64,000 nucleotides of DNA, from assembly GCA_024278975.1 (NCBI GenBank), contig JAJRSD010000105.1, forward strand, positions 1 to 64,000, read 5' to 3'. Made by a program: the position numbers and the translations under genes. Origin of the DNA: Bacteroidota bacterium (GTDB taxonomy: Bacteria; Bacteroidota; Bacteroidia; Bacteroidales; Prolixibacteraceae). Each line of letters starts with the position of its first letter. Positions within the stretch are counted from its first letter, which is position 1. The notes under the pieces are model-generated. The model searched no databases and had not been told where the DNA came from. It was given only the letters and a program-made list of their open reading frames with translations. Shown piece by piece: positions 1 to 64,000 of the stretch.

Positions 1-45
1 GTGGTCAGATTTATCTGACTGCAAAATTATCAGGGTGAGTAATCC
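1..45 (+). repeat. Family A hairpin repeat, partial copy (A0)
   Basis: This is the right half of the family A element described at 3955-4545. It holds the second hairpin, with loop core AGATTTATCT, and the terminal CAGGGTGAGTAATC arm. The left half lies outside the window. It shows that the repeats also flank the downstream side of the PorP gene, so the surface-protein locus is bracketed by them. Confidence 0.85.
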
Positions 46-143
46 AAACCTAACAACCCATTTTCAGTAAGCACTCATATACATCTCCTTTTGTAGCCGC
101 TCCTTTAAATTTAGCACCACGGCGATCCGGGTTTCATACGTAT

Positions 144-1052
144 TTATTGAAATAAATCAAAATTATAACCAAACATTATTTCGTGGGTTCCATTGTTAAA
201 GGTATTTAGGTTTGTATAGGTAATATCGTATGAGTAGCCAATTCGTATTTTCTTTATTTTAAATTGTGCCAGAATACCGTAAGAATCGTTTAGGCGAAAC
301 ATTCCGCCAACCCAAAATTGCTCTTTAAAACCTACCATTGCAGTGAGATCCCATGTAACCGGAGCAATTTTAACATACCTTATCATCGAGCTTGCTTTTA
401 ACTGGATATTCTCGCCCAGAATAAATTTTCTGCCGGCAATAAAATAGAGATGAATCTCCTCTCTTTGAACATAATCGGTTTCATAATCATCGCGGTTAAT
501 AGTGTTTCTGATAAGTTTTGGTACCGAAAATCCAAAGTAAGTCTGGTCGGAGTAGAGATAAAATCCAACTCCGAAATTTGGGAGGAAATTTTTATAAATA
601 TCTCTGGAAAATATTGGATCGGGATCAATCGGATCCAACTCGGTAAGTGCAGCCCGGTAGAAACTAACACCTCCTTTTAAACCCATTCCAAGTCTGAATT
701 TTTCTGAGATTTTTAAAAAATGGGAGTAATCGAAGTAAACACCGGTCTGTTTTTGAGGTCCTATTTTATCGTTTAATACAGAAAAACCAAGTCCTGTATT
801 TTTATCCTTTAAATGTGTATTATACGAAAACGAAAGGGTTTTGGGTGCACCTTCGAACTGTACCCACTGATTGCGCGATACCATCATAAAACTACCCAAC
901 TCTGCCGAACCGGCAAATCCCGGGTTTATAACAAGCAGGTTATCCATATATTGCGTGTACATCGGATCTTGTTGCGCATTAGCATTTTCTGTAAAAGCAA
1001 AAAGTGCTGATGCTACAATTAAAACAGACGATATTTTTCTCACTAATCTCAT
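144..1052 (-). CDS. PorP/SprF family type IX secretion outer-membrane protein
   Basis: A 302-residue protein with a signal peptide (about residues 1-26, ending in NANAQ) followed by QQDPMYTQYMDN, the usual start of mature PorP/SprF proteins, then a run of amphipathic beta strands ending in aromatic-rich GYNFDLF, as expected for an outer-membrane barrel. Family knowledge: PorP/SprF proteins help to export and anchor partner proteins carrying a type B (CHU_C/gliding) C-terminal domain. Here it lies four bases downstream of just such a protein (1057-3072) and is almost certainly co-transcribed with it. The start is the ATG at 1050-1052. Assignment to the family is firm; the dedicated pairing with its neighbour is inferred from context. 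Confidence 0.93.
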   Translation of the reverse strand: MRLVRKISSVLIVASALFAFTENANAQQDPMYTQYMDNLLVINPGFAGSAELGSFMMVSRNQWVQFEGAPKTLSFSYNTHLKDKNTGLGFSVLNDKIGPQKQTGVYFDYSHFLKISEKFRLGMGLKGGVSFYRAALTELDPIDPDPIFSRDIYKNFLPNFGVGFYLYSDQTYFGFSVPKLIRNTINRDDYETDYVQREEIHLYFIAGRKFILGENIQLKASSMIRYVKIAPVTWDLTAMVGFKEQFWVGGMFRLNDSYGILAQFKIKKIRIGYSYDITYTNLNTFNNGTHEIMFGYNFDLFQ

Positions 1053-1056
1053 TCAA

Positions 1057-3072
1057 TTACCTGTCTAAATAAATCGATCCTCCAATTGGTGCAACTCCAT
1101 TTCCAAGATTTAAAACGTAATAATATGTACCCGTTGGAAGTTCTTCGTTTCCGAACATAAATCCTGTATTCGATTTGCCATCCCAAAATTGAGGTGTTGT
1201 ACTAATTCCATAATTTACCGCTTTATAAACTTCGTTTCCCCAGCGGTTAAATATCGAAATCGAGTTCCCTTCGTACTTTTCAATTCCAATAATCTCGAAA
1301 TAGTCGTTTATTCCATCGCCGTTGGGCGAGAAGGCATTTGGTATTAAAAATTCGTATTCGGTTACAAATACATAAACATCGGCTTCATCGCAATTATCAA
1401 AAGAGTCACAAATCTGATATCTAAAAATATCGTTACCGCTAAAAGCTTTATTTGGTGTGTAATGAATAGTAAAGTCGTTATAATCGACATAAGCTGTTCC
1501 GTTAAACGGAGGTTGCATTATTTTCAGACTCAGCGAGTCGATGTTATTATCGGGGTCGATATCGTTATCGAGAACCGCAATTTTAACTTCGGTTAAATAA
1601 GCGGTTGTATCGTAGTCGTCAACTGCAACCGGAGCATGAGTTAATCTGCTCACCATAACCGTGTCGGTATCTGCACAACCAAATTTATCGGTTATTTCGA
1701 GATAGTAGCTGCCAAACCCGCTAACAACCGGATTTGCGGTATTTTCGCCACTATCGATTGTGCCTGAACTTGTTGTCCATAAATATTGGAGAGTTTCGCC
1801 AATACTTGCTGTACCATCGAGAATTGTAGTTTCGCCGTCGTACATTACAACATCGTCGCCGGCATTGGCAATAATCTCTGCAACGGTAATTTTTACCGAA
1901 TCGATAGCCGAAACACCATGGTTATTTGTAACCGTAAGTGTAAACAGAGTTGTGCTGCCCGGTGTAAATACAGGGTTTAATTTGGTTGGGTCGTCCAGAT
2001 TTTCTGTAGGCGACCATAAATAATTGTAAGTTGTTCCGGGTTGTTTATCAACACTGGCTTGTAACGTGTAATTGTTACAGATACCAATTGTTGTATCGCG
2101 CCCGGCATCAACAATAATACCTGCCGGTTCTATAATTTCAATTTGCTGAATAATGGTGTCGCTTAGGCAGCCGTTTCCATCAATCGAATAAACCTCGAGA
2201 GAATAGCTTCCCAACGGACCATCCCATAAAATATTGGCACTGTCTTTTTCAATACTTTCCAAATCGGTCGATGTTCCTTCAGCAGGAGTTACATTCCAGA
2301 AATAGCTGGCATTTGTACTGTTGCCCGTAATCAGTTCAATAACATGTTCCACCGAAGTTCCTTTGTAAACATCGGTTGTTTGTGTTATAAATTGCAACTG
2401 CGGACTGGCAAAAATAGTACGGATATGCTTATTCCTGTTTGTATTTAACGGAATAGTTGCATTGTTGCGATCAATTGCACTTAACATAATAACAGAAACT
2501 TTACTGTCTGCTCCCGGGACGACATTAAACCAATCGTCGGGTATTTGTAAAGTTTGTTCGTTAAAACTCACTGACTGTGAACGACTTGTACCATTTACGG
2601 TAAATTCAATACGAACAGGGAAATAGATAGAATCTAAAGGAGAACCTTTGTTGTCGAGAATATCTATCGTGATTTCGAAACTATTCCCTGTAAAACTATA
2701 GCACGCACTGCCGGAAAGGTTTTTAAACCCAAGTAGCCTGTTGTTAGGTAAAACGTTAACTGCCTGTGCTTTTGCATTTGTACACCCTGTTGCATCGGTT
2801 TCGGTAACTTTTAGATAGAACATACCAAACTTTAACCAGTGAATATTTACTTCGCTGGAGTCAGGTGGTTCAATAAAATAGAATTCCGAAGGATCTGCTT
2901 CAATGTCGGGGTTAAAATTTTTATATACTCCCCAGATATATTTACTACCGGAGTGATAATCGACAAAATGATTTGTCTCGGCATCTTCGTAAACGACAAA
3001 AGCCTCCTGCGCTGCCCCAAATTGGGCAGCGAGGAGGGTAAATATCATTATGAAAAATGCCTTAGTCTTCAA
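1057..3072 (-). CDS. Secreted multidomain protein with gliding-motility (CHU_C, type B) C-terminal domain
   Basis: A 671-residue exported protein with a signal peptide at about 1-21. PKD/SprB-like beta-sandwich repeats occupy roughly 225-475 (for example the VDAGRDTTI and ANAGDDVVM repeat starts). A cadherin-like/Ig module begins at about 480 (APVAVDDYDT, VLDNDIDPDN). The last ~93 residues (from NAFSPNGDGINDYF, with IFNRWGNEVY, FWDGK and PTGTYYYVL) are a textbook gliding-motility-associated C-terminal domain, which directs T9SS export and cell-surface attachment. PorP/SprF follows after four bases, and two small secreted proteins precede it, so it is probably the anchor or scaffold of a surface structure. 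The ligand is unknown. Confidence 0.9.
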   Translation of the reverse strand: MKTKAFFIMIFTLLAAQFGAAQEAFVVYEDAETNHFVDYHSGSKYIWGVYKNFNPDIEADPSEFYFIEPPDSSEVNIHWLKFGMFYLKVTETDATGCTNAKAQAVNVLPNNRLLGFKNLSGSACYSFTGNSFEITIDILDNKGSPLDSIYFPVRIEFTVNGTSRSQSVSFNEQTLQIPDDWFNVVPGADSKVSVIMLSAIDRNNATIPLNTNRNKHIRTIFASPQLQFITQTTDVYKGTSVEHVIELITGNSTNASYFWNVTPAEGTSTDLESIEKDSANILWDGPLGSYSLEVYSIDGNGCLSDTIIQQIEIIEPAGIIVDAGRDTTIGICNNYTLQASVDKQPGTTYNYLWSPTENLDDPTKLNPVFTPGSTTLFTLTVTNNHGVSAIDSVKITVAEIIANAGDDVVMYDGETTILDGTASIGETLQYLWTTSSGTIDSGENTANPVVSGFGSYYLEITDKFGCADTDTVMVSRLTHAPVAVDDYDTTAYLTEVKIAVLDNDIDPDNNIDSLSLKIMQPPFNGTAYVDYNDFTIHYTPNKAFSGNDIFRYQICDSFDNCDEADVYVFVTEYEFLIPNAFSPNGDGINDYFEIIGIEKYEGNSISIFNRWGNEVYKAVNYGISTTPQFWDGKSNTGFMFGNEELPTGTYYYVLNLGNGVAPIGGSIYLDR

Positions 3073-3082
3073 CTAAATGCTT

Positions 3083-3892
3083 TTAGTTAGTACCAATAGT
3101 TGTTGTGTGTGGTCTTGCTACATCAGTATCGTCAGCTGCAGTACCGCTTCCATTATCAGTAACGCCATGACTTGTTATACCATTTGAATGGGTAACCGCT
3201 TGGTTAAAGTCAGCTGCAGTACCATTAGGATCTGTTGAATTGTCGTACAGTGTAGCATTAGTAATAACAAACTGTAAGGTTACGGCGTTTGCATCATTTA
3301 CAGTTACAGTACCTGCTGTAACAGATCCATTTCCTGAAGTAACAGTTGGAACAGAAGATAACCCAGCAGTCGGCGTAAATACGTCGGCTATATCAAACGT
3401 GTAACCCGTTGCAGTTCCAAGTCCGGTTGGTGTTACAACATAAGAAACTGTGGCAGTTCCATGATTATATTTTGGAGTGTTTCCATTTAAGGTTACAACA
3501 ACATCATTATCGTAACAAGCAGTTGTTGTTTGATTAGATGCAATACTTAAATAAAACTGACTTTCTGTAATTTGCACAGGTAGTACCTTGTGGTTTGTAC
3601 ATGAACCATCATTTTCAATAACGTGTACATAGTACCAATCACCCACTGCTACGCTTGATGCCCATGTAATTGTAATTGCTGCACCTGTTGTACCTGACAA
3701 AACTGCATCTGCTCCGGCATCTGTTGATAAATCACCTTTTGTTACCGACCAAGTATAGGTGTTACTGTTATCTGTGACAGAATATGCCCACGTAGAACCA
3801 GGAGTTGGAGTTTCCCCTGTGTTTTGTGCAAACAAATTCGAACTAATTGCGGTCAATAAAACCGCTGCAAAAATTAAAACTAACTTTTTCAT
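3083..3892 (-). CDS. Small secreted Ig-like protein, paralogue of 5280-6044
   Basis: A 269-residue protein with a clear signal peptide (about 1-22, ending NLFAQ), rich in Thr, Ser, Val and Asn with predicted all-beta character. Near the N-terminus the pattern GSTWAYSVTDNSNTYTWSV matches GSTHDYTVTAESTGNTLAWSV in the protein at 5280-6044, so the two are paralogues. The C-terminus ends in HTTTIGTN, resembling the PNTxxIxxD ends of the other two secreted proteins of this locus. No known family is recognised. It sits 10 bases upstream of the CHU_C protein, so co-transcription is likely. I infer a structural subunit or partner of the surface protein; function is not known. Confidence 0.75.
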   Translation of the reverse strand: MKKLVLIFAAVLLTAISSNLFAQNTGETPTPGSTWAYSVTDNSNTYTWSVTKGDLSTDAGADAVLSGTTGAAITITWASSVAVGDWYYVHVIENDGSCTNHKVLPVQITESQFYLSIASNQTTTACYDNDVVVTLNGNTPKYNHGTATVSYVVTPTGLGTATGYTFDIADVFTPTAGLSSVPTVTSGNGSVTAGTVTVNDANAVTLQFVITNATLYDNSTDPNGTAADFNQAVTHSNGITSHGVTDNGSGTAADDTDVARPHTTTIGTN

Positions 3893-3954
3893 AATGATAA
3901 AATTTAAATGTTTAAAAAATTAATAATTGTAAAATGTTTATTTGTTTTTTGTTT

Positions 3955-4545
3955 GATGACTCTCCCTCTTATCCCTCTCTTTGCAAAGAGAGGGACGATA
4001 CAGCAGTGGTCTGATTTATCAGACTGCTGTTGTTGCAGGGTGAGTAATCTCACATTAAGTTTTTATTTTTTTCTTTTTAATACTCATGTCTTAAAATATT
4101 TTTGTCTGATATTTTTTCAGATGACTCTCCCTCTTATCCCTCTCTTTGCAAAGAGAGGGACGATACAGCAGTGGTCTGATTTATCAGACTGCTGTTGTAG
4201 CAGGGTGAGTAATCTCACATTAAGTTTTTATTTTTTTCTTTTTAATACTCATATCTTAAAATATTTTTGTCTGATATATTTTTAGATGACTCTCCCTCTT
4301 ATCCCTCTCTTTGCAAAGAGAGGGACGATACGGCAGTGGTCTGATTTATCAGACTGCTGTTGTAGCAGGGTGAGTAATCTCACATTAAGTTTCTATTCTT
4401 TTCTTTTTAATACTCATATTTTAAAATCTTTTTGTCTGATATATTTTTAGATGACTCTCCCTCTTATCCCTCTCTTCGCGAAGAGAGGGACGATTATTTG
4501 GTAGTCAGATTTATCTGACTGCCAAATAATCAGGGTGAGTAATCT
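3955..4545 (+). repeat. Family A multi-hairpin repeats, copies A1-A4
   Basis: Four direct copies of a ~96-nt element at 3955-4050, 4120-4215, 4285-4380 and 4450-4545, with a 165-base period; the ~69-base AT-rich linkers are also conserved. Each copy has an outer arm (GACTCTCCCTC), a perfect hairpin (CTCTCTTTGCAAAGAGAG in A1-A3, CTCTCTTCGCGAAGAGAG in A4), a second hairpin with a constant TGATTTATCA or AGATTTATCT core but variable arms, and a closing CAGGGTGAGTAATCT that is nearly complementary to the outer arm. Arms change together between copies, so pairing is conserved. The copies fill the gap upstream of the secreted protein at 3083 and abut the DUF559 gene. Confidence 0.95.
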
Positions 4546-4562
4546 ATGTTTCTTTTCATATC

Positions 4563-4940
4563 TTAATATCCTTCTCTAAAAATAAAACTCTCAATATCTT
4601 TTAAAACCTGTCCAATATTTCTAATCTCTTCATTTTTAAATCTCTTTATTCTTAGCCCCATATTGGTCAGTATTTCCTCTCGCCGATTATCGTAATCTTT
4701 TTGAAAGTCATGTATTTTACCATCAATTTCTATAATTACTTTTTTCTCGGCACAATAAAAATCGGGAACAAAAAACAGTGGTTTATAATTAATTGTATCG
4801 TACACAATAGGATGTTGCCTGTTGAATTTTAATCCAAAAAACTTTCTCCCCCTTAGTTTTTGCCATAATATTTTTTCTTCCTCCGTCATATTTTTACGAA
4901 GTTGTCTGGCTCTTTCTATTGGTGTATGATCGTTACTCAT
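4563..4940 (-). CDS. DUF559 (Vsr-like) endonuclease-domain protein, repeat-embedded
   Basis: A 125-residue protein of the usual size for DUF559 (PF04480), a family structurally related to very-short-patch-repair endonucleases. Visible hallmarks are ARQLRKNMTEEEKILWQKLR at the N-terminus, KFNRQHPIVYDTI, the FVPDFYCAEKKVIIEIDG nuclease core with probable catalytic D and E residues, and HDFQKDYDNRRE. The gene sits between family A copies A4 and A5, with 17 bases on one side and 18 on the other, and no other gene. It therefore looks like part of the repeat element rather than of the surface-protein operon. The nuclease fold is well supported; the link with repeat mobility or maintenance is inference. 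A second DUF559 gene in an equivalent setting is at 60473-60850. Confidence 0.9.
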   Translation of the reverse strand: MSNDHTPIERARQLRKNMTEEEKILWQKLRGRKFFGLKFNRQHPIVYDTINYKPLFFVPDFYCAEKKVIIEIDGKIHDFQKDYDNRREEILTNMGLRIKRFKNEEIRNIGQVLKDIESFIFREGY

Positions 4941-4958
4941 TAATTGTTTTATACTTTC

Positions 4959-5219
4959 GATGACTCTCCCTCTTATCCCTCTCTACGCGTAGAGAGGGAC
5001 GATACAGCAGTGGTCTGATTTATCAGACTGCTGTTGTATCAGGGTGAGTAATCTCACATTAAGTTTTTATTTTTTTCTTTTTAATACTCATATCTTAAAA
5101 TCTTTTTGTCTAATATATTTTTAGATTACTCTCCCTCTTCTCCCTCTCTACGCGTAGAGAGGGACGATTGTTGAGTGCTATGATTTATCATAGCACTCAA
5201 CAATCAGGGTGAGTAATCT
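4959..5219 (+). repeat. Family A multi-hairpin repeats, copies A5-A6
   Basis: Two further copies (4959-5054, 5124-5219) in the same orientation and with the same 165-base period. Both have the first hairpin as CTCTCTACGCGTAGAGAG. In A6 the second hairpin is rewritten as GTTGAGTGCTATGAT/ATCATAGCACTCAAC, a perfect stem of about 19 bp including flanks, around the constant TT loop. It shares little arm sequence with A1-A3, which is good evidence that structure rather than sequence is kept. Confidence 0.95.
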
Positions 5220-5279
5220 ATATTTTTGTCTCTTTTTCTTTCTCAATACTCATATCTCAAAATATTTTTGTCTGATAAA

Positions 5280-6044
5280 TTAATCGGTTGTAATACTAGA
5301 GGTGTTTGGTAGTGCATTAATAGTTTGCGTAGCATCCCAATCATCACTATCCACATCGGGTGTATTGTAATCTAACTCTATTGCAGCGGTAATTGCAAGT
5401 GCAACAGATTGTACTGCAAAAGCATCTCCTGTTACATCCATTGTAATTGTTACGCTCCCGATTCCACTTGTACTTGTTAATGCTGTCAGGTTATATGGTC
5501 CTGTTCCTGTTAATGTGCCTCCCGATACGGTTACATTTGCAATGGTTGCTGTTCCTGCAGGAGTTAAGGTAAAGTCAATTTCCCAGTTGGGGCTCCAACT
5601 TGCATTCGCAGTGGTCATATTAACTGTAAAAGTGATTGATGTTGTCGCATCACCCGATGGGTTTACAGTTCCATCTTTGGCGTTACATGTTGCAGAGGGG
5701 TTGGAAGTACTAACATCGAAAGTGTTTGCTGAAACTACAACTGTTGCTTGACGCAGGGTTATACAACTGCTTCCGTTTGTCTCTCTAAATTGTAATGTGT
5801 ATGTACCCGCAGTATTCCATGTAATATTTACGGTTTCAGAAGCTGCCCCGGAATTTATATCGTATTCCGTTCCGTCATTTCCTTCAACAACACTCCATGC
5901 CAAAGTATTACCGGTACTTTCTGCTGTAACGGTGTAATCGTGTGTAGAACCAACAAGAGGTGTTAAACCTCCCTGTGCCATAACCACTGTGCTAACGAGC
6001 ATAAAAGCTACGGCTGCAATTAAATAAGTAAAAATCTTTTTCAT
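5280..6044 (-). CDS. Small secreted Ig-like protein, paralogue of 3083-3892
   Basis: A 254-residue protein with a signal peptide at about 1-23 (ending VVMAQ). The N-terminal segment GSTHDYTVTAESTGNTLAWSV aligns with the paralogue at 3083-3892. The rest is low-charge, Thr/Val-rich beta-type sequence with two Cys in each half, and the end is LPNTSSITTD. That tail resembles VPNTGNIIPD at the end of the 1025-residue protein upstream, suggesting a shared terminal domain. No database family is recognised. Family A repeats lie on both sides. Probably a component or cargo of the same T9SS/PorP surface system (inference). Confidence 0.75.
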   Translation of the reverse strand: MKKIFTYLIAAVAFMLVSTVVMAQGGLTPLVGSTHDYTVTAESTGNTLAWSVVEGNDGTEYDINSGAASETVNITWNTAGTYTLQFRETNGSSCITLRQATVVVSANTFDVSTSNPSATCNAKDGTVNPSGDATTSITFTVNMTTANASWSPNWEIDFTLTPAGTATIANVTVSGGTLTGTGPYNLTALTSTSGIGSVTITMDVTGDAFAVQSVALAITAAIELDYNTPDVDSDDWDATQTINALPNTSSITTD

Positions 6045-6090
6045 TTTTTATTGTTTTTAAAAGTTTGTAATTAATTATTTTGTCTGTTTT

Positions 6091-6514
6091 ATTACTCTCC
6101 CTCTTATCCCTCTCTTTGCAAAGAGAGGGACGATACCGCAGTGGTCTGATTTATCAGACTGCTGTTGTTGCAGGGTGAGTAATCTCACATTAAGTTTCTA
6201 TTCTTTTATTTTTAATACTCATATTTTAAAATCTTTTTGCCTGATATTTCTTAGATGACTCTCCCTCTTATCCCTCTCTTTGCAAAGAGAGGGACGATAC
6301 CGCAGTGGTCTGATTTATCAGACTGCTGTTGTTGCAGGGTGAGTAATCTCACATTAAGTTTCTATTCTTTTCTTTTTAATACTCATATCTTAATATCTTC
6401 TTATCTAATATATTTTTAGATGACTCTCCCTCTTATCCCTCTCTTTGCAAAGAGAGGGACGATACCGCAGTAGTCTGATTTATCAGACTGCTGTTGTTGC
6501 AGGGTGAGTAATCT
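6091..6514 (+). repeat. Family A multi-hairpin repeats, copies A7-A9
   Basis: Three copies (6091-6185, 6254-6349, 6419-6514), all with the CTCTCTTTGCAAAGAGAG hairpin and the CAGTGGTCTGATTTATCAGACTG hairpin type (A9 has a G-to-A change in the arm). They occupy almost the whole gap between the two upstream secreted-protein genes, so any transcript crossing this gap would carry three folded elements. Confidence 0.95.
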
Positions 6515-6576
6515 CACATTAAGTTTCTATTCTTTTCTTTTTAATACTCATGTCTAAAATCTTCTTGTCTAATTAT

Positions 6577-9500
6577 CTAATCAGGAATAATATTCCCCGT
6601 ATTCGGCACTCCATAAAGAGTAACCGAATCGCTATTATTATCAGTATTTGTTTCAGCAACACCACAATTGTCTTTTACATTTGCAAGTTTAATTGTATAT
6701 GTTTTATCTGTTGATGTTGCGTTGTTCATTATATAGCTAATTGTAATATTGCCGGTGGCATTTTGATTTGTTCCGGTTGCTACATCCGTTGTCCCTTCTT
6801 TTATTGTATAGTCGTAAGTCCAGTCGGTTGAACCTTGTACCAAAGTAATGTCCCATGTAATTGTCGTTTGCGAGCCGGTTTCGCCACTTTGGCAACTGCT
6901 GCCGAGATCTTCTACCCTAATATCAATAATATTTGCTGGTTCAACGGTAACAGTTTGGGTACAGGTTGCAGTGTTTCCGGCATCGTCGGTAACTGTCCAT
7001 GTTACTATTGTATTTCCCATGGGATAGGTTGTCGGTCCATCGTTTGTTAACGAGGCAATGCCACAGTTATCGCTAACCGTTGGAGAACCCAACCCAAAAC
7101 CCGAAGCAGTACATAAACCCGGGTCGGGGGCTACCACAACCGTTGCCGGGCATATAATTGTGGGGTCTTCGGTATCTGAATAATTAATCGTCCACGAATC
7201 GGTATTGTCGCATCCTAACGATGGATTTGTAACCGAAACGGTATAAGTCCCCGGACCGACACCCGACAGATCCTGTGTAGTTTCAGAAAACCCGGGGTCG
7301 CCGGTTTTTGTCCATGCATAAGTGTAATTATCTATCCATGTTGGCGAGCCGCTAAAAGTGCCGTCTGTTCCAGTTATTTCAGATCCTAATGTTGTACCTG
7401 TCCCTTCGAAAAAATTATATCCGGCAAGCAAACCTGTTTCCGAACCGGTATATTCGTAATAACCGGAAGCTAAACTGCTAATTTCGGCAGCCGTTAATGC
7501 TGTACTGTAAAAACCAACTTTTAACATTTGCCCTGGGAAAACACCACCGGTTGGATCCACAACCCCGGCACCAATTTTTGAAGAGTAAGTTGTATTCGCG
7601 CCATAATTTGTTGTTGAGATTCCGCCCGTTGCAACCAAGGTTCCATCGATATAAAGCCGGATATCTGCTCCGTTACCAACTGCTGCAACATGGTGCCACT
7701 GGTTGTCAGGAGGATAAGTACCAATAGAAACACTCCCTCCCGAAGCTGTCCAGCACATTAAAGTACTGCCATTAAAGAAAAACTCAACAACATCGTTTTG
7801 TCCAAACAGACTTGTACGGTTGGGCATATTTGCAAAATCATCAGTTTTTACCCAACCTTCGAGAGTAAAAGCTCCCTGGTTTGAAAGCAGTGTAGAGCCA
7901 ATATCGATATAATCAGGATCGTTAAACTGGATTGGAAAAGGCACCGACAAGTCAATCGTTCCGTTGGTGGAATTCGGACAGTCAACAGTGTTGGGTGTTG
8001 CAGTTAACGGGATTTGAATATCGGCAATAGTTACCGTAATTGATCCGCAAACTGTTCCATCGCAGATTCCTTCGCCCCTAGCGTAATAAGTTGTTGTGGT
8101 AGTTGGCGAAACAATAATAGAGGTTCCTGTTCCAACTGCCGTTCCCCCGCAAGATCCGGAGTACCATTGCCAATGGTCGGCATCGTTTAAATTGCCCGAT
8201 GCAATGGAGAGCGTTGAGCTACCGCCGGCACAAATTGTTGCTGCCGAGGCTGATAAAGTTGGAACATCGGGGGCATTGCAGGCTGATTGTATATTTATTG
8301 TGTAATCTTCTACCTCGCCATCAAAATCATTTTCACAGGATGTTGGCGCTAAATTGTACTTTGTTGAAACCCTCATTCTTGTTGTTCCTATAGCTGCACC
8401 TGCAGGAATTGTTATCGACAAAGGTGAATTAGTTGTTGCCCCATCAGTTACGTTGGTAGCAGTACCCAAATCAAATTCTTCGCCCGTATCAGAAAAGTCT
8501 CCGTTATTATTCCAGTCAATCCAAACCATAGCATAATTTGTATAATTGCCATCAGTATTTAGATTAACAGTTAAATTGTATGAATTGCCAACTGTTACAT
8601 TGGTAGAGATAGCAGTATAATCATTGTACCCGGCTGTTTTTACACCTGTTGCATTGTTTATGGTATTGAAATTAACAAGTGTTACACAGTCGAGATAGTC
8701 CATATTTCCGGAGGAAGAGCAGTAAGCCTCGGTAGTAAACGACCAAACGGAGCAACCAGAAGCTGAACCGATACCATTATAAGGGACAATTTTCCAATAA
8801 TAATCGGTTAAAAAATCTAAATCGGGAGTGGGGGTATATGAAGTTACGTTACCCAAATCGGTGCCGTTTTCAATGTTAGTTGCGGCTGCATCGGTTCCAA
8901 AGTGTATATAATATCCGGTTGCTCCTGCTACAGGATTCCAGGTAAGCGATCCATCAACAGCAAAGCCTGTTAAACCATCGGCAGGCGATATTGGAGTGGT
9001 ACATGATGGAGGTGATGTGGGAGTTCCCTGTACTAAAACGTTATCGAATCTGTGTCGTTTGGGATTAGCATTATTATACACCCGTATTACAACAGTAACA
9101 GAATTTCCATTTAATTGGTTTGTGGTTGCAGTGGCTGATGTAAAGTTTCCACTATTATCACCGTTTGTCTCAAATAATGTTTCTGTACCTCCGTCAATTT
9201 TATAATAAAGTTTAACGTAATCGCTTGCTCCTGCGTTTCCTAGCTTTGAGACATCCACAGAAACAACTACATTTGAAAATGATGAGATATCTATTGTCTC
9301 GGAAGTAAAGACACCTTCCTGATTCATATTTCTACCTTGAACTAGAATATTACTACCAGAACTGCGTACTTCAAAATGATTACCATAGCCAGATGTCGGA
9401 TTTATTATCCATTTTGGAGGAGTACCTGAACCTTGTTGAGTTCCGTCAGAGTAGCTGTTAAAATCCTCACTCCAGATAGTAACCTGCCCAAAAACAGAGG

Positions 9501-9654
9501 AAATATTAGAGAGTAACACTATCAGTAAAATTAACAGGAATTTATTTTGAGTGAAAGCCACAGGCAAATCATGTTTACAATGTTCTCTTTTAAAAAACTT
9601 TGAAACATGTAGATATAAATTCAATTTTAATATTTTGTTATTATCCAAATTCAC
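6577..9654 (-). CDS. Large secreted adhesin-like protein with FN3, GEVED, LamG and HYR modules
   Basis: A 1025-residue exported protein. The hydrophobic signal (about 39-57, ending SSVFGQ) follows an unusually long N-terminal stretch; TTG or GTG codons just before it could be the true start. In order: a beta-sandwich region (58-210), FN3-like module (about 215-310), GEVED domain (about 311-455, with WIDWNNNGDF and DGEVEDYTI), an Ig-like module, a LamG-type concanavalin-like domain (about 570-740, with FTLEGWVKT and NQWHHVAAV), an HYR module (about 830-905, with DNCGI and TVTDDAGNTATC), and a terminal domain ending VPNTGNIIPD shared in style with the two small secreted proteins. It is the first gene of the surface locus. 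Adhesion or matrix binding is inferred from the domains. Confidence 0.85.
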   Translation of the reverse strand: MNLDNNKILKLNLYLHVSKFFKREHCKHDLPVAFTQNKFLLILLIVLLSNISSVFGQVTIWSEDFNSYSDGTQQGSGTPPKWIINPTSGYGNHFEVRSSGSNILVQGRNMNQEGVFTSETIDISSFSNVVVSVDVSKLGNAGASDYVKLYYKIDGGTETLFETNGDNSGNFTSATATTNQLNGNSVTVVIRVYNNANPKRHRFDNVLVQGTPTSPPSCTTPISPADGLTGFAVDGSLTWNPVAGATGYYIHFGTDAAATNIENGTDLGNVTSYTPTPDLDFLTDYYWKIVPYNGIGSASGCSVWSFTTEAYCSSSGNMDYLDCVTLVNFNTINNATGVKTAGYNDYTAISTNVTVGNSYNLTVNLNTDGNYTNYAMVWIDWNNNGDFSDTGEEFDLGTATNVTDGATTNSPLSITIPAGAAIGTTRMRVSTKYNLAPTSCENDFDGEVEDYTINIQSACNAPDVPTLSASAATICAGGSSTLSIASGNLNDADHWQWYSGSCGGTAVGTGTSIIVSPTTTTTYYARGEGICDGTVCGSITVTIADIQIPLTATPNTVDCPNSTNGTIDLSVPFPIQFNDPDYIDIGSTLLSNQGAFTLEGWVKTDDFANMPNRTSLFGQNDVVEFFFNGSTLMCWTASGGSVSIGTYPPDNQWHHVAAVGNGADIRLYIDGTLVATGGISTTNYGANTTYSSKIGAGVVDPTGGVFPGQMLKVGFYSTALTAAEISSLASGYYEYTGSETGLLAGYNFFEGTGTTLGSEITGTDGTFSGSPTWIDNYTYAWTKTGDPGFSETTQDLSGVGPGTYTVSVTNPSLGCDNTDSWTINYSDTEDPTIICPATVVVAPDPGLCTASGFGLGSPTVSDNCGIASLTNDGPTTYPMGNTIVTWTVTDDAGNTATCTQTVTVEPANIIDIRVEDLGSSCQSGETGSQTTITWDITLVQGSTDWTYDYTIKEGTTDVATGTNQNATGNITISYIMNNATSTDKTYTIKLANVKDNCGVAETNTDNNSDSVTLYGVPNTGNIIPD

Positions 9655-10183
9655 AAAATACCAGTAGTTTATTTCGCCTTTATCAATATATAAAAAGTGG
9701 GTTTTTAAGCGTCTAACTCCCTTTTAATTACAAATTATAAATACTAAAAAACAAAGGTAATTTAAAGACCCCTCCCCGCTTTACTTTTATTCTATATGCG
9801 CAAAAGTAAAAACTTATTCCAAATATAGTCAACTACCTGATTATTTTTTAGTTAATGTTTTTAACAAACACTGGTTTACTTTTGTTTTGCAATGTTTGTA
9901 ACTGTTAGATGTATTGAGTGAAAAAAAGTGAAATCAACGCAGATTCGGGCATTTGTTATATATTATATTTTGTACGTTCAAAAATATAAACGATTACAGA
10001 AAAACTTGAATCCAATCTAATAAATTACTTTATTACACACATTATCAACTATTTAAAGAGTTGTGTGATATTTCAGATTGAGATGAGTTTTATTTTGTCA
10101 GTTAGTTTATTGGGAGAGGTATTGTCGTTGCACTTCAGTTAATTTATAACAATTCTAAATTTCTGTTGTAACCTGTATTTATT
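9655..10183. other. 529-base AT-rich intergenic region upstream of the adhesin locus
   Basis: No gene is visible. On the minus strand CAAAGGTA at 9752-9759 (read TACCTTTG) and CAAAAGTA at 9801-9808 (read TACTTTTG) match the Bacteroidota -7 box TAnnTTTG and could start the surface-protein transcript. Neither has a convincing -33 TTTG at 19-21 bases. A TACTTTTG on the plus strand (9877-9884) has no gene downstream. Nothing else is recognised. Confidence 0.4.
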
Positions 10184-11437
10184 TTAAACCGAGTTCATTG
10201 CATTAACAGGGTCGAGCCGGGCTGCAGAGCGTGCCGGCATAAAACCTGCAACAAATCCAATTACGCTCGAAATCAATAACCCGGTAATAATATTTCCGGA
10301 TGTTAATACAATTTTAAATTCGGTTGCATAAGAGACAATCAGAGTTCCAAAATAGATAAGTATTAATCCAACAACTCCGCCAATTATAGAGAGTATAATT
10401 GCTTCGAAAATAAACTGTAGCAGAATAAAGTATTTTTTAGCTCCCAAAGCTTTTTGGATACCAATTATTTTTGTGCGCTCTTTTACCGAAACAAACATGA
10501 TATTGGCAATTCCGAACCCGCCAACCAAAATTGAAAACCCGCCAATTATCCAGCCTGCCATATTAAAAACCACAAAAAACTGGTCGAACTGGTCGGCAAC
10601 AATACTAACTTCGTTTAGCGCAAAATCGTTCTCCTCCATGGGTTTTAATCTTCTGAGCAAACGCATAATTCCTTCCAGCTCGGCCATAAATCTGTCGGGT
10701 TCGACATTTGGTTTTGCCTTAACACAAATCATCTGTCCACGGTCGCGATTTCGCACATCGAGCATGTAAAATGATTTTACAGCCGAAATATGAATATTTT
10801 TATCCATGGAATTTCCGAATGCATCCTGTCCTTTTCTTTCATAAACTCCTATTATTCTGAATTTGTGACCTTGTATTTTTATTGATCTGTTTAAAGGGTT
10901 CATTCCCGGAAAGAGTTGTTCGGCAATTTCAATTCCCATAACTGCAACCGGCGCACCCGAACGCATCTCGTTTTCAGTAAAATATCTACCTCTTTCAATT
11001 TTTAAATTCCAGACATTTACCATTTCGTACGAAGTTGCCATTATCGAAACATTCTCCATTTTATCGCTACCCGACTGTGCCGTTCGTGAAAAACCAAACA
11101 GAAATGCAGCACTCTCAACCGAGCTGCTTCTACGTAAAATCTCCTCTGTCTCCTGTAAATCAGGAACCGGTCGGTTCATATATCGCCACCACGGATATTC
11201 AGTTTCACCTTCGGGCGGTGTCCATGGCCATTTCTGAATATAAACCATATTACTGCCTAGCTCGTCAAGAGTTTCGCGAATTCTGCTTTCCAACGAATCT
11301 ATTACCGTAAAAACAGATATTATCGCAAAAATACCAATGGTAATACCAAGCAGCGAAAGGAAAGTACGCAGCCTGTTTGCCCGTAAAGAGTTGGTTGCAA
11401 ATACAAAACTTTCGTATATGAGCCGGATTAATAACAT
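10184..11437 (-). CDS. MacB/FtsX-family ABC transporter permease
   Basis: A 417-residue inner-membrane protein with the classic layout. An N-terminal membrane helix (about 24-48, RTFLSLLGITIGIFAIISVF) is followed by a large MacB-type periplasmic core (about 50-280), then three C-terminal membrane helices of an FtsX domain (about 290-415) ending in PARSAARLDPVNAM, the usual coupling region. Such permeases work with a separate LolD/MacB-type ATPase to drive mechanotransmission, efflux or lipoprotein transfer. No ATPase is adjacent here, so the partner must be elsewhere. Substrate cannot be predicted. Confidence 0.92.
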   Translation of the reverse strand: MLLIRLIYESFVFATNSLRANRLRTFLSLLGITIGIFAIISVFTVIDSLESRIRETLDELGSNMVYIQKWPWTPPEGETEYPWWRYMNRPVPDLQETEEILRRSSSVESAAFLFGFSRTAQSGSDKMENVSIMATSYEMVNVWNLKIERGRYFTENEMRSGAPVAVMGIEIAEQLFPGMNPLNRSIKIQGHKFRIIGVYERKGQDAFGNSMDKNIHISAVKSFYMLDVRNRDRGQMICVKAKPNVEPDRFMAELEGIMRLLRRLKPMEENDFALNEVSIVADQFDQFFVVFNMAGWIIGGFSILVGGFGIANIMFVSVKERTKIIGIQKALGAKKYFILLQFIFEAIILSIIGGVVGLILIYFGTLIVSYATEFKIVLTSGNIITGLLISSVIGFVAGFMPARSAARLDPVNAMNSV

Positions 11438-11609
11438 TGTTTTCAGCTAAATTTTTAGTAAAAATAGTTTTTGTTTTGAAACGAAGTAAAATCGAATAAC
11501 TTTTCAATAAAATTATTAGTGTGCTTTTTTTTGAAATGATTACATGAGTCCACTCTGAAAAATTACCAGATAAATTACCTGCCAAAGAATATGGGATTTA
11601 CTTGAGACG

Positions 11610-11640
11610 AAAAAAGCTGCTAATTTCAACAATTAGCAGC
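11610..11640 (-). terminator. Rho-independent terminator of the helicase gene
   Basis: On the minus strand a perfect 10-bp stem (GCTGCTAATT/AATTAGCAGC, loop of five) is followed by a run of six T. It lies about 25 bases beyond the helicase stop codon. Confidence 0.85.
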
Positions 11641-11664
11641 TTCCTATTAATATGATATTATTGA

Positions 11665-13410
11665 TTATTTTTTCTTTCCGGCAATTTCTATTCCAACACG
11701 TTGACCTTTATAAGATGCATTTCTAAAAGATGAAATAATTTCTCTTTCGTATTTTTTATCAATTTCAAAAAACGAAAATCCTTTCAGCACTTCAATGTTT
11801 CCAATCTCAACACTTTTACCCGGCATATTCTGGTTTATCAAATCGATGATGGTACGTTTACTAATTCCATTCTTTTTACCCATGTTGAAAAAGAATCTCG
11901 AAAACTCGTAACCACCACGTCCGCCTCTGTCTCCTCTGTCTCCTCTGTCGCTGCGTCCACCTCTTTCGTATCTGTCGCCACGTCGTCCGCGGTCTCTGTC
12001 GCGCCCACCTCTGTCGTTTCTGTCTCTGCGTCGTCCACGGTCTCTATCGCCCCGCCTCGAATCTCTGTCGCTATAATGAGATTCGTCAACATTAATATCG
12101 GGTGCGTTTTCGTAATATGTAAGAAATCGATTAAAAGCGATCGACACAAAATGTTTAATCAGCTCTTCACGTTCAAGCCATGCAAGTTTTTTATAGATTA
12201 CCGGCATAAACTGAGCAATCTGCTCGTCGTTCACCTCAACTTTTTCAACCTTATCGATAAAACTGAGCATCTGCTTTTCGCAAATTTCAATACCCGACGG
12301 AACATCTTTTTTTAAGAACTTTTTGTTTACAGCTCTCTCCACCTGCTTCTGTTTCCCCTTTTCGCGCATGTGAATTAAGGCAACCGAAATTCCCTTTTTC
12401 CCGGCACGTCCGGTACGTCCACTTCGGTGGATGTAAACTTCGGGGTCGTCGGGCAAATTATAATTAATTACGTGGGTAAGATCGTTTACATCTAATCCGC
12501 GGGCGGCCACATCGGTAGCAACCAGCATTTGTAAATGTTTTCCACGGAAACGTGCCATAACATGGTCGCGCTGTGCCTGCGAAAGATCGCCATGCAGAGC
12601 ATCGGCATTGTAGCCGTCCTGCATCAGTTTGTCGGCAATATCTTTTGTTTCGGCACGGGTACGGCAAAAAATAATTCCATAAACATTCGGGTTGATATCT
12701 GCCACACGTTTTAACGCCATGTAACGGTCTTTTGCGTGAACCAAATAGTAGTGGTGTTCCACATTTTCGGCACCCATATTCTTTCTTCCTGCTGAGATCT
12801 CAAAAATATCGGTCATATATTTTTTCGAGATTGCAACAATCTCACGTGGCATGGTTGCCGAAAACAGTAGTGTCTGTTTTTCATCCGGAGAATTTTCCAG
12901 AATTGCATCCAGATCGTCTTTAAAACCCATGGAGAGCATTTCGTCTGCTTCGTCGAGAACTACCCAGCGAATTTCGTTTACCCGCAGTCTTCTACGTTTT
13001 ATTAAATCCAGTGTCCGCCCCGGTGTACCGACTACAATTTGTGGTCCGCGGTCGAGTTCACTCATTTGTGCCCGAATATCGGAACCACCGTAAACCACGG
13101 TAATTTTGAGCTTTTTAATGTATTTTGAATACTTTTTTAAGTCGTTTGCAATTTGCATCGCCAACTCGCGAGTTGGACTTAAAATTAATGTTTGTATTGA
13201 TTTTTGGTCAATATCAATTTGTTGTAAAATTGGTAACCCGAAAGCAGCAGTTTTCCCGGTTCCGGTTTGTGCCAGAGCTACCATGTCTTGTTTGTTTTCC
13301 AATAAAAAAGGAATTACTTTTTCCTGAATTGGTGTGGGCTGCTCAAATCCGAGCTCTTCAACTGCCGATTGAATTTCGGTGCTGAGTCCCATTTCGTTAA
13401 ATAATGTCAT
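11665..13410 (-). CDS. DEAD-box RNA helicase with RG-rich linker and DbpA-type RNA-binding domain
   Basis: A 581-residue ATP-dependent RNA helicase of the DeaD/CsdA type. All core motifs are visible: Q motif (FEQPTPIQEKV, about 22), AQTGTGKT Walker A (about 44), PTRELA, the DEAD box (VLDEADEML, about 151), SATMP, and HRSGRTGRAGKKG in the second RecA lobe. After about residue 450 comes a low-complexity Arg/Gly/Asp linker (RGDRDRGRRR repeats), then a C-terminal DbpA-like RNA-binding domain (about 500-578). Such proteins assist ribosome assembly and mRNA turnover, often in the cold. It is transcribed alone, with its own terminator. The precise orthologue (deaD or another) is not settled. Confidence 0.95.
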   Translation of the reverse strand: MTLFNEMGLSTEIQSAVEELGFEQPTPIQEKVIPFLLENKQDMVALAQTGTGKTAAFGLPILQQIDIDQKSIQTLILSPTRELAMQIANDLKKYSKYIKKLKITVVYGGSDIRAQMSELDRGPQIVVGTPGRTLDLIKRRRLRVNEIRWVVLDEADEMLSMGFKDDLDAILENSPDEKQTLLFSATMPREIVAISKKYMTDIFEISAGRKNMGAENVEHHYYLVHAKDRYMALKRVADINPNVYGIIFCRTRAETKDIADKLMQDGYNADALHGDLSQAQRDHVMARFRGKHLQMLVATDVAARGLDVNDLTHVINYNLPDDPEVYIHRSGRTGRAGKKGISVALIHMREKGKQKQVERAVNKKFLKKDVPSGIEICEKQMLSFIDKVEKVEVNDEQIAQFMPVIYKKLAWLEREELIKHFVSIAFNRFLTYYENAPDINVDESHYSDRDSRRGDRDRGRRRDRNDRGGRDRDRGRRGDRYERGGRSDRGDRGDRGGRGGYEFSRFFFNMGKKNGISKRTIIDLINQNMPGKSVEIGNIEVLKGFSFFEIDKKYEREIISSFRNASYKGQRVGIEIAGKKK

Positions 13411-13630
13411 TCAAATTCTTCTATAAATAATGGCGCAAAGTTACTCTTTTAAAATGAAATTCAGACCTTTATAACTTTTACTTCTCTACTCTTAACTTAA
13501 GTTTCTATTTAAAAATACAAACCCCGCTAACTTATATTTTAAAATTTTAATTGCTTTTTAGATATAAAATCAACTCTTATAACCTAAATTTGTTAAACAA
13601 TAAATTAGATACACTGGTTAACTTTTTACT

Positions 13631-14449
13631 ATGTCATCGATAACAAAAAAATATTTTGCGACTCTGTTTGTTACGACTATTATGTTCGCTACAACGTTTA
13701 TTTCTGTTTTTGCACAAGAAACTGATACTATTGTTCCGATTAACGAAAACCCTGAAAAAATTCTTCGAAAAATTGATATCAGGGGAATTACACGAAACGG
13801 CTTTAACTTTTGGCAGGATAAATTTGCAGGGCATTGGGCAGGTATCGATTTCGGATTTAATACTTTTTTTAACAATGATTATACTGGCTATGAGACTGAA
13901 TTTATGGATAACGATATTCTTCGTTCAAATTCAATATATGTAAATGTAATTCAGCAAAGTATTGGTTTTCAACATAACCGTAATACAATTGGTTTAGTAA
14001 CCGGGCTGGGTGTTCATTTTCAGAATTACCGGCTCGACCCAAATACGACCATCGAACGAATTTCCAACGACATAATTGTTCCAAAAGAGCTAGATAACCA
14101 CGACAACCAAAAATCAAAATTAAATATTTTTTCGCTCACACTGCCTGTGCTTGCGGAGTTTCAAATTCCCATAAATAATTATAAAAACAGGCTCTATTTA
14201 TCAACCGGATTGTTTATGAGTTACAGGTTGGGCAGCCACACAAAAATTAAATATAAAACCGATAAAAAGCAAAAACTTAAAGCTCCCGACCACTATTCGT
14301 TGCACAACTTTAAATACGGATTTATGTTTCGTGCCGGTTACCGTTGGATAAATGTTTTTGCAAGCTACGAGTTTACTCCTCTTTTTAAAGATGGGAAAGG
14401 ACCGGAACTTACACCGTTTACTTTTGGTTTTACACTGTTGCAATTTTAA
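13631..14449 (+). CDS. Outer-membrane beta-barrel (PorT-like) protein
   Basis: A 272-residue protein with a signal peptide at about 1-28 (ending SVFAQ). A probable beta barrel (strands such as HWAGIDFGFNTF, SIGFQHNRNTIGLVTGLGVHF, RLYLSTGLFMSYRLG) ends in the aromatic FTFGFTLLQF. This fits the PorT/outer-membrane beta-barrel families of Bacteroidota. It follows a ~220-base AT-rich gap after the divergent helicase gene and precedes a creatininase-like gene by 54 bases. Function beyond membrane insertion cannot be given. Confidence 0.75.
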   Translation: MSSITKKYFATLFVTTIMFATTFISVFAQETDTIVPINENPEKILRKIDIRGITRNGFNFWQDKFAGHWAGIDFGFNTFFNNDYTGYETEFMDNDILRSNSIYVNVIQQSIGFQHNRNTIGLVTGLGVHFQNYRLDPNTTIERISNDIIVPKELDNHDNQKSKLNIFSLTLPVLAEFQIPINNYKNRLYLSTGLFMSYRLGSHTKIKYKTDKKQKLKAPDHYSLHNFKYGFMFRAGYRWINVFASYEFTPLFKDGKGPELTPFTFGFTLLQF

Positions 14450-14503
14450 ATGCCACCATATTCAAATTAAGAGTATTATTTATCATCATAAAATAGAATA
14501 CTT

Positions 14504-15268
14504 ATGAAACCATACATTTTAGAACAGACAAACTGGAAACAGGTTAAGAGTCAGAAATACGAAGTTGCAATACTTCCGTGGGGTGCAACCGAACCACACA
14601 ATTTCCATTTGCCTTATGGAACCGATTCGTTGGAAACGGCAAAAATTGTTGAAGATGCTGCCGAAAAAGCGTGGCAAAAAGGGGCAAAAATAATGGTTCT
14701 TCCAACTATTCCGCTGGGTGTACAAAACCCGGGACAAATTGATTTACCTTTTTGTCTGCACACCCGTCCATCAACACAAATAATAATTCTTAAAGATATT
14801 GTTCGCGCAATTTATAATCAGGGAATCAGGAAATTAGTTATAATGAACGGACATGGCGGAAACGATTTTAAGCCTCATATTCGCGAAATACAACCGCAAT
14901 TTCCGGGTCTGCTAATTAGTTTAGTCGAATGGTTTAATCTGCTCGATCTTGCTGACTATTTCGAGGAGGACGGCGACCACGCAAATGAAATGGAGACCAG
15001 TGTAATTATGCACTATTTCCCCGAATTAGTTTTGCCGCTCGACGAAGCCGGCGATGGAAAAAGCAAAAAATCGAAGCTAAAGGGATTTCAAAATAAAACT
15101 GCATGGACACCACGACACTGGACAAAAGTTTCGGAAGACACCGGCATTGGAAACCCCAAAAAAGCAACCGCCGAAAAAGGGAAGAAGTATCTGGAGGATA
15201 TAACAACAAAAATTGCTGATTACTATATTGAGCTGGCGGAATGTGATTTGGATAATTTGTATGAATAA
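14504..15268 (+). CDS. Creatininase-family amidohydrolase
   Basis: A 254-residue cytoplasmic enzyme matching the creatininase/MftE-like family in length and motifs: ILPWGATEPHNFHLPYGTD (metal-binding E and H), the glycine-rich VIMNGHGGNDF loop, and GDHANEMETS, with further metal ligands. Family members are metal-dependent amidohydrolases acting on cyclic amides such as creatinine or on formamide intermediates. No pathway genes lie next to it. The PepE-like peptidase begins 34 bases downstream, so a shared transcript is plausible. Substrate unknown. Confidence 0.88.
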   Translation: MKPYILEQTNWKQVKSQKYEVAILPWGATEPHNFHLPYGTDSLETAKIVEDAAEKAWQKGAKIMVLPTIPLGVQNPGQIDLPFCLHTRPSTQIIILKDIVRAIYNQGIRKLVIMNGHGGNDFKPHIREIQPQFPGLLISLVEWFNLLDLADYFEEDGDHANEMETSVIMHYFPELVLPLDEAGDGKSKKSKLKGFQNKTAWTPRHWTKVSEDTGIGNPKKATAEKGKKYLEDITTKIADYYIELAECDLDNLYE

Positions 15269-15302
15269 TTCGGTAATTTCGAACTCAAATTAAATATACA
15301 AA

Positions 15303-16007
15303 ATGAAACTACTACTAATAAGTAACTCAACAATGCCGGGTGAACCATATCTGGATTATCCGAAAAATGAGATTAAAAAATTACTATGTGAAAAGTCTGT
15401 AACCGCAGTTTTTATCCCTTATGCTGCAGTAACTTTTTCGTTCGATTTGTATTGCGAAAAAGTGGAAGAACGATTTGCAGAAGTGGGACACCATATTGTT
15501 GGAATACATACATTTAAAAACCCTGCAAAGGCGATTCAGGAAGCTGAGGCAATTGTAGTTGGAGGTGGAAATACGTGGCAATTAGTTAGAATGTTACACG
15601 ACCAAAAACTGATGAATCCGATACGCGAAAGAGTAATGAACGGAATTCCATATATTGGTTGGAGTGCCGGATCGAACGTTGCCTGCCCAACGCTGCGAAC
15701 AACCAACGACATGCCAATCATCGATCCGAAAGGTTTTGAGTGTACCGGTTTGATTCCGTTCCAGATTAATCCACATTATTTAGATGCGAATCCGGAAGGA
15801 CACGGTGGCGAAACCCGCGAACAGCGGATTGAAGAATTTCTGGAAATTAACCCTGATTTATATGTTACCGGACTTCGCGAGGGAACAATGTTTAAACTTG
15901 AAAATAAAAGGCTGGAACTAATCGGCAGCCGCCAGTGCAGAATTTTCAGGAAAGGAGAAAAACCTATTGAATTGTCTGCCGGCGATGACTTTAATTTCTT
16001 GCTTTAG
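15303..16007 (+). CDS. pepE: Dipeptidase E (alpha-aspartyl dipeptidase, peptidase S51)
   Basis: A 234-residue enzyme of the PepE/S51 family, with the expected length of 230-235. It carries LLLISNSTMPGEPYLDYP at the start, VGGGNTWQL, the nucleophile elbow GWSAGSNVACP (Ser about 122), and FQINPHYLDANPEGHGGE with the catalytic His. PepE cleaves peptides with N-terminal aspartate. A strong bidirectional terminator follows directly, so the creatininase-pepE pair probably ends here. Confidence 0.9.
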   Translation: MKLLLISNSTMPGEPYLDYPKNEIKKLLCEKSVTAVFIPYAAVTFSFDLYCEKVEERFAEVGHHIVGIHTFKNPAKAIQEAEAIVVGGGNTWQLVRMLHDQKLMNPIRERVMNGIPYIGWSAGSNVACPTLRTTNDMPIIDPKGFECTGLIPFQINPHYLDANPEGHGGETREQRIEEFLEINPDLYVTGLREGTMFKLENKRLELIGSRQCRIFRKGEKPIELSAGDDFNFLL

Positions 16008-16024
16008 CCGAGGAAGTGATTTAA

Positions 16025-16066
16025 AAATACAGAAGGAATCTCAATTGAAATTCCTTCTGTATTTTT
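16025..16066 (+). terminator. Bidirectional terminator between pepE and the thioredoxin-like gene
   Basis: A long near-perfect stem (AAATACAGAAGGAAT/ATTCCTTCTGTATTT) has T runs on both strands. It separates two convergent genes, as expected. Confidence 0.85.
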
Positions 16067-16080
16067 CTACCCACGCGCTA

Positions 16081-16566
16081 CTATTTTTGATACGTATCGG
16101 GATTAACGGCAGCAGCCGACCAGTTTTTAAAAAATCTCAATACAACTTTACTATCGTAGCTTTTGTCTTTCTCCAAAAAAGCTGAATTTTGAGTGTGAAT
16201 CCGATTTCCTTTTCCATCTAAAATAACAAAAACAGGGAATCCAAATCGTTGAGGGAAAGCCAATTTCCGCATCAGCTCTTCTTGCTTATTATGTTGGTCG
16301 TAATTAACTTTTACAACCTCAAAATTATCTTTTACAAAAGTACTAATCTCCTCATCAGCCTTTATAAAATTATGGAATTTTACACACCACGGACACCAGT
16401 TTCCTCCAATTTGAAGGAACACATGTTTTCCCGTTTGCGATGCTTTTTCCACAGCTTTTGAAATATCTGCCATTGCATCGGCTTTAGTATCATAAACTTC
16501 AACTTTTTGTGCAAAACCCAGGCTTGAGAAAGCGATTATAAAAATTGCTATTAAGAAATACTTCAT
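16081..16566 (-). CDS. Exported thioredoxin-fold protein (CPWC)
   Basis: A 161-residue protein with a signal peptide at about 1-19 (ending LGFAQ), followed by a thioredoxin fold with the active-site motif GGNWCPWCVKFH (about 53-64) and the cis-Pro region FPQRFGFPVFVILDG. The CxxC and export signal suggest a periplasmic thiol-disulfide reductase or a DUF255-like thioredoxin. It is monocistronic and convergent with pepE. The substrate is unknown. Confidence 0.88.
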   Translation of the reverse strand: MKYFLIAIFIIAFSSLGFAQKVEVYDTKADAMADISKAVEKASQTGKHVFLQIGGNWCPWCVKFHNFIKADEEISTFVKDNFEVVKVNYDQHNKQEELMRKLAFPQRFGFPVFVILDGKGNRIHTQNSAFLEKDKSYDSKVVLRFFKNWSAAAVNPDTYQK

Positions 16567-16642
16567 AATTATTGATTAATTTTAATATATATTCTTTTAG
16601 TGACTTTTTAATATTAGTATCAAGTCAGGTGTGCAACTTCAG

Positions 16643-16726
16643 GACGTCATGCTGTTAGTCAACTGACGGATTCTGCATCACTATTTAAAACAGCAGATTC
16701 CGAAATAAATTCGGAATGACGGACAT
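16643..16726. repeat. REP-like palindromic repeat
   Basis: The segment contains GTCATGCTG and ATTCTGCATCA pieces and the perfect palindrome TTCCGAAATAAATTCGGAA ending in TGACGGAC. It resembles the element at 27445-27565 (CGTCATGCTG and TTCAGCATCT), so it is probably a degenerate copy of a dispersed intergenic family. Confidence 0.55.
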
Positions 16727-16743
16727 GAAATATTACACTTGGC

Positions 16744-18195
16744 TTACTCATCTCTCCATGCCGATTCCATTTTATAAACATCTAATTTAATCACACCAAG
16801 TTCTCCACCGTTTGTATATAAAACGACATCTTTAGAATCCTCGTCGGGAGTAAAACAGTTCGAAACAACAGCCTGCCCGTCGTTTGCATAAATTTCAACT
16901 GACGTTCTATCCAACAAAATTTCCAGTTTTATTATATTATTAATTGGCATTAACGGAACTGTACTTCCTAACACCGACAATGTACCACGTTTCACATTAT
17001 ATAAAACTTCTACACCAGGTTTCTTTTTGCTGTGCCGCAGCATAAATCCAAAATTATCCGATGTTTTTATATCAAATTCGCCAATAATATGTAAGCAATC
17101 TCCTTTAACTTTTTTAACTTTATTTTCATCGAGCCCCGGTATTAATAATTTATTCTCCCAGCTATAATGTTTGCCATGCAGGCTTTTTATCTCTGCAACT
17201 GGCTTACGAACAAGTTTATATCCCGACTTAAATTTTGTTAACGACAACTCGCTTGGGAAAGTCATTTGCCCGTTAAACGGCATATTTGGGAATTTCCCTC
17301 CCCGCATCCAGGCAATCTGAATTGTTCTTCCATCATCTTCAGGAATGTTACTCCATGTTTGAGTAGCATAATAATTTTTACCATAATCGCCTTTTAATTT
17401 TGCCGATTCAGGAGCAAAAGTTTCACCATCAAAAACACCAAGCAAATAACTTCCATCACCATCAAAAAGAACCCATTTCTTCTGATCCGGCCTGTTTGTA
17501 ACTTGCAGTTGAATTAAATCGGGACACTCGTAAAAACCATGAATATGACTTTTCCACTCCCAATCAATCAGATTATCTGAAGTGTAAAATGATACTCCTT
17601 TCGATTTATCCTCCCCCGACAATTTGCGATACAAAACCATAACCCATTTTTGGGTGGGTTCGTGCCAAATGACTTTTGGGTCGCGAGCATCATCTTTTTC
17701 ATCATACGCAATTATTGGATTTCCTTCAAACTTTTCCCATTTCACTCCTTTATCAGTACTGTATGCAATACGCTGCCCACAATGCTGACTTGTATAAAAT
17801 GCCACCAGAGTTTTCTCATCTCCAACTTGTTTGCCCAATAAATTATGTTTATCAACAATTGCTGACCCCGAAAATGCAGTACATTTTTCTTTATCTGTAG
17901 AAAAATCATCGGGATAAAGTGCAGTTGGCAAATGTTTCCAATGCACCAAATCTGTACTCACTGTATGTCCCCAATGCATAAATCCCCACTCCTTACCATG
18001 CGGATTATATTGATAGAACATATTGTAGTCTCCTTTATAAAAAACTAATCCGTTGGGATCGTTTTGCCAGTTTTTCTCCGGCGTAAAATGAAATTGTGGA
18101 CGATAAATTTCATTATAATAATTCTTGTCTGATTTTAACGAAATTAACGTAATAGCAAGTAATACAGCAAATAAGGTTGTTGATAAAATTCTCAT
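16744..18195 (-). CDS. Exported glycoside hydrolase family 32 (fructan/sucrose hydrolase)
   Basis: A 483-residue enzyme with an N-terminal export signal (about 1-21). The GH32 five-blade propeller carries all three acidic motifs: WQNDPNGLVFY (nucleophile Asp, about 41), ARDPKVIW (transition-state Asp, about 171) and YECPDLIQL (acid/base Glu, about 224). A GH32 C-terminal beta-sandwich follows from about 350. Family members hydrolyse beta-fructosides such as levan, inulin or sucrose. No SusC/SusD or fructokinase gene is adjacent, so this is an orphan enzyme rather than part of a full utilisation locus. Exact substrate unknown. Confidence 0.92.
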   Translation of the reverse strand: MRILSTTLFAVLLAITLISLKSDKNYYNEIYRPQFHFTPEKNWQNDPNGLVFYKGDYNMFYQYNPHGKEWGFMHWGHTVSTDLVHWKHLPTALYPDDFSTDKEKCTAFSGSAIVDKHNLLGKQVGDEKTLVAFYTSQHCGQRIAYSTDKGVKWEKFEGNPIIAYDEKDDARDPKVIWHEPTQKWVMVLYRKLSGEDKSKGVSFYTSDNLIDWEWKSHIHGFYECPDLIQLQVTNRPDQKKWVLFDGDGSYLLGVFDGETFAPESAKLKGDYGKNYYATQTWSNIPEDDGRTIQIAWMRGGKFPNMPFNGQMTFPSELSLTKFKSGYKLVRKPVAEIKSLHGKHYSWENKLLIPGLDENKVKKVKGDCLHIIGEFDIKTSDNFGFMLRHSKKKPGVEVLYNVKRGTLSVLGSTVPLMPINNIIKLEILLDRTSVEIYANDGQAVVSNCFTPDEDSKDVVLYTNGGELGVIKLDVYKMESAWRDE

Positions 18196-18594
18196 AAAAA
18201 TATTTTAGAACGATTTTAAATTATGCCGAAACTATAAAAATTACTTGGATTATTAAAACTTATATTTACATTTATCGCTGCAAACTCATAAATATAAAAC
18301 TGTCATTGAGGCAGAAGTTTTTGGTAAATAAAGTTTTGTTTGGACGCAGGACTAGAATCAAAAACACTTTTTAACAAAATGAAATTGAGGCTGAGGGCTC
18401 AGTTTATTGTTGCATTGAAATTGAAATAGGTTTTTACAAACCCACTGATTCTGTTTACAAATTACAAACCCGTAGAATCAGGTTAGAAACTTACTAGAAA
18501 TCAATAACATAATCTGTTTTTCAGAAGAAATTCATTAACTGCTTTGGTACACTTTATTTTAAGGTTTGTTAAGTACAAATCCTAATAATAAGTT
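18196..18594. other. 399-base divergent intergenic region
   Basis: It separates the GH32 gene (minus) from the first protease gene (plus), so two promoters must lie here, but I see no full -33/-7 pair. An interrupted inverted repeat CTGATTCT/AGAATCAG is at 18445-18481. No other feature is seen. Confidence 0.35.
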
Positions 18595-21048
18595 GTGATG
18601 AAATGGACGCTCATCTCGTTCTTATGTATTGTCGCCATTAGCAATGCAGTGGGACAAAATAAAGTTTTTGAAAATGGAGTAAAGGGAGAAACTTCCGTTA
18701 ACATTGCTTTAGACGAAGTAAATAAATCATTTACTCCACCTCCCAGTTCTTTTTTAAAATCGGGACAAAAGAAAAAAAGTGAAATAATTATTACTTATGT
18801 TAACTTTCCGGAAGAGGCGAAATTAGCATTTGAGTACGCAGCATCTATCTACGAGCAGAATATCTCTTCATCTGTTCCGATAGTGATTTCTGCAACATGG
18901 GAATCTTTAGAAGGCAATATTTTGGCTCAAGGCGGCGCTGCCTCTTTTCATAAAGATTTTGTTGATGCTATTATTCCTGAAGTTTTTTATCCCATTACAT
19001 TGGTTGAAAAACTATCGGGAAAAGAGTATAATAATGAAAAAGATGCTGATATTATTTGCAGTTTCGACAGTAAACGCTCCTGGTATTTTGGAACCGATGG
19101 CAACACGCCTCAGTCTAAATATGATTTTGTAACTGTTGTTTTGCACGAAATAACTCATGGCTTGGGGATGTCGGGTTTTTTAAAAGTTGAGAGTGGTGTA
19201 GGTAAAATAAGCACACCGGGTAAAAATCCAAGTATTTACGATTACTATATTTTCAATGCAAAAAACCAGAGAATTGCTGATAATTCACAATTTACAAGCC
19301 CTTCTATTCAATTGCTCCAACAATTAATTTCTAATAATTTAGATTTTACTTGTGTAGATAATTGCAATAGTTCGAAGGCAGAGATTTATGCACCTACAAA
19401 CTGGAGCGACGGTGCTAGCATATATCATTTAAAAAATTCTAATTCTAACGGAGCAAGAGAATTAATGGGTTCATCTATTCGGAAAGGCGAAGCAATTCAT
19501 AACCCTGGCGAAAATACTTTTCGTATCTTATCAGAAATTGGCTGGGATGCAGTTCCTTTTAAACTTCGTGAAATTAAAGATTACGAAGTGCCAGTTGCAG
19601 AACTTCCCATTCAAACTAAAATTACGAGTAATTCAGAATTTAATTATTCTGAGGTTCAGATTATTTTTTCGACAAATTCCTTTTCAACCAAAGATTCAGT
19701 AACTCTAAAATATAATGGATCGAATAAATTATTCGAAGGGAATATTCCACTTGATTTCTATAAAGGAAAAGTGAAGTACTATTTTAAATCTGTAACCACT
19801 GACAACAAAGTTATGACATATCCTTTTCAGGCACCAAAAAAGAGCCTGAATTTTAAGGTTGGTCCAGATTACTATTCACCACAATTACAACACAATCCCA
19901 CAAAAATTATTTCAAGTAAAAATTCTGAAATCCATTTTATGGTAACTGCCACCGACAATTTGGGCATTAACGCTGTAACAATAGAGTATAAAATAAATAA
20001 TGTTATGCAAGAGACATTTAAATTAGCTTGCGAAACAGATGATATTTATTGTGGTAATTTAAATCTGCCAATTAATCTAACAAGCGATGATATTATTGAA
20101 TACAGAATTATTGCGAGAGATAATTCAACCAGAAATAATATTAAATATCTGCCTGCAAAAGGTTTTTATGAAGTGCATGTTTTCGAGTCTCAAGAGGCAG
20201 TAACAAGTTTTTCCACAGATTTTAACTCCGTATCAAATAATTTTACAACCACCGATTTTGAAGTTGCTACTCCAGTGGGTTTTACAAACGGAAATCTTCA
20301 TACAAACCACCCTTATCAACAATCTAAAACCAATAACGAAAAGTATAATTTAATTGCACAGTTAAATGTTCCGATAGTTTTGATGGAAAATGGATTAATG
20401 ACATTTGACGAGATTGTTTTAGTTGAGCCGGGAGATGCAGGAGCAAATTATACTGAAAAATATTTCTGGGATTTTGTTATTGTTGAAGGAAGTAAAGACA
20501 ATGGTAAAACATGGCAGCCATTTATCGACGGGTACGATTCGGGTGTGAATGAAGATTGGAAATCTCAATTTTCGGGTACATTAAAAAGTAGTACTTCGAG
20601 TGCGGTGGGGCACGAAAATATGTTTTGGGAAAATTCAATAAATCTTACCGATAACGACTTCTTTTCGGCAGGCGACACCGCTATAATTCGTTTCAGGCTG
20701 GCATCAGATAAATCTGTAACCGGGTGGGGCTGGGCAATAGACAACTTAAATATCCAAATGTTGAATACCGACATTGATGAAACTGCCACTAATTCAGATA
20801 TTACAATTTATCCAAATCCATTTTCAAACAGTCTGTTTATTGATTGTTCAAACCTTACAAACTCATCAGAAATAGTTGTTCAGATTACCGATTTGGTTGG
20901 GAAAACTGTTTATCATGAGATTAAATACGATTCTCAATACAATCCTAAATTACAGGTAAACTTGCCCGATGTAAAACCTGGAATTTATATAGCCTCAATT
21001 ACCGATGCAGATTTAAACACGATAACACAAAAAATTATTAAAAATTAA
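18595..21048 (+). CDS. Secreted metzincin-like metalloprotease with T9SS type A sorting domain (copy 1)
   Basis: An 817-residue exported protein with a signal peptide at about 1-20 (ending AVGQN). The catalytic region (about 60-330) contains FVTVVLHEITHGLGMSGF, a zinc motif HExxHxxG typical of metzincins, and a later conserved GSSIRKGEAIHNPG. Ig-like modules follow (about 340-530), then a beta-sandwich region with FDEIVLVEPGDAG and GWGWAIDNLNIQ, and a T9SS type A tail of about 75 residues (ITIYPNPFSNSLFID to TQKIIKN). It is probably surface-exposed or released. The paralogue at 21374 shares the whole architecture. The substrate protein is unknown. Confidence 0.88.
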   Translation: MMKWTLISFLCIVAISNAVGQNKVFENGVKGETSVNIALDEVNKSFTPPPSSFLKSGQKKKSEIIITYVNFPEEAKLAFEYAASIYEQNISSSVPIVISATWESLEGNILAQGGAASFHKDFVDAIIPEVFYPITLVEKLSGKEYNNEKDADIICSFDSKRSWYFGTDGNTPQSKYDFVTVVLHEITHGLGMSGFLKVESGVGKISTPGKNPSIYDYYIFNAKNQRIADNSQFTSPSIQLLQQLISNNLDFTCVDNCNSSKAEIYAPTNWSDGASIYHLKNSNSNGARELMGSSIRKGEAIHNPGENTFRILSEIGWDAVPFKLREIKDYEVPVAELPIQTKITSNSEFNYSEVQIIFSTNSFSTKDSVTLKYNGSNKLFEGNIPLDFYKGKVKYYFKSVTTDNKVMTYPFQAPKKSLNFKVGPDYYSPQLQHNPTKIISSKNSEIHFMVTATDNLGINAVTIEYKINNVMQETFKLACETDDIYCGNLNLPINLTSDDIIEYRIIARDNSTRNNIKYLPAKGFYEVHVFESQEAVTSFSTDFNSVSNNFTTTDFEVATPVGFTNGNLHTNHPYQQSKTNNEKYNLIAQLNVPIVLMENGLMTFDEIVLVEPGDAGANYTEKYFWDFVIVEGSKDNGKTWQPFIDGYDSGVNEDWKSQFSGTLKSSTSSAVGHENMFWENSINLTDNDFFSAGDTAIIRFRLASDKSVTGWGWAIDNLNIQMLNTDIDETATNSDITIYPNPFSNSLFIDCSNLTNSSEIVVQITDLVGKTVYHEIKYDSQYNPKLQVNLPDVKPGIYIASITDADLNTITQKIIKN

Positions 21049-21051
21049 ATT

Positions 21052-21171
21052 ATGAAAACTTTATTATTGGTTGCATTTGCAGCAGCATTAGTTGGACTTA
21101 TAATCTCAATGGTTATTTTCTATAAATTGTTATTCACAAAAAAATTAAAAAAATATTATACGACATTTTAA
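21052..21171 (+). CDS. Small single-pass membrane protein (39 residues), unknown
   Basis: Starting three bases after the stop of the first protease is an ATG frame of 39 codons. It encodes a short Lys start, an uninterrupted hydrophobic helix (LLLVAFAAALVGLIISMVIF, residues 4-23), and a basic, Tyr-rich tail (KLLFTKKLKKYYTTF). The tight spacing and the classic positive-inside tail suggest a real small membrane protein rather than chance. No family is recognised, and role and expression are unknown. Confidence 0.5.
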   Translation: MKTLLLVAFAAALVGLIISMVIFYKLLFTKKLKKYYTTF

Positions 21172-21274
21172 AATTTTATGGTTGATGATTACAGACCAAC
21201 TTACCCACATTATTCATACTAATGGTAACTATGAGTAGTAAGTGGACTAACATGTATTAGGGTTATGTTAAGAG

Positions 21275-21305
21275 ATGCCGGATTAATTTCCGGCATTTTT
21301 TTTGG
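21275..21305 (+). terminator. Rho-independent terminator after the first protease gene
   Basis: An 8-bp stem (ATGCCGGA/TCCGGCAT) is followed by a run of nine T. It isolates copy 1 and the small membrane protein from copy 2, so the paralogues are separate transcription units. Confidence 0.85.
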
Positions 21306-21314
21306 CTTTGTAAG

Positions 21315-21346
21315 TTTAAATTCAAACATTTGTCGCCTTATTTTTG
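21315..21346 (+). promoter_or_regulatory. Candidate promoter of the second protease gene
   Basis: TTTA (21315-21318), 20 bases, then TATTTTTG (21339-21346) is close to the Bacteroidota sigma consensus TTTG-N19-21-TAnnTTTG. The start of transcription would fall about 20 bases before the ATG. The -33 box has one mismatch. Confidence 0.45.
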
Positions 21347-21373
21347 TTTTCATATATGAACAGATTTTAAATT

Positions 21374-23851
21374 ATGAATAAATTACATATTTGGCTTTTT
21401 ATAAACGCTCTTGTTTTTAGCAATATTATAAGTGCCCAAAATAAAATAGAAAGGCTACAAATAAGTGTGCCACCGGTAGTTTGTTATGCTTCCGGCAAAG
21501 TTGAAAAATCTTTTGTGCCACCTCCTGCAAATTTTAATCTTAAATCTTTTGAGAAAAAATCGGAGATTATTGTTGATTATAGTCTGTTTCCATCAAAAGC
21601 AAAAGTAGCATTTGAATATGCAGTTAGTATTTGGGAAGGAATAATTGAATCTGATGTCCCAATTTATATTCAGGCAAACTGGCGATCGCTCGACAAAAAT
21701 GTACTTGGCAGTGCCGGACCAACGGAGTACTACACAAATTTTAAGAATACACCTCACACCAATAGATTTTACCCGGTTGTAGTAGTCGAAAAAATTACCA
21801 AAGCTGAAATCACCGATTCATTGTCGCCCGATATTATTGCAAATTTTAATAAAGATATTAACTGGTATTACGGAACCGACGGCGACACACCCGACTTACA
21901 GTATGATTTTGTAACTGTTGTTTTACACGAAATTACGCACGGACTGGGATTTACAGGTTTTTTCTATATCGATAAAAATCAGGGAACTTATGGGTACAAT
22001 AATATTGGTGACGCTGCCGCATTCGATTTGCTTGTTATAAAAGACAGTAATCAATTGGTTGATACTACAATTTTTGAAATACCTTCAGCCAAATTACGAG
22101 ATGCGCTGGTTTACAGGTATTTATATGCAAATAGTCCAACAGCAATTTCTGTAAATTCAGGCAAGGAACCACGCTTATATTCACCTTCAGAATTTGACGA
22201 AGGTTCAAGTATTTATCATCTGAATGACATTACATATCCAACGAATAACGATAATTCTTTAATGACACATGCAATCGGAAAAGGTGAGGCAATCCATAAA
22301 CCGGGACCATTGACCGAAGGAATTATGAATGATATTGGATGGAAAAATATGTATCTCGATTTTACTAAACCAAAGGATATTGAAACAATACAACCTGTAT
22401 CTTTTATTGTGTCGATAGAGAGTGATTATCTGTTAGACACAGCTTCGTTATTCATTTATTACTCTTACGATAATTTTGAAAATCATAGAGATTCACTACC
22501 GTTAACAATCGAAAATTCGACAGGAGATTTTATAGCAGAATTAATTCCAACAATCGAGACCGGAATAATTCATTACTATTTGTTAGCCAAAGACACTATA
22601 AACCGTATATTTAAATTACCCACAGAAGCACCTAAAGTATTGTACACAATTACAATTGGACCAGACAATGAACCTCCGGTAATTGACCATTCTCCAATTT
22701 CCTACTTTTTACTGGCAACTAATAATTTAATTCTTACAACCAACGCCGATGATAATTTGGGGGTTGATACTGTTTTTGTTGAATATGAAATAAATGGAGA
22801 GCCACAACAATCATTTGGATTATCGTTAGATTCATTCACTTCCTATTCAGGAAATTTTGGCTTTAATCTGGAAACTTTAAACGATGGAGATGAAATAACA
22901 TACAGTATAACTGCAATAGATTCGGCAGTTGCACAAAATACAACTACTGCTCCGGATAGTAGTAATTTCTCTTTTAAAGTTGAAAAAATACTTGACCCGG
23001 TTGGTGGATATATTAACAATTTTAATGACTCTACTTCAGATTTTATTTTTGCTGATTTCGATATTTATACCGAAACCGACTTTGAAGATCCCGCCCTTCA
23101 CAGTCCGCATCCATACCCAAGCCCAAACGACAATAATAAGTCTTTTGACTTTTCGGCCATATTAAAACAACCAATTATTATTTTCGAAGCAGGTACAATG
23201 ACTTTCGACGAAATTGTTTTAGTTGAGCCGGGCGAGTTCCAATCGGTTTATGGCGATGGCGATTTTTGGGACTATGTAGTTGTTGAAGGCAGCAAAGATT
23301 ATGGCGAATCGTGGAGTAAGCTGTTCGATGGTTACGACGCGAGAGCAAATATTACATGGAAAGTTAACTATAATAAAGAGATTATCGATAACTCTTCGCA
23401 AGCTGTGGGAGTGCCTCAATGGTTTGTAAACAGAGAGATTAATTTGGCAGACAACGAAAGTTTTTCGATAGGAGATACTATTTTAATACGATTCAGGCTT
23501 TTCTCCGATCCGTTTGCAAACGGTTGGGGCTGGGCAATCGACAACCTTAGAATTCAAATTCCGGTTTCTTCGCCAATTGCCACACTCTCGCCCGGGAATA
23601 TTTTAGTTTATCCAAATCCATTTAACCATATTATTTCTGTTTCTGTTCAGGTAAATAAAAATATTGATGAATTAGAACTTGACGTATTCAATATGTTTGG
23701 TCAAAAAATTCATTCAACACAACACAAGAATGTAATTGGAGAAATATCTCGTAAAATTGATTTGGGGAATTATGCTGATGGAATATATTTTATTTCAATA
23801 AAAGAAAACGGAAAGCAAGTTTACTCTAAAAAGATTATTAAAAACAGATAA
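21374..23851 (+). CDS. Secreted metzincin-like metalloprotease with T9SS type A sorting domain (copy 2)
   Basis: An 825-residue paralogue of the preceding protease. It has a signal peptide (about 1-21, ending IISAQ), then the FVPPPANF and KKSEIIVDYSLFPSKAK stretch seen in copy 1, then VVLHEITHGLGFTGFF with the HExxHxxG zinc site at about 190. Next come Ig-like modules, the FDEIVLVEPGEF and GWGWAIDNLRIQ beta-sandwich region, and a type A tail (ILVYPNPFNHIISV to YSKKIIKNR). The two diverge clearly outside the motifs, so the duplication is not recent. It has its own promoter and terminator-like hairpin. Confidence 0.88.
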   Translation: MNKLHIWLFINALVFSNIISAQNKIERLQISVPPVVCYASGKVEKSFVPPPANFNLKSFEKKSEIIVDYSLFPSKAKVAFEYAVSIWEGIIESDVPIYIQANWRSLDKNVLGSAGPTEYYTNFKNTPHTNRFYPVVVVEKITKAEITDSLSPDIIANFNKDINWYYGTDGDTPDLQYDFVTVVLHEITHGLGFTGFFYIDKNQGTYGYNNIGDAAAFDLLVIKDSNQLVDTTIFEIPSAKLRDALVYRYLYANSPTAISVNSGKEPRLYSPSEFDEGSSIYHLNDITYPTNNDNSLMTHAIGKGEAIHKPGPLTEGIMNDIGWKNMYLDFTKPKDIETIQPVSFIVSIESDYLLDTASLFIYYSYDNFENHRDSLPLTIENSTGDFIAELIPTIETGIIHYYLLAKDTINRIFKLPTEAPKVLYTITIGPDNEPPVIDHSPISYFLLATNNLILTTNADDNLGVDTVFVEYEINGEPQQSFGLSLDSFTSYSGNFGFNLETLNDGDEITYSITAIDSAVAQNTTTAPDSSNFSFKVEKILDPVGGYINNFNDSTSDFIFADFDIYTETDFEDPALHSPHPYPSPNDNNKSFDFSAILKQPIIIFEAGTMTFDEIVLVEPGEFQSVYGDGDFWDYVVVEGSKDYGESWSKLFDGYDARANITWKVNYNKEIIDNSSQAVGVPQWFVNREINLADNESFSIGDTILIRFRLFSDPFANGWGWAIDNLRIQIPVSSPIATLSPGNILVYPNPFNHIISVSVQVNKNIDELELDVFNMFGQKIHSTQHKNVIGEISRKIDLGNYADGIYFISIKENGKQVYSKKIIKNR

Positions 23852-23860
23852 TTGTACTTA

Positions 23861-23916
23861 AGGGGACTTCTATTAATACTTGCTTCTTGAAAGAAAGGAA
23901 TTATTAGAAGTCCCCT
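23861..23916. repeat. Long hairpin downstream of the second protease gene
   Basis: The arms AGGGGACTTCTA and TAGAAGTCCCCT are fully complementary (12 bp) across a 32-base loop. There is no T run on either side, so it is not a typical terminator. It may still end transcription or protect the mRNA 3' end. Confidence 0.55.
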
Positions 23917-23955
23917 AAAATGATAACACCAGTAGAAATTGGTTAATTTTACAAC

Positions 23956-24795
23956 ATGATTTTAATAGCAGACAGCGGTTCAACAAAAACAAGTTGGTAT
24001 TTTTCGAAAGGAGAAAATCATTCTGAATATATTTCGACCGGTGGAATAAATCCGTTTTTCAGGACTACCAAAGATATTATTGAAGAGCTTGAAAAAGATT
24101 TAATTCCGAAAATAGATTCAAATATTTTAGATATATATTTTTACGGTGCCGGAATTATTAACGAAGAGAAAGGTGAAGTTGTACAACTGGCACTTAAAAA
24201 GCTTTTTCCATCAGCAAAAATAGAAGTTAAAAGCGATTTACTTGCAGCAGCACGTGCAACATTAGGAAACAAAAAAGGTATTGCATGTATTCTCGGAACA
24301 GGCTCTAACTCGTGTTTGTACGATGGAGAAAAAATTATTGAGCATATTTCGCCACTTGGTTTTATTCTGGGCGACGAAGGTAGTGGTGCAGTTCTCGGAC
24401 GCAAATTGGTAGCCGATTATTTAAAAGGAATTATGCCGGAGAACTTGATAGTAAAATTCAAAAATAAATTTCCAATAAATTATGCCGGCTTTTTAGAAAG
24501 TGTTTATAAAAAGGAGCGACCAAACAAATTTTTAGCTCGGTTTACACCATTTTTGTACGAAAACATTAATGATGTTTATTGTAGCAAATTAGTAGAAAAT
24601 TCGTTCGATAGTTTTGTTGGGAGGAATGTAAAACAGTACACTGATTTTGCCGGGTTGGAAATTAATTTTATTGGCTCGGTTGCATATTATTTTAAACAGC
24701 AATTACAAATTATTTTGAATAATAGTAATCTGAAATTGGGTAAAATAGTTAAAGAGCCATTGCAAGGATTGGCTGAATTTCATAAAAAAATATAG
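23956..24795 (+). CDS. BadF/BadG-type N-acetylhexosamine kinase
   Basis: A 279-residue kinase of the ASKHA superfamily, with ADSGSTKTSWYFSKG at the N-terminus (phosphate-1 motif), ILGTGSNSCLYDG (phosphate-2 region, about 112) and GDEGSGAVLGRKL. The family includes N-acetylglucosamine kinases and MurNAc/GlcNAc kinases. The next gene, two bases on, is an N-acetylmuramic acid 6-phosphate etherase. The likely job is therefore to phosphorylate MurNAc (or GlcNAc) released from peptidoglycan so that MurQ can act on it. Which sugar is used cannot be read from the sequence. Confidence 0.88.
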   Translation: MILIADSGSTKTSWYFSKGENHSEYISTGGINPFFRTTKDIIEELEKDLIPKIDSNILDIYFYGAGIINEEKGEVVQLALKKLFPSAKIEVKSDLLAAARATLGNKKGIACILGTGSNSCLYDGEKIIEHISPLGFILGDEGSGAVLGRKLVADYLKGIMPENLIVKFKNKFPINYAGFLESVYKKERPNKFLARFTPFLYENINDVYCSKLVENSFDSFVGRNVKQYTDFAGLEINFIGSVAYYFKQQLQIILNNSNLKLGKIVKEPLQGLAEFHKKI

Positions 24796-24796
24796 C

Positions 24797-25606
24797 ATGA
24801 ATATTACAGAATCGAGTTCGAATTACGATAATTTAGAATTAATGAGTGTCGGCGAATTGTTGAGAGGAATTCATAACGAAGACAAAAAAGTTTTTCCGGC
24901 AATCGAAAAAGTTATTCCACAAATTGAAAAGTTAGTCTCAGAAATAGTTCCGAGAGTTAAAAAAGGAGGACGGCTATTTTATATCGGAGCCGGCACCAGC
25001 GGACGATTGGGAATATTAGATGCCTCAGAAATCCCACCTACTTACGGAGTTGGTTATGGTTTGGTAATCGGGTTAATTGCCGGTGGCGACCGCGCCATCA
25101 GAAAAGCTGTTGAGTCGGCAGAAGACGATGAAAATTTATCGTGGGAGATACTGAAAGAACATAAGATTAACGAATTAGATACAGTTGTTGGGATAGCCGC
25201 TTCGGGAGGAACACCTTATGTTGTTGGAGCCGTAAAAAATGCCCGCGAGCATAATATTTTAACAGGTTGCATTACAAATAATCCCAATACAAAACTTGCC
25301 AAAAATGTTGATATTCCGATTGAGGCAGTTGTAGGACCTGAGTTTGTTACCGGCAGCACTCGCATGAAATCGGGAACAGCGCAGAAACTTATACTTAACA
25401 TGATTACCACAACTTTAATGATTCAGTTGGGAAGGGTTAAGGGAAATAAAATGGTAAACATGCAACTTACCAACGAAAAGCTGGTTATGCGTGGCACTCT
25501 CATGATTATGGAAGAACTGGGTTACTCGGAAACAAAAGCAAAAAGGCTTCTTATATTGCATGGTTCGGTTCAGAAAGTTATCGACGAAGCAAAAAAATCA
25601 CTATAA
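24797..25606 (+). CDS. murQ: N-acetylmuramic acid 6-phosphate etherase
   Basis: A 269-residue SIS-domain enzyme that removes D-lactate from MurNAc-6-phosphate to give GlcNAc-6-phosphate during cell-wall recycling. The family signature is intact: the N-terminal ESSSNYDNLELMSVGELL, the sugar-phosphate site GAGTSGRLGILDASEIPPTYG (about 73-93), AGGDRAIRKAVESAEDD with the catalytic Glu region, and GSTRMKSGTAQKLILNM. It is slightly shorter than the E. coli enzyme at the C-terminus, which is common in Bacteroidota. It is coupled to the upstream kinase with a two-base gap. Confidence 0.95.
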   Translation: MNITESSSNYDNLELMSVGELLRGIHNEDKKVFPAIEKVIPQIEKLVSEIVPRVKKGGRLFYIGAGTSGRLGILDASEIPPTYGVGYGLVIGLIAGGDRAIRKAVESAEDDENLSWEILKEHKINELDTVVGIAASGGTPYVVGAVKNAREHNILTGCITNNPNTKLAKNVDIPIEAVVGPEFVTGSTRMKSGTAQKLILNMITTTLMIQLGRVKGNKMVNMQLTNEKLVMRGTLMIMEELGYSETKAKRLLILHGSVQKVIDEAKKSL

Positions 25607-25776
25607 TTTCGAGTATATCAGATTAATAATATTTGTACTTTAATAAATACAAGTACTTGGTTATAACTATATTTGATAATATTTTTACTTTATACAATTT
25701 TAAAAAAATTGTAATTTTTATTAAGCTTTGCACTTTTTTTAGAGTAAACAGTAAAAAAATAATATCTTTGTACGCA

Positions 25777-25930
25777 GAAAAACGTTCTGAAAACATTGAA
25801 ATTATCAATCTGTAATATTGATTGTAAAAGATATTTAAGATAAATCTCAGGCTTACCGTTCTGGTAAGTTTGTGGTTTTTAGGTTTAGTTGGTTTAGGTT
25901 AAAAAGGCTGTCAGTAGGACAGCCTTTTGT
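25777..25930 (+). ncRNA. Candidate small RNA upstream of the thioredoxin lipoprotein
   Basis: A -7 box TATCTTTG (25763-25770) is followed after ~130 bases by a strong terminator: AAAAGGCTGTC/GACAGCCTTTT at 25902-25928, then TTTTGTCTTTT. Between them are two small hairpins (ATCAAT/ATTGAT and CTTACC/GGTAAG) and no convincing coding frame. This could be a stand-alone small RNA, or a long leader with an attenuator for genes further right. The -33 box is not evident and no RNA family is recognised. Confidence 0.4.
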
Positions 25931-26303
25931 CTTTTACCTAAGGCTTAAACAATTATTTCTACTGCAATTCTTTTATTACTCCACAAAGTTATCTTTTGAC
26001 AGTTTTAAAGCTGTCAAATTTCAGTACCAATTATACTATCTACACACTTACAAATATTGTATGATTTGTTGTAAACTGATACTTTTACGGCGGTAGTGTC
26101 AGTTACATGACATCCATCGATAAAGAAAAATTTAGTTTGTATAAACCCGGGGTGATTGATCAGGCTGAGAATTATAGTTGCTTGAAATGTTTAGAGTGTG
26201 TGGCAGTTTAACCTACAAAATAATACCTCGCACTTTAAAATAGAAACAATAAATTAAACAAATTGGTAGCTTTAATAGTTATTGAATAATAAAAACAGTT
26301 AAA
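25931..26303. other. Intergenic region with inverted repeats
   Basis: TTTGACAG/CTGTCAAA (25995-26018) is a perfect interrupted palindrome that could be an operator or small hairpin. ACTGATAC/GTGTCAGT lies at about 26075-26104. A short frame at 26107-26211 is listed separately. Nothing else is recognised. Confidence 0.35.
26107..26211 (+). CDS. Possible 34-residue peptide with CxxCxxC motif
   Basis: An ATG frame of 34 codons encodes a soluble peptide beginning MTSIDKEKFSLYKPG and ending CLKCLECVAV, with three regularly spaced cysteines. It lies between the candidate small RNA and the thioredoxin lipoprotein. The Cys pattern could bind a metal, but a frame this short may be chance. No family is recognised. 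Confidence 0.25.
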   Translation: MTSIDKEKFSLYKPGVIDQAENYSCLKCLECVAV

Positions 26304-26810
26304 ATGAAGAAAATCAGAAATTTTATAGTTGTAGTTATTGCACTTGCAGCCATTAGCACAGGATGCTCGAATAGTACGGCTAAAACAGAAAATCCGGGGG
26401 CAAATCCGGATAGTGGAGTTACAACAAAATCAGCTTTTTCAGAAACGAAAGCTATACATTTGACTAATGCAGATTTTAAGTCGAAGGTATTTGATTACGA
26501 GGCAAATAAAGAGTGGAAATACGAAGGAGACAAACCGTGTATTATCGATTTTTATGCCGATTGGTGTGGCCCGTGTAAAAAGGTAGCTCCAATTTTGGAG
26601 GAGTTGGCAAAAGAGTACGACGGTAAAATTATTGTTTATAAAATTGATACTGAAAAGGAGAAAGAATTGGCTGGTGCATTTGGTATCAGAAGTATTCCTT
26701 CGTTACTGTTTGTTCCTGCAAAAGGGCAGCCGCAAATGGCACAGGGAGCTTTACCAAAAGAGCAGTTCGAAAAAATTATAAACGAATTTTTGTTAAAACC
26801 GGTCGAGTAA
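26304..26810 (+). CDS. Thioredoxin-domain lipoprotein
   Basis: A 168-residue protein with a lipoprotein signal (AISTGCSNS, Cys about 21), a Ser/Thr/Pro-poor linker to about 60, and a canonical thioredoxin domain with FYADWCGPCKKVAPIL (active-site WCGPC at about 88-92) and the cis-Pro loop IRSIPSLLFV. Being anchored in the membrane and facing the periplasm, it is probably a thiol-disulfide reductase. It is followed after 24 bases by a small membrane protein, likely in the same transcript. Confidence 0.92.
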   Translation: MKKIRNFIVVVIALAAISTGCSNSTAKTENPGANPDSGVTTKSAFSETKAIHLTNADFKSKVFDYEANKEWKYEGDKPCIIDFYADWCGPCKKVAPILEELAKEYDGKIIVYKIDTEKEKELAGAFGIRSIPSLLFVPAKGQPQMAQGALPKEQFEKIINEFLLKPVE

Positions 26811-26834
26811 TATTTTGTTTCAGATAATTATAAT

Positions 26835-27083
26835 ATGGAATTTAAACAGTTAAATATTGAGCCGGAAGAAAGTTGGATTAAAAGAAAGTTATGGTCGCAA
26901 CATGCAAAAAAAACATTAGTTTATATTGCTTTGGGAGCAGTTGCAGGAGTTCTCTTTTTTTATTTTACTGAAGGCAAAGAGTTGGCAGAAATAACCTCGG
27001 GAGAAATAATTAAAGGTATGCTTTTTGGTGGCTTTTTGGGTTTCTTTATCACCAATAGTCCGTGTGCACGAAACAAGTGTTAG
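26835..27083 (+). CDS. Small two-helix membrane protein, DUF6132-like
   Basis: An 82-residue protein with a charged N-terminus (1-30), two membrane helices (about 34-51 and 66-78), and a cysteine-bearing end, NSPCARNKC. The layout resembles small DUF6132-type proteins often seen beside thioredoxin or rhodanese genes in Bacteroidota, but the match is by eye only. The C-terminal Cys pair and the neighbouring thioredoxin lipoprotein suggest a redox role (inference). Confidence 0.6.
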   Translation: MEFKQLNIEPEESWIKRKLWSQHAKKTLVYIALGAVAGVLFFYFTEGKELAEITSGEIIKGMLFGGFLGFFITNSPCARNKC

Positions 27084-27656
27084 AGTTTGATGGAAAGTTT
27101 GTGTTTGGAAAATAAACCGTAGAGGCCGAGAGATGCAGAAGAAGAAAATATACGGACAATTGAAAGCTCAACAATTACGTCCTGGCGATAAAAAGTATTA
27201 TTTCACCAAACCTTAATCGTGTAAAATTACTCCTGCTTTTATTTACGAATGAACATTTTCTCCCGGGAAACTACCATTGGGTAGCAGATCAACATAAATT
27301 AATAAATTTGCATCTTTTGCCCGGGTTTCTTTAACTTGTACAAGTTATTCCGCAGTTTTCTGCTTCCTGTTATTTCCTTTGTTGTATCCCAGAATGTGTG
27401 GTTTGAGAGTACCTGCCAATGACAGATTTTGTTTCAAAGACCCGACCCTGAATCCGTCAGATTGACGGACAGGGTGACGTTCCAATGTAATACGATGTTT
27501 ATAAATACCGTCATGCTGTCCAAAGGCCTCCTATGGCGAACTTGATTCAGCATCTCTCTGTCAATTACTCATTATGCCTAATAAGTTAGGTTAACTCTTG
27601 CAATGATGTATAATCGTAGGGGATAAAATAGGGTCGGAAGTGTCAAACTCAATAAA
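27084..27656. other. 573-base non-coding region with REP-like hairpins
   Basis: No gene is recognised. A strong two-part hairpin, ACCCTG-CCGTC/GACGG-CAGGGT, occupies 27445-27475. It is followed by CGTCATGCTG and TTGATTCAGCATCT (about 27509-27556), a pattern typical of a dispersed Bacteroidota intergenic repeat and related to the element at 16643-16726. The rest (27084-27440) shows nothing I can identify. Confidence 0.5.
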
Positions 27657-28889
27657 TTACAACAGTGCTTGTTCAATATCCTGAATTAAATCTGCAACAT
27701 TTTCAATACCAACTGAAAGTCGCATCATTGTATCTCTGATATTTGCCTTATCTCTCTCTTCGTCCGAAAACTCAGCATAAATAGTTGAGTACGGATGAAT
27801 AATCAGAGTCTTATTGTCGTTAAGGTTGGTCGCCCGTCGTATTATTTTCAGCTTATTCATAAATGTAAAACAGGCCTCCTTCGACTCCAAATCAAAGGAT
27901 AAAATTGTTCCGGGAACTCCATTAAAATACTTTTTTGCAAACTCGAAATTCGAATCCGACTGAAGTCCCGGATAATCTATACTTTTTATTTTTGAGTGTG
28001 TTTTGAAAAAAGCACTTAAATCCATGCAGTTATCGTAACATTTTTCAACTCTCAACTCTAAGATATCCAGCCCCTGAATTTGTAATTTTGCAGTTTGCGG
28101 TGTCATGCTTCCTCCGGTATTCCGATAAATATTTTTTCTGATTTTTGCCATAAAAGCATTTCCCAAAAACTTCTCAGTGTATTTCGAGAAATTTGGATTG
28201 CACTTCCAATCGTAATTACCATGGTCGATAATTGCCCCTCCAAACGAAGTTGCCCCTCCCGAAATATATTTTGTTGTTGAAATAACCTCGATGTTTACAC
28301 CAAATTTACCGGCTTCAAAAACATTTGGAGGAGTAATAGTACTGTCGGCAATCAGCAATAAATTATGTTTTAGCGCAATTTTGCTTAACATTTCTATGTC
28401 AACAATTTTAAGCTGAGGATTAGTTACTGTTTCAAAATAAATTGCTCTGGTTTTTTCGTCGATAAGACTTTCGATATCGGGTTCCGATTTTAATAATGAG
28501 TATCGGGTTTCAAATCCAAATTCTTTAAAAGTATTATTAAACAGAGCCAAAGTATGACCAAACAATTGGTTACTTGAAATTATATTTTCGCCTGATTTTG
28601 TGATTGCCATTATTGTATTCGATATTGCAGCCATTCCAGAACTTACTGCAATAACACCATTGCTTTTCGTTAAGGTTTTCAGTTTCATCTCGAAATATTC
28701 GACGGTTGGACTCGACGAGCGCGAGTAAACATGCGCAACGTATTCTCCTTTAAAATTAGCCTCCATCTGTTCAGCTGAATCAAATTCGAAAGCCACTGAT
28801 TCATACAATGGCATTTGCAATGAGTTGTGTGGGTCTTTTTTCGAAAAAGGTACATTCAGGGAAGTTGTTGTAAATCCAGTATTTTTCAT
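27657..28889 (-). CDS. PLP-dependent trans-sulfuration enzyme (Cys/Met metabolism family)
   Basis: A 410-residue enzyme of the Cys/Met metabolism PLP family (cystathionine gamma-synthase, cystathionine lyase, methionine gamma-lyase, O-acetylhomoserine sulfhydrylase). Seen are YSRSSSPTVEYFE, SSGMAAISNTIMAI, VTNPQLKIVDI, LIADSTITPPNVFEAGKFG and the lysine loop VISTTKYISGGATSFGGAI. The C-terminus carries RLSVGIENVADLIQDIEQAL. Members cannot be told apart reliably by eye, so no gene symbol is given. It is divergent from glgB and apparently monocistronic. Confidence 0.9.
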   Translation of the reverse strand: MKNTGFTTTSLNVPFSKKDPHNSLQMPLYESVAFEFDSAEQMEANFKGEYVAHVYSRSSSPTVEYFEMKLKTLTKSNGVIAVSSGMAAISNTIMAITKSGENIISSNQLFGHTLALFNNTFKEFGFETRYSLLKSEPDIESLIDEKTRAIYFETVTNPQLKIVDIEMLSKIALKHNLLLIADSTITPPNVFEAGKFGVNIEVISTTKYISGGATSFGGAIIDHGNYDWKCNPNFSKYTEKFLGNAFMAKIRKNIYRNTGGSMTPQTAKLQIQGLDILELRVEKCYDNCMDLSAFFKTHSKIKSIDYPGLQSDSNFEFAKKYFNGVPGTILSFDLESKEACFTFMNKLKIIRRATNLNDNKTLIIHPYSTIYAEFSDEERDKANIRDTMMRLSVGIENVADLIQDIEQALL

Positions 28890-29018
28890 TGAAAGTTGTT
28901 TTTTTCAAAACAAAAATAAGAATATAAAGTTTACCAAATATAGTAATTGGTACGGTAATTGCAATGTGCCCAACAAGTTTTGAATTAATAATTAAACAGC
29001 ATTTATTTAAACTTATTA

Positions 29019-29053
29019 ACCATGGCTCCCCCGCCGTGGTTTTCTTTTTTTAT
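29019..29053 (+). terminator. Terminator-like hairpin in the glgB upstream region
   Basis: The stem ACCATGGC/GCCGTGGT, loop of six, is followed by TTTCTTTTTTT on the plus strand. It lies about 110 bases before the glgB start and downstream of no known plus-strand gene. It may end a short leader or small RNA, or act as an attenuator. Confidence 0.55.
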
Positions 29054-29160
29054 TGTAATCATAGAAGCTTTCTTCTTTATCATTTCCTGAAAAAACAATA
29101 TTTCTCAAAAAATTGTTACAACTTCATACCCGAATATTTACCTTTATAAAAAATGTAATT

Positions 29161-31176
29161 ATGAATAAATCAGTTCCTAAACTTGTAAATGATGACCAGT
29201 GGTTAGAGCCATTTTCAGAAACAATTATTAATCGTATTGAAGAGGCAGATAAAAAAGAGAAAGAATTAACAGGTGGTAAATTGCTTTCCGACTTTGCCAG
29301 CGGACATCACTATTTCGGATTACACAAAACCGTTGAAGGGTGGGTAATTCGAGAGTGGGCACCAAATGCTACATTTATTTATTTAATAGGTACTTTTAAT
29401 AATTGGGAAGAGCAGAAGGAATTCACTTTCATACGACTCGAAAATGGAGTCTGGGAATTGAATTTGGATAAGTCAGATCTTCAGCACGAAGATTTATATG
29501 CACTTTCGGTTCACTGGGCGATAAACCATGGGAAACGAATTCCGGCGTGGGCTACCCGGGTTGTGCAAGATTCGAATACCAATATTTTTAATGCTCAGGT
29601 TTGGGCTCCCGAAAATCCGTATCAATGGAAAAACCCCGGATTTCAACGTAAAAACGAGCCGGCACTAATTTACGAAGGGCATGTTGGAATGGCCGGCGAA
29701 GAGGAACGAGTTCATACATACAACGAATTTCGGGAACAGATGCTACCGCGAATTAAATCGAACGGATATAATACAATTCAGTTAATGGCAATTCCGGAGC
29801 ATCCGTATTACGGTAGCTTTGGGTATCATATTTCCAGCTTTTTTGCACCCTCATCGCGGTTTGGCACTCCCGACGAATTAAGACAATTAATTGACGAAGC
29901 TCACGGAATGGGAATTTCGGTTATTATGGATTTAGTTCATTCTCATGCCGTAAAAAATGAGCTGGAAGGATTGGGGAATTTCGATGGAACACGGTTTCAG
30001 TTTTTTCACGATGGAGCAAAAGGAGACCACCCTGCCTGGGATTCGTACTGTTTTAATTATGGGAAAAATGAGGTTTTACACTTTCTTTTATCGAATATAA
30101 AATATTGGTTAGAAGAGTTTAAATTCGACGGCTATCGTTTCGACGGAGTAACAAGTATGCTATATTTCGACCACGGACTGGAGCGTGCTTTTACAAGTTA
30201 CGACGACTATTTTAATGCCGGAGTTGACCACGAGGCAACTACCTATTTCCGCCTGGCAAACAGACTGATGAAACAGGTAAATCCAAATTCATTGTCGATT
30301 GCCGAAGATATGAGTGGAATGCCGGGACTCGCTGTTTCGGTAGATGATGGCGGACTGGGTTTCGATTACCGAATGGCGATGGGAGTGCCCGATTTCTGGA
30401 TTAAAATGATAAAAGAAAAATCGGACGACGAGTGGGAGGTTGGCGATATTTTTTATCAGCTAACATCGAAACGGATGGACGAAAAAGTTGTGAGTTATGC
30501 CGAATCTCACGATCAGGCTTTGGTTGGCGATAAAACAATTATTTTCCGTCTCATCGACAAAGAGATGTATTTCAGTATGCGGAAAGATCAGCCAAACATT
30601 AAAGTTGACCGCGGAATTGCACTACATAAAATGATACGTCTTGCAACGGCTTCAATGGCGGGTGGTGCGTATCTTAATTTTATGGGAAACGAATTTGGAC
30701 ATCCCGAATGGATTGATTTTCCACGCGAAGGAAATGGCTGGTCGTATAAACATGCACGCCGAATATGGAGTATTGCCGAAGACCCCGAACTAAAATTTCA
30801 CTGGCTTTACGATTTCGATAAAGAGATGATTAATTTTAATAACGAAAATAAACTGCTCACAATTCCATCGGTTGATTTGGTACTCGAAAACAAACCCGAT
30901 AAAGTTTTGGCATTTCATCGCGGACTGTTTCTGTTTCTGTTTAATTTCAATCCAAATCAGTCGTTTACCAATTATGGAATTCCGCTGGGAGCCGGTAAAT
31001 ATAAAATTGTGCTGAACACCGATTCGGGCAGATTTGGCGGTAACGATTTGGTTGACGAACAAATTAGCTACTACACGCTGCCCAGTGCAGGAATTACAAG
31101 TCAGCACTATCTGAAAATGTACCTGCCGGCACGAACGGCTTTGGTTTTAAAGAAGATTGATATTGCTGGGGTTTAG
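29161..31176 (+). CDS. glgB: 1,4-alpha-glucan branching enzyme (GH13, eukaryote-like type)
   Basis: A 671-residue enzyme that forms alpha-1,6 branches in glycogen. The ATG at 29161 is preferred over upstream extensions, which have no homology-like sequence. An N-terminal CBM48 (about 50-150, IGTFNNWEEQ) precedes a GH13 barrel with VIMDLVHSHA, DGYRFDGVTSMLY (nucleophile Asp), SIAEDMSGMPG (acid/base Glu) and YAESHDQALVGD. The SGMPG context and overall length are closer to eukaryotic GBE than to E. coli GlgB. It opens the glycogen cluster, but accessory genes separate it from the rest. Confidence 0.93.
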   Translation: MNKSVPKLVNDDQWLEPFSETIINRIEEADKKEKELTGGKLLSDFASGHHYFGLHKTVEGWVIREWAPNATFIYLIGTFNNWEEQKEFTFIRLENGVWELNLDKSDLQHEDLYALSVHWAINHGKRIPAWATRVVQDSNTNIFNAQVWAPENPYQWKNPGFQRKNEPALIYEGHVGMAGEEERVHTYNEFREQMLPRIKSNGYNTIQLMAIPEHPYYGSFGYHISSFFAPSSRFGTPDELRQLIDEAHGMGISVIMDLVHSHAVKNELEGLGNFDGTRFQFFHDGAKGDHPAWDSYCFNYGKNEVLHFLLSNIKYWLEEFKFDGYRFDGVTSMLYFDHGLERAFTSYDDYFNAGVDHEATTYFRLANRLMKQVNPNSLSIAEDMSGMPGLAVSVDDGGLGFDYRMAMGVPDFWIKMIKEKSDDEWEVGDIFYQLTSKRMDEKVVSYAESHDQALVGDKTIIFRLIDKEMYFSMRKDQPNIKVDRGIALHKMIRLATASMAGGAYLNFMGNEFGHPEWIDFPREGNGWSYKHARRIWSIAEDPELKFHWLYDFDKEMINFNNENKLLTIPSVDLVLENKPDKVLAFHRGLFLFLFNFNPNQSFTNYGIPLGAGKYKIVLNTDSGRFGGNDLVDEQISYYTLPSAGITSQHYLKMYLPARTALVLKKIDIAGV

Positions 31177-31188
31177 ACAATTATTATA

Positions 31189-31209
31189 GTGCGCGGTACA
31201 ATTGCGCAC
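31189..31209. repeat. GTGCGC/GCGCAC palindrome, fragment of a dispersed repeat
   Basis: A perfect 6-bp GC stem with a 9-base loop is followed by CAGCGAGGGAT. Related pieces (ATGTAATCGCGCACGATGAG) occur at 34241-34260 and near 34970, in every case beside accessory genes inserted in the glycogen cluster. Confidence 0.45.
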
Positions 31210-31322
31210 CAGCGAGGGATTTTGCTGGGGTTTAGGCTGGGATTGGTTTTTAGTTTCTTAAAGGGTGAATGTATATACGAGTTATGCACAAGCGGGCAAA
31301 TTAATGACGACAAGTGGTAGTA

Positions 31323-31354
31323 TTTGGATATTTCGTCATTAAGCCATATCTTTG
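31323..31354 (+). promoter_or_regulatory. Promoter of the DUF4143 ATPase gene
   Basis: TTTG (31323-31326), exactly 20 bases, then TATCTTTG (31347-31354) is a full match to the Bacteroidota housekeeping promoter TTTG-N19-21-TAnnTTTG. Transcription would start at about 31361, leaving a 5' leader of only some six bases before the ATG at 31367. Confidence 0.75.
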
Positions 31355-31366
31355 TTGAAAAAAATA

Positions 31367-32569
31367 ATGGTACAACGAGAAATATATTTAAATAAGTTAA
31401 GGCAACTCAAAGACCAAAACCTAATAAAAGTTATTACAGGTATTAGACGGAGTGGAAAATCAACTCTGTTAGAAATCTTTAAAAATGAATTATTAGCTAA
31501 TGGTATCTCTTCAAGGAATATTATTTTCCTCAATTTTGAAGAACGTGAAAACCTCAATTTTACAGACTGGACAGAATTATATGATGAAATCATAAAAACC
31601 GTAAACACTGATAATAAATATTACATTTTTTTAGATGAGGTGCAATTGATTAATGATTTCGAGAAACTCATTAATAGTCTATATACTAAAAAGAATATTG
31701 ATTTATACATAACCGGCTCAAATGCTTACCTACTATCAAGTGAATTAGCAACACTTTTAACGGGCAGATACATTGCTATTAATATTCAACCTTTTTCGTT
31801 TAAAGAATACACATTAGCAAATAAAGATGAAAAAAATACAGACCGTCTTTTTCGCAAGTATATTAACGAAAGTTGTTTCCCGGAAGCAGTTACACTTTCT
31901 CAAGAGAACACAGATTTAGTAAACGACTACCTGCAATCAATTTATGATACTGTTATTATTAAAGATATTGCTCAACGGCATAAGTTAAGAAATATTCATA
32001 ATCTACATCGTGTTATTAGTTTCTTGTTTAATTCAATTGGTTCTTCTGTTTCGCCGACAAATATTGCGAAGGAACTTAATAAAAGTTCAAAGAAACAGAT
32101 ATCGCATAATACAATTATTAAGTATTTAGATTTCCTCACTCAATCATATATTTTATATGCAGCACCTCGTTATGACATAAAAGGCAAAGAATTACTTACA
32201 ACAAATGAAAAATACTATCTCGTAGATTTGGGGTTGAGAAATATTACAGCGACCAATAAATATGATACTGACTTAGGACATAAATTAGAAAATGTTGTTT
32301 ATTTTGAATTATTTAGACGAGGAGGTAAAGTATATGTAGGAAAACACAACGATAAAGAGATTGATTTTGTAGTGCAAAAATCAAATAATGAAAGAGAATA
32401 TTATCAAGTTGCCTTTACTGTTAATGACGAAAAAACATTTAAGAGAGAGATTTCGGCATTTAAAAGAATTAATGACAATTATCCAAAATATCTTTTAACA
32501 CTTGATTATGATAATGTAAATATAGATGGAATTCAAAAGTTAAATGTTATTGATTGGTTATTACAGTAA
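31367..32569 (+). CDS. AAA ATPase with DUF4143 domain (1)
   Basis: A 400-residue protein with AAA_14-type P-loop GIRRSGKSTLLEIF (about 24-37), Walker B YIFLDEVQL (about 90) and a C-terminal DUF4143 region containing a restriction-nuclease-like patch (ENVVYFELFRRGG, EIDFVV). ATG at 31367 is chosen because it fits the promoter; a TTG frame begins five codons earlier. The family is abundant and horizontally mobile in Bacteroidota, but its function is unknown. It is one of three such genes in this window and lies in the accessory block interrupting the glycogen genes. Confidence 0.9.
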   Translation: MVQREIYLNKLRQLKDQNLIKVITGIRRSGKSTLLEIFKNELLANGISSRNIIFLNFEERENLNFTDWTELYDEIIKTVNTDNKYYIFLDEVQLINDFEKLINSLYTKKNIDLYITGSNAYLLSSELATLLTGRYIAINIQPFSFKEYTLANKDEKNTDRLFRKYINESCFPEAVTLSQENTDLVNDYLQSIYDTVIIKDIAQRHKLRNIHNLHRVISFLFNSIGSSVSPTNIAKELNKSSKKQISHNTIIKYLDFLTQSYILYAAPRYDIKGKELLTTNEKYYLVDLGLRNITATNKYDTDLGHKLENVVYFELFRRGGKVYVGKHNDKEIDFVVQKSNNEREYYQVAFTVNDEKTFKREISAFKRINDNYPKYLLTLDYDNVNIDGIQKLNVIDWLLQ

Positions 32570-32655
32570 GATTAAAAAATAAATAAAATAATGAAAAATG
32601 CCAGTGCCGTCAGCGGTCAGCAAAAAAACCAGTAATACATAAAAACATAATAAAT

Positions 32656-33939
32656 ATGAAAAATTTAAACAAACTACTATTTCTTCTTATTGTTTTAGCC
32701 GGATGTACAAACAGTAGCAATAATACATCAATTTACAATGAAAGATTATCTGAACTATTAGACGCTAAAAATTTTTTTAAGCTAAAAGTAGAGTTGAAAA
32801 ATAATAAGAATAATCTTTCTGAAAAGAGTCTATTGTATTATAAAGCTCAGGTTCATACTGTCTTTCTCCAAACTAAACAGTCTAGTGAATGTGTTGACTT
32901 GTTGCTCAAAGAGTATAAAAATCAAATGCACGATTCAACGATTGTTGAGTTGTTGAGTGTAGAATCGGCCAACTATGTATTTGACTATAAGTACAAAGAA
33001 GCTGCCGAACTATTTAAGGTTATCCTGGAAGAATACAATGCAGTGCTGGACAGTTCTGATATGGAAAATTATCGGAACAACTATCAATTGTTTGGAACAT
33101 TGGAAGCCATAAAACCACAAGTAATTCACAAAAATAAAACATATGAGATTTTATCTTACCGTAACAGATTTAACCATCAGATGATTCCTGTTCAGTGTGG
33201 TGGTGAAAAAGGTGAGTTTGTATTTGATTCAGGAGCAAACCTTTCTGGCATTACTGAAAGCTTTGCAAAAAAGATGAACTTAACAATTCTAGAGTCGAAT
33301 GTGAGCGTTGGATCATCGACAGAAATTGAAACTGAAACCAAATTGGCTGTTGCTGATAGTTTTTATGTTGGGGATATTTTATTTGAAAATGTTGTTTTTC
33401 TTGTATTCCCCGATGAACAGTTGAGTTTCCCGAGTCATAATTACGAAATAAATGGAATTATTGGCTTTCCGGTAATGTACCAAATGGGAGAAATTAGAAT
33501 GCATAATGATGGTTCTATGATTATTCCTAAGAAGTCAGATGATAGACAATTACAGAATATGTTTATGAATGGCTTAAATCCTGTAGTTCTACTTTTATCT
33601 GATGGAGATACTTTATTTTTCACAATGGATACAGGTGCAAAGGTTTCTGAGCTTTCTAAAAAGTATTACGAAGAGCATAAAGAGATGGTTGAAGAGAAAG
33701 GAACATTAACTACATCTCAGCGTAGTGGTGTTGGAGGTACGGTAGAGGGGAAAGAATTTGTATTACACAATTTCCCCTACACAATAGGAAGTAAAAGTAA
33801 TGTGCTTCCAGAAATTCCTGTAGTACTAACAGAATACTCTTTTAGTGAAGATTTTGATGGTAATTTGGGTCAGGATGTATTTTCACAATTCAATGAGATG
33901 ATTTTAAATTTTCAATATATGTATGTTGATTTTGAGTAA
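32656..33939 (+). CDS. Lipoprotein with two retropepsin-like aspartic protease domains
   Basis: A 427-residue protein with a lipoprotein signal (IVLAGCTNS, Cys about 17). A helical TPR-like region spans about 25-150. Two aspartyl-protease half-domains follow: GEFVFDSGANLSGI (about 192) and LFFTMDTGAKVSEL (about 318), each with a D(S/T)GA catalytic motif and a following hydrophobic-GG-type loop (NGIIGFPVM, NLGQDVF). Retaining both motifs suggests an intramolecular pseudo-dimer. Probably a membrane-anchored periplasmic peptidase. Substrate unknown. Confidence 0.85.
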   Translation: MKNLNKLLFLLIVLAGCTNSSNNTSIYNERLSELLDAKNFFKLKVELKNNKNNLSEKSLLYYKAQVHTVFLQTKQSSECVDLLLKEYKNQMHDSTIVELLSVESANYVFDYKYKEAAELFKVILEEYNAVLDSSDMENYRNNYQLFGTLEAIKPQVIHKNKTYEILSYRNRFNHQMIPVQCGGEKGEFVFDSGANLSGITESFAKKMNLTILESNVSVGSSTEIETETKLAVADSFYVGDILFENVVFLVFPDEQLSFPSHNYEINGIIGFPVMYQMGEIRMHNDGSMIIPKKSDDRQLQNMFMNGLNPVVLLLSDGDTLFFTMDTGAKVSELSKKYYEEHKEMVEEKGTLTTSQRSGVGGTVEGKEFVLHNFPYTIGSKSNVLPEIPVVLTEYSFSEDFDGNLGQDVFSQFNEMILNFQYMYVDFE

Positions 33940-33955
33940 TAGATATCTAATGCCG

Positions 33956-34178
33956 AAAAGCTGTGTGGTTTGAGTACAATGCCTTATGCCCGGAGTGAAT
34001 AAAATCAGGACTCAGACATTGACACTTTGGTTTCATTTAGAAAACCACTTGGATGGGAATTTTTTGACCCAAAGAGTTTTTAGAAAATGAACTAAAACTT
34101 GAAGTCGATTTGGTTTCAGAAAAAGCACTCAAGGAACAATTAAGACAAATAATTTTAAGTAACGTTAAGTACGTATGA
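33956..34178 (+). pseudogene. Decayed MNT-type nucleotidyltransferase (antitoxin-like)
   Basis: Reading 33956-34178 gives PYARSE, stop, NQDSDIDTLVSF, RKPLGWEFFDPK, then after a one-base deletion (CCAAAGAG, expected CCAAAAGAG) EFLENELKLEVDLV, SEKALKEQLRQIIL, SNVKYV and a stop. This matches the small MNT nucleotidyltransferase family (GSxARGE..SDID core, partner of HEPN toxins). An in-frame stop, the frameshift and a missing N-terminus make it a pseudogene. No HEPN gene is beside it. Confidence 0.8.
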
Positions 34179-34179
34179 G

Positions 34180-34260
34180 CTCTCGCTACCGCACGATTGT
34201 ATCATTTGGTTTAAAGACAGTTTATCAACTTTGGAACGCGATGTAATCGCGCACGATGAG
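34180..34260. repeat. Direct repeat on the left of the toxin-antitoxin cassette
   Basis: CTCTCGCTACCGCA (34180-34193) and TGGTTTAAAGACAGTTTATCAA (34207-34228) recur on the right of the cassette at 34932-34945 and 34979-35000, with different spacing between the two blocks. They are followed by a GCGCGAT/ATCGCGC-type palindrome. Confidence 0.7.
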
Positions 34261-34345
34261 AAGTTATCCCGCGCGCAAAGAGAGCAGAAAATACTTGTAG
34301 AATATACATATTTGATATACTTTTACAATATTAAAAAGAAGTATC

Positions 34346-34576
34346 ATGAAAACTGTATCATTGAAAATTGACGATTCCATATTCGGAGAAACAGAAAAGA
34401 TTCTATCGAAAATGAAAAAACCCCGGAACAGATATATTAACGAGGCAATAGATTATTACAACCAACTTCAAAGACGATTGATAATCGAAAAAAGATTAAA
34501 AAAGGAATCGGAACTCGTAAAAGGAGATTCTATGTCGGTACTTAAAGAATTTGAGGAGATTGATTATGCCGATTAA
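34346..34576 (+). CDS. Antitoxin of a MazEF-like pair (ribbon-helix-helix type)
   Basis: A 76-residue protein with KTVSLKIDDSIFGETEKILSK, the beta strand and helix of a ribbon-helix-helix DNA-binding fold, then NRYINEAIDYYNQ and an acidic, probably unstructured C-terminal tail (SVLKEFEEIDYAD) expected to wrap the toxin. Its last 11 bases overlap the toxin start. Antitoxins of this kind bind their own promoter, so autoregulation is expected. Confidence 0.85.
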   Translation: MKTVSLKIDDSIFGETEKILSKMKKPRNRYINEAIDYYNQLQRRLIIEKRLKKESELVKGDSMSVLKEFEEIDYAD

Positions 34577-34910
34577 ACAATTTGAAATCTGGCTTGCAGA
34601 TTTAAATCCACAGATTGGAACAGAACCAGGAAAAACCAGACCTGTTTCAGTCGTTCAGACTAACTTACTGAACAAAATTCCTCATCCTTCGACTATTGTT
34701 TGTCCCTTAACAACAAACGTTAAAATAGGCTCAGAAATATTAAGAGTTCACCTTAAAAAAGGAGTGACCGAACTACATCAAGATAGCGATATAATGATTG
34801 ACCAGCTTCGTTCCATTGACAATAAAAGACTTATAAAAAAAGTTGGAGATTTACCCAGTGAATTGGTAGAGCTGATTAAAGAGAACATTCAGATAATTAT
34901 GGATTTATAG
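34566..34910 (+). CDS. MazF/PemK-family toxin (endoribonuclease)
   Basis: A 114-residue toxin starting MPIKQFEIWLADLNP. An in-frame TTG five codons earlier is rejected because the ATG has a GAGGAG upstream and the family start fits. Visible family features are WLADLNPQIGTEPGKTRPVSVVQ, the STIVCPLTTN strand with catalytic Thr/Ser region, and QDSDIMIDQLRSIDNKRL. MazF toxins cleave mRNA at short specific sequences when the antitoxin is degraded. The pair is bracketed by direct repeats and lies next to a dead antitoxin-like gene. Confidence 0.92.
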   Translation: MPIKQFEIWLADLNPQIGTEPGKTRPVSVVQTNLLNKIPHPSTIVCPLTTNVKIGSEILRVHLKKGVTELHQDSDIMIDQLRSIDNKRLIKKVGDLPSELVELIKENIQIIMDL

Positions 34911-34931
34911 AATGAAAGTTTAAAGCACGAC

Positions 34932-35000
34932 CTCTCGCTACCGCATTGTTTATCCTGTATGGCGGGAATTATATCGCGTGGTTTAAAGATAGTTTGTCAA
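34932..35000. repeat. Direct repeat on the right of the toxin-antitoxin cassette
   Basis: Contains CTCTCGCTACCGCA and TGGTTTAAAGATAGTTTGTCAA, matching the left copy at 34180-34260 with two changes in the second block and a longer middle part. Confidence 0.7.
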
Positions 35001-35102
35001 ATTGCGATTACGCGACAAAATAAAAATATAAAATACTATAATTTCAGAAAAACGCGTAAATGAAAATATAAATCTTTATATTTGTAAGAATAAGATAAAT
35101 TT

Positions 35103-36242
35103 ATGAACATAAAAGATTTTAAAGCTGGAAGATATGTAACGCAAATTGGATACTCTTCATTTATGCCCGAAGAAATATCGAAAGAGTGGATTATATCATC
35201 ACCCAAAATAAATCAATTATTATCAGAAGCAAATCGGTTACTTGGAGAACTTAATGCTTTTTCGCAATTAATTCCTGATGTCGAGTTCTTTATAAAAATG
35301 CACATCTCGAAAGAAGCAACAACATCGTGCAAAATAGAAGGAACAAAAACCAATATTGAAGAGGCTCTATTAAAAGAAGAAGATATTAATCCTGAAAAAC
35401 GAGACGATTGGAATGAAGTTCAGAATTACATTAAGGCAATTAATTATTCAATTGCAGAACTTGAAAAGTTGCCATTGTCTAACAGACTTTTAAAGAATAC
35501 TCATAGCGTATTATTGAAAGGTGTTAGAGGAGAACAGAAATTACCGGGAGAATACAGAAAAAGTCAGAATTGGCTTGGAGCAACGCTGAAAGATGCAATA
35601 TATATTCCACCTCATCATAACGAAATACCTGATTTAATGAGTGATTTGGAAATCTTTTTAAATGACACTGAATATTATATTCCACATTTAATAAAAATTG
35701 CAATTGCTCATTATCAATTCGAAACAATCCACCCTTTCCTTGATGGAAATGGGAGATTGGGGAGATTATTAATAACACTATATCTTGTGAGTAATAACAT
35801 TCTAAAAAAGCCTGCATTGTATTTATCTGATTTTTTTGAAAAACACAGAAATTACTATTATGATAATTTAATGCAGGCAAGACTTAAAAATGATTTAGAA
35901 CAATGGATTACATTTTTTCTGGTAGGAGTAGTCGAAACTTCAAAATCATCGATACAAGTTTTTAAAGATATAATAGAACTGAAATCGGATATTGAAAATA
36001 AAAGATTGACAAAACTGGGAAGTAAAACAGAGAAAGGGATAAAAGTTTTAAAAATACTATTTCAAAATCCGATAATAACTTCTAATAAATTGGTTGAAGA
36101 ATTAAACATTGCCCATTCCACAGCGAACAGATTATTAAGCGACTTTGAAAACCTTAATATAATTGAAGAATACACTGGTTTTAAGAGAAATAGAAAATTT
36201 ATATTTAAAGAGTATTTTGAAATATTTAATAAAAATGAATAA
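35103..36242 (+). CDS. Fic-family AMPylase-like protein
   Basis: A 379-residue protein with an N-terminal Fic inhibitory helix motif (TTSCKIEGTKTNIEEAL, about 77-93; the S/TxxxEG signature of self-inhibited Fic enzymes). The complete catalytic motif HPFLDGNGRLGRLLI lies at about 209-223, and a winged-helix DNA-binding domain at the C-terminus (NPIITSNKLVEELNIAHSTANRLLSDFENL). Fic enzymes transfer AMP or other nucleotides to protein hydroxyls. A -7 box TATATTTG (35077-35084) lies just upstream. It is part of the accessory block; its target is unknown. Confidence 0.92.
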   Translation: MNIKDFKAGRYVTQIGYSSFMPEEISKEWIISSPKINQLLSEANRLLGELNAFSQLIPDVEFFIKMHISKEATTSCKIEGTKTNIEEALLKEEDINPEKRDDWNEVQNYIKAINYSIAELEKLPLSNRLLKNTHSVLLKGVRGEQKLPGEYRKSQNWLGATLKDAIYIPPHHNEIPDLMSDLEIFLNDTEYYIPHLIKIAIAHYQFETIHPFLDGNGRLGRLLITLYLVSNNILKKPALYLSDFFEKHRNYYYDNLMQARLKNDLEQWITFFLVGVVETSKSSIQVFKDIIELKSDIENKRLTKLGSKTEKGIKVLKILFQNPIITSNKLVEELNIAHSTANRLLSDFENLNIIEEYTGFKRNRKFIFKEYFEIFNKNE

Positions 36243-36247
36243 AATAA

Positions 36248-37249
36248 ATGACCGTTTCAAAATTTCAAACAGTTGTCGAAATCCCAAAATTCAATTGGGA
36301 AACCGGATATTCTAAAAAGAATATTTTTATGGGATCGTGTTTTACCGAAAACGTGGGCGGTAAAATGGCTGCCCTAAAATACGATGTCGATATCAACCCG
36401 TTTGGAATTTTATATAACCCAATTTCGGTGGCAAATGGAATTCGTATTTTACTTCAGAATAAAAAATTTGCAGATACCAATTTGGTTGAACACGAAGGTT
36501 TGTGGCACAGTTTTTATCATCACGGTAAATTTTCTTTTTCTGAAAAGAGTAGAACTCTGGAAGCGATAAACAGCCGGTTAAAACACTCGGCAGATTATTT
36601 GAAAAGAGCCGATTCCCTTTTTATCACTTTTGGCACTGCATGGATTTACAAATACAAATCTACCGGAGAAATAGTATCTAACTGCCATAAAATTCCTGCA
36701 AATAAATTTGAAAGAGTTCGCTTGTCGGTTAACGAAATTGTTGACGAATATCAAAAATTATTAGCTGAAATAGAAAAGATAAATCCCGGATTAAAAATAG
36801 TTTTTACGGTAAGTCCAATCCGGCACTGGAAAGACGGTGCAATTGAAAACCAACGTAGTAAGTCAACACTTTTACTCGCCATCGACAAAATTATTAATCA
36901 AACTAAAAGTAGCTGTGCCTATTTCCCATCGTACGAAATTGTTATGGATGAATTGCGCGATTATCGATTTTACACTGCCGACATGTTACATATTTCTGAT
37001 GTTGCAATTCAACATATTTGGGAGAAATTTAAAGCAGCTTTGATTTCGGAAGAGAGCCGGAAAATTTCGAAAGATATACAGAAAATAGTAGCAGCAGCAA
37101 ATCATCGTCCGTTCAATAAACGGACAAAAGAGCATCAAAGTTTTATTGAAAAGCAACTAATAAAACTTAAAGCATTTGAACAAAAATATCCTTTCGTTGA
37201 TTTAGGAATTGAAAGAGAAAATTTTATTAGTCAATTAAACAAAGCTTAA
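36248..37249 (+). CDS. GSCFA-domain protein
   Basis: A 333-residue protein with the defining motif KNIFMGSCFTENVGGKM (about 24-40), then INPFGILYNPISVANGI, LFITFGTAWIY and VFTVSPIRHWKDG, all typical of the GSCFA family (PF08885), which has an SGNH-hydrolase-like fold common in Bacteroidota. It starts six bases after the Fic gene and ends exactly where the ORF6N gene begins, so the three may be co-transcribed. Biochemical activity is unproven. Confidence 0.93.
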   Translation: MTVSKFQTVVEIPKFNWETGYSKKNIFMGSCFTENVGGKMAALKYDVDINPFGILYNPISVANGIRILLQNKKFADTNLVEHEGLWHSFYHHGKFSFSEKSRTLEAINSRLKHSADYLKRADSLFITFGTAWIYKYKSTGEIVSNCHKIPANKFERVRLSVNEIVDEYQKLLAEIEKINPGLKIVFTVSPIRHWKDGAIENQRSKSTLLLAIDKIINQTKSSCAYFPSYEIVMDELRDYRFYTADMLHISDVAIQHIWEKFKAALISEESRKISKDIQKIVAAANHRPFNKRTKEHQSFIEKQLIKLKAFEQKYPFVDLGIERENFISQLNKA

Positions 37250-38167
37250 ATGAATGATAATAATCAAATCGTGTATTTAGAAAATATTCAAAATCGAATA
37301 TATACTATTCGGGGCGTGCAGGTAATGTTCGACTATGATTTGGCTGAAATATACAATGTTTCAACAAAAAGGTTAAACGAACAAGTAAAAAGAAATATTG
37401 AACGTTTTCCTGAAAAATTCAGATTTCAACTCACTCAAAACGAATACGATACTTTGAGGTCGCAAATTGCGACCTCAACTTTAATTTCACAAGAAACACC
37501 ATTAAACAAGCATGGAGGAAGAAGATATTTCCCTTACGCTTTTACAGAACAAGGAGTATCTATGCTTTCAACTGTTCTTAAAAGTGAAACTGCCATAAAA
37601 GTTAGTATCTCAATTATTGATGCTTTTGTGGAAATGAGAAAATTCCTTTCGGAGAATGTAAATATTTTTAGCAGACTTGATAATATTGAGAAAAAACAAT
37701 TAAGCTATCAAATAAAATATGATGAAAAATTTGAGCAGATTTTTAAAGCTCTTGAAAATAAAAGTATAAAACCCAAACAAGGTATTTTTTACGATGAACA
37801 AATTTTTGACGCTTATGTTTTTATTGCTGATTTAATTAAGACTGCCGATAAATCAATTTTACTGATTGACAACTACATTGACGAAACTATTCTGAAACTT
37901 TTTACCAAACGAAACAAAAACGTATCAGTAACTATTTATACAAAAAATATCTCGGAAGTATTACGTCAGGATTTAAAAAAACACAATGCTCAGTATCCAA
38001 AAATTGAAGTCAAGCAATTTGCCAAAGCACACGACCGCTTTTTGATTATTGACGAAATAACCGTTTATCATTTCGGTGCAAGTTTAAAAGATTTAGGTAA
38101 AAAGTGGTTTGCATTCTCAAAGATGGAAACAAAAGCCACCGAAATTGTAAATTTATTAATGGATTAA
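37250..38167 (+). CDS. ORF6N-domain DNA-binding protein
   Basis: A 305-residue protein with an N-terminal ORF6N domain (RIYTIRGVQVMFDYDLAEIYNVSTKRLNEQ, RFPEKFRFQLT), a coiled-coil stretch at about 130-170, and a C-terminal region with DKSILLIDNYIDETIL and KAHDRFLIIDE that resembles a PLD-like fold with one HxK-like element. ORF6N proteins occur in phages and on mobile bacterial segments and are thought to bind DNA. The start codon directly follows the GSCFA stop. Confidence 0.85.
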   Translation: MNDNNQIVYLENIQNRIYTIRGVQVMFDYDLAEIYNVSTKRLNEQVKRNIERFPEKFRFQLTQNEYDTLRSQIATSTLISQETPLNKHGGRRYFPYAFTEQGVSMLSTVLKSETAIKVSISIIDAFVEMRKFLSENVNIFSRLDNIEKKQLSYQIKYDEKFEQIFKALENKSIKPKQGIFYDEQIFDAYVFIADLIKTADKSILLIDNYIDETILKLFTKRNKNVSVTIYTKNISEVLRQDLKKHNAQYPKIEVKQFAKAHDRFLIIDEITVYHFGASLKDLGKKWFAFSKMETKATEIVNLLMD

Positions 38168-38250
38168 AAGAGAGGAAAATGGTGCATAAAATTATAAAAC
38201 TATCAAAACAATTATAACTTTTTTATGTCAAACCAGTTATAACTTAAAAT

Positions 38251-40197
38251 ATGAGCTATCTAAAATTCGATAAAGAACAACTGATAAATCTCGAGTTCTC
38301 TTTACAGAAAGAGATAATTCGGTCGAACCGGGCAGGTTCTTATATAAACACTACAATAAATGGGTGCAACACCCGAAAGTATCATGGACTACTGGTTTGT
38401 CCGATTCAGGATTTCGGTGGAGAAAAACACGTATTACTTTCATCGCTCGACGAAACTGTGATTCAAAACGGTGCTGAATTTAATTTGGGAATTCATCGTT
38501 ATAAAGGTGGAACTTACGAACCGAAAGGGCACAAATATATTCGTGATATTAAATTCCAAAAAATTCCAAAAATTACATATCGGGTTGGAGATGTTGTACT
38601 AACAAAAGAGCGACTTTTGGTCGAAAACGAGGAGCAGGTTTTAATCCGTTATAAACTTGAAGATGCACATTCGGCAACTACTCTTCGTTTTAAACCATTT
38701 TTGGCATTCCGGAATATTCATCAATTAAGCAAAGCAAATATGTTTGCTAATACAAAATATCAGATGGCAAGCAACGGAATAAGCATGAAATTGTACGATG
38801 GATTTCCAAGGCTTTTTATGCAGTTCAGTAAAAAACCGGAATATGTATCTGCCCCCGACTGGTATTACGATATTGAATATATTAAGGAGCTAAATCGCGG
38901 ATACGATTATCTTGAAGATTTATTGGTCCCCGGATTTTTCGAGATTTCATTAAAAAAAGGAGAGTCGATAATTTTTGCCGCTGGAACAAACGAAGCCCGG
39001 CCAATTTCGTTAAAACAGAGGTTTACCAAAGAACTAAAAAAACGCAACGAAAAGACTTCGTTTGCCGGATTACTAAATAATTCTGCCAGACAATTTGTAA
39101 TGCAAAAAACCTCTAAAACCGATATTGTCGCAGGGTTTCCGTGGTACAACTGCATTACCCGACAAACATTTATTTCGTTACCCGGAATTTATACCGCTCT
39201 GAATGATAAGAATATTTTTAAAAAAGTTTTAGGGAGTTATGTTCCTCATCTAAAAAATGGTCTCTTCCCCGATGATATTCATTCCGAAAATGCCAATTAT
39301 CATTCAGCAGAGTCGTCACTCTGGTTTATCTGGGCAATTCAGCAATATTTTAAAATTCAGCAAAAACCAAGAGAGATCTGGCGAAATTTCGGAACAGCAA
39401 TTAAAGAGATTTTGAATGCTTTTATTGATTCAAAAACTCCAAATATTCATACAACTTCCGATGGTTTAATTTATGCTGAAAAAGAGAAAACTGCACTCAC
39501 ATGGATGAACTCTTATGCAAACGGAATTCCTGCTACAAAACGCGATGGAATGCCCATAGAAATAAATGCACTTTGGTTTAATGCAATCTGCTTTTCGCTT
39601 GACATTGCCGATATGGCTGGCGATGAAAATTTTATTGACCAGTGGAAAGATTGGGTTAAAAAAGTAGGAACAGCATTTAACAGTACTTTCTGGAATGAAG
39701 GTCACGACCACCTTGCAGATGTTATTAAAGATGGAATTCCCGATTGGTCGGTTCGCCCAAATATGGTAATTGCAACTGCGCTCGATTATTCGCCACTAAC
39801 AAAAGAGCAGCAAAAAATGGTGCTGAGTGTTGCTAAGAAAAAACTACTTACAAAACGGGGTTTACGTACTCTTTCGCCCGACCATATTCGTTATAAAGGT
39901 GTTATTGAAGGCAGTCATAACGAACGCGAGGCGGTGGCACACAACGGTGCTGTTTATCCGTGGTTAATCCAGTTTTTTGTTGAAGGATATCTGAAAATTC
40001 ATAAACGGGGAGGTTTGCCTTTTGTGAAAAAGATAATGGAAGAATTTGAGGATGAGATGTTTGAACACGGAATTGGAACTATGTCGGAGATGTATAATGG
40101 CAACCCGCCTTACCATGCAAAAGGAGCAATTTCGCAGGCATGGAATGTGGCTGGTGTAATTTATGCAACTTATTTGGTTGAAAATTATAAAGAATAA
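38251..40197 (+). CDS. Glycogen debranching enzyme (amylo-alpha-1,6-glucosidase)
   Basis: A 648-residue enzyme with an N-terminal beta domain (SNRAGSYINTTINGCNTRKYHGLLV, typical of archaeal/bacterial debranching enzymes) and a C-terminal (alpha/alpha)6 GDE_C catalytic domain from about 270: VAGFPWYNCITRQTFISLPG, TWMNSYANGIPATKRDGMPIEINALWFNA with the likely acidic catalytic residue, and YNGNPPYHAKGAISQAWNVAG. It removes alpha-1,6 branches during glycogen breakdown. It is followed by the glycogen synthase-like gene after 44 bases. Confidence 0.93.
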   Translation: MSYLKFDKEQLINLEFSLQKEIIRSNRAGSYINTTINGCNTRKYHGLLVCPIQDFGGEKHVLLSSLDETVIQNGAEFNLGIHRYKGGTYEPKGHKYIRDIKFQKIPKITYRVGDVVLTKERLLVENEEQVLIRYKLEDAHSATTLRFKPFLAFRNIHQLSKANMFANTKYQMASNGISMKLYDGFPRLFMQFSKKPEYVSAPDWYYDIEYIKELNRGYDYLEDLLVPGFFEISLKKGESIIFAAGTNEARPISLKQRFTKELKKRNEKTSFAGLLNNSARQFVMQKTSKTDIVAGFPWYNCITRQTFISLPGIYTALNDKNIFKKVLGSYVPHLKNGLFPDDIHSENANYHSAESSLWFIWAIQQYFKIQQKPREIWRNFGTAIKEILNAFIDSKTPNIHTTSDGLIYAEKEKTALTWMNSYANGIPATKRDGMPIEINALWFNAICFSLDIADMAGDENFIDQWKDWVKKVGTAFNSTFWNEGHDHLADVIKDGIPDWSVRPNMVIATALDYSPLTKEQQKMVLSVAKKKLLTKRGLRTLSPDHIRYKGVIEGSHNEREAVAHNGAVYPWLIQFFVEGYLKIHKRGGLPFVKKIMEEFEDEMFEHGIGTMSEMYNGNPPYHAKGAISQAWNVAGVIYATYLVENYKE

Positions 40198-40241
40198 AAC
40201 TTCGGTCTTCTGACTTCAGACGTCCGGCAATTATTTTTGAA

Positions 40242-41531
40242 ATGAAAGTATTAATGTTTGGATGGGAATTTCCCCCTCATATTTCGGGAGGACTCGGCAC
40301 TGCTTGTTTTGGTTTAACCAAAGGATTGGCAGAGTTGAATAATATTGATGTAACTTTTGTGGTACCAAAAGCTTTTGGCGACGAAGACCAGTCGGCAATG
40401 AAATTAGTTGGAGCCAACAATATTCCTGTGGCAAAAAGTAAAATTCAATTCGATGATATTCAAAAGAAAATAGATTATTACGAAGTAAATTCACCTATCA
40501 TTCCTTATGTTGACGAGGATGAATTCTGGGAACTAAAAAGCGGAAAGTATTCTAAAAAATCGCAATTTATTGAAACCGACGAAGGATTTAAAATAGACTT
40601 TAGCGGAAAATACGAATTGAATCTTTTGGAGGAAATTTATAATTATGCAGCCGTTGCCGGAATAATTGCAGGCAACACCGATTTCGATATTATTCATGCA
40701 CACGACTGGCTGGCTTATCCTGCAGGGATAGCAGCAAAAAACATATCCGGAAAACCTCTCGTTATTCATGTTCATGCCACCGAGTTCGACAGAAGTGGCG
40801 GAAATATAAATCGAAAAGTTTATTCCATTGAGCGCGAGGGAATGGAACTGGCAGATAAAATTATTGCAGTAAGCAATTTCACTAAAAATATTATAACCGA
40901 TAAATATGGTATCTCGCCCCATAAAATAACAACTGTTTATAATGCGGTTGAACCTGTATTTCGTAAAAATTCGAATAAAATTAATAAACATATCAACGAA
41001 AAAGTGGTAACATTTCTGGGGCGTATTACGCAACAAAAAGGACCGGAATATTTTATTGAAGCAGCGAATCTGGTGTTGAAAAAAACAGACGGTGTACGAT
41101 TTGTGATGGCAGGCAGTGGCGATATGATGAATGCAATGATTACACGGATTGCCGAATTGGGAATTGCTGATAAGTTTAGTTTTACAGGTTTTTTAGAAGG
41201 TGGCGATGTTCAAAAAATGTTTCAGCTAACCGATGTGTTTGTGATGCCGTCGGTTTCCGAGCCATTTGGGATTGTTCCGCTTGAAGCCATGCAGTCCGAA
41301 GTTCCGGTAATTATTTCCAACCAATCGGGTGTCTCCGAAATATTGGAGAACGCCATAAAAATAAATTTTTGGGATACTTATGCAATGGCAGATGCTATTT
41401 TCGGATTGCTAAATTATCCGGCACTTTCGTCTTATTTTAAAGAGGAGGGAAAAACAGAAGTAGATAAATTAAGATGGATTGATTCGGCACAAAAAGTTTT
41501 GGAAGTTTATAAATTAGCACTGGTAAAATAG
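40242..41531 (+). CDS. GT4-type glycogen synthase-like glycosyltransferase
   Basis: A 429-residue GT-B fold enzyme. The N-terminus MFGWEFPPHISGGLGTACFGL is a donor/acceptor loop typical of glycogen/starch synthase-like GT4/GT5 enzymes, followed by IIHAHDWLAYPAGIAAK and VIHVHATEFDRS. The C-terminal nucleotide-sugar domain holds TFLGRITQQKGPEYFIEA and MPSVSEPFGIVPLEAMQSEVPVI (E-x7-E motif). In this cluster it most likely elongates glycogen. No glgC is present in the window, so the donor (ADP- or UDP-glucose) is open. Confidence 0.88.
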   Translation: MKVLMFGWEFPPHISGGLGTACFGLTKGLAELNNIDVTFVVPKAFGDEDQSAMKLVGANNIPVAKSKIQFDDIQKKIDYYEVNSPIIPYVDEDEFWELKSGKYSKKSQFIETDEGFKIDFSGKYELNLLEEIYNYAAVAGIIAGNTDFDIIHAHDWLAYPAGIAAKNISGKPLVIHVHATEFDRSGGNINRKVYSIEREGMELADKIIAVSNFTKNIITDKYGISPHKITTVYNAVEPVFRKNSNKINKHINEKVVTFLGRITQQKGPEYFIEAANLVLKKTDGVRFVMAGSGDMMNAMITRIAELGIADKFSFTGFLEGGDVQKMFQLTDVFVMPSVSEPFGIVPLEAMQSEVPVIISNQSGVSEILENAIKINFWDTYAMADAIFGLLNYPALSSYFKEEGKTEVDKLRWIDSAQKVLEVYKLALVK

Positions 41532-41594
41532 CTGCTACTTAATTTAATTTCAAATACCTGGTAATAAATACTAAAAATCTCAATACTATATCAA

Positions 41595-42908
41595 ATGAAA
41601 TCAGTTTGCTTATTTTTTCAAGTTCATCAACCTTTCCGGCACCGCCGCTATCGTTTTTTCGATATCGACACCGACCACTATTATTACGATGATTATACCA
41701 ACGAGACAATAATGCGCGAGATTGCCGAAAAGAGTTACCTGCCCACAAACGAGATACTTTTAAAGCTGGTAGATAAATTGGAAGGCAAATTTAAAGTGGC
41801 CTTTTCGATTACCGGAGTTGCGCTCGAACAATTTGTATTGTATGCGCCCGAAGTTATAGAATCGTTTCAGAAACTAGCAAAATCAGGTTGTGTTGAATTC
41901 TTGGCAGAAACATATTCTCATTCGCTGGCATCGTTAAACGACAGAGATATTTTTGAGAAACAGGTAAAATTACACGAGCAGAAAATTATCGAACTTTTTG
42001 GTCAAAAGCCACGGGTTTTCAGAAATACCGAAATGATTTATTCGGACGAAATTGGCGATAAGATTGAAAAGATGGGTTACAGTGCAATACTAACCGAAGG
42101 AGCAAAACATGTACTTGGCTGGAAAAGCCCGAACTATCTGTATGCAAGTGCATTAAATCCGAAACTGAAAATTTTAATGCGAAATTTCAAATTAAGCGAT
42201 GATATCTCGTTTCGTTTTTCGAATACAAACTGGGATAAATTTCCGCTAACTGCCGAAAAATTTGTCGGCTGGTTAGAAAATACAGAACCCAACGAAGAGG
42301 TTATAAATTTGTTTTTAAGTTATGGCTCGTTCGGAGACAGGCAATCAAAAGAGAGTGGTATTTTTGATTTTTTAGAAACTCTGTCTCAGGCAATAATTCA
42401 AAACCGGAATTTAAAATTTGCAACTCCAACTGAAGTTGTAGAAGAGCTGCAACCTGTTTCGGTTGTGAGCGTACCATATCCAATTTCGTGGGCCGACGAA
42501 GAGCGCGATTTAACTGCCTGGCTTGGTAATAAGATGCAAAAAGAGGCCTTCGATAAATTGTACCACCTTAAACAAAAAATGGATAAATGCAGCGATACAA
42601 ACTTGATTAAAGATTGGAATTATCTTCAGGTAAGCGACCATTTTTATTACATGTCAACCAAAAGTTTTTCCGATGGAGAAGTTCACAACTCATTTAATCC
42701 GTTCGACTCGCCATACGAAGCTTTCATAAATTATATGAATGTTTTAAGCGACTTTAAAATCCGGTTAGATTTGTTAATTCCTGATGATAAAACAGAGAAT
42801 GAGATTTCTAATCTCCAAAAAAATATTAGTAAAAAAGATGTAAAAATAAAGAAGTTGGAAGCCCAATTAATTCAACTTCAAAAAGAAAAAAAGAGACGTA
42901 AAAAATAG
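41595..42908 (+). CDS. Glycoside hydrolase family 57 (alpha-amylase-like)
   Basis: A 437-residue GH57 protein with the opening FFQVHQPFRHRRYRFFDID (conserved HQP), EFLAETYSHSLASL and VFRNTEMIYSDEIGDKIEKMGYSAILTEG (the family nucleophile Glu region is in the RNTE segment), and a C-terminal coiled coil (about 400-435, NLQKNISKKDVKIKKLEAQ). GH57 enzymes are alpha-amylases, 4-alpha-glucanotransferases or branching enzymes. The setting implies intracellular glycogen processing. There is no signal peptide. Confidence 0.9.
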   Translation: MKSVCLFFQVHQPFRHRRYRFFDIDTDHYYYDDYTNETIMREIAEKSYLPTNEILLKLVDKLEGKFKVAFSITGVALEQFVLYAPEVIESFQKLAKSGCVEFLAETYSHSLASLNDRDIFEKQVKLHEQKIIELFGQKPRVFRNTEMIYSDEIGDKIEKMGYSAILTEGAKHVLGWKSPNYLYASALNPKLKILMRNFKLSDDISFRFSNTNWDKFPLTAEKFVGWLENTEPNEEVINLFLSYGSFGDRQSKESGIFDFLETLSQAIIQNRNLKFATPTEVVEELQPVSVVSVPYPISWADEERDLTAWLGNKMQKEAFDKLYHLKQKMDKCSDTNLIKDWNYLQVSDHFYYMSTKSFSDGEVHNSFNPFDSPYEAFINYMNVLSDFKIRLDLLIPDDKTENEISNLQKNISKKDVKIKKLEAQLIQLQKEKKRRKK

Positions 42909-42977
42909 TATGTTTTAGCTATTGTTATTTCAACAATAAATCGTACAGCATTACAACTTGTATTTAAGAAGAAAATG

Positions 42978-42985
42978 TAATTTTG
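42978..42985 (+). promoter_or_regulatory. Candidate -7 box upstream of the phosphorylase gene
   Basis: TAATTTTG matches TAnnTTTG and lies 36 bases before the ATG at 43022. An imperfect -33 element (CTTG, 42957-42960) is 17 bases upstream. The phosphorylase may therefore be transcribed on its own. Confidence 0.4.
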
Positions 42986-43021
42986 CACCTCTTTTTTAAA
43001 AGAGTTAAAATCAATAAAAAC

Positions 43022-45598
43022 ATGGAAACAGAAAAAGCAAGATATATAAAACCCTCTGCTGTTGCAGAACCGGTTTGGAAAAAAATAGTTGTAGAATCAA
43101 ATCTTCCTGAGAGTTTAAGCCCGTTACGCGTTTTATCGAGAAACCTTTGGTGGAGCTGGAATACAGAAGCAAGGGAATTATTTGAGTATATTAATTTCGA
43201 AATTTGGGAAGAGTGTGCCCACAATCCGGTCGTTCTTTTAGAAGAGGTTAGTTACAAGCGTTTAAAAGAGTTGGAAAATGATGAACAGTTCATTGCAAAA
43301 ATGAATCATGTAAATCATCTTCTCAACACATACTTAGAAGAGCGGAGTAATCTGGCCGGACCCGAAATTGCCTATTTCAGTATGGAATATGGTTTGCACG
43401 ACAGTCTTAAAATTTTCTCGGGTGGTTTGGGAATTCTTGCCGGCGACTATCTGAAAGAGGCGAGCGACTCGAAAGTAAATCTGATTGCTGTTGGATTACT
43501 TTATCGTTACGGATATTTTAAGCAAAATATTAATTTGCATGGCGACCAAATTGCAAATTACGACGCACAGCATTTCTCAAAAATTCCGGTTCAACCGGCA
43601 TTAGACAAAGATGGAAACTGGATTGAAATTGAAGTTGACTACCCGGGAAGAAAATTGGCAGCAAAAGTTTGGCAGGTAAATGTTGGGCACGTAAAACTCT
43701 ATTTACTCGATGCCGACAATCCGGAAAACAGCGATGAAGACCGTTTTGTAACGCATCATCTTTATGGTGGCGATAACGAAAACAGACTTAAACAAGAGAT
43801 ACTTCTCGGGCTAGGCGGAATTAAAGCTTTGGAAAAACTGGGTTACAATTCAAATATTTATCACTGCAACGAAGGTCATGCAGCATTTATTGGGATAGAA
43901 AGAATTGCAGGTTTAGTTGAAAAACAAAAACTGACTTTTACCGAAGCTAAAGAAGTTGTAAGTGCATCAACAGTATTTACAACGCACACACCGGTTCCGG
44001 CAGGGCACGACTCATTCCATAACGATATTTTCAGACATTATATGAATTTCTTCCCCGAAAAAATGGGATTGAAATGGAAGGAATTCGACAGATTGGGGAA
44101 AGCCAATAAGCACGAAGACCATTTTAATATGAGTTATCTTGCCGCCAATTTATCGCAAGGAATTAACGGCGTTAGTATGCTGCACGGAGATGTTAGTAAA
44201 GATGTGTTGAAAGATTTATATCCGGGGTTTTTGGCAGAGGAGATAAATATTGGTTATGTTACCAACGGAGTTCATTATCCGACGTGGACGGCGCAGGAAT
44301 GGAAAGATATTCATAAAAAATATTTTGGCGAAAATTTTCCGGCAACGCAGTTAGATTTCGAAGCATGGAAAAATATTTATAATGTTCCGGATGTTGACAT
44401 TTGGAATTTGCGTAAAAAACTTCGTCTGAAATTAGTTAATTACATAAAACAACGTTTCTCCGATAATTGGATTAAACGCCACGAAAATCCCACGCTAATT
44501 ACTGAGGTGATGGGAAAATTAAATCCAAATACCTTGACAATTGGTTTTGCCCGTAGGTTTGCCACATACAAACGTGCAACTCTGCTATTTCGCGACCTCG
44601 ACAGATTGGCAAAAATTGTAAATAATCCGAAACGCCCCGTTCAGTTTATTTTTGCAGGAAAAGCTCATCCGGCTGATAAAGCAGGTCAGGATTTAATTAA
44701 AAGTATTGTTGAAATTTCGAAACGCCCCGAGTTCAGAGGTAAGATTCTGTTTGTTCAGAATTACGATATGAATCTGGCAAAAATGCTGCTTCAAGGTGTC
44801 GATGTTTGGCTGAATACACCAACTCGTCCGCTGGAAGCATCGGGTACCAGCGGCGAAAAAGGGGTGATGAACGGTACACTTCATTTCTCTGTTCTCGACG
44901 GATGGTGGGTTGAAGGCTATAAAAAAGATGCCGGCTGGGGATTACCTGCCGAGCGCACTTACGACGTACAAGAGTTTCAGGACGAACTGGATTCAGAAAC
45001 AATCTATTCTATTATAGAAGATGAAGTTGTTGATGCTTTTTATAATCGTAACAAAAACGATATTCCAGAAAAATGGGTTGGGTTTATTAAAAATACATTT
45101 GCCGAAGTAGCACCACATTTTACTACCGGAAGAATGATTCGGGATTATCAGGACAGATATTACAATCCGCAATTTGAAAGAGCTTCGAAATTAATTAACG
45201 ATGATTTTAAATTGGCAAAAGAGTTGGCAGACTGGAAATATAAAATAAGTTCGAAGTGGAGCGAGATTGAAGTTAAAAATATTGAAATTCTTGATGGGAT
45301 AACAAATAAAATGATGATGGGACAAGAGTATCCGGTTCAGATTACTCTCGATTTAAAAGGACTTTCGTGCAAAGAGATTGGGGTTGAGTTAGTTTTAACA
45401 GAAAACGGTACAGACAAACCTGCAAGAATTGTAAATGTTATTGAATTTATCCCTGGAGATTGTGATAATTCAGTTTGTTGCTATTCAAACAAAATTGAGC
45501 CGAATCGTCCGGGAGCATTTAATTACAGTTTCAGACTGTTTGCCAAAAACGAGAATCTGGCTCATCGTCAGGATTTTAAATATATTAAGTGGATTTAA
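43022..45598 (+). CDS. glgP: Alpha-glucan (glycogen) phosphorylase, DUF3417 type
   Basis: An 858-residue GT35 enzyme releasing glucose-1-phosphate from glycogen. The ATG at 43022 is used, not the TTG 13 codons earlier, which falls in the promoter. An N-terminal DUF3417 domain (about 20-110, RNLWWSWNTEARELFEYI) is followed by the phosphorylase core: SMEYGLHDSLKIFSGGLGILAGD, HCNEGHAAFIGIER, TTHTPVPAGHD and the PLP-binding segment RPLEASGTSGEKGVMNG (Lys), then LDGWWVEGY. The DUF3417 form is the short 'alpha-glucan phosphorylase' type of many bacteria and archaea. It closes the glycogen cluster. Confidence 0.94.
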   Translation: METEKARYIKPSAVAEPVWKKIVVESNLPESLSPLRVLSRNLWWSWNTEARELFEYINFEIWEECAHNPVVLLEEVSYKRLKELENDEQFIAKMNHVNHLLNTYLEERSNLAGPEIAYFSMEYGLHDSLKIFSGGLGILAGDYLKEASDSKVNLIAVGLLYRYGYFKQNINLHGDQIANYDAQHFSKIPVQPALDKDGNWIEIEVDYPGRKLAAKVWQVNVGHVKLYLLDADNPENSDEDRFVTHHLYGGDNENRLKQEILLGLGGIKALEKLGYNSNIYHCNEGHAAFIGIERIAGLVEKQKLTFTEAKEVVSASTVFTTHTPVPAGHDSFHNDIFRHYMNFFPEKMGLKWKEFDRLGKANKHEDHFNMSYLAANLSQGINGVSMLHGDVSKDVLKDLYPGFLAEEINIGYVTNGVHYPTWTAQEWKDIHKKYFGENFPATQLDFEAWKNIYNVPDVDIWNLRKKLRLKLVNYIKQRFSDNWIKRHENPTLITEVMGKLNPNTLTIGFARRFATYKRATLLFRDLDRLAKIVNNPKRPVQFIFAGKAHPADKAGQDLIKSIVEISKRPEFRGKILFVQNYDMNLAKMLLQGVDVWLNTPTRPLEASGTSGEKGVMNGTLHFSVLDGWWVEGYKKDAGWGLPAERTYDVQEFQDELDSETIYSIIEDEVVDAFYNRNKNDIPEKWVGFIKNTFAEVAPHFTTGRMIRDYQDRYYNPQFERASKLINDDFKLAKELADWKYKISSKWSEIEVKNIEILDGITNKMMMGQEYPVQITLDLKGLSCKEIGVELVLTENGTDKPARIVNVIEFIPGDCDNSVCCYSNKIEPNRPGAFNYSFRLFAKNENLAHRQDFKYIKWI

Positions 45599-45605
45599 GA
45601 AATGC

Positions 45606-45630
45606 AACACACTAATTTTGTGTGTTATTT
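45606..45630 (+). terminator. Terminator-like hairpin after glgP
   Basis: AACACAC/GTGTGTT with a 7-base loop is followed by ATTT. The T run is weak. A much larger inverted repeat follows at 45644. Confidence 0.5.
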
Positions 45631-45643
45631 CGGTGCAAATCAG

Positions 45644-45706
45644 AAAAGATAGCCGCTAATGCGCGAATGAAAAATTAAAATTTATTCGTGTATTCGCGGC
45701 TATTTT
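45644..45706. repeat. Long inverted repeat downstream of glgP
   Basis: AGCCGCTAATGCGCGAAT pairs with ATTCGTGTATTCGCGGCT with a few mismatches, with an AT-rich loop. Arms of about 23 bases give a strong hairpin flanked by A and T runs, so it may act as a terminator in both directions. It has the look of a dispersed intergenic repeat. The remaining bases to 45893 hold nothing recognisable. Confidence 0.65.
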
Positions 45707-45893
45707 ATGAAGGGCAATTTTCAGCTAAATGTTTGTTATGCAGACGTTGTCAGGTCTTTATTCTGAATGAATCAACAAAATCAATTTCTATTCAACTAAA
45801 AAACCGGTGGCATATTTTTGTAGTTATTCGCGATGTATTTTCCACAATGGAAACTGATGTTGCTGACGAGGTAATTTATTGTTTCTTTTAAGA

Positions 45894-47243
45894 TTATTTC
45901 TCAACCTGAGAAACAAACCAATCTAAATACTCCTCTATTTTATGTACCAAATAAAACGGCAGGTTCAATAGATAAAACTTTTTACCCAACCGTGTTTTAG
46001 ATTGCGAGATGCTAAGTTTTTCGGAATAAACCCGAACGGCAAAATGGTGGGTGGTGCGATCCATATATTCATTCAACGAGCGTAGTTTTCCCAATTTCCC
46101 CGATTTTACCTCAATAGGAATGGCAAGATTTTTAAATGGATAAACAAAATCCACTTCGGCATCGGCATTTTTTTCCCTTGTCCAAAAGTGGTTTTTTCTC
46201 ATCATCTGGTAATTCAATGCAGCCAGCTCTTGCCCGGTAATGTGTTCGGCAATCCTGCCCCGGTAAACGTCGTTCAACTCTTTTGAGCCAAAAAACTCGT
46301 TTTGCACCTCAGCCATAAAATTAATTATCCCGGTGTCGAGTACCTGTAGTTTTGGCGATTTCCGATAGTTGGGCAACAATGGTATTTCGGCATTGGTTAC
46401 CGGAAACACCAGATTCAATAAAAATGCTTTTTCGAGTGTAAAAAACGCCTCTTTTATTTCGCGCGATTTATAATTTGAATTCCCAAACCCCTGATACGTT
46501 ATCCTTCTGCCGGCTTCACGAAAAATATTATTGACAACATGTTGCAGTGTTTTAGCATTAACTTTGCTTTTTGCATATTTTTCAATATCATCGATGTATG
46601 CAGTCAGCAGTTCATCGTAAATTGGTGCGAGTGCTATTACATCGCGGTTTTTTGCATAGTTTTTTACAACTTCGGGCATGCCGCCAATTAGGGCGAATGT
46701 TTTGAAAAGCTGCGAAAGTTTATCGTGAGAATATTCCGGTACCGGAATAGTTTTTAATATTTCTGAGCTCTGTTGCTCGTTTAATGCACTAATAAATTCA
46801 GGAAACGAAAACGGTCGCACCGGCATATAACTAATCCTTCCAACCGGGAATCTTATTTGGTTATCGATTAACGATTCGAGCAACGAACCTGCCGCAATAA
46901 CATGATATTGAGGAGCTTCTTCATAAAAATATCTTAGCCATGCAACAGCTTTCGGCGAGTTTTGAATTTCGTCTATAAATATCAAAACGTTGGTAGCGTC
47001 TAAGGGTACATTTTTCAGAAAAAAAAGAGAAGCTATTAATTCTGTTATACTTTGGCTGTTCTCAAAAATCTCTTTTTCTCTTTCCGTGTCGAGGTTTAAA
47101 GAGATAAATTCATCGAAGTTTTTCGAAAAAAGATTGACCAAAGTTGTTTTGCCAACTTGCCTCGCCCCTCGTAAAACCAGTGGTTTGCGGGTTGGGCTTT
47201 TGCTCCAGATGTTGAGTTTGTCTATGGCAATCCTATAAAACAT
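45894..47243 (-). CDS. AAA ATPase with DUF4143 domain (2)
   Basis: A 449-residue protein with P-loop LRGARQVGKTTLVNLF (about 24-38), Walker B VLIFIDEIQNSPKAVAWLRYF (about 87), sensor-like HVIAAGSLLESLI, and a C-terminal DUF4143 domain ending with AEVDFVYPFKNLAIPIEVKSGKLGKLRSL. That last stretch contains the D-x(n)-E-V-K of a PD-(D/E)XK-like nuclease, apparently intact here. Family function is unknown; a defence or toxin-type role has been suggested only by distribution. Three 33-bp tandem repeats overlap its promoter region. Confidence 0.92.
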   Translation of the reverse strand: MFYRIAIDKLNIWSKSPTRKPLVLRGARQVGKTTLVNLFSKNFDEFISLNLDTEREKEIFENSQSITELIASLFFLKNVPLDATNVLIFIDEIQNSPKAVAWLRYFYEEAPQYHVIAAGSLLESLIDNQIRFPVGRISYMPVRPFSFPEFISALNEQQSSEILKTIPVPEYSHDKLSQLFKTFALIGGMPEVVKNYAKNRDVIALAPIYDELLTAYIDDIEKYAKSKVNAKTLQHVVNNIFREAGRRITYQGFGNSNYKSREIKEAFFTLEKAFLLNLVFPVTNAEIPLLPNYRKSPKLQVLDTGIINFMAEVQNEFFGSKELNDVYRGRIAEHITGQELAALNYQMMRKNHFWTREKNADAEVDFVYPFKNLAIPIEVKSGKLGKLRSLNEYMDRTTHHFAVRVYSEKLSISQSKTRLGKKFYLLNLPFYLVHKIEEYLDWFVSQVEK

Positions 47244-47269
47244 AGCTGTTTAAAGTTTTTTATACATTG

Positions 47270-47277
47270 CAAATATA
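47270..47277 (-). promoter_or_regulatory. Candidate -7 box of DUF4143 ATPase 2
   Basis: CAAATATA on the plus strand reads TATATTTG on the minus strand, a perfect TAnnTTTG match 27 bases from the start codon. A TTG that could serve as the -33 element lies in the first 33-bp repeat (47301-47303), with 23-base spacing. Confidence 0.5.
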
Positions 47278-47283
47278 TACAAT

Positions 47284-47378
47284 TTGTATGAAAAGAGGGG
47301 CAATATTTACATAAAGTTGTATAATAAGAGGGGCAATATTTACAAATAGTTGCATGAAAACAGGGGTAATTATCATTT
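47284..47378. repeat. Three 33-bp tandem repeats upstream of DUF4143 ATPase 2
   Basis: Units at 47284-47316, 47317-47349 and 47350-47378. They share the pattern TTGTATGAAAAGAGGGGCAA followed by TATTTACA; the third unit is diverged and truncated. The 33-base period is about three DNA turns, so a protein could bind all copies on one face of the helix. They overlap the expected -33 region, suggesting an operator, perhaps for autoregulation. Confidence 0.75.
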
Positions 47379-47435
47379 AATAAAAAAACGTACCACAAAA
47401 ACCAATTTGCAGCACGTTCTTTATATTTTTTCTTA

Positions 47436-47471
47436 TCCTCCCCTTTCGGGGGAGTTAGAGGGGGCTTTCCT
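47436..47471 (+). repeat. Solo hairpin repeat related to families A and B
   Basis: CTCCCCTTTCGGGGGAG followed by TTAGAGGGGGC shows the same 'C-run, G-run, spacer, second G-run' layout as the family A and B modules. It overlaps the stop codon region of the TrpB-like gene and may serve as its terminator. Confidence 0.6.
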
Positions 47472-48846
47472 ATTTAGGCATAGGATAACCTTCCAGTTTT
47501 TTAAGGTTTGCCGCAATTTCCGTTTCCGGATAAGCGTAATCTTTCAATTCGCCATTCATATATTTATTGTAACCCACAAGATCCATTAAACCATGTCCGC
47601 TAAAGTTGAAAAGAATAACTTTCTCTTTTCCCTCCTCTTTTGCTTTTTTGGCTTCGCGAATAGTTTGTGCAATGGCGTGTGTAGTTTCTGGTGCAGGAAT
47701 AATTCCTTCGGTTTTTGCAAACAATAAACCAGCCTCGAAACACTCGCTTTGGTGAGCAGAAGTAGCCTCCATCAATCCATCGCGAAGAGCAGCACTTACA
47801 AGTGGAGACATTCCGTGGTAACGTAAACCACCGGCATGAATTGGAGCAGGTACAAAATTGTGTCCCAAACTATTCATTGCTAAAAGTGGTGTCATTTTAG
47901 CCACATCGCCATGATCGTAAATAAACGGAGCTTTTGTTAATGTCGGACAACTTGTTGGCTCAACACCAATTATCTGAATGTCGGCACCATGAATTTTGTC
48001 GTACATAAACGGAAATGCAATACCGGCAAAATTACTTCCGCCACCGCAACAGCCAATCACAATATCGGGTTTATCGATACCAACTTTTTTCAACTGTTTT
48101 TGTGCCTCTAAACCAATTACCGATTGGTGTATCATTACATGGTTTAGTACTGAACCCAAGGAATATCGGGTTTCTCCGGTTGGGTCGGTAACGGCTGCTT
48201 CAACAGCTTCAGAAATTGCAATTCCCAAACTTCCTGGTGTGTCGGGAAATTCTGCAAGTATATCACGACCTGCCTGAGTCTCAGTACTTGGGCTCGCTAT
48301 ACAACTTCCTCCCCATGTTTCCATCATCATTTTCCGGAAAGGCTTTTGGTCGAAACTTACGCGTACCATAAAAACTTTACACTCGATACCGCCAATTTGT
48401 GCACAGGCATACGAAAGTGCCGATCCCCACTGCCCGGCACCGGTTTCGGTGGTCAGTTTTTTAATACCAAACTCTTTGTTGTACCACGCCTGAGCCACGG
48501 CCGTGTTTGGTTTATGACTTCCGGCAGGAGAAACTCCTTCGTTTTTGTAATAAATTTTCGCCGGTGTACCAAGTGCTTCCTCTAATTCGTAAGCACGAAT
48601 TAATGGGCTCGGGCGCCATTGCATCAATATATTCCTAATAGGATCGGGAATATCAATCCAGCGTTCCTGACTAACTTCCTGCTCTATCAAATTCATAGGA
48701 AAAACAGGTGCTAACATTTCAGGAGTTACAACTACACCTCCGGGCCCTAATGGTGGGTTCATTGGAGTTGGAAGGTCGGGTGCCAGATTATACCACTGTT
48801 TTGGCATTTCCGACTCTTCAAGATAAATTTTCTTTTGTCTTGTCAT
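47470..48846 (-). CDS. Tryptophan synthase beta-like enzyme (TrpB2 type)
   Basis: A 458-residue PLP enzyme of the TrpB2 group, longer than classical TrpB (about 400). The start [21 protein letters not shown] at 48846 is chosen; a longer frame adds an implausible hydrophobic stretch. Seen are [39 protein letters not shown] (PLP Lys in SHKPN), [30 protein letters not shown] (phosphate loop) and [13 protein letters not shown]. TrpB2 makes tryptophan from indole and serine, without TrpA. No other trp gene is nearby. The leader at 48936-49074 suggests control by tryptophan supply. Confidence 0.93.
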
Positions 48847-48935
48847 AATTTCTATGTTTTTAATTAGTATTGAGACTATTAGTATTGAGTACTGAGAAAT
48901 CACTCTATTTTAATAAATCTTATTGTCTATAAAAT

Positions 48936-48977
48936 AAAAAAAGGGATTCGCTGCATACACACAACAAATCCCTTTTT
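48936..48977 (-). terminator. Terminator in the TrpB2 leader (attenuator candidate)
   Basis: On the minus strand AAAAAGGGATT and AATCCCTTTTT form an 11-bp stem across an 18-base loop, running into TTTTTTT. It lies about 90 bases before the TrpB2 start and just after the stop of a Trp-containing leader peptide (48985-49074). Confidence 0.75.
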
Positions 48978-48984
48978 CCAAACT

Positions 48985-49074
48985 TTACGTTTGCAAATTA
49001 ATATTTAATTCACGCGCCTCCATTTTTACATTGCGCCAGTGCCACTCTTTTCCGTATAAAAGACTTTTGTACAT
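48985..49074 (-). CDS. Trp-rich leader peptide (29 residues)
   Basis: An ATG frame on the minus strand begins MYKSLLYGKEWHWRNVK and ends NINLQT-stop. It has two Trp codons (TGG CAC TGG) at residues 11 and 13. It ends seven bases before the terminator stem in the TrpB2 leader. That arrangement (short peptide with the cognate amino acid, then terminator, then biosynthetic gene) is the pattern of transcription attenuation. I could not find an obvious competing anti-terminator stem by eye, and there is no Shine-Dalgarno, as is common in Bacteroidota. Confidence 0.6.
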   Translation of the reverse strand: MYKSLLYGKEWHWRNVKMEARELNINLQT

Positions 49075-49203
49075 ATCTTTCTTTAATTCAGTCCGTAAAG
49101 CTAACTATATTTTTATTTCGGACAAACATTTCAACTTTTAATTTTAGATAAGCAACTGTTTTAGAAGCACCATTAATTGTTGAATAATGTAATAAATACA
49201 ACA

Positions 49204-52095
49204 CTATTTAAATAATAATTTACCAGCAGAAACATTATTATTTTGAATCGTTTTATAAATAAATACTCCTTTCCCAATATCCCGGTTCGAAACTTTGTAA
49301 TGTATTTTTGAGGTTTCCGAAAAAACCAATTTTCCAGTGATATCATATAAATTCAGGGTAAATGGATTCTCTTTTGTGCCGGTTTGTTTAAAATAAACAA
49401 TATCTTCAGATGGATTTGGGTAACAAATAATTGCATTTTCAGGATTTCCAATCATATTACTACCCGTTATACTCCAGTCCGACACAGTTTCAACGCCATA
49501 CCAAACTGTTCTATCCTCATCCATTTTAATTATTACGGTAGCAAAACCTGTTTCATCGGTTACAAAATATTTCACCTTCGACATAACCGGATTTCCCCTT
49601 TTGTCTAATGGAAACACCTTCAATCCGGCTGAATTATTCTTAAGTTTTATAGTAAATGAAAGGGGTGCAATTAAAGAAGGATTATACCCCCATTTATTAT
49701 GAACCGTTACTGTGCCATCCCAAACCATGCCGGTATTTATTTGTTTAGAACCAATGTACAGAACAGATTTTGAAGATACATTCAGTGCAGAATCGACTAA
49801 GCTCAACCATGAAATTGATCCAAATTCAGGACCTGATTTCAATATCATTTGATCTGTTTTTGCACCACTAAATTGAGACAGTTGTCCTGAGATACAATTA
49901 AACTGAGCGGTATTTATTTTAAATAATCCATTTTTATCCCAATAAACTTCATCGCCATTTAGAGTAAACGGATTGCCGGTTATTGCAGGAATCTGACTTA
50001 AATCTGTTGGTTTCTCTTCGTCAAAAGTTAATTCAATTTTATTTGTGTAGCTTAACTCTTTTGGAAATGGCGAATGCGATCCCCAGCCATTTTGAGCATC
50101 GAACGGCATCAGTAAAATGTCGGATTTCTGATAATTTACCACAATTGATTTTTGTGCCTCTTTTATTAACCGATTTCTATAAACATACGAGAAAATTGGG
50201 AAGCCCGACATTACACTGTTGTTGCGGTGTAAATCAAAATATCCATTCACCCTATCCTCATTCCAGTCCCATGAGCCGCTGTATGTAAAAAACATAATTC
50301 CATCGGCACCGTTAAACGACAAATATGATGTAATCATTGGCAACATTTCCGCCTGAAATTGATTTGGGTAACCATGGTTGTATTCGCTAACTGTATAAGG
50401 TTTATTTTTTGTTGTCAGCCCATTAAATAATCTTTCAATGGTTGAACTGTTTCCCAACATCATTGGTTTATTGTTGATAGTCCAATCTGTTGGCGACCAG
50501 GGAGTCCCCGGGAAACTGGGATGATCCCAATAAGCATGATTATCTAAATAGTCGAGGGTGTTCTGAACATAAGAATCTTCAGGTCCGACATACCAGTTAG
50601 TACCTGCCAAAGGCACCTGAACCTGTAAGGTATCTCTTAGCCACGACTTCATTTCATTCAAAAAATCGATCTGTATTTGCGCGTAAAATTCAGTTAAATC
50701 GGAAACACGTTGTTTCGAAAAACCATTTAGTTCGTGCAGTGCCAGTCGCCTTATATTTTTGTTTTCAAACGACTCATTTTCTTCCAATCCTTTCACTCCA
50801 GCTTTCTTAAAAATAACATCATCAATATAAAAATCTCCGGTATTATTGCTGAATCTAAACCACATCCGAAGATTCCCGGTGTTGTTTTCAGGAGCTTTAA
50901 AAACTACTTGATAAGACTGATACATGGTATCTACAATAAAACTGGCTCCCATGTAATAGGTCCAGGGAGAATTCTCTCTTTGAAAGCCTGCCGACATTTC
51001 GTGTTTCGCATTCGATTTTGCTTTAAAATGCAATTCGTAAATGCTATCTTTTTTAGCAGACGTTCCAACATTTTTAAACGTAATGTGCCACGATTCAGTG
51101 CCATGTTTAATGGCTTTTACCAAAACAGACGAGTTCCCGGAATTTGTATCCGTATGAAGATTATAAGTTGCCTGGGCACCGTTGTGTTTCTCAAGCTGCC
51201 ACTTATCAGTATCCAACCCACTCTCAAAATCGTCAGAAAAAATAATCTCTTCATCTTTCTTTCCACTATTCCACGCCTGGGCGATATTTTGTGTCGAGTC
51301 ATATTTTACTAAAAGATAGTTTAACCACAAGCTATCCAATTCTAAAGAGTATTGTAGCGGAAGTGAACCGCCTTGCGAAATAGGTTTTAAATCGTTGCCA
51401 TACCAACGACGAAACAGCGAGTTTTCATTTACAAATTCAACCATTGCCAACACAGGATCCTGTGCCAGAGGAATTCCGGTATATGGATTTACGTGCCCAA
51501 GCAATTGTTCGGCATATTCCTTTTCAAGTTCAATCATTCTGCGATTAAAAAGTGTAATACCTTTCGCATAATCCCGGAGTGAATCGGCTGCATAAACGCC
51601 ATCCGATTTCTTAAAGGTTCGCGACACATTCAGGTTCATGTTTACATAAATTCCATTTTCTTTTAGTTGATAAATCAGGTAATCGAGCCTGTCGAGCAAA
51701 GTAGTATTGAGTTTTCGTGTACCTGTAACGCCGTAAAAAAGGCTACCGTTACTCCATGGATTGTCGATGTGATGGAAGCGAATTAGGTTTATGCCCATCT
51801 TTCGCATTCTGCCCGCTATTTTTCTGGCATCACTTTTCGTTGGAAAAGCACCTTGTGTTGTTAAGTTCCCCCCGAAAAACCGAACCGGGTTACCATTCAA
51901 AATAAAATTACCTGAATTATCGGATGAAATAAAATCGTTCTCTCCAATTGCTTTTTTGGGGAATTGAGGTAAAAAATCAACGGTTGTCGAATCGTCGTAA
52001 GGCAGGTTAAAATTAAATCCCCCCTGAAAATTTTGGGCAACCAACATTTGAGAAACAATAATTACGATTGCGATCGAGTAAAGTAATCTATACAT
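49204..52095 (-). CDS. Secreted cellulase-fold (GH5-like) glycosidase with inserted CBM and T9SS tail
   Basis: A 963-residue exported protein with a signal peptide at about 1-20 (ending MLVAQ). A (beta/alpha)8-type domain starts with NPVRFFGGNLTTQGAFP and MGINLIRFHHIDNPW. The probable acid/base lies in MVEFVNENSLF (about 217) and the nucleophile in YTVSEYNHGYPNQ (about 565). Between them (about 290-440) sits a beta-sandwich CBM-like domain (SDDFESGLDTDKWQLEKHNG to GDFYIDDVIFKKAG). Beta modules follow, then a type A sorting tail (AIICYPNPSEDIVYF to SAGKLLFK). Acts at the cell surface on an unknown polysaccharide. Confidence 0.85.
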   Translation of the reverse strand: MYRLLYSIAIVIIVSQMLVAQNFQGGFNFNLPYDDSTTVDFLPQFPKKAIGENDFISSDNSGNFILNGNPVRFFGGNLTTQGAFPTKSDARKIAGRMRKMGINLIRFHHIDNPWSNGSLFYGVTGTRKLNTTLLDRLDYLIYQLKENGIYVNMNLNVSRTFKKSDGVYAADSLRDYAKGITLFNRRMIELEKEYAEQLLGHVNPYTGIPLAQDPVLAMVEFVNENSLFRRWYGNDLKPISQGGSLPLQYSLELDSLWLNYLLVKYDSTQNIAQAWNSGKKDEEIIFSDDFESGLDTDKWQLEKHNGAQATYNLHTDTNSGNSSVLVKAIKHGTESWHITFKNVGTSAKKDSIYELHFKAKSNAKHEMSAGFQRENSPWTYYMGASFIVDTMYQSYQVVFKAPENNTGNLRMWFRFSNNTGDFYIDDVIFKKAGVKGLEENESFENKNIRRLALHELNGFSKQRVSDLTEFYAQIQIDFLNEMKSWLRDTLQVQVPLAGTNWYVGPEDSYVQNTLDYLDNHAYWDHPSFPGTPWSPTDWTINNKPMMLGNSSTIERLFNGLTTKNKPYTVSEYNHGYPNQFQAEMLPMITSYLSFNGADGIMFFTYSGSWDWNEDRVNGYFDLHRNNSVMSGFPIFSYVYRNRLIKEAQKSIVVNYQKSDILLMPFDAQNGWGSHSPFPKELSYTNKIELTFDEEKPTDLSQIPAITGNPFTLNGDEVYWDKNGLFKINTAQFNCISGQLSQFSGAKTDQMILKSGPEFGSISWLSLVDSALNVSSKSVLYIGSKQINTGMVWDGTVTVHNKWGYNPSLIAPLSFTIKLKNNSAGLKVFPLDKRGNPVMSKVKYFVTDETGFATVIIKMDEDRTVWYGVETVSDWSITGSNMIGNPENAIICYPNPSEDIVYFKQTGTKENPFTLNLYDITGKLVFSETSKIHYKVSNRDIGKGVFIYKTIQNNNVSAGKLLFK

Positions 52096-52274
52096 TAATT
52101 TAAGTTTTAGGATACAAATAAAAAACAGTTTTGTTCTTAAAACAACAAATCATACAGTTTAATCAAATTTTAACTCTCTTTTTTACATTAGCTTTAGCCT
52201 TTGACATGAATTTCTATTTTTGCACCGAATTAAAAAGTTTATTTAGGGCAAATTATCCAACCTTAAAAGATTAA

Positions 52275-52361
52275 ATGTATAAAAACGAAAGCGAGTTTGT
52301 AGTATTTGAAGTAGCTTTTGCATTTCTTTTTTTTACTTTAGTGGTTTCCAAAAAATACTAA
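52275..52361 (+). CDS. Possible 28-residue leader or small membrane peptide
   Basis: An ATG frame encodes MYKNESEFVVFEVAF, then a hydrophobic run (AFLFFTLVV) and SKKY-stop, ending ten bases before the M1 peptidase start. TATTTTTG at 52215-52222 could be its -7 box. It may be a tiny membrane protein or a translated leader, or chance; evidence is limited to position and composition. Confidence 0.3.
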   Translation: MYKNESEFVVFEVAFAFLFFTLVVSKKY

Positions 52362-52371
52362 ATTGTGAACT

Positions 52372-54366
52372 ATGAAAAATAAGTTTTATAAACAAAGTAT
52401 ATTTTTTTCAGTAATATTCTTGCTAACAACATTGTCTGCTTTTTCCATCCAGTTAACTCCTCGTATTACAAATTATAAAATTAATGCCGACTTAAATACG
52501 GAGACTAAAATTATTACCGGACAGATGACTCTTTCGTGGAGAAATCCATCGGGTGACACCGTTTCTACATTACAATTTCACATGTATCTGAATGCTTTTA
52601 AAAACACCGAATCTACCTTTGTTAAAGAGTCAGGCGGTCAGTTAAGAGGTAAAAAAATAGATGATGACGACTCGATAAGCTGGGGCTGGATTGACATAGT
52701 TAAGATGGAAGCAGAGCAAGGATTTGATCTTACTCGTAACATGTCGTTCATTCATCCCGATGATGATAATGTTAACGACCGCACTGTTCTTGAAGTTGCA
52801 TTAAACAAGCCGGTTCTCCCCAACGAAACAATTACTTTAAATATAGAGTTTGTCTCTAAACTTCCAAAAATATTTGCGAGAACAGGTTTTAGTAATAACT
52901 ATTTTCTTGTGGCACAATGGTTTCCTAAGATAGGGGTTTACGAACCTGCCGGAATGCGTTTTGCCAAAAAAGGAGGATGGAACTGCCACCAGTTTCACGG
53001 ACACTCTGAATTTTATGCTAATTTCAGTAATTACGAGGTTGATATCACAGTTCCCGAAACATTTGTTGTTGGCTCGGTTGGCTCGCTGGTAAATAAAATA
53101 TATAACTTAGATGGACTGGTAACTCTCAAATATATTGCTACCAATGTTGTTGACTTTGCCTGGACCGCTTCACCAATTTTTGAAGTGGTTGAAGACAATT
53201 GGAATGATGTTGAAATAATGGTTTATTTGCAGCCCGAACATGCTTATCTTGCCGACAGACACATCGAATCGGTTAAGGCAGCACTTAGTTATTTTGATGA
53301 ACATCTCGGGAAATATCCCTATTCGACTATTACAATTGTTGACCCGCCGATATCAGGTGCTGGCTCGGGAGGAATGGAGTATCCTACATTTATTACTGCC
53401 GGTAGTTTTTGGGGGCTGCCTGCCGGACTTCGTATGATAGAGATGGTAACTATTCACGAATTTGGGCACAACTATTTTATGGGATTACTTGCTTCCAACG
53501 AATTTGAAGAGGCCTGGCTCGATGAAGGTTTTAATACTTATTTCGAAGGTCGGATTATGGATGACGCTTATGGTAAAAATAGATCTTTTATCGATTTTGG
53601 GAAATTCTATTTTGGCGACAGAGTGTTTCAGAGACTAGGATATACAGGAATGAGTAACCCTAAAATTGCAGAGGTATTTCGTTACGCATGGGAATATCCG
53701 CATGGAGGTTACAGCAGCTTGTCGTATAACAAAACAGCTACATGGCTGGCAACACTTGAAGGATTGGTTGGCATTGAAACCATGGATGAAATAATGCAAA
53801 CTTATTTCGAACGGTGGAAATTCAAACATCCATGTGCCAACGATTTTATAGAAATTGTAAACGAAATAGTACCAAAAAACCTTGGCAATAAATATGGTGA
53901 AAATATGAACTGGTTTTTCGATGAGGTTTTATACGGATCCAATGTTTGCGACTATAAGTTGGCTGCAATTAGTAACAAAAGTGTCAAACCTCCTCTCGGA
54001 ATTCTGGATGATATTATTGAACGACCTGACACCACTGCTGAAGGTGAAAAACTATACGATTCGAAAGTAATTATACACCGCTTAGGAGAAGTGATTATGC
54101 CAGTTGAGATTTTAATTCATTTCGACAACGGCGACGAGGTTCTTGAGCTTTGGGATGGAAAATCGAGAACAAAAGAGTTTAGTTATGAGCGTACCGAAAA
54201 AATTGAGTGGGCTAAAGTTGACCCTAACGAAAAAATTACAATTGACATAAATTGGTTAAATAACGGAAAAACTCTGAAGCCAGAAACAAAAGTTGCATGG
54301 AAATATATGGTTAATTTTCTGTACTACCTTCAAAATTTCTTACAAACATTAATTTTCTTTGCCTGA
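52372..54366 (+). CDS. M1-family metallopeptidase
   Basis: A 664-residue protein with a signal peptide (about 1-24). The M1 aminopeptidase architecture is clear: an N-terminal beta domain, SGAGSGGMEYPTFITAG (the GxMEN-like exopeptidase motif, here GGMEY), and the zinc site TIHEFGHNYFMGLLASNEFEEAWLDEGFN (HExxH plus Glu 18 residues on, about 364-387). A short hydrophobic C-terminal stretch (FLYYLQNFLQTLIFF) may anchor it in the membrane. The GGMEY variant occurs in many Bacteroidota M1 proteins. The next gene starts 16 bases on and is probably co-transcribed. Confidence 0.93.
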   Translation: MKNKFYKQSIFFSVIFLLTTLSAFSIQLTPRITNYKINADLNTETKIITGQMTLSWRNPSGDTVSTLQFHMYLNAFKNTESTFVKESGGQLRGKKIDDDDSISWGWIDIVKMEAEQGFDLTRNMSFIHPDDDNVNDRTVLEVALNKPVLPNETITLNIEFVSKLPKIFARTGFSNNYFLVAQWFPKIGVYEPAGMRFAKKGGWNCHQFHGHSEFYANFSNYEVDITVPETFVVGSVGSLVNKIYNLDGLVTLKYIATNVVDFAWTASPIFEVVEDNWNDVEIMVYLQPEHAYLADRHIESVKAALSYFDEHLGKYPYSTITIVDPPISGAGSGGMEYPTFITAGSFWGLPAGLRMIEMVTIHEFGHNYFMGLLASNEFEEAWLDEGFNTYFEGRIMDDAYGKNRSFIDFGKFYFGDRVFQRLGYTGMSNPKIAEVFRYAWEYPHGGYSSLSYNKTATWLATLEGLVGIETMDEIMQTYFERWKFKHPCANDFIEIVNEIVPKNLGNKYGENMNWFFDEVLYGSNVCDYKLAAISNKSVKPPLGILDDIIERPDTTAEGEKLYDSKVIIHRLGEVIMPVEILIHFDNGDEVLELWDGKSRTKEFSYERTEKIEWAKVDPNEKITIDINWLNNGKTLKPETKVAWKYMVNFLYYLQNFLQTLIFFA

Positions 54367-54382
54367 TTAAAACATTTGAAAA

Positions 54383-55258
54383 ATGAAGATAATAAAAGCA
54401 TATAAAAGCGGATTAAAAACATCATTAAATAGTTTGCAATTAATAACAATCGGATATCTTTTTCTGTTAATACCTGCATTTTTTATTGCCCTCGCCTACT
54501 GGTCGTCATTCAAGTCGGCTATCGGCAATTTTATGTCGCCGGGTAATTTATTAAACGGATTTGATTACTCGGCTTTTAAAGAGTTGATGAGATTTGAAGG
54601 AGAGAAAATAAGTGCTGTAACTTCGCAAGGTTTTTTGCTGGTTATATTTTATGTTTTTGTAGCTCTGTTTATATCCGGAGGGATTATTTTTTCTCTTAAT
54701 AATAAAAACTCAAAAAGTAATTTGCTGTCCGTATTAACTGGTGGAAGTAGATTTTTCTGGAGATTTCTGAAATTGAATTTCTACTCATTGGTAGTTCATT
54801 TAATTATTATGGCGATAATTTATTTGCCTTTCGCAATTCTTGTAATCAGCTCATTCGAGAGTGCAGCAACCGAAAAATCAACATTCTTTTTATTCCTGCC
54901 TTTTGGTATTTTTCATCTGATTGTAATGTTATATCTGTTCACAATTAATAATTATGCGAAGTTTGCATTAGTACACAACAACTCGCCGAAAGTACTAAGT
55001 TCGTTATGGACAGCAGCAAAATTTGTTACCCGGAAATTCTTCAATACATACAGTCTTGCACTCCTTCTGCTTATCGCACCAATAATATTTCTTTTGGGCT
55101 ACTTTAAAATTTCAGGTTTTTTAGAGATGAATTCGGGGCTGATGATACTTGTTGTTTTTCTTGTTCAACAGATATATATTTGGTTACGAATGGCATGTAA
55201 AGTTTGGTTTCTCTCGGGGCAATTTGAATATTATTTAATGAACAACAGAGAGGATTAA
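54383..55258 (+). CDS. Multi-pass membrane protein, unknown
   Basis: A 291-residue protein with about six predicted membrane helices (for example around 20-40, 80-100, 133-155, 165-185, 220-240 and 252-270) and few charged loops. It begins KIIKAYKSGLKTSLNSLQ, an amphipathic start. No family is recognised with confidence. It follows the M1 peptidase by 16 bases, so the two may work together at the membrane. Confidence 0.75.
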   Translation: MKIIKAYKSGLKTSLNSLQLITIGYLFLLIPAFFIALAYWSSFKSAIGNFMSPGNLLNGFDYSAFKELMRFEGEKISAVTSQGFLLVIFYVFVALFISGGIIFSLNNKNSKSNLLSVLTGGSRFFWRFLKLNFYSLVVHLIIMAIIYLPFAILVISSFESAATEKSTFFLFLPFGIFHLIVMLYLFTINNYAKFALVHNNSPKVLSSLWTAAKFVTRKFFNTYSLALLLLIAPIIFLLGYFKISGFLEMNSGLMILVVFLVQQIYIWLRMACKVWFLSGQFEYYLMNNRED

Positions 55259-55501
55259 TTTTCATCAGCCAAATACAAATCGAGAGATATTTCAAGTAAA
55301 AATAAAATCTCAATATTATTTTCTTTCGTTCTTTTTTCAAATACATTTTTAATTTTGAATTGAATATCTATTTTTGCAGCGATTTTAAAATCAAATAAAT
55401 TACTCAGGAAGTTTATTGCCCTGTTGATTTGGGTATAGATTTTAGTTGGTATTTTTTACTTCCAGCTTCGGTCTTCCAACTTCCAACCATATTTTAAATA
55501 C

Positions 55502-56503
55502 ATGAACAAGCCAACAGTTTTAAGCGGAATTCGACCAACAGGATATTTACACCTTGGGAATTATTTTGGGGCGGTACAAAATTTTATCAGAATGCAGGAC
55601 GATTTTAACTGCTTCTTTTTTATTGCCGATATTCACTCGTTAACAACACATCCAACTCCGGAGAATCTTCAATCGGGTGTTAAGCAGGTTTTAGCCGAAT
55701 ACTTGGCTTGTGGAATTGACCCCGAGAAAGCAACAATTTTTATTCAAAGCGATGTTCCCGAAATTTCGGAACTGTACGCTTTTCTGAATATGAACGCCTA
55801 TCTCGGCGAACTGGAACGTACAACTTCGTTTAAAGATAAAGCGCGCCAGCAACCCGATAATGTGAATGCAGGACTGCTAACCTACCCGGTTTTAATGGCT
55901 GCCGATATTTTAATTCATAAAGCAGATTTTGTACCTGTTGGAAAAGACCAGGAGCAAAACCTCGAAATGGCACGTAAATTTGCCAAGCGTTTTAACCGGA
56001 TATATAAAAAAGAGATATTTCCAATTCCTCGACCTTATACTTTTGGTGGTGGCGATATGATAAAAGTTCCCGGATTGGATGGTAGTGGCAAAATGGGAAA
56101 ATCGGAAGGAAATGCAATTAATTTGTATGAAGAGCCAAAATCGATTCGTAAAAAAGTTATGCGCGCGGTTACCGATTCCGGCCCGACAGAGATGAACCAG
56201 CAAAAACCCGAAGCCATTGAAAACCTGTTTACTTTAATGGATATTGTTTCGACACCCGATACAGTTGCCCATTTCGATGGATTGTACAACAAATGCGAAA
56301 TACGTTACGGCGACCTGAAAAAGCTGCTTGCCGAAGATATTATTGCATATACATCGCCAATTCGTGAGCGGATTATTGAGATTCTCGAAGACGATACATA
56401 TTTGGCAAAAGTGGCAAAAATGGGTGCCGAAAAAGCTCGCGAGTCGGCAGTTAAAACTTTGCAGGAAGTTAAAGATGTGATCGGGTTCAGGAAACTATTC
56501 TAA
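55502..56503 (+). CDS. trpS: Tryptophanyl-tRNA synthetase
   Basis: A 333-residue class I aminoacyl-tRNA synthetase of bacterial TrpRS type. The HIGH-like motif is in GIRPTGYLHLGNYFGAV (about 9-24), the Trp-binding region is DDFNCFFFIADIHSLT, and the KMSKS-like loop is GKMGKSEGN (about 196-204). It loads tryptophan onto tRNA-Trp. It is monocistronic, in a ~240-base AT-rich gap with a TATTTTTG box at 55369-55376. Confidence 0.96.
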   Translation: MNKPTVLSGIRPTGYLHLGNYFGAVQNFIRMQDDFNCFFFIADIHSLTTHPTPENLQSGVKQVLAEYLACGIDPEKATIFIQSDVPEISELYAFLNMNAYLGELERTTSFKDKARQQPDNVNAGLLTYPVLMAADILIHKADFVPVGKDQEQNLEMARKFAKRFNRIYKKEIFPIPRPYTFGGGDMIKVPGLDGSGKMGKSEGNAINLYEEPKSIRKKVMRAVTDSGPTEMNQQKPEAIENLFTLMDIVSTPDTVAHFDGLYNKCEIRYGDLKKLLAEDIIAYTSPIRERIIEILEDDTYLAKVAKMGAEKARESAVKTLQEVKDVIGFRKLF

Positions 56504-56517
56504 GATAACTGTTCCGG

Positions 56518-57429
56518 TTAAAATAATTTCAAAAACAGACCCGGAATTTTAGTTTCAAAATTAAGTTTTTTACCGGTAATTGGATGCGTAAACGAAAGCT
56601 GTTGCGCGTGCAACCCCAGTCGTTTTAGTGGGTTCCCTACAGCTCCATATTTTTTATCGCCCACAACACTGTGCCCAATATCTTGCAAATGCACTCGAAT
56701 CTGGTTTTTTCGCCCGGTCTCCAAATTCACTTTCAACAAAGTATAATTTTTACTCTTTTTTATGATTTTATAATTGGTAATTGCCTTTTTACCATTTTTA
56801 GGATTTTGCGACGAATGTACTTTAAATGTTTTTCCTTCAGTAAGATACGATGTGATTACACCCTCCGGTTTTTCAACTGCTCCCTCTACAACTGCAATAT
56901 AACTTCTCTCTTTAATTGTTTGATTCCACAACTCCTGAAGATGATATTTTACCTCTTCGCTTTTTGCAAACAACATCAATCCCGAGGTTTCGCGATCGAG
57001 ACGATGGACAACAAATATTTTATTCTCTCTGTTTTGCTTTTTTACATGGTTACTTAATAAACTATAAACAGTGGCTCGTTTCTCTTTATCAGTAGAAATA
57101 GAAAGTAATCCGGCTATTTTATCAATAACAATCAGGTCATCATCTTCAAATATAATAGTGTATTCGCCAGGTTTCTTTTCTTGCTGAACTCGTTCTCTGC
57201 TAATTTCTATCTGCTGCCCGGGAATAAGCGGATGGTTAAATTGAGAGACTGGTTGCCCATCGATTAGAACCTGTTTGTTGTGCAATAAATATTTGATTTT
57301 ACTTCTGCTTCTGTTTGGCATTTGCGCAATCAGAAACTCCATTAAAGTAGTGTTTTCGGCCACTTTAAATACTACTCCCCCCTTATTTTCTGACGGTTTT
57401 TTATATTGGTTTTTATATTTTCTTTTCAT
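56518..57429 (-). CDS. RluA-family pseudouridine synthase
   Basis: A 303-residue enzyme with an N-terminal S4 RNA-binding domain (about 30-85, RSRSKIKYLLHNKQVLIDG) and the RluA catalytic domain with VVHRLDRETSGLMLFAKS (catalytic Asp about 140), KERSYIAVVEG and HLQDIGHSVVGDKKYG. It isomerises uridine in rRNA or tRNA. The ATG at 57429 is preferred to a TTG seven codons earlier. It starts 17 bases after the oxidoreductase stop, so it may be the last gene of a three-gene transcript. The target uridine is not predictable. Confidence 0.93.
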   Translation of the reverse strand: MKRKYKNQYKKPSENKGGVVFKVAENTTLMEFLIAQMPNRSRSKIKYLLHNKQVLIDGQPVSQFNHPLIPGQQIEISRERVQQEKKPGEYTIIFEDDDLIVIDKIAGLLSISTDKEKRATVYSLLSNHVKKQNRENKIFVVHRLDRETSGLMLFAKSEEVKYHLQELWNQTIKERSYIAVVEGAVEKPEGVITSYLTEGKTFKVHSSQNPKNGKKAITNYKIIKKSKNYTLLKVNLETGRKNQIRVHLQDIGHSVVGDKKYGAVGNPLKRLGLHAQQLSFTHPITGKKLNFETKIPGLFLKLF

Positions 57430-57446
57430 TAAAATTATCTTTAATA

Positions 57447-58451
57447 TCAATTTTTAGCATGAAGTATGCACAAACTAATAGTTTCCAGCGCCGAATCAGG
57501 ACTGTACTTTTTAGGTAGAGTTCCATTTTCAATACTTTCCGAGAAGAGTGCAATTTCATCGAAATATCCCTCATCTAAATCTCCTGCATCAATTTCCGTC
57601 CTTCCTTTTTCGTCATCAATAAAAATATATTCTACGGTTTGTGTCGAAAAACTTACGGTGGCATTATCAAATACAGCAGTATATCCGGCTTGAAAAGGAT
57701 AGCTCGTTGGGAAGATATTCCCGCCTTCAATTTTAACAGTCAGATTTCGTGATGGATATTGCCAGATAGCATTTACATAATCATTGTTACTAAGTTTTCC
57801 GGGTAAAACCGTGCTCTCAATTTTACGAGGAATTTCTTGCAAAGCAAATGCAGCAAAGTCGATGTCGTGAATAACCAAATCGAAAAGTGCACCTCCCGAA
57901 ATTCCAAAATTCTTCTGTTTCTCTTTCCATTGTCCCCAATCCGGAACTCCCGAAAAACGGCTTAACGATAGAAATCTCAGATTTCCATATTCGTTGGAAT
58001 CAATCATTTCAACCAACTTCTTATAAGGCGACATAAATCTAACAACGTGGGCAACCATTAAAATCAGACTCTTTTCTGCCGCCAGTTTTATCAACTCTTC
58101 GCCCTCTTTTAAATCGAGGCAAAATGGTTTTTCTACCAAAACGTGTAACCCGCTGTTTAACGCCTCTTTTACAATCGGAAAGTGCAAATCAGTATGAACA
58201 CAAACATGAACAGCATCCAGCTTTTCATTTTCTAAACACGAGTTTAAAGTCGCATAGACCGGAACTTTTTTAAAGGCTTCTGTATCAATTTCTCCCGTGG
58301 CAAGATTTCCAATTTTCTGCCCCAGTTTTTCTGAAACAGAATCTACATCTTTTTCAATAATTGCCGTTAATTCTAAGTTTTTACATTTCAGAATATTTAT
58401 ACTGTGGGTAATTCCCATAAACCCAAATCCTATAACTGCTACTTTTTTCAT
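57447..58451 (-). CDS. Gfo/Idh/MocA-family oxidoreductase
   Basis: A 334-residue NAD(P)-dependent enzyme: Rossmann start VAVIGFGFMGITHSINI (GxGxxG), HVCVHTDLHFPIVKEALNSGLHVLVEKPFC with the EKP catalytic Lys (about 120), and FDLVIHDIDFAAFAL with the conserved D/H of the sugar-binding site. Members oxidise or reduce sugars and inositols. It begins three bases after the stop of the upstream lipoprotein gene (58455-59504), so they are probably translationally coupled. Confidence 0.93.
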   Translation of the reverse strand: MKKVAVIGFGFMGITHSINILKCKNLELTAIIEKDVDSVSEKLGQKIGNLATGEIDTEAFKKVPVYATLNSCLENEKLDAVHVCVHTDLHFPIVKEALNSGLHVLVEKPFCLDLKEGEELIKLAAEKSLILMVAHVVRFMSPYKKLVEMIDSNEYGNLRFLSLSRFSGVPDWGQWKEKQKNFGISGGALFDLVIHDIDFAAFALQEIPRKIESTVLPGKLSNNDYVNAIWQYPSRNLTVKIEGGNIFPTSYPFQAGYTAVFDNATVSFSTQTVEYIFIDDEKGRTEIDAGDLDEGYFDEIALFSESIENGTLPKKYSPDSALETISLCILHAKN

Positions 58452-58454
58452 ATA

Positions 58455-59504
58455 CTATTTCTTAATAAATTCAACCTTCGAAATTTTACCATTTGCACCT
58501 GCCGCAAAACCTTTCAACTCTCCCGGAATATTCCTAAAAGTGTAAAAACCTGTTTCGCTTAAAAACTTCCAGTTTTTTCCCCCATCAACCGATAAATCGT
58601 TTCCGGTTTTACCTATTGAAAAGAAAAATATTTCCCTTTTATTTGAAACAGACTGAACACACGAACGATACTCTTTTGGCATTGTTTCCGGGGAAATCCA
58701 CGTTTTTCCTCCATCAATTGTATATGCCGCAATGTTATTTGAATATTCTGGTTGGTCGTAAATTCCACCAACAATTACTCCTTCGTTGTCGTTTTTAAAC
58801 GAAATAGAAAAAATACCCGACGAAGATTTGCCACTTACAATTGGAGTTTCTGTAACCTTCCACGTTTCTCCAAAATCGGATGAGTATAAAACCCGGGCAG
58901 CTTTTCCTCCGGTAGCAATCCACGCACTCCCCGAAGGGAGAAATTCGATACACGTATTTGAGGCAGCAAAATTTGCTTCGCCATCAACTGCATCTGGAAG
59001 ATCATCAACTCTCTCCCACGATTTTCCACCATTCTCTGTTCTTATTAAAAAGATTTTCTTATCGACAGGGTCGCTAACTGCCAATCCATTTTTTTCATCG
59101 GCAAATTTCAAGCTATTAAAAAAAAGTCCCTTCGTCGAATCCCGAAAAATTACTTCCCATGTTTCTCCACCATCTTCGGTTGCATAGCCAAAAGCAGGAC
59201 CGGCAACTCCAAAAACCATTGCCCGGTTTTTATCCCACGCATAAATACTCCTGAAATCATTTTCTGCTGCTCCCGAAATGTGATTTACTTTCCAGCTTTC
59301 GCCTCCATCTGCCGACACCAAAACTGTTCCTTTCGAACCGCTTGCCCAAACCACATTTTCGTCGACTACAAAAAGCCCTCGTAAACTTGCATCGGTATTT
59401 GTTTGTAACTCTGTAAACTTAATATCTATTTTACGATTTTTAAAATTACCACACGACTGCAGAATAATTATACTTACGAAAAACAGATAAACTAAAACTT
59501 TCAT
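58455..59504 (-). CDS. BNR/YCF48-like beta-propeller lipoprotein
   Basis: A 349-residue lipoprotein starting MKVLVYLFFVSIIILQSCGN (lipobox Cys 18). Repeated Asp-box motifs (SADGGESWKV, TEDGGETWEV, TENGGKSWERV, SSDFGETWKV, TIDGGKTWIS, SVDGGKNWKF) define a six- to seven-bladed propeller related to YCF48/sialidase-like proteins. A longer frame to 59594 adds a peptide encoded by a family B repeat and is rejected. It is first gene of a transcript with the oxidoreductase and the pseudouridine synthase. No sialidase catalytic residues are seen, so a binding or assembly role is likelier. Confidence 0.88.
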   Translation of the reverse strand: MKVLVYLFFVSIIILQSCGNFKNRKIDIKFTELQTNTDASLRGLFVVDENVVWASGSKGTVLVSADGGESWKVNHISGAAENDFRSIYAWDKNRAMVFGVAGPAFGYATEDGGETWEVIFRDSTKGLFFNSLKFADEKNGLAVSDPVDKKIFLIRTENGGKSWERVDDLPDAVDGEANFAASNTCIEFLPSGSAWIATGGKAARVLYSSDFGETWKVTETPIVSGKSSSGIFSISFKNDNEGVIVGGIYDQPEYSNNIAAYTIDGGKTWISPETMPKEYRSCVQSVSNKREIFFFSIGKTGNDLSVDGGKNWKFLSETGFYTFRNIPGELKGFAAGANGKISKVEFIKK

Positions 59505-59542
59505 CTCTTTTTTTTCCGTTAAAATACAAATATTTATTCTTT

Positions 59543-60460
59543 TCCTCGTCCCCCTTTGTAAAGGGGGAATAAAAGGGGGATTTTCTTTCTTCAATTTTTA
59601 TAATCCATCTATCGTATAACCATTTTAATCATCCGTCACGCAATAGCGCGACACCTCCTTTAGAAAAGGAGGAGTCGTTCGTGTCAGATATTTTTTCGAG
59701 AGAATTTGTTTTTTTTCCTTGTCCCCCTTTGTAAAGGGGGAATAAAAGGGGGATTTTCTTTCTTCAATTTTTATATAATCCATCTATCGTATAACCATTT
59801 TAATCCTCCGTCACGCAATAGCGCGACACCTCCTTTAGAAAAGGAGGACTCATTCGTGTCAGATATTTTTTCGAGAGAATTTGTTTTTTTTCCTTGTCCC
59901 CCTTTGTAAAGGGGGAATAAAAGGGGGATTTTCTTTCTTCAATTTATGTAATCGCTCCATTGTATAACCATTTTAATCATCCGTCACGCAATAGCGCGAC
60001 ACCTCCTTTAGAAAAGGAGGACTCGTTCGTGTCAGATATTTTTCGAGAGAATTTGTTTTTTTTCCTCGTCCCCCTTAGTAAAGGGGGAATAAAAGGGGGA
60101 TTTTCTTTCTTCAATTTTTATAATCCATCTATCGTATAACCATTTTAATCATCCGTCACGCAATAGCGCGACACCTCCTTTAGAAAAGGAGGACTTATTC
60201 GTGTCAAATATTTTTTCGAGAAAAACTGTTTTTTTCCTCGTCCCCCTTAGTAAAAGGGGGAATAAAAGGGGGATTTTCTTTCTTCAATTTTTATAATCCA
60301 TCCATTGTATAACCATTTTAATCATCCGTCACGCAATAGCGCGACACCTCCTTTAGAAAAGGAGGAGTCGTTCGTGTCAGATATTTTTTCGAGAAAAACT
60401 GTTTTTTTCCTCGTCCCCCTTAGTAAAAGGGGGAATAAAAGGGGGATTTCTTCAATCTAA
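59543..60460 (+). repeat. Family B multi-hairpin repeat array (copies B1-B6)
   Basis: Tandem units start near 59543, 59716, 59891, 60063, 60235 and 60408, with a period of about 173 bases. Each full unit has TCCCCCTTTGTAAAGGGGGA, then AATAAAAGGGGGATT; a linker ending in ATAACCATTTTAAT; GTCACGC/GCGCGAC; and ACCTCCTTTAGAAAAGGAGG, before a T-rich stretch. The first C-run can pair with either of two G-runs. B6 is cut short just before the DUF559 stop. The array fills the 968 bases between the lipoprotein start and the DUF559 gene. Confidence 0.95.
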
Positions 60461-60472
60461 TTTACAGATATC

Positions 60473-60850
60473 TTAAATCCAGTTTTTCTGTTCCTCAATA
60501 CATTCAATAGCATAATCAATTTCGGCAACCACTTCATCAATTCGATAGACAACTCTTGCTTCAGAAAAACGCAAAAATTGAAATCCTAAATCTTCAATGT
60601 ATTTTTGCCTTTCGTAATCTTCTTCTGATTTTCCTATGTGCGAATTCCCGTCAATCTCGATAATCAACTTTAATTTTCTTGAAATAAAATCTACGATATA
60701 ATTATCAATAATATACTGACGGTTAAATTGATATCCTCTCATTTGACGTGCTTTTAAAACATCGCGCCAAAGAATTGCCTCCCCTTTTGTTCCATGTTTT
60801 CTTAGTTTGCGGGCAAATTGTATAAGATTTCTATTGTAGATGGTTTTCAT
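60473..60850 (-). CDS. DUF559 (Vsr-like) endonuclease-domain protein, repeat-embedded (second)
   Basis: A 125-residue protein, the same length as the gene at 4563-4940 and clearly related: ARKLRKHGTKGEAILWRDVL at the start, GYQFNRQYIIDNYIVDFISRKLKLIIEIDGNSH with the D and E of the nuclease core, then DYERQKYIEDLGFQFLRFSE. It lies between copies B6 and B7 of the family B repeats, in the orientation of the inner GGAGG-type hairpin. It is only distantly similar to the first DUF559 protein, so each repeat family appears to have its own nuclease. Enzymatic function is unproven. Confidence 0.9.
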   Translation of the reverse strand: MKTIYNRNLIQFARKLRKHGTKGEAILWRDVLKARQMRGYQFNRQYIIDNYIVDFISRKLKLIIEIDGNSHIGKSEEDYERQKYIEDLGFQFLRFSEARVVYRIDEVVAEIDYAIECIEEQKNWI

Positions 60851-60923
60851 TTCGGATTATTATTACTTAAACCTACAGAAAATATTTTAGACCACCGATT
60901 TATCAAACGACTAAACTGTTTTT

Positions 60924-61065
60924 TCCTCGTCCCCCTTTTGTAAAGGGGGAATAAAAGGGGGATTTTCTTTCTTCAATTTTTATAATCCATCTATCGTATA
61001 ACCATTTTAATCCTCCGTCACGCAATGGCGTGACACCTCCTTTAGAAAAGGAGGACTCGTTCTTA
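60924..61065 (+). repeat. Family B repeat, copy B7
   Basis: One unit on the far side of the DUF559 gene. It has CCCCCTTTTGTAAAGGGGG, the second G-run, and GTCACGC/GCGTGAC. In that hairpin the stem is perfect, whereas B1-B6 have GTCACGC/GCGCGAC with one G-T/A-C position, a compensatory-type difference. It ends with CCTCCTTTAGAAAAGGAGG. Confidence 0.9.
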
Positions 61066-61171
61066 ACCAACATTTTTATTCAAAAAGGATAGTTTGAAAT
61101 TCACAAATATTTAAATGAATGTACATACTTTCATTTAAAAGATATATTTTTGAAAAAACAATTTATAACCG

Positions 61172-61693
61172 ATGGAAAACTTTTCAAATTCAATATTAAC
61201 TCCCGAAAATTTACCCGAAATAAAACCTGAAGATTTTAACTTGTTAGATAAAAAATATCGAACGATATTATTTATCAGGGTTGCAATTTTTATACTTTTT
61301 ATGGTTGGGGGATTTATTGCTTTTATGATTTTATCTGACGAAGAACCTGCAACAGAAATTACTATAATTATAACTTCTATAATAATTATACTTGCATCGT
61401 ATTCTATAATTATTACAATTTTCGGATTCCCTAAAAAAGGCTATTTGGTACGCGAAAAAGATATCTCTTTTCAGAAAGGATTACTTATTTTCAAATCTAC
61501 TTCGGTTCCGTTTAATCGTATTCAGCATGTCGAAGTTAACCAGGGAATACTTGCAAAAATGTTTAAACTCTCATCGGTAAAAATTTATACTGCCGGCGGA
61601 AGTACAAGCGATTTATCGATACCCGGATTGCCTGTTAAAATTGCAGAGAATTTGAAAGCTTTTTTATCGAAAAAAATTAGCGAGCATGAATAA
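61172..61693 (+). CDS. PH-domain membrane protein (YdbS-like)
   Basis: A 173-residue protein with two membrane helices (about 36-58 and 67-88) and a bacterial PH (bPH2) domain from about 95: KGYLVREKDISFQKGLLIFKSTSVPFNRIQHVEVNQG, the usual PH-like opening. It overlaps the next gene by eight bases, the standard YdbS-YdbT arrangement. These pairs are thought to act in the membrane, perhaps with exported substrates. Function is not settled. Confidence 0.88.
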   Translation: MENFSNSILTPENLPEIKPEDFNLLDKKYRTILFIRVAIFILFMVGGFIAFMILSDEEPATEITIIITSIIIILASYSIIITIFGFPKKGYLVREKDISFQKGLLIFKSTSVPFNRIQHVEVNQGILAKMFKLSSVKIYTAGGSTSDLSIPGLPVKIAENLKAFLSKKISEHE

Positions 61694-63173
61694 TCCTGAT
61701 CTTTCGAAACCTACCCGGCAGTCGGTAAAAGGGTTAATTCTCATTTTTATTATTGGTGTGCGACAATCAATCAGGATATTTTGGCCACTGATTCTGGTTG
61801 TTGTTTTTCAGGAAAAAATATTGGAAAACAAATTGGTTTTAGGAATTATCGGAGTCGTGATTTTTACACTATTAATCACACATACAATTTTGTATTATCT
61901 CAATTTTTATTTTTACGTGTCGAACGGCGAGTTTATTTTGAAAAAAGGGTATCTCCGAAAAAAAGTTCTTGCAATTCCATTAGACAGAATCCAGAGTGTA
62001 AACACCAAACAAAATATTTTACAGCAACTGTTAAATGTGGTAACTCTCGAAATAGATACGGCAGGTTCGGTGGGTAAAGAACTAAAAGTTCATGCTCTCG
62101 CAAAATCGTTTGCCACCGAGTTGCAAAATCAATTGCGAGCGGGAACAACGAAAAAAGCCACCATTGAATCAAGCGGGCAAACAGAAACTCAGGAAATATC
62201 AGAAAAGCTGATTTTAAAACTCTCACCAATAGATTTGTTGAAGATCGGAATAAGTCAAAATCATTTCCGAACAGCACTTATTATCCTGGCTTTTGGATTT
62301 CAAATATTCAATAAAATACAAGATATTTATGCCGATAAAACCGAAGAGTATTCAAACGAGCTGGCAAATTATCTTTCGCAATCAAACTGGGCACTCATTA
62401 TTTTCCTGATTGTTTTCTTCCTTGTTGTTTCAATACTGTTTTCACTTTTCAGAACAGTGTTTAAATATTTCGAATTTAAATTAGTGAAGCAAGAAAGTGC
62501 CTACCGCATTGAAGCCGGACTCTTAAATAAACGAAATGTAGTTTTGCCATATAGTAAAATACAGGAGTTGAATTGGGAAACCGGTCCCATAAAAAAGCTA
62601 TTTGGTATTTACCATTTGGTTTTTAAACAGGCGGTTAGCGCTCAAAACAAAAGAGTACAATTGGTTGACGCGCCGGGGTGCTTAACCAAACATTTAAACT
62701 TACTAAAAACCGATTTATTTGGCGACGAAGTACTGAGCGACATCCCTAAAATAAGTACAAACAGTTACTATTTCAGGCGGTTGTGGATTATATTCGGATG
62801 GATTCCGGTTTTATTAATATCACCATTTTTTTATTCCGAATGGCTTCTTTGGGTTGGAGTTGTTGTTTGGCTTTTAATAACAGGCGGATACAGTTTTTTA
62901 ATTCTGAAAAAAAGATATTTTAGAATGAACAGCAACCAAATAAGAATTTCGAAAGGAGCAATTTCGCACAAATTTACACAGATGGAACTGTTTAAAATTC
63001 AGTCGGTTGAATTTCGTCAAACTATTTTTCAGAAACGAAGGTCGCTTGCCACTTTAAAACTAATGAATGCATCGGGCTCGATGATAATTCCATACATCGA
63101 CGAATCGATGGCAAAGCATATTTATAACTACCTTTTATATCATACCGAAATTTCTGAAAAACGGTGGATGTAG
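61686..63173 (+). CDS. PH-domain membrane protein (YdbT-like)
   Basis: A 495-residue protein with three bPH2 modules separated by membrane helices. Each has the signature GxxxxK....IPLDRIQSVN (about 90-110), NVVLPYSKIQELNW (about 285) and ISKGAISHKFTQMELFKIQSV (about 420). Membrane helices occur around 15-35, 45-70, 190-215, 235-260 and 360-405. Its start lies inside the end of the preceding gene, so translation is coupled. Confidence 0.9.
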   Translation: MNNPDLSKPTRQSVKGLILIFIIGVRQSIRIFWPLILVVVFQEKILENKLVLGIIGVVIFTLLITHTILYYLNFYFYVSNGEFILKKGYLRKKVLAIPLDRIQSVNTKQNILQQLLNVVTLEIDTAGSVGKELKVHALAKSFATELQNQLRAGTTKKATIESSGQTETQEISEKLILKLSPIDLLKIGISQNHFRTALIILAFGFQIFNKIQDIYADKTEEYSNELANYLSQSNWALIIFLIVFFLVVSILFSLFRTVFKYFEFKLVKQESAYRIEAGLLNKRNVVLPYSKIQELNWETGPIKKLFGIYHLVFKQAVSAQNKRVQLVDAPGCLTKHLNLLKTDLFGDEVLSDIPKISTNSYYFRRLWIIFGWIPVLLISPFFYSEWLLWVGVVVWLLITGGYSFLILKKRYFRMNSNQIRISKGAISHKFTQMELFKIQSVEFRQTIFQKRRSLATLKLMNASGSMIIPYIDESMAKHIYNYLLYHTEISEKRWM

Positions 63174-63204
63174 TTTATGTTGACAGTAAATCTTTTGGCA
63201 AAAT

Positions 63205-63233
63205 CCGTCAAGCGGTTCTAAACCGCTAGACGG
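63205..63233. repeat. Perfect hairpin downstream of the PH-domain pair
   Basis: CCGTC-A-AGCGGTT and AACCGCT-A-GACGG form a 12-bp stem interrupted by one A/A mismatch, with a three-base loop. It is followed by TTGCATTATAAA, not a T run. It looks like a dispersed repeat or structured 3' end. Confidence 0.7.
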
Positions 63234-63281
63234 TTGCATTATAAAACTATATTTTGCATTGTACGCAATTGTTTTTTATGG

Positions 63282-63289
63282 TATATTTG
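63282..63289 (+). promoter_or_regulatory. Candidate -7 box of DUF4143-type ATPase 3
   Basis: TATATTTG is a perfect TAnnTTTG match, 27 bases before the ATG at 63317. No convincing -33 element is seen at the standard spacing. Confidence 0.5.
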
Positions 63290-63316
63290 CACTGTCTATA
63301 ATCGTTTTTTACAATT

Positions 63317-64000
63317 ATGAATATATTAAGAGAAATATCGGATAAAAAAATAAAAGAAACTTCGTTAAGTTTTGTACGTTTTTTAATGGAGTCGATAGAC
63401 TGGAATAACAGGTTAATTGGCATTAGCGGAGCACGTGGTGCGGGAAAGACAACTCTTATTTTGCAATATTTAAAAAAGCAGTACAAATTCTCGGAAGGGG
63501 CAATATATATTGAATTAGATCATCTCTACTTTGCGGAACACTCACTTTACGATTTTGTAGATGAATTTGAAAAAGGGGGTGGCAAAATACTTTTTCTTGA
63601 CGAAGTTCATAAATATAAAAACTGGTCGCACGATTTAAAATTGATTTACGATAATTTTCCTGCATTAAAAATTGTGTTTACCAGTTCTTCGGCACTGGAA
63701 GTTTACAAAGGCTCGCACGACCTGAGCCGGCGGCTTATTCTTTATAAATTACCCGGTCTTTCGTTACGCGAATTTGCAATTTTTAAGTACCATATTAATA
63801 TCCCAAAACTTACATTAAACGATATTCTTTCAAACTCGCGACAAATTTCTTTAGACCTTCCCGAAAGTTTCAAACCAATTCAGGTTTATAAAGAGTATAT
63901 TCAAAACGGGTACTATCCTTTTTTTAAGGAAAACGGAAATCTTTATCGCGAGAAGTTGCTCAATGTTTTAAATGTAGTTATCGAAAACGATCTTCCAATT
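63317..64000 (+). CDS. AAA ATPase, DUF4143-type (3), cut by the window end
   Basis: 228 codons of an open frame that runs off the window. It begins MNILREISDKKIKETS. It has P-loop GISGARGAGKTTLILQYL (about 35-52), Walker B KILFLDEVHKYKNWSHDLKLIYD (about 90), and KIVFTSSSALEVYKG followed by KLPGLSLREFAIFK, as in the AAA_14/DUF4143 family. This is the third member in the window. The C-terminal DUF4143 part is not visible, so the assignment rests on the N-terminal half. Confidence 0.85.
   Translation, partial: MNILREISDKKIKETSLSFVRFLMESIDWNNRLIGISGARGAGKTTLILQYLKKQYKFSEGAIYIELDHLYFAEHSLYDFVDEFEKGGGKILFLDEVHKYKNWSHDLKLIYDNFPALKIVFTSSSALEVYKGSHDLSRRLILYKLPGLSLREFAIFKYHINIPKLTLNDILSNSRQISLDLPESFKPIQVYKEYIQNGYYPFFKENGNLYREKLLNVLNVVIENDLPI

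Follow-up and report, generated by a model that had tools for sequence, protein, structure and literature searches.

The BoxC/PIT/TM motif has been reported in more than 260 genomes and is present in E. coli K-12; triplex folding of the E. coli motif has been demonstrated by others with CD/NMR and no mobility gene is reported nearby (Holder et al., 2015; PMC4666352). Two types of Rickettsia palindromic elements (RPE) are classed in PMC3733652 as CGTC-tagged repeats without a dedicated transposase. CGTC-tagged REPs, which are said to prevail in Alphaproteobacteria, have no such enzyme of their own according to Di Nocera 2013. Caulobacter VsrA, which is Vsr-like and has a DUF559 domain, shows a DNA-damage phenotype and, in the available part of its description, is taken as acting in mismatch repair, unlike the mobile-element reading of DUF559 given below; the string "palindrom" occurs there 0 times (PMC12907096). 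A limited library search of the open-access literature mentioning DUF559 returned no title with a repeat or mobile element.

The window analyzed here, i.e., the whole stretch of 64,000 nucleotides, harbors two arrays of hairpin repeats, each with a DUF559 gene flanked by repeat copies. It is likely that DUF559 is the nuclease of a mobile element with hairpin or triplex ends, that the first of these arrays is the element's home locus and that the gene-less copies are non-autonomous derivatives.

Repeat arrays and their pairing

The features of the window are listed in Table 1. A sequence-only reading had described nine copies of about 96 nt and a partial one at position 1 (family A), which is borne out by nine full copies of about 95 nt and a 44-nt partial. 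The same reading held DUF559 to be the only gene inside the repeats, which is wrong since a 254-aa ORF is also found in the array, and a second DUF559 gene, set in another array with seven hairpin copies (family B), was absent from it. Over the genome as a whole (4.65 Mb in 115 contigs), family A occupies 18 places, 15 full and three partial, of which eight (six full, two partial) are carried by other contigs; the BLAST search gave 25 rows, self-inverted matches included. The six full copies from outside this contig are 91-93% identical to copy A4. The conserved outer ends are ACTC...GAGTAATC. As first described, the first hairpin can be found with the centers TTTGCAAA, TTCGCGAA, and TACGCGTA, and the second hairpin is swapped in A4 and A6 with its pairing preserved.

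Table 1. Repeat copies, DUF559 genes and neighboring features of the window
Feature	Position	Strand	Remarks
Family A, 3' half copy	1..44	+	hairpin 2 and tag GGGTGAGTAATC; truncated by contig start
Family A, copy A1	3955..4049	+	triplex motif 3958-3995
Family A, copy A2	4120..4214	+	triplex motif 4123-4160
Family A, copy A3	4285..4379	+	triplex motif 4288-4325
Family A, copy A4	4450..4544	+	triplex motif 4453-4490
DUF559 (PF04480) gene A, 125 aa	4563..4940	-	flanked by copies A4 and A5; Pfam E 1e-30
Family A, copy A5	4959..5053	+	triplex motif 4962-4999
Family A, copy A6	5124..5218	+	triplex motif 5127-5164; hairpin 2 wholly palindromic
254-aa ORF within family A array	5280-6044		no Pfam match
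Family A, copy A7	6090..6184	+	triplex motif 6093-6130, zero mismatches
Family A, copy A8	6254..6348	+	triplex motif 6257-6294
Family A, copy A9	6419..6513	+	triplex motif 6422-6459
Solo right-end-type hairpin and tag (CTCCCCTTTCGGGGGAGTTAGAGGGGGCT)	47438..47468	+	directly past end of presumably TrpB-like gene
Family B, triplex motif copy 1	59549..59582	+
Family B, triplex motif copy 2	59722..59755	+
Family B, triplex motif copy 3	59897..59930	+
Family B, triplex motif copy 4	60069..60101	+
Family B, triplex motif copy 5	60241..60274	+
Family B, triplex motif copy 6	60414..60447	+
DUF559 gene B, 125 aa	60473..60850	-	flanked by family B copies 6 and 7
Family B, triplex motif copy 7	60930..60964	+

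All 16 copies of families A (nine) and B (seven) qualify as class II (or complement) intrastrand triplex motifs, defined by a class II sequence or its complement, a stem of at least 6 and short loops. They make up 16 of the 18 triplex hits in the 64-kb window, the remaining two being an overlapping hit within copy A4 and the one at the solo end (47438); the motifs have stems of 8-10, a first loop of 2-5, a second loop of 4-5 and at most one mismatch. The solo end (47438..47468), before which lies a gene that we take, by eye, to be TrpB-like, is separated from its neighbors by no ORF of at least 90 aa. Genome-wide, there are 17 CCCTCTC hairpins and four small DUF559 genes, each in a different repeat family and two of them in the window; the fourth family (contig 104) consists of only two copies, which lie at the edge of the contig. 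No such repeat is found in the 3.2-kb locus of a fifth PF04480 match, in a 1346-aa ORF.

Regarding covariation, the alignment comprised the 14 distinct sequences among the 15 full family A copies, and 94.2% of its cells are paired. Double-sided pair changes amount to 11, against a shuffled mean of 6.8 (sd 1.0), and the covariation score is 0.234 vs. 0.077, a score as high being obtained in 0 of 500 shuffles; structures slid along the alignment score at most 0.090. The covariation that had been proposed from the letters is significant across these 14 copies of this genome. Arm-to-arm template switching within a DNA palindrome yields the same signature, so the covariation is not a proof of selection on folded RNA or single-stranded DNA. 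That template switching at replication has perfected these palindromes, with covariation arising in the absence of such selection, is a serious possibility which we lean slightly against: the block replacement of hairpin 2 resembles arm-to-arm correction, as does the inverted apical T-A pair of family A, whereas the specific CCCTCTC and tag sequences recur near DUF559 across phyla and would not be maintained by mutation bias alone.

DUF559 genes and triplex-type ends across genomes

The association was assessed in a cross-phylum set of 80 loci from many phyla, with 60 stand-alone DUF559 genes and with genes on the same contigs as controls. A triplex-type end is found within 250 nt of 45 of the 60 DUF559 genes and of 13 of the 551 control genes, and under a strict loop rule beside 32/60 and 12/551, respectively. 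Where the non-coding flank reaches at least 350 nt, the end accompanies 24/29 DUF559 genes vs. 2/82 controls (p 2.6e-17), and after shuffling it is found at 0/60 DUF559 genes. The k-mer CCCTCTC/GAGAGGG occurs near 38/60 DUF559 genes vs. 5/551 controls in this set (p 3e-39), in which CTCACCC/GGGTGAG is likewise enriched. Both are less common in the set from the host's own family (CCCTCTC 17/75, CTCACCC 14/75), which seems to be dominated by ends of other types. An early flank statistic (upstream vs. downstream flank, score of at least 50) gave 18/73 DUF559 genes vs. 8/542 controls, and a hairpin with its outer 4-mer repeated outside is found on at least one side in 40/54 vs. 111/500, a rule less specific than the triplex one.

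Under the relaxed rule, 15/60 cross-phylum and 30/75 own-family stand-alone rows, together with 5/10 plasmid-collection loci, have no triplex-type end. Many of the loci lacking this end display other hairpins when inspected by eye. CGTC precedes some DUF559-associated hairpins. A link to CGTC-tagged REPs was considered and dropped: CGTCATTCCCG, taken as the signature of RPE and CGTC-tagged REPs, was found in 0/183 DUF559 loci (0/155 in a smaller set), a sample that includes the ten plasmid-collection loci, barely covers Alphaproteobacteria and leaves Rickettsia outside.

Among 60 genomes of the family, 41 contain DUF559. The left half of family A is found in nine, all of which carry DUF559; by coordinates, it adjoins DUF559 in three of the nine and in six none adjoins. 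CCCTCTC hairpins number 167 across the 41 genomes with DUF559 vs. 12 across the 19 without, and hairpin and DUF559 counts are correlated over the 60 genomes (Spearman 0.52, p 1.7e-5); as mere presence, the hairpin does not differ significantly between the two groups (24/41 vs. 6/19, Fisher p 0.095). Matches range from 0 to 9 per genome, some being broken, and the underlying counts include partial and in-ORF matches. Family A also has copies away from DUF559, nine of its 18 places lying within the array and nine off it. Stand-alone DUF559 genes can be located within units as well as between them. The ycjD gene of E. coli K-12, itself a DUF559 gene, has one triplex motif beside it (1351208-1351232).

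The DUF559 protein and its occurrence inside host genes

The protein of gene A models as an EDxHD/Vsr-type nuclease fold (pLDDT 89.4). Its PDB matches are 3HRL and I-Bth0305I (3R3P), the latter with an E of 1.5e-6 by sequence profile and 6.8e-4 by fold, and this homing endonuclease is the closest characterized structure. Residues E21, D59, E70, D72, H76, and D83 are invariant in an alignment of 35 sequences.

DUF559 together with its ends is found in frame within the IleRS, ValRS, LeuRS, TsaB, and hsdR genes of other genomes. The host ORFs read straight through the insert, the closest upstream stop lying 358-402 aa ahead of the ValRS landmark in 4/4 filled loci, and the DUF559-bearing host proteins that were scanned gave no hit to an intein domain. 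Among 40 in-gene rows (one insertion counted twice), the nearest upstream end is a left end in 32, a right end in three and none in five; under the same rule, the nearest downstream end is a right end in 15, a left end in two and none in 23. Ends are detected on both sides in 16 rows, on one side in 20 and on neither in four; where both ends are otherwise stated, they were judged by eye. Uninterrupted relatives were found for ileS and valS, both including same-genus pairs, and for tsaB. Between filled and empty sites of IleRS and ValRS there is a difference of a few host codons, GEDG in ValRS being one example, so the insertion is not letter-perfect. In the genome of the window itself, one-ended scars can be seen, right-end-like in IleRS and a left end in ValRS. 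With regard to E. coli, a fabI-ycjD-sapF query is at least 80% covered at one place in 3362 of 5375 matching genomes, and no clean empty site is present in three opened partial-match genomes without ycjD, an efflux operon adjoining sapF.

Occupancy is patchy, at one site each: 7/57 genomes with a match have a filled ileS and 5/60 a filled valS. In DUF559 domain trees, the IleRS inserts form one clade and so do the ValRS inserts. A first tree kept rows from 101/183 loci, those whose match extended beyond the stop of the gene being dropped, gene A of the window among them; a fuller one holds 185 rows from 181 loci (177 distinct; three short rows dropped), and both agree on IleRS and ValRS. On a host tree of 30, the filled IleRS genes require five changes, four of them forced by starred branches. 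Being monophyletic, the inserts could be old insertions repeatedly lost rather than repeated invasions. LeuRS inserts require two to four changes depending on the tree, one origin being compatible with both domain trees.

Such occupancy bears on a homing mechanism, in which DUF559 would cut a double-stranded site, located in a repeat without the gene or in a host gene still uninterrupted, and repair of the break would copy the gene in; the repeats would then serve as landing sites, the hairpins would be a by-product, and the ends would not be transposed. While plausible, this account is distinctly on the doubtful side. It draws on I-Bth0305I as the nearest structure and on the single IleRS and ValRS sites, filled patchily by inserts of one clade each, a pattern that vertical descent with loss also fits; homing alone leaves the cross-phylum hairpin or triplex ends and the dispersed gene-less copies unexplained, and the scanned host proteins gave no intein domain.

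Gene-adjacent hairpins often serve as terminators, and a hairpin with a stem of at least 7 is found near 278/500 control genes too. It is nevertheless very improbable that the repeats serve the host as structural or regulatory elements (terminators, nucleoid sites, or mRNA stabilizers) with DUF559 as a chance host neighbor: PMC4666352 does treat the motif as causing instability, with no mobility gene involved, but the triplex-type end is scarce beside same-contig controls (13/551), units lie inside coding genes, and presence is patchy, with 0-9 matches per genome, some broken. Also very improbable is a strict REP/RAYT system in which the genome's own Y1 (HUH) transposases move the repeats and DUF559 is a passenger. 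There are eight Y1_Tnp matches, four being small ORFs with strong scores, but CCCTCTC/GAGAGGG and CTCACCC/GGGTGAG are absent from all four of these loci and a triplex-type end is found at 0/3 tested Y1_Tnp loci.

A candidate mobile element and its relatives

The notion of a nuclease-associated repeat element, analogous to REP/RAYT with a Vsr-like enzyme, is supported beyond this locus by the controlled association, the in-frame occupation of host genes and the EDxHD/Vsr-like fold. In the DUF559 element thus envisaged, the autonomous unit would consist of a left end, the DUF559 gene and a right end. Each end is a hairpin with its outer purine arm mirrored immediately outside, so that a single strand can fold back into an intrastrand triplex, and closes with a short inverted tag, either CTCACCC...GGGTGAG or AGCCCC...GGGGCT. 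The gene-less 95-nt copies would be non-autonomous derivatives of the unit. It can be hypothesized that DUF559 recognizes the folded end and cuts or nicks at or beside it, that repair or replication then places a copy of the unit at another site or within a copy lacking the gene, and that gene-less copies may be mobilized in trans.

DUF559 probably supplies the enzyme that had been missing for short mobile DNA repeats of a widespread family, which would give a likely role to a protein family still named DUF559. YcjD and the BoxC copies of E. coli K-12 offer a laboratory system for studying the element. The in-gene units suggest how essential enzymes, aminoacyl-tRNA synthetases among them, may gain new domains with neither protein nor RNA splicing, and a nuclease specific for triplexes or hairpins, if such it is, would be a useful structure-specific tool. 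Whether DUF559 defines a new class of mobile element is close to an even call, and the proposal is tentative: an EDxHD nuclease acting on triplex or hairpin ends in many phyla, E. coli K-12 (YcjD/BoxC) included, with a unit of about 0.4-0.5 kb and gene-less copies moved in trans, which enters essential genes in frame and persists as an extra protein domain without splicing.

Among known systems, the ends resemble BoxC/PIT/TM in their pyrimidine arm, purine arm and mirrored third purine stretch, G/C-rich and here predicted from sequence, and in their many copies per genome (for family A, 18 places in 4.65 Mb). In contrast to the DUF559 linkage of the present analysis, PMC4666352 gives the motif no linked nuclease gene, and there the E. 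coli motif is always intergenic, whereas DUF559-associated ends occur in coding genes too. RPE, as far as described in the available sections of PMC3733652, are likewise palindromic and inserted in frame in ORFs. I-Bth0305I (PDB 3R3P), to the extent of its available description, is alike in fold, in family and in having genes in conserved host genes; unlike it, the DUF559 units have hairpin ends, no intein domain in the scanned hosts and an insert translated within the host protein. EDxHD homing endonucleases are carried by self-splicing introns or inteins, whereas DUF559 inserts are read through by the host ORFs. With REPIN/RAYT, as presented in the available sections of PMC3733652, the element shares short hairpin repeats, both dispersed and arrayed, inverted paired ends, and a dedicated nuclease gene embedded among the repeats; family A also has the non-autonomous dispersed palindromes and the enzyme-flanking copies. 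The enzyme is HUH/Y1 in REPIN/RAYT but EDxHD/PD-(D/E)XK-like in DUF559 (PF04480), and the tag is GTAG in the former, whereas DUF559 ends are triplex-type and carry CTCAC/GTGAG or AGCCCC. The best reading is that the DUF559 element resembles both REP/RAYT and a homing endonuclease and fits neither family.

Triplex-type ends beside DUF559 genes

Scanning with the four small DUF559 proteins of the window's genome gave 381 related loci, the best 80 of which, selected on protein similarity without regard to repeats, make up a cross-phylum set; in it, 60 DUF559 genes are stand-alone and 20 lie inside longer ORFs. Among these loci, counting k-mers up to 250 nt from the gene, CCCTCTC/GAGAGGG was found near 38/60 stand-alone genes vs. 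5/551 control genes from the same contigs, and CTCACCC/GGGTGAG near 29/60 vs. 20/551. The ends share an anatomy, namely a hairpin rich in G/C, the outer purine arm of which is repeated in mirror order immediately outside; this corresponds to the class II intrastrand-triplex rule of Holder et al. (2015; PMC4666352). With loops of 1-6 nt, this rule is matched at 32/60 stand-alone and 18/20 in-ORF DUF559 genes (controls, 12/551), and with longer loops at 45/60 and 19/20, respectively, vs. 13/551 controls and 0/60 shuffled sequences. Non-coding flank is shorter around controls (median 190 nt vs. 342 nt for DUF559), but where this flank reaches at least 350 nt a triplex end is still found in 24/29 DUF559 loci vs. 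2/82 controls (p 2.6e-17). The 45 positives belong to Bacteroidota (31/41), Cyanobacteriota (4/5) and Chloroflexota (2/2), the rest being single loci of other phyla; the rule was negative for Calditrichota, Margulisiibacteriota and Pseudomonadota, each represented by one locus. Stand-alone genes can be found inside a unit, between its left end (LE) and right end (RE), in 9/60 cases, or between units, e.g., RE-gene-LE, in 6/60.

Ten loci hand-picked from 35 plasmid-collection records, covering alpha-, beta- and gammaproteobacteria, Deinococcus and a cyanobacterium, follow the triplex rule in 5/10 cases, and most of the ten display hairpins with a repeated arm by eye. In two Deinococcus plasmids (L244, L248), DUF559 is found in an hpa gene cluster, at a different position in each, and in a Sphingomonas plasmid (L239) it lies between transhydrogenase subunit genes.

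Within the window's own family, DUF559 is present in 41/60 genomes, with 0-9 matches per genome, some of them broken. A triplex-type end accompanies 45/75 stand-alone rows and 17/20 in-ORF rows, one insertion being counted twice among the latter (L125 = L199). Across the 60 genomes, those with more DUF559 matches tend to have more CCCTCTC hairpins (Spearman 0.52, p 1.7e-5), with 167 hairpins in the 41 genomes harboring DUF559 and 12 in the 19 others; hairpin presence against DUF559 presence in the same 60 genomes is not significant (p 0.095).

Repeats of the window and its genome

In family A, the hairpin array of the window, nine copies are complete (95 nt) and a tenth, at the contig start, is a 3' half copy, as the sequence-only reading had described; the period is ~165 nt because the AT-rich spacer is also repeated. 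DUF559 had been taken for the sole gene among these repeats, which does not hold, a second ORF of 254 aa being located within the array. Covariation had been claimed as well and is significant, with both sides changed in 11 pairs and a score of 0.234 vs. 0.077 after shuffling (0/500 shuffles). Selection on the fold, for which it had been taken to argue, does not follow from covariation alone, because template switching between arms can perfect DNA palindromes. Among the 60 family genomes, the full 95-nt form is restricted to the window's genome; the left half can be found in 9/60, all nine with DUF559, and adjoins DUF559 in three (own, G042 and G050). By eye, several dispersed copies lie within a longer repeat of ~220 nt (CATACGTATATATTTACATTAAAC ... 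GGGTTTCATACGTA; window 1-150, L014, L015, L016, L019, L028), which has the appearance of another mobile repeat, independent of family A and carrying it as cargo.

The genome has five PF04480 matches, four of which are small genes, each among a different repeat (families A to D); the fifth is part of a 1346-aa ORF, with no such repeat within its 3.2-kb locus. Over the whole 64-kb window, the triplex rule yields 18 matches: nine in family A, seven in family B and two others, namely an overlapping match inside copy A4 and a solo end at 47438. The latter, a right-end hairpin with its tag (47438-47468) by a TrpB-like gene, resembles the right ends of relatives' ValRS inserts. At L001:1459-1881, the end repeat of a DUF559 gene itself codes for the C-terminus of the protein (TSPNLSKGEG).

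Features of the family A array, other DUF559-bearing repeats of the genome, and genes hosting DUF559
Feature	Location	Strand	Description
269-aa ORF	3083-3892		Without Pfam match; signal-like start (by eye); just before family A array
DUF559 gene	4563-4940	minus	PF04480, E 1e-30; between copies A4 and A5
254-aa ORF	5280-6044		Without Pfam match; signal-like start (by eye); inside family A array, between A6 and A7
Family B	59.4-61.1 kb of window		Seven hairpin copies around small DUF559 gene
Family C	contig 30		Three copies, on both sides of small DUF559 gene
Family D	contig 104, contig edge		Two-copy repeat, on both sides of small DUF559 gene
ileS host	L190, L199		NCBIfam
valS host	L189, L194		NCBIfam
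leuS host	L065		NCBIfam
tsaB host	L063		NCBIfam
hsdR host	L196		NCBIfam
LeuRS rows with DUF559	L065, L067, L072, L078, L082, L086, L095, L098, L100, L102 and others

DUF559 with ends inside other genes

Host genes were named by NCBIfam, Pfam also being run. At the inspected loci, an end flanks the DUF559 domain on either side by eye; by the triplex rule, 40 in-gene rows have ends on both sides (16), one side (20) or neither (4). Orientation is nearly constant in these 40 rows, the nearest upstream end being LE in 32 and RE in 3, and the nearest downstream end RE in 15 and LE in 2.

In-frame occupancy is observed against uninterrupted relatives for IleRS, ValRS and TsaB. Filled IleRS genes, i.e., those with a DUF559 insert, occur in 7/57 genomes with a match, some matches being partial. 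The 30 fetched IleRS loci comprise 7 filled, 22 without DUF559, of which three share their genus with a filled locus, and a single scar, in the window's genome, where a right-end-like stretch stands alone. ValRS is filled in 5/60 genomes; the 30 loci fetched divide into 4 filled, 25 uninterrupted and a single scar, again from the window's genome and consisting of the left end alone. The frame is open through the insert in all four filled ValRS genes; counting back from the downstream landmark, the first stop is reached after 358-402 aa. In TsaB, one locus (L063) has 140 extra residues at a place where the gene of the window's genome is uninterrupted. Since a few host codons differ between filled and empty sites, the insertion is not an exact, letter-for-letter one.

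IleRS inserts form a single clade (99/99), as do ValRS inserts (100/100), in a carefully inferred tree built from 101 distinct DUF559 domains (101/183 loci). Against the other in-gene groups, IleRS inserts (98) and ValRS inserts (100) likewise stay together in a quick tree with 177 distinct rows (from 181/183 loci). In the host IleRS tree (30 sequences), the filled state requires five changes, of which well-supported branches force four; the scarred gene from the window's genome is the sister of a filled one. One clade per site, together with this patchy host distribution, argues that each of the two sites was colonised by one lineage, now patchy; horizontal homing, repeated loss, or both may account for the patchiness. 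LeuRS inserts need four changes in the quick tree and may have had one origin. In-frame DUF559 with hairpin ends is present in LeuRS genes, the majority from Flavobacteriaceae (18 rows in the 101-domain tree); one was identified via NCBIfam (L065), the remaining rows via Pfam domains or a landmark motif.

Predicted nuclease, putative mechanism and known systems

The AlphaFold2 model of the DUF559 protein (35 sequences) has a mean pLDDT of 89.4. By fold and sequence profile, its closest solved structures are 3HRL, a putative endonuclease from Neisseria, and 3R3P, the catalytic domain of the homing endonuclease I-Bth0305I, and its invariant residues include E21, D59, E70, D72, H76 and D83. By likeness, it is predicted to be an EDxHD/Vsr-type nuclease; a DUF559 gene is also placed among EDxHD homing endonucleases in PMC9403480. 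It can be hypothesized that DUF559 recognizes the folded end and nicks or breaks the DNA at the foot of this end, that the unit would spread through repair or replication, and that gene-less copies would be moved in trans.

The DNA motif has already been named BoxC, PIT element or triplex motif. In the excerpted text of Holder et al. (2015; PMC4666352), it is reported in >260 genomes and tied to instability, mobility activities were never found around E. coli sites, and the terms "endonuclease" and "DUF" do not occur. In E. coli K-12, the DUF559 gene ycjD is adjoined by one triplex-type motif. ycjD is polymorphic in E. coli, the fabI-sapF locus (L200, L249-L252) being covered in 3362/5375 matching genomes; in the three partial-match genomes inspected, sapF is instead adjoined by an efflux operon. 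In the open-access library searched, no paper was found to connect DUF559 with the repeats.

With regard to REP/RAYT, none of the four RAYT-like loci with strong scores in the window's genome contains the motif k-mers, and the triplex rule is matched in 0/3 tested. By eye, small Y1 (RAYT-like) genes of this genome (L231, L233, L234) are surrounded by other short repeats. As tested, the DUF559 element belongs, we think, to neither REP/RAYT nor homing endonucleases; it would rather work like REP/RAYT in its logic, with an enzyme that is, by likeness, of the homing-endonuclease type.
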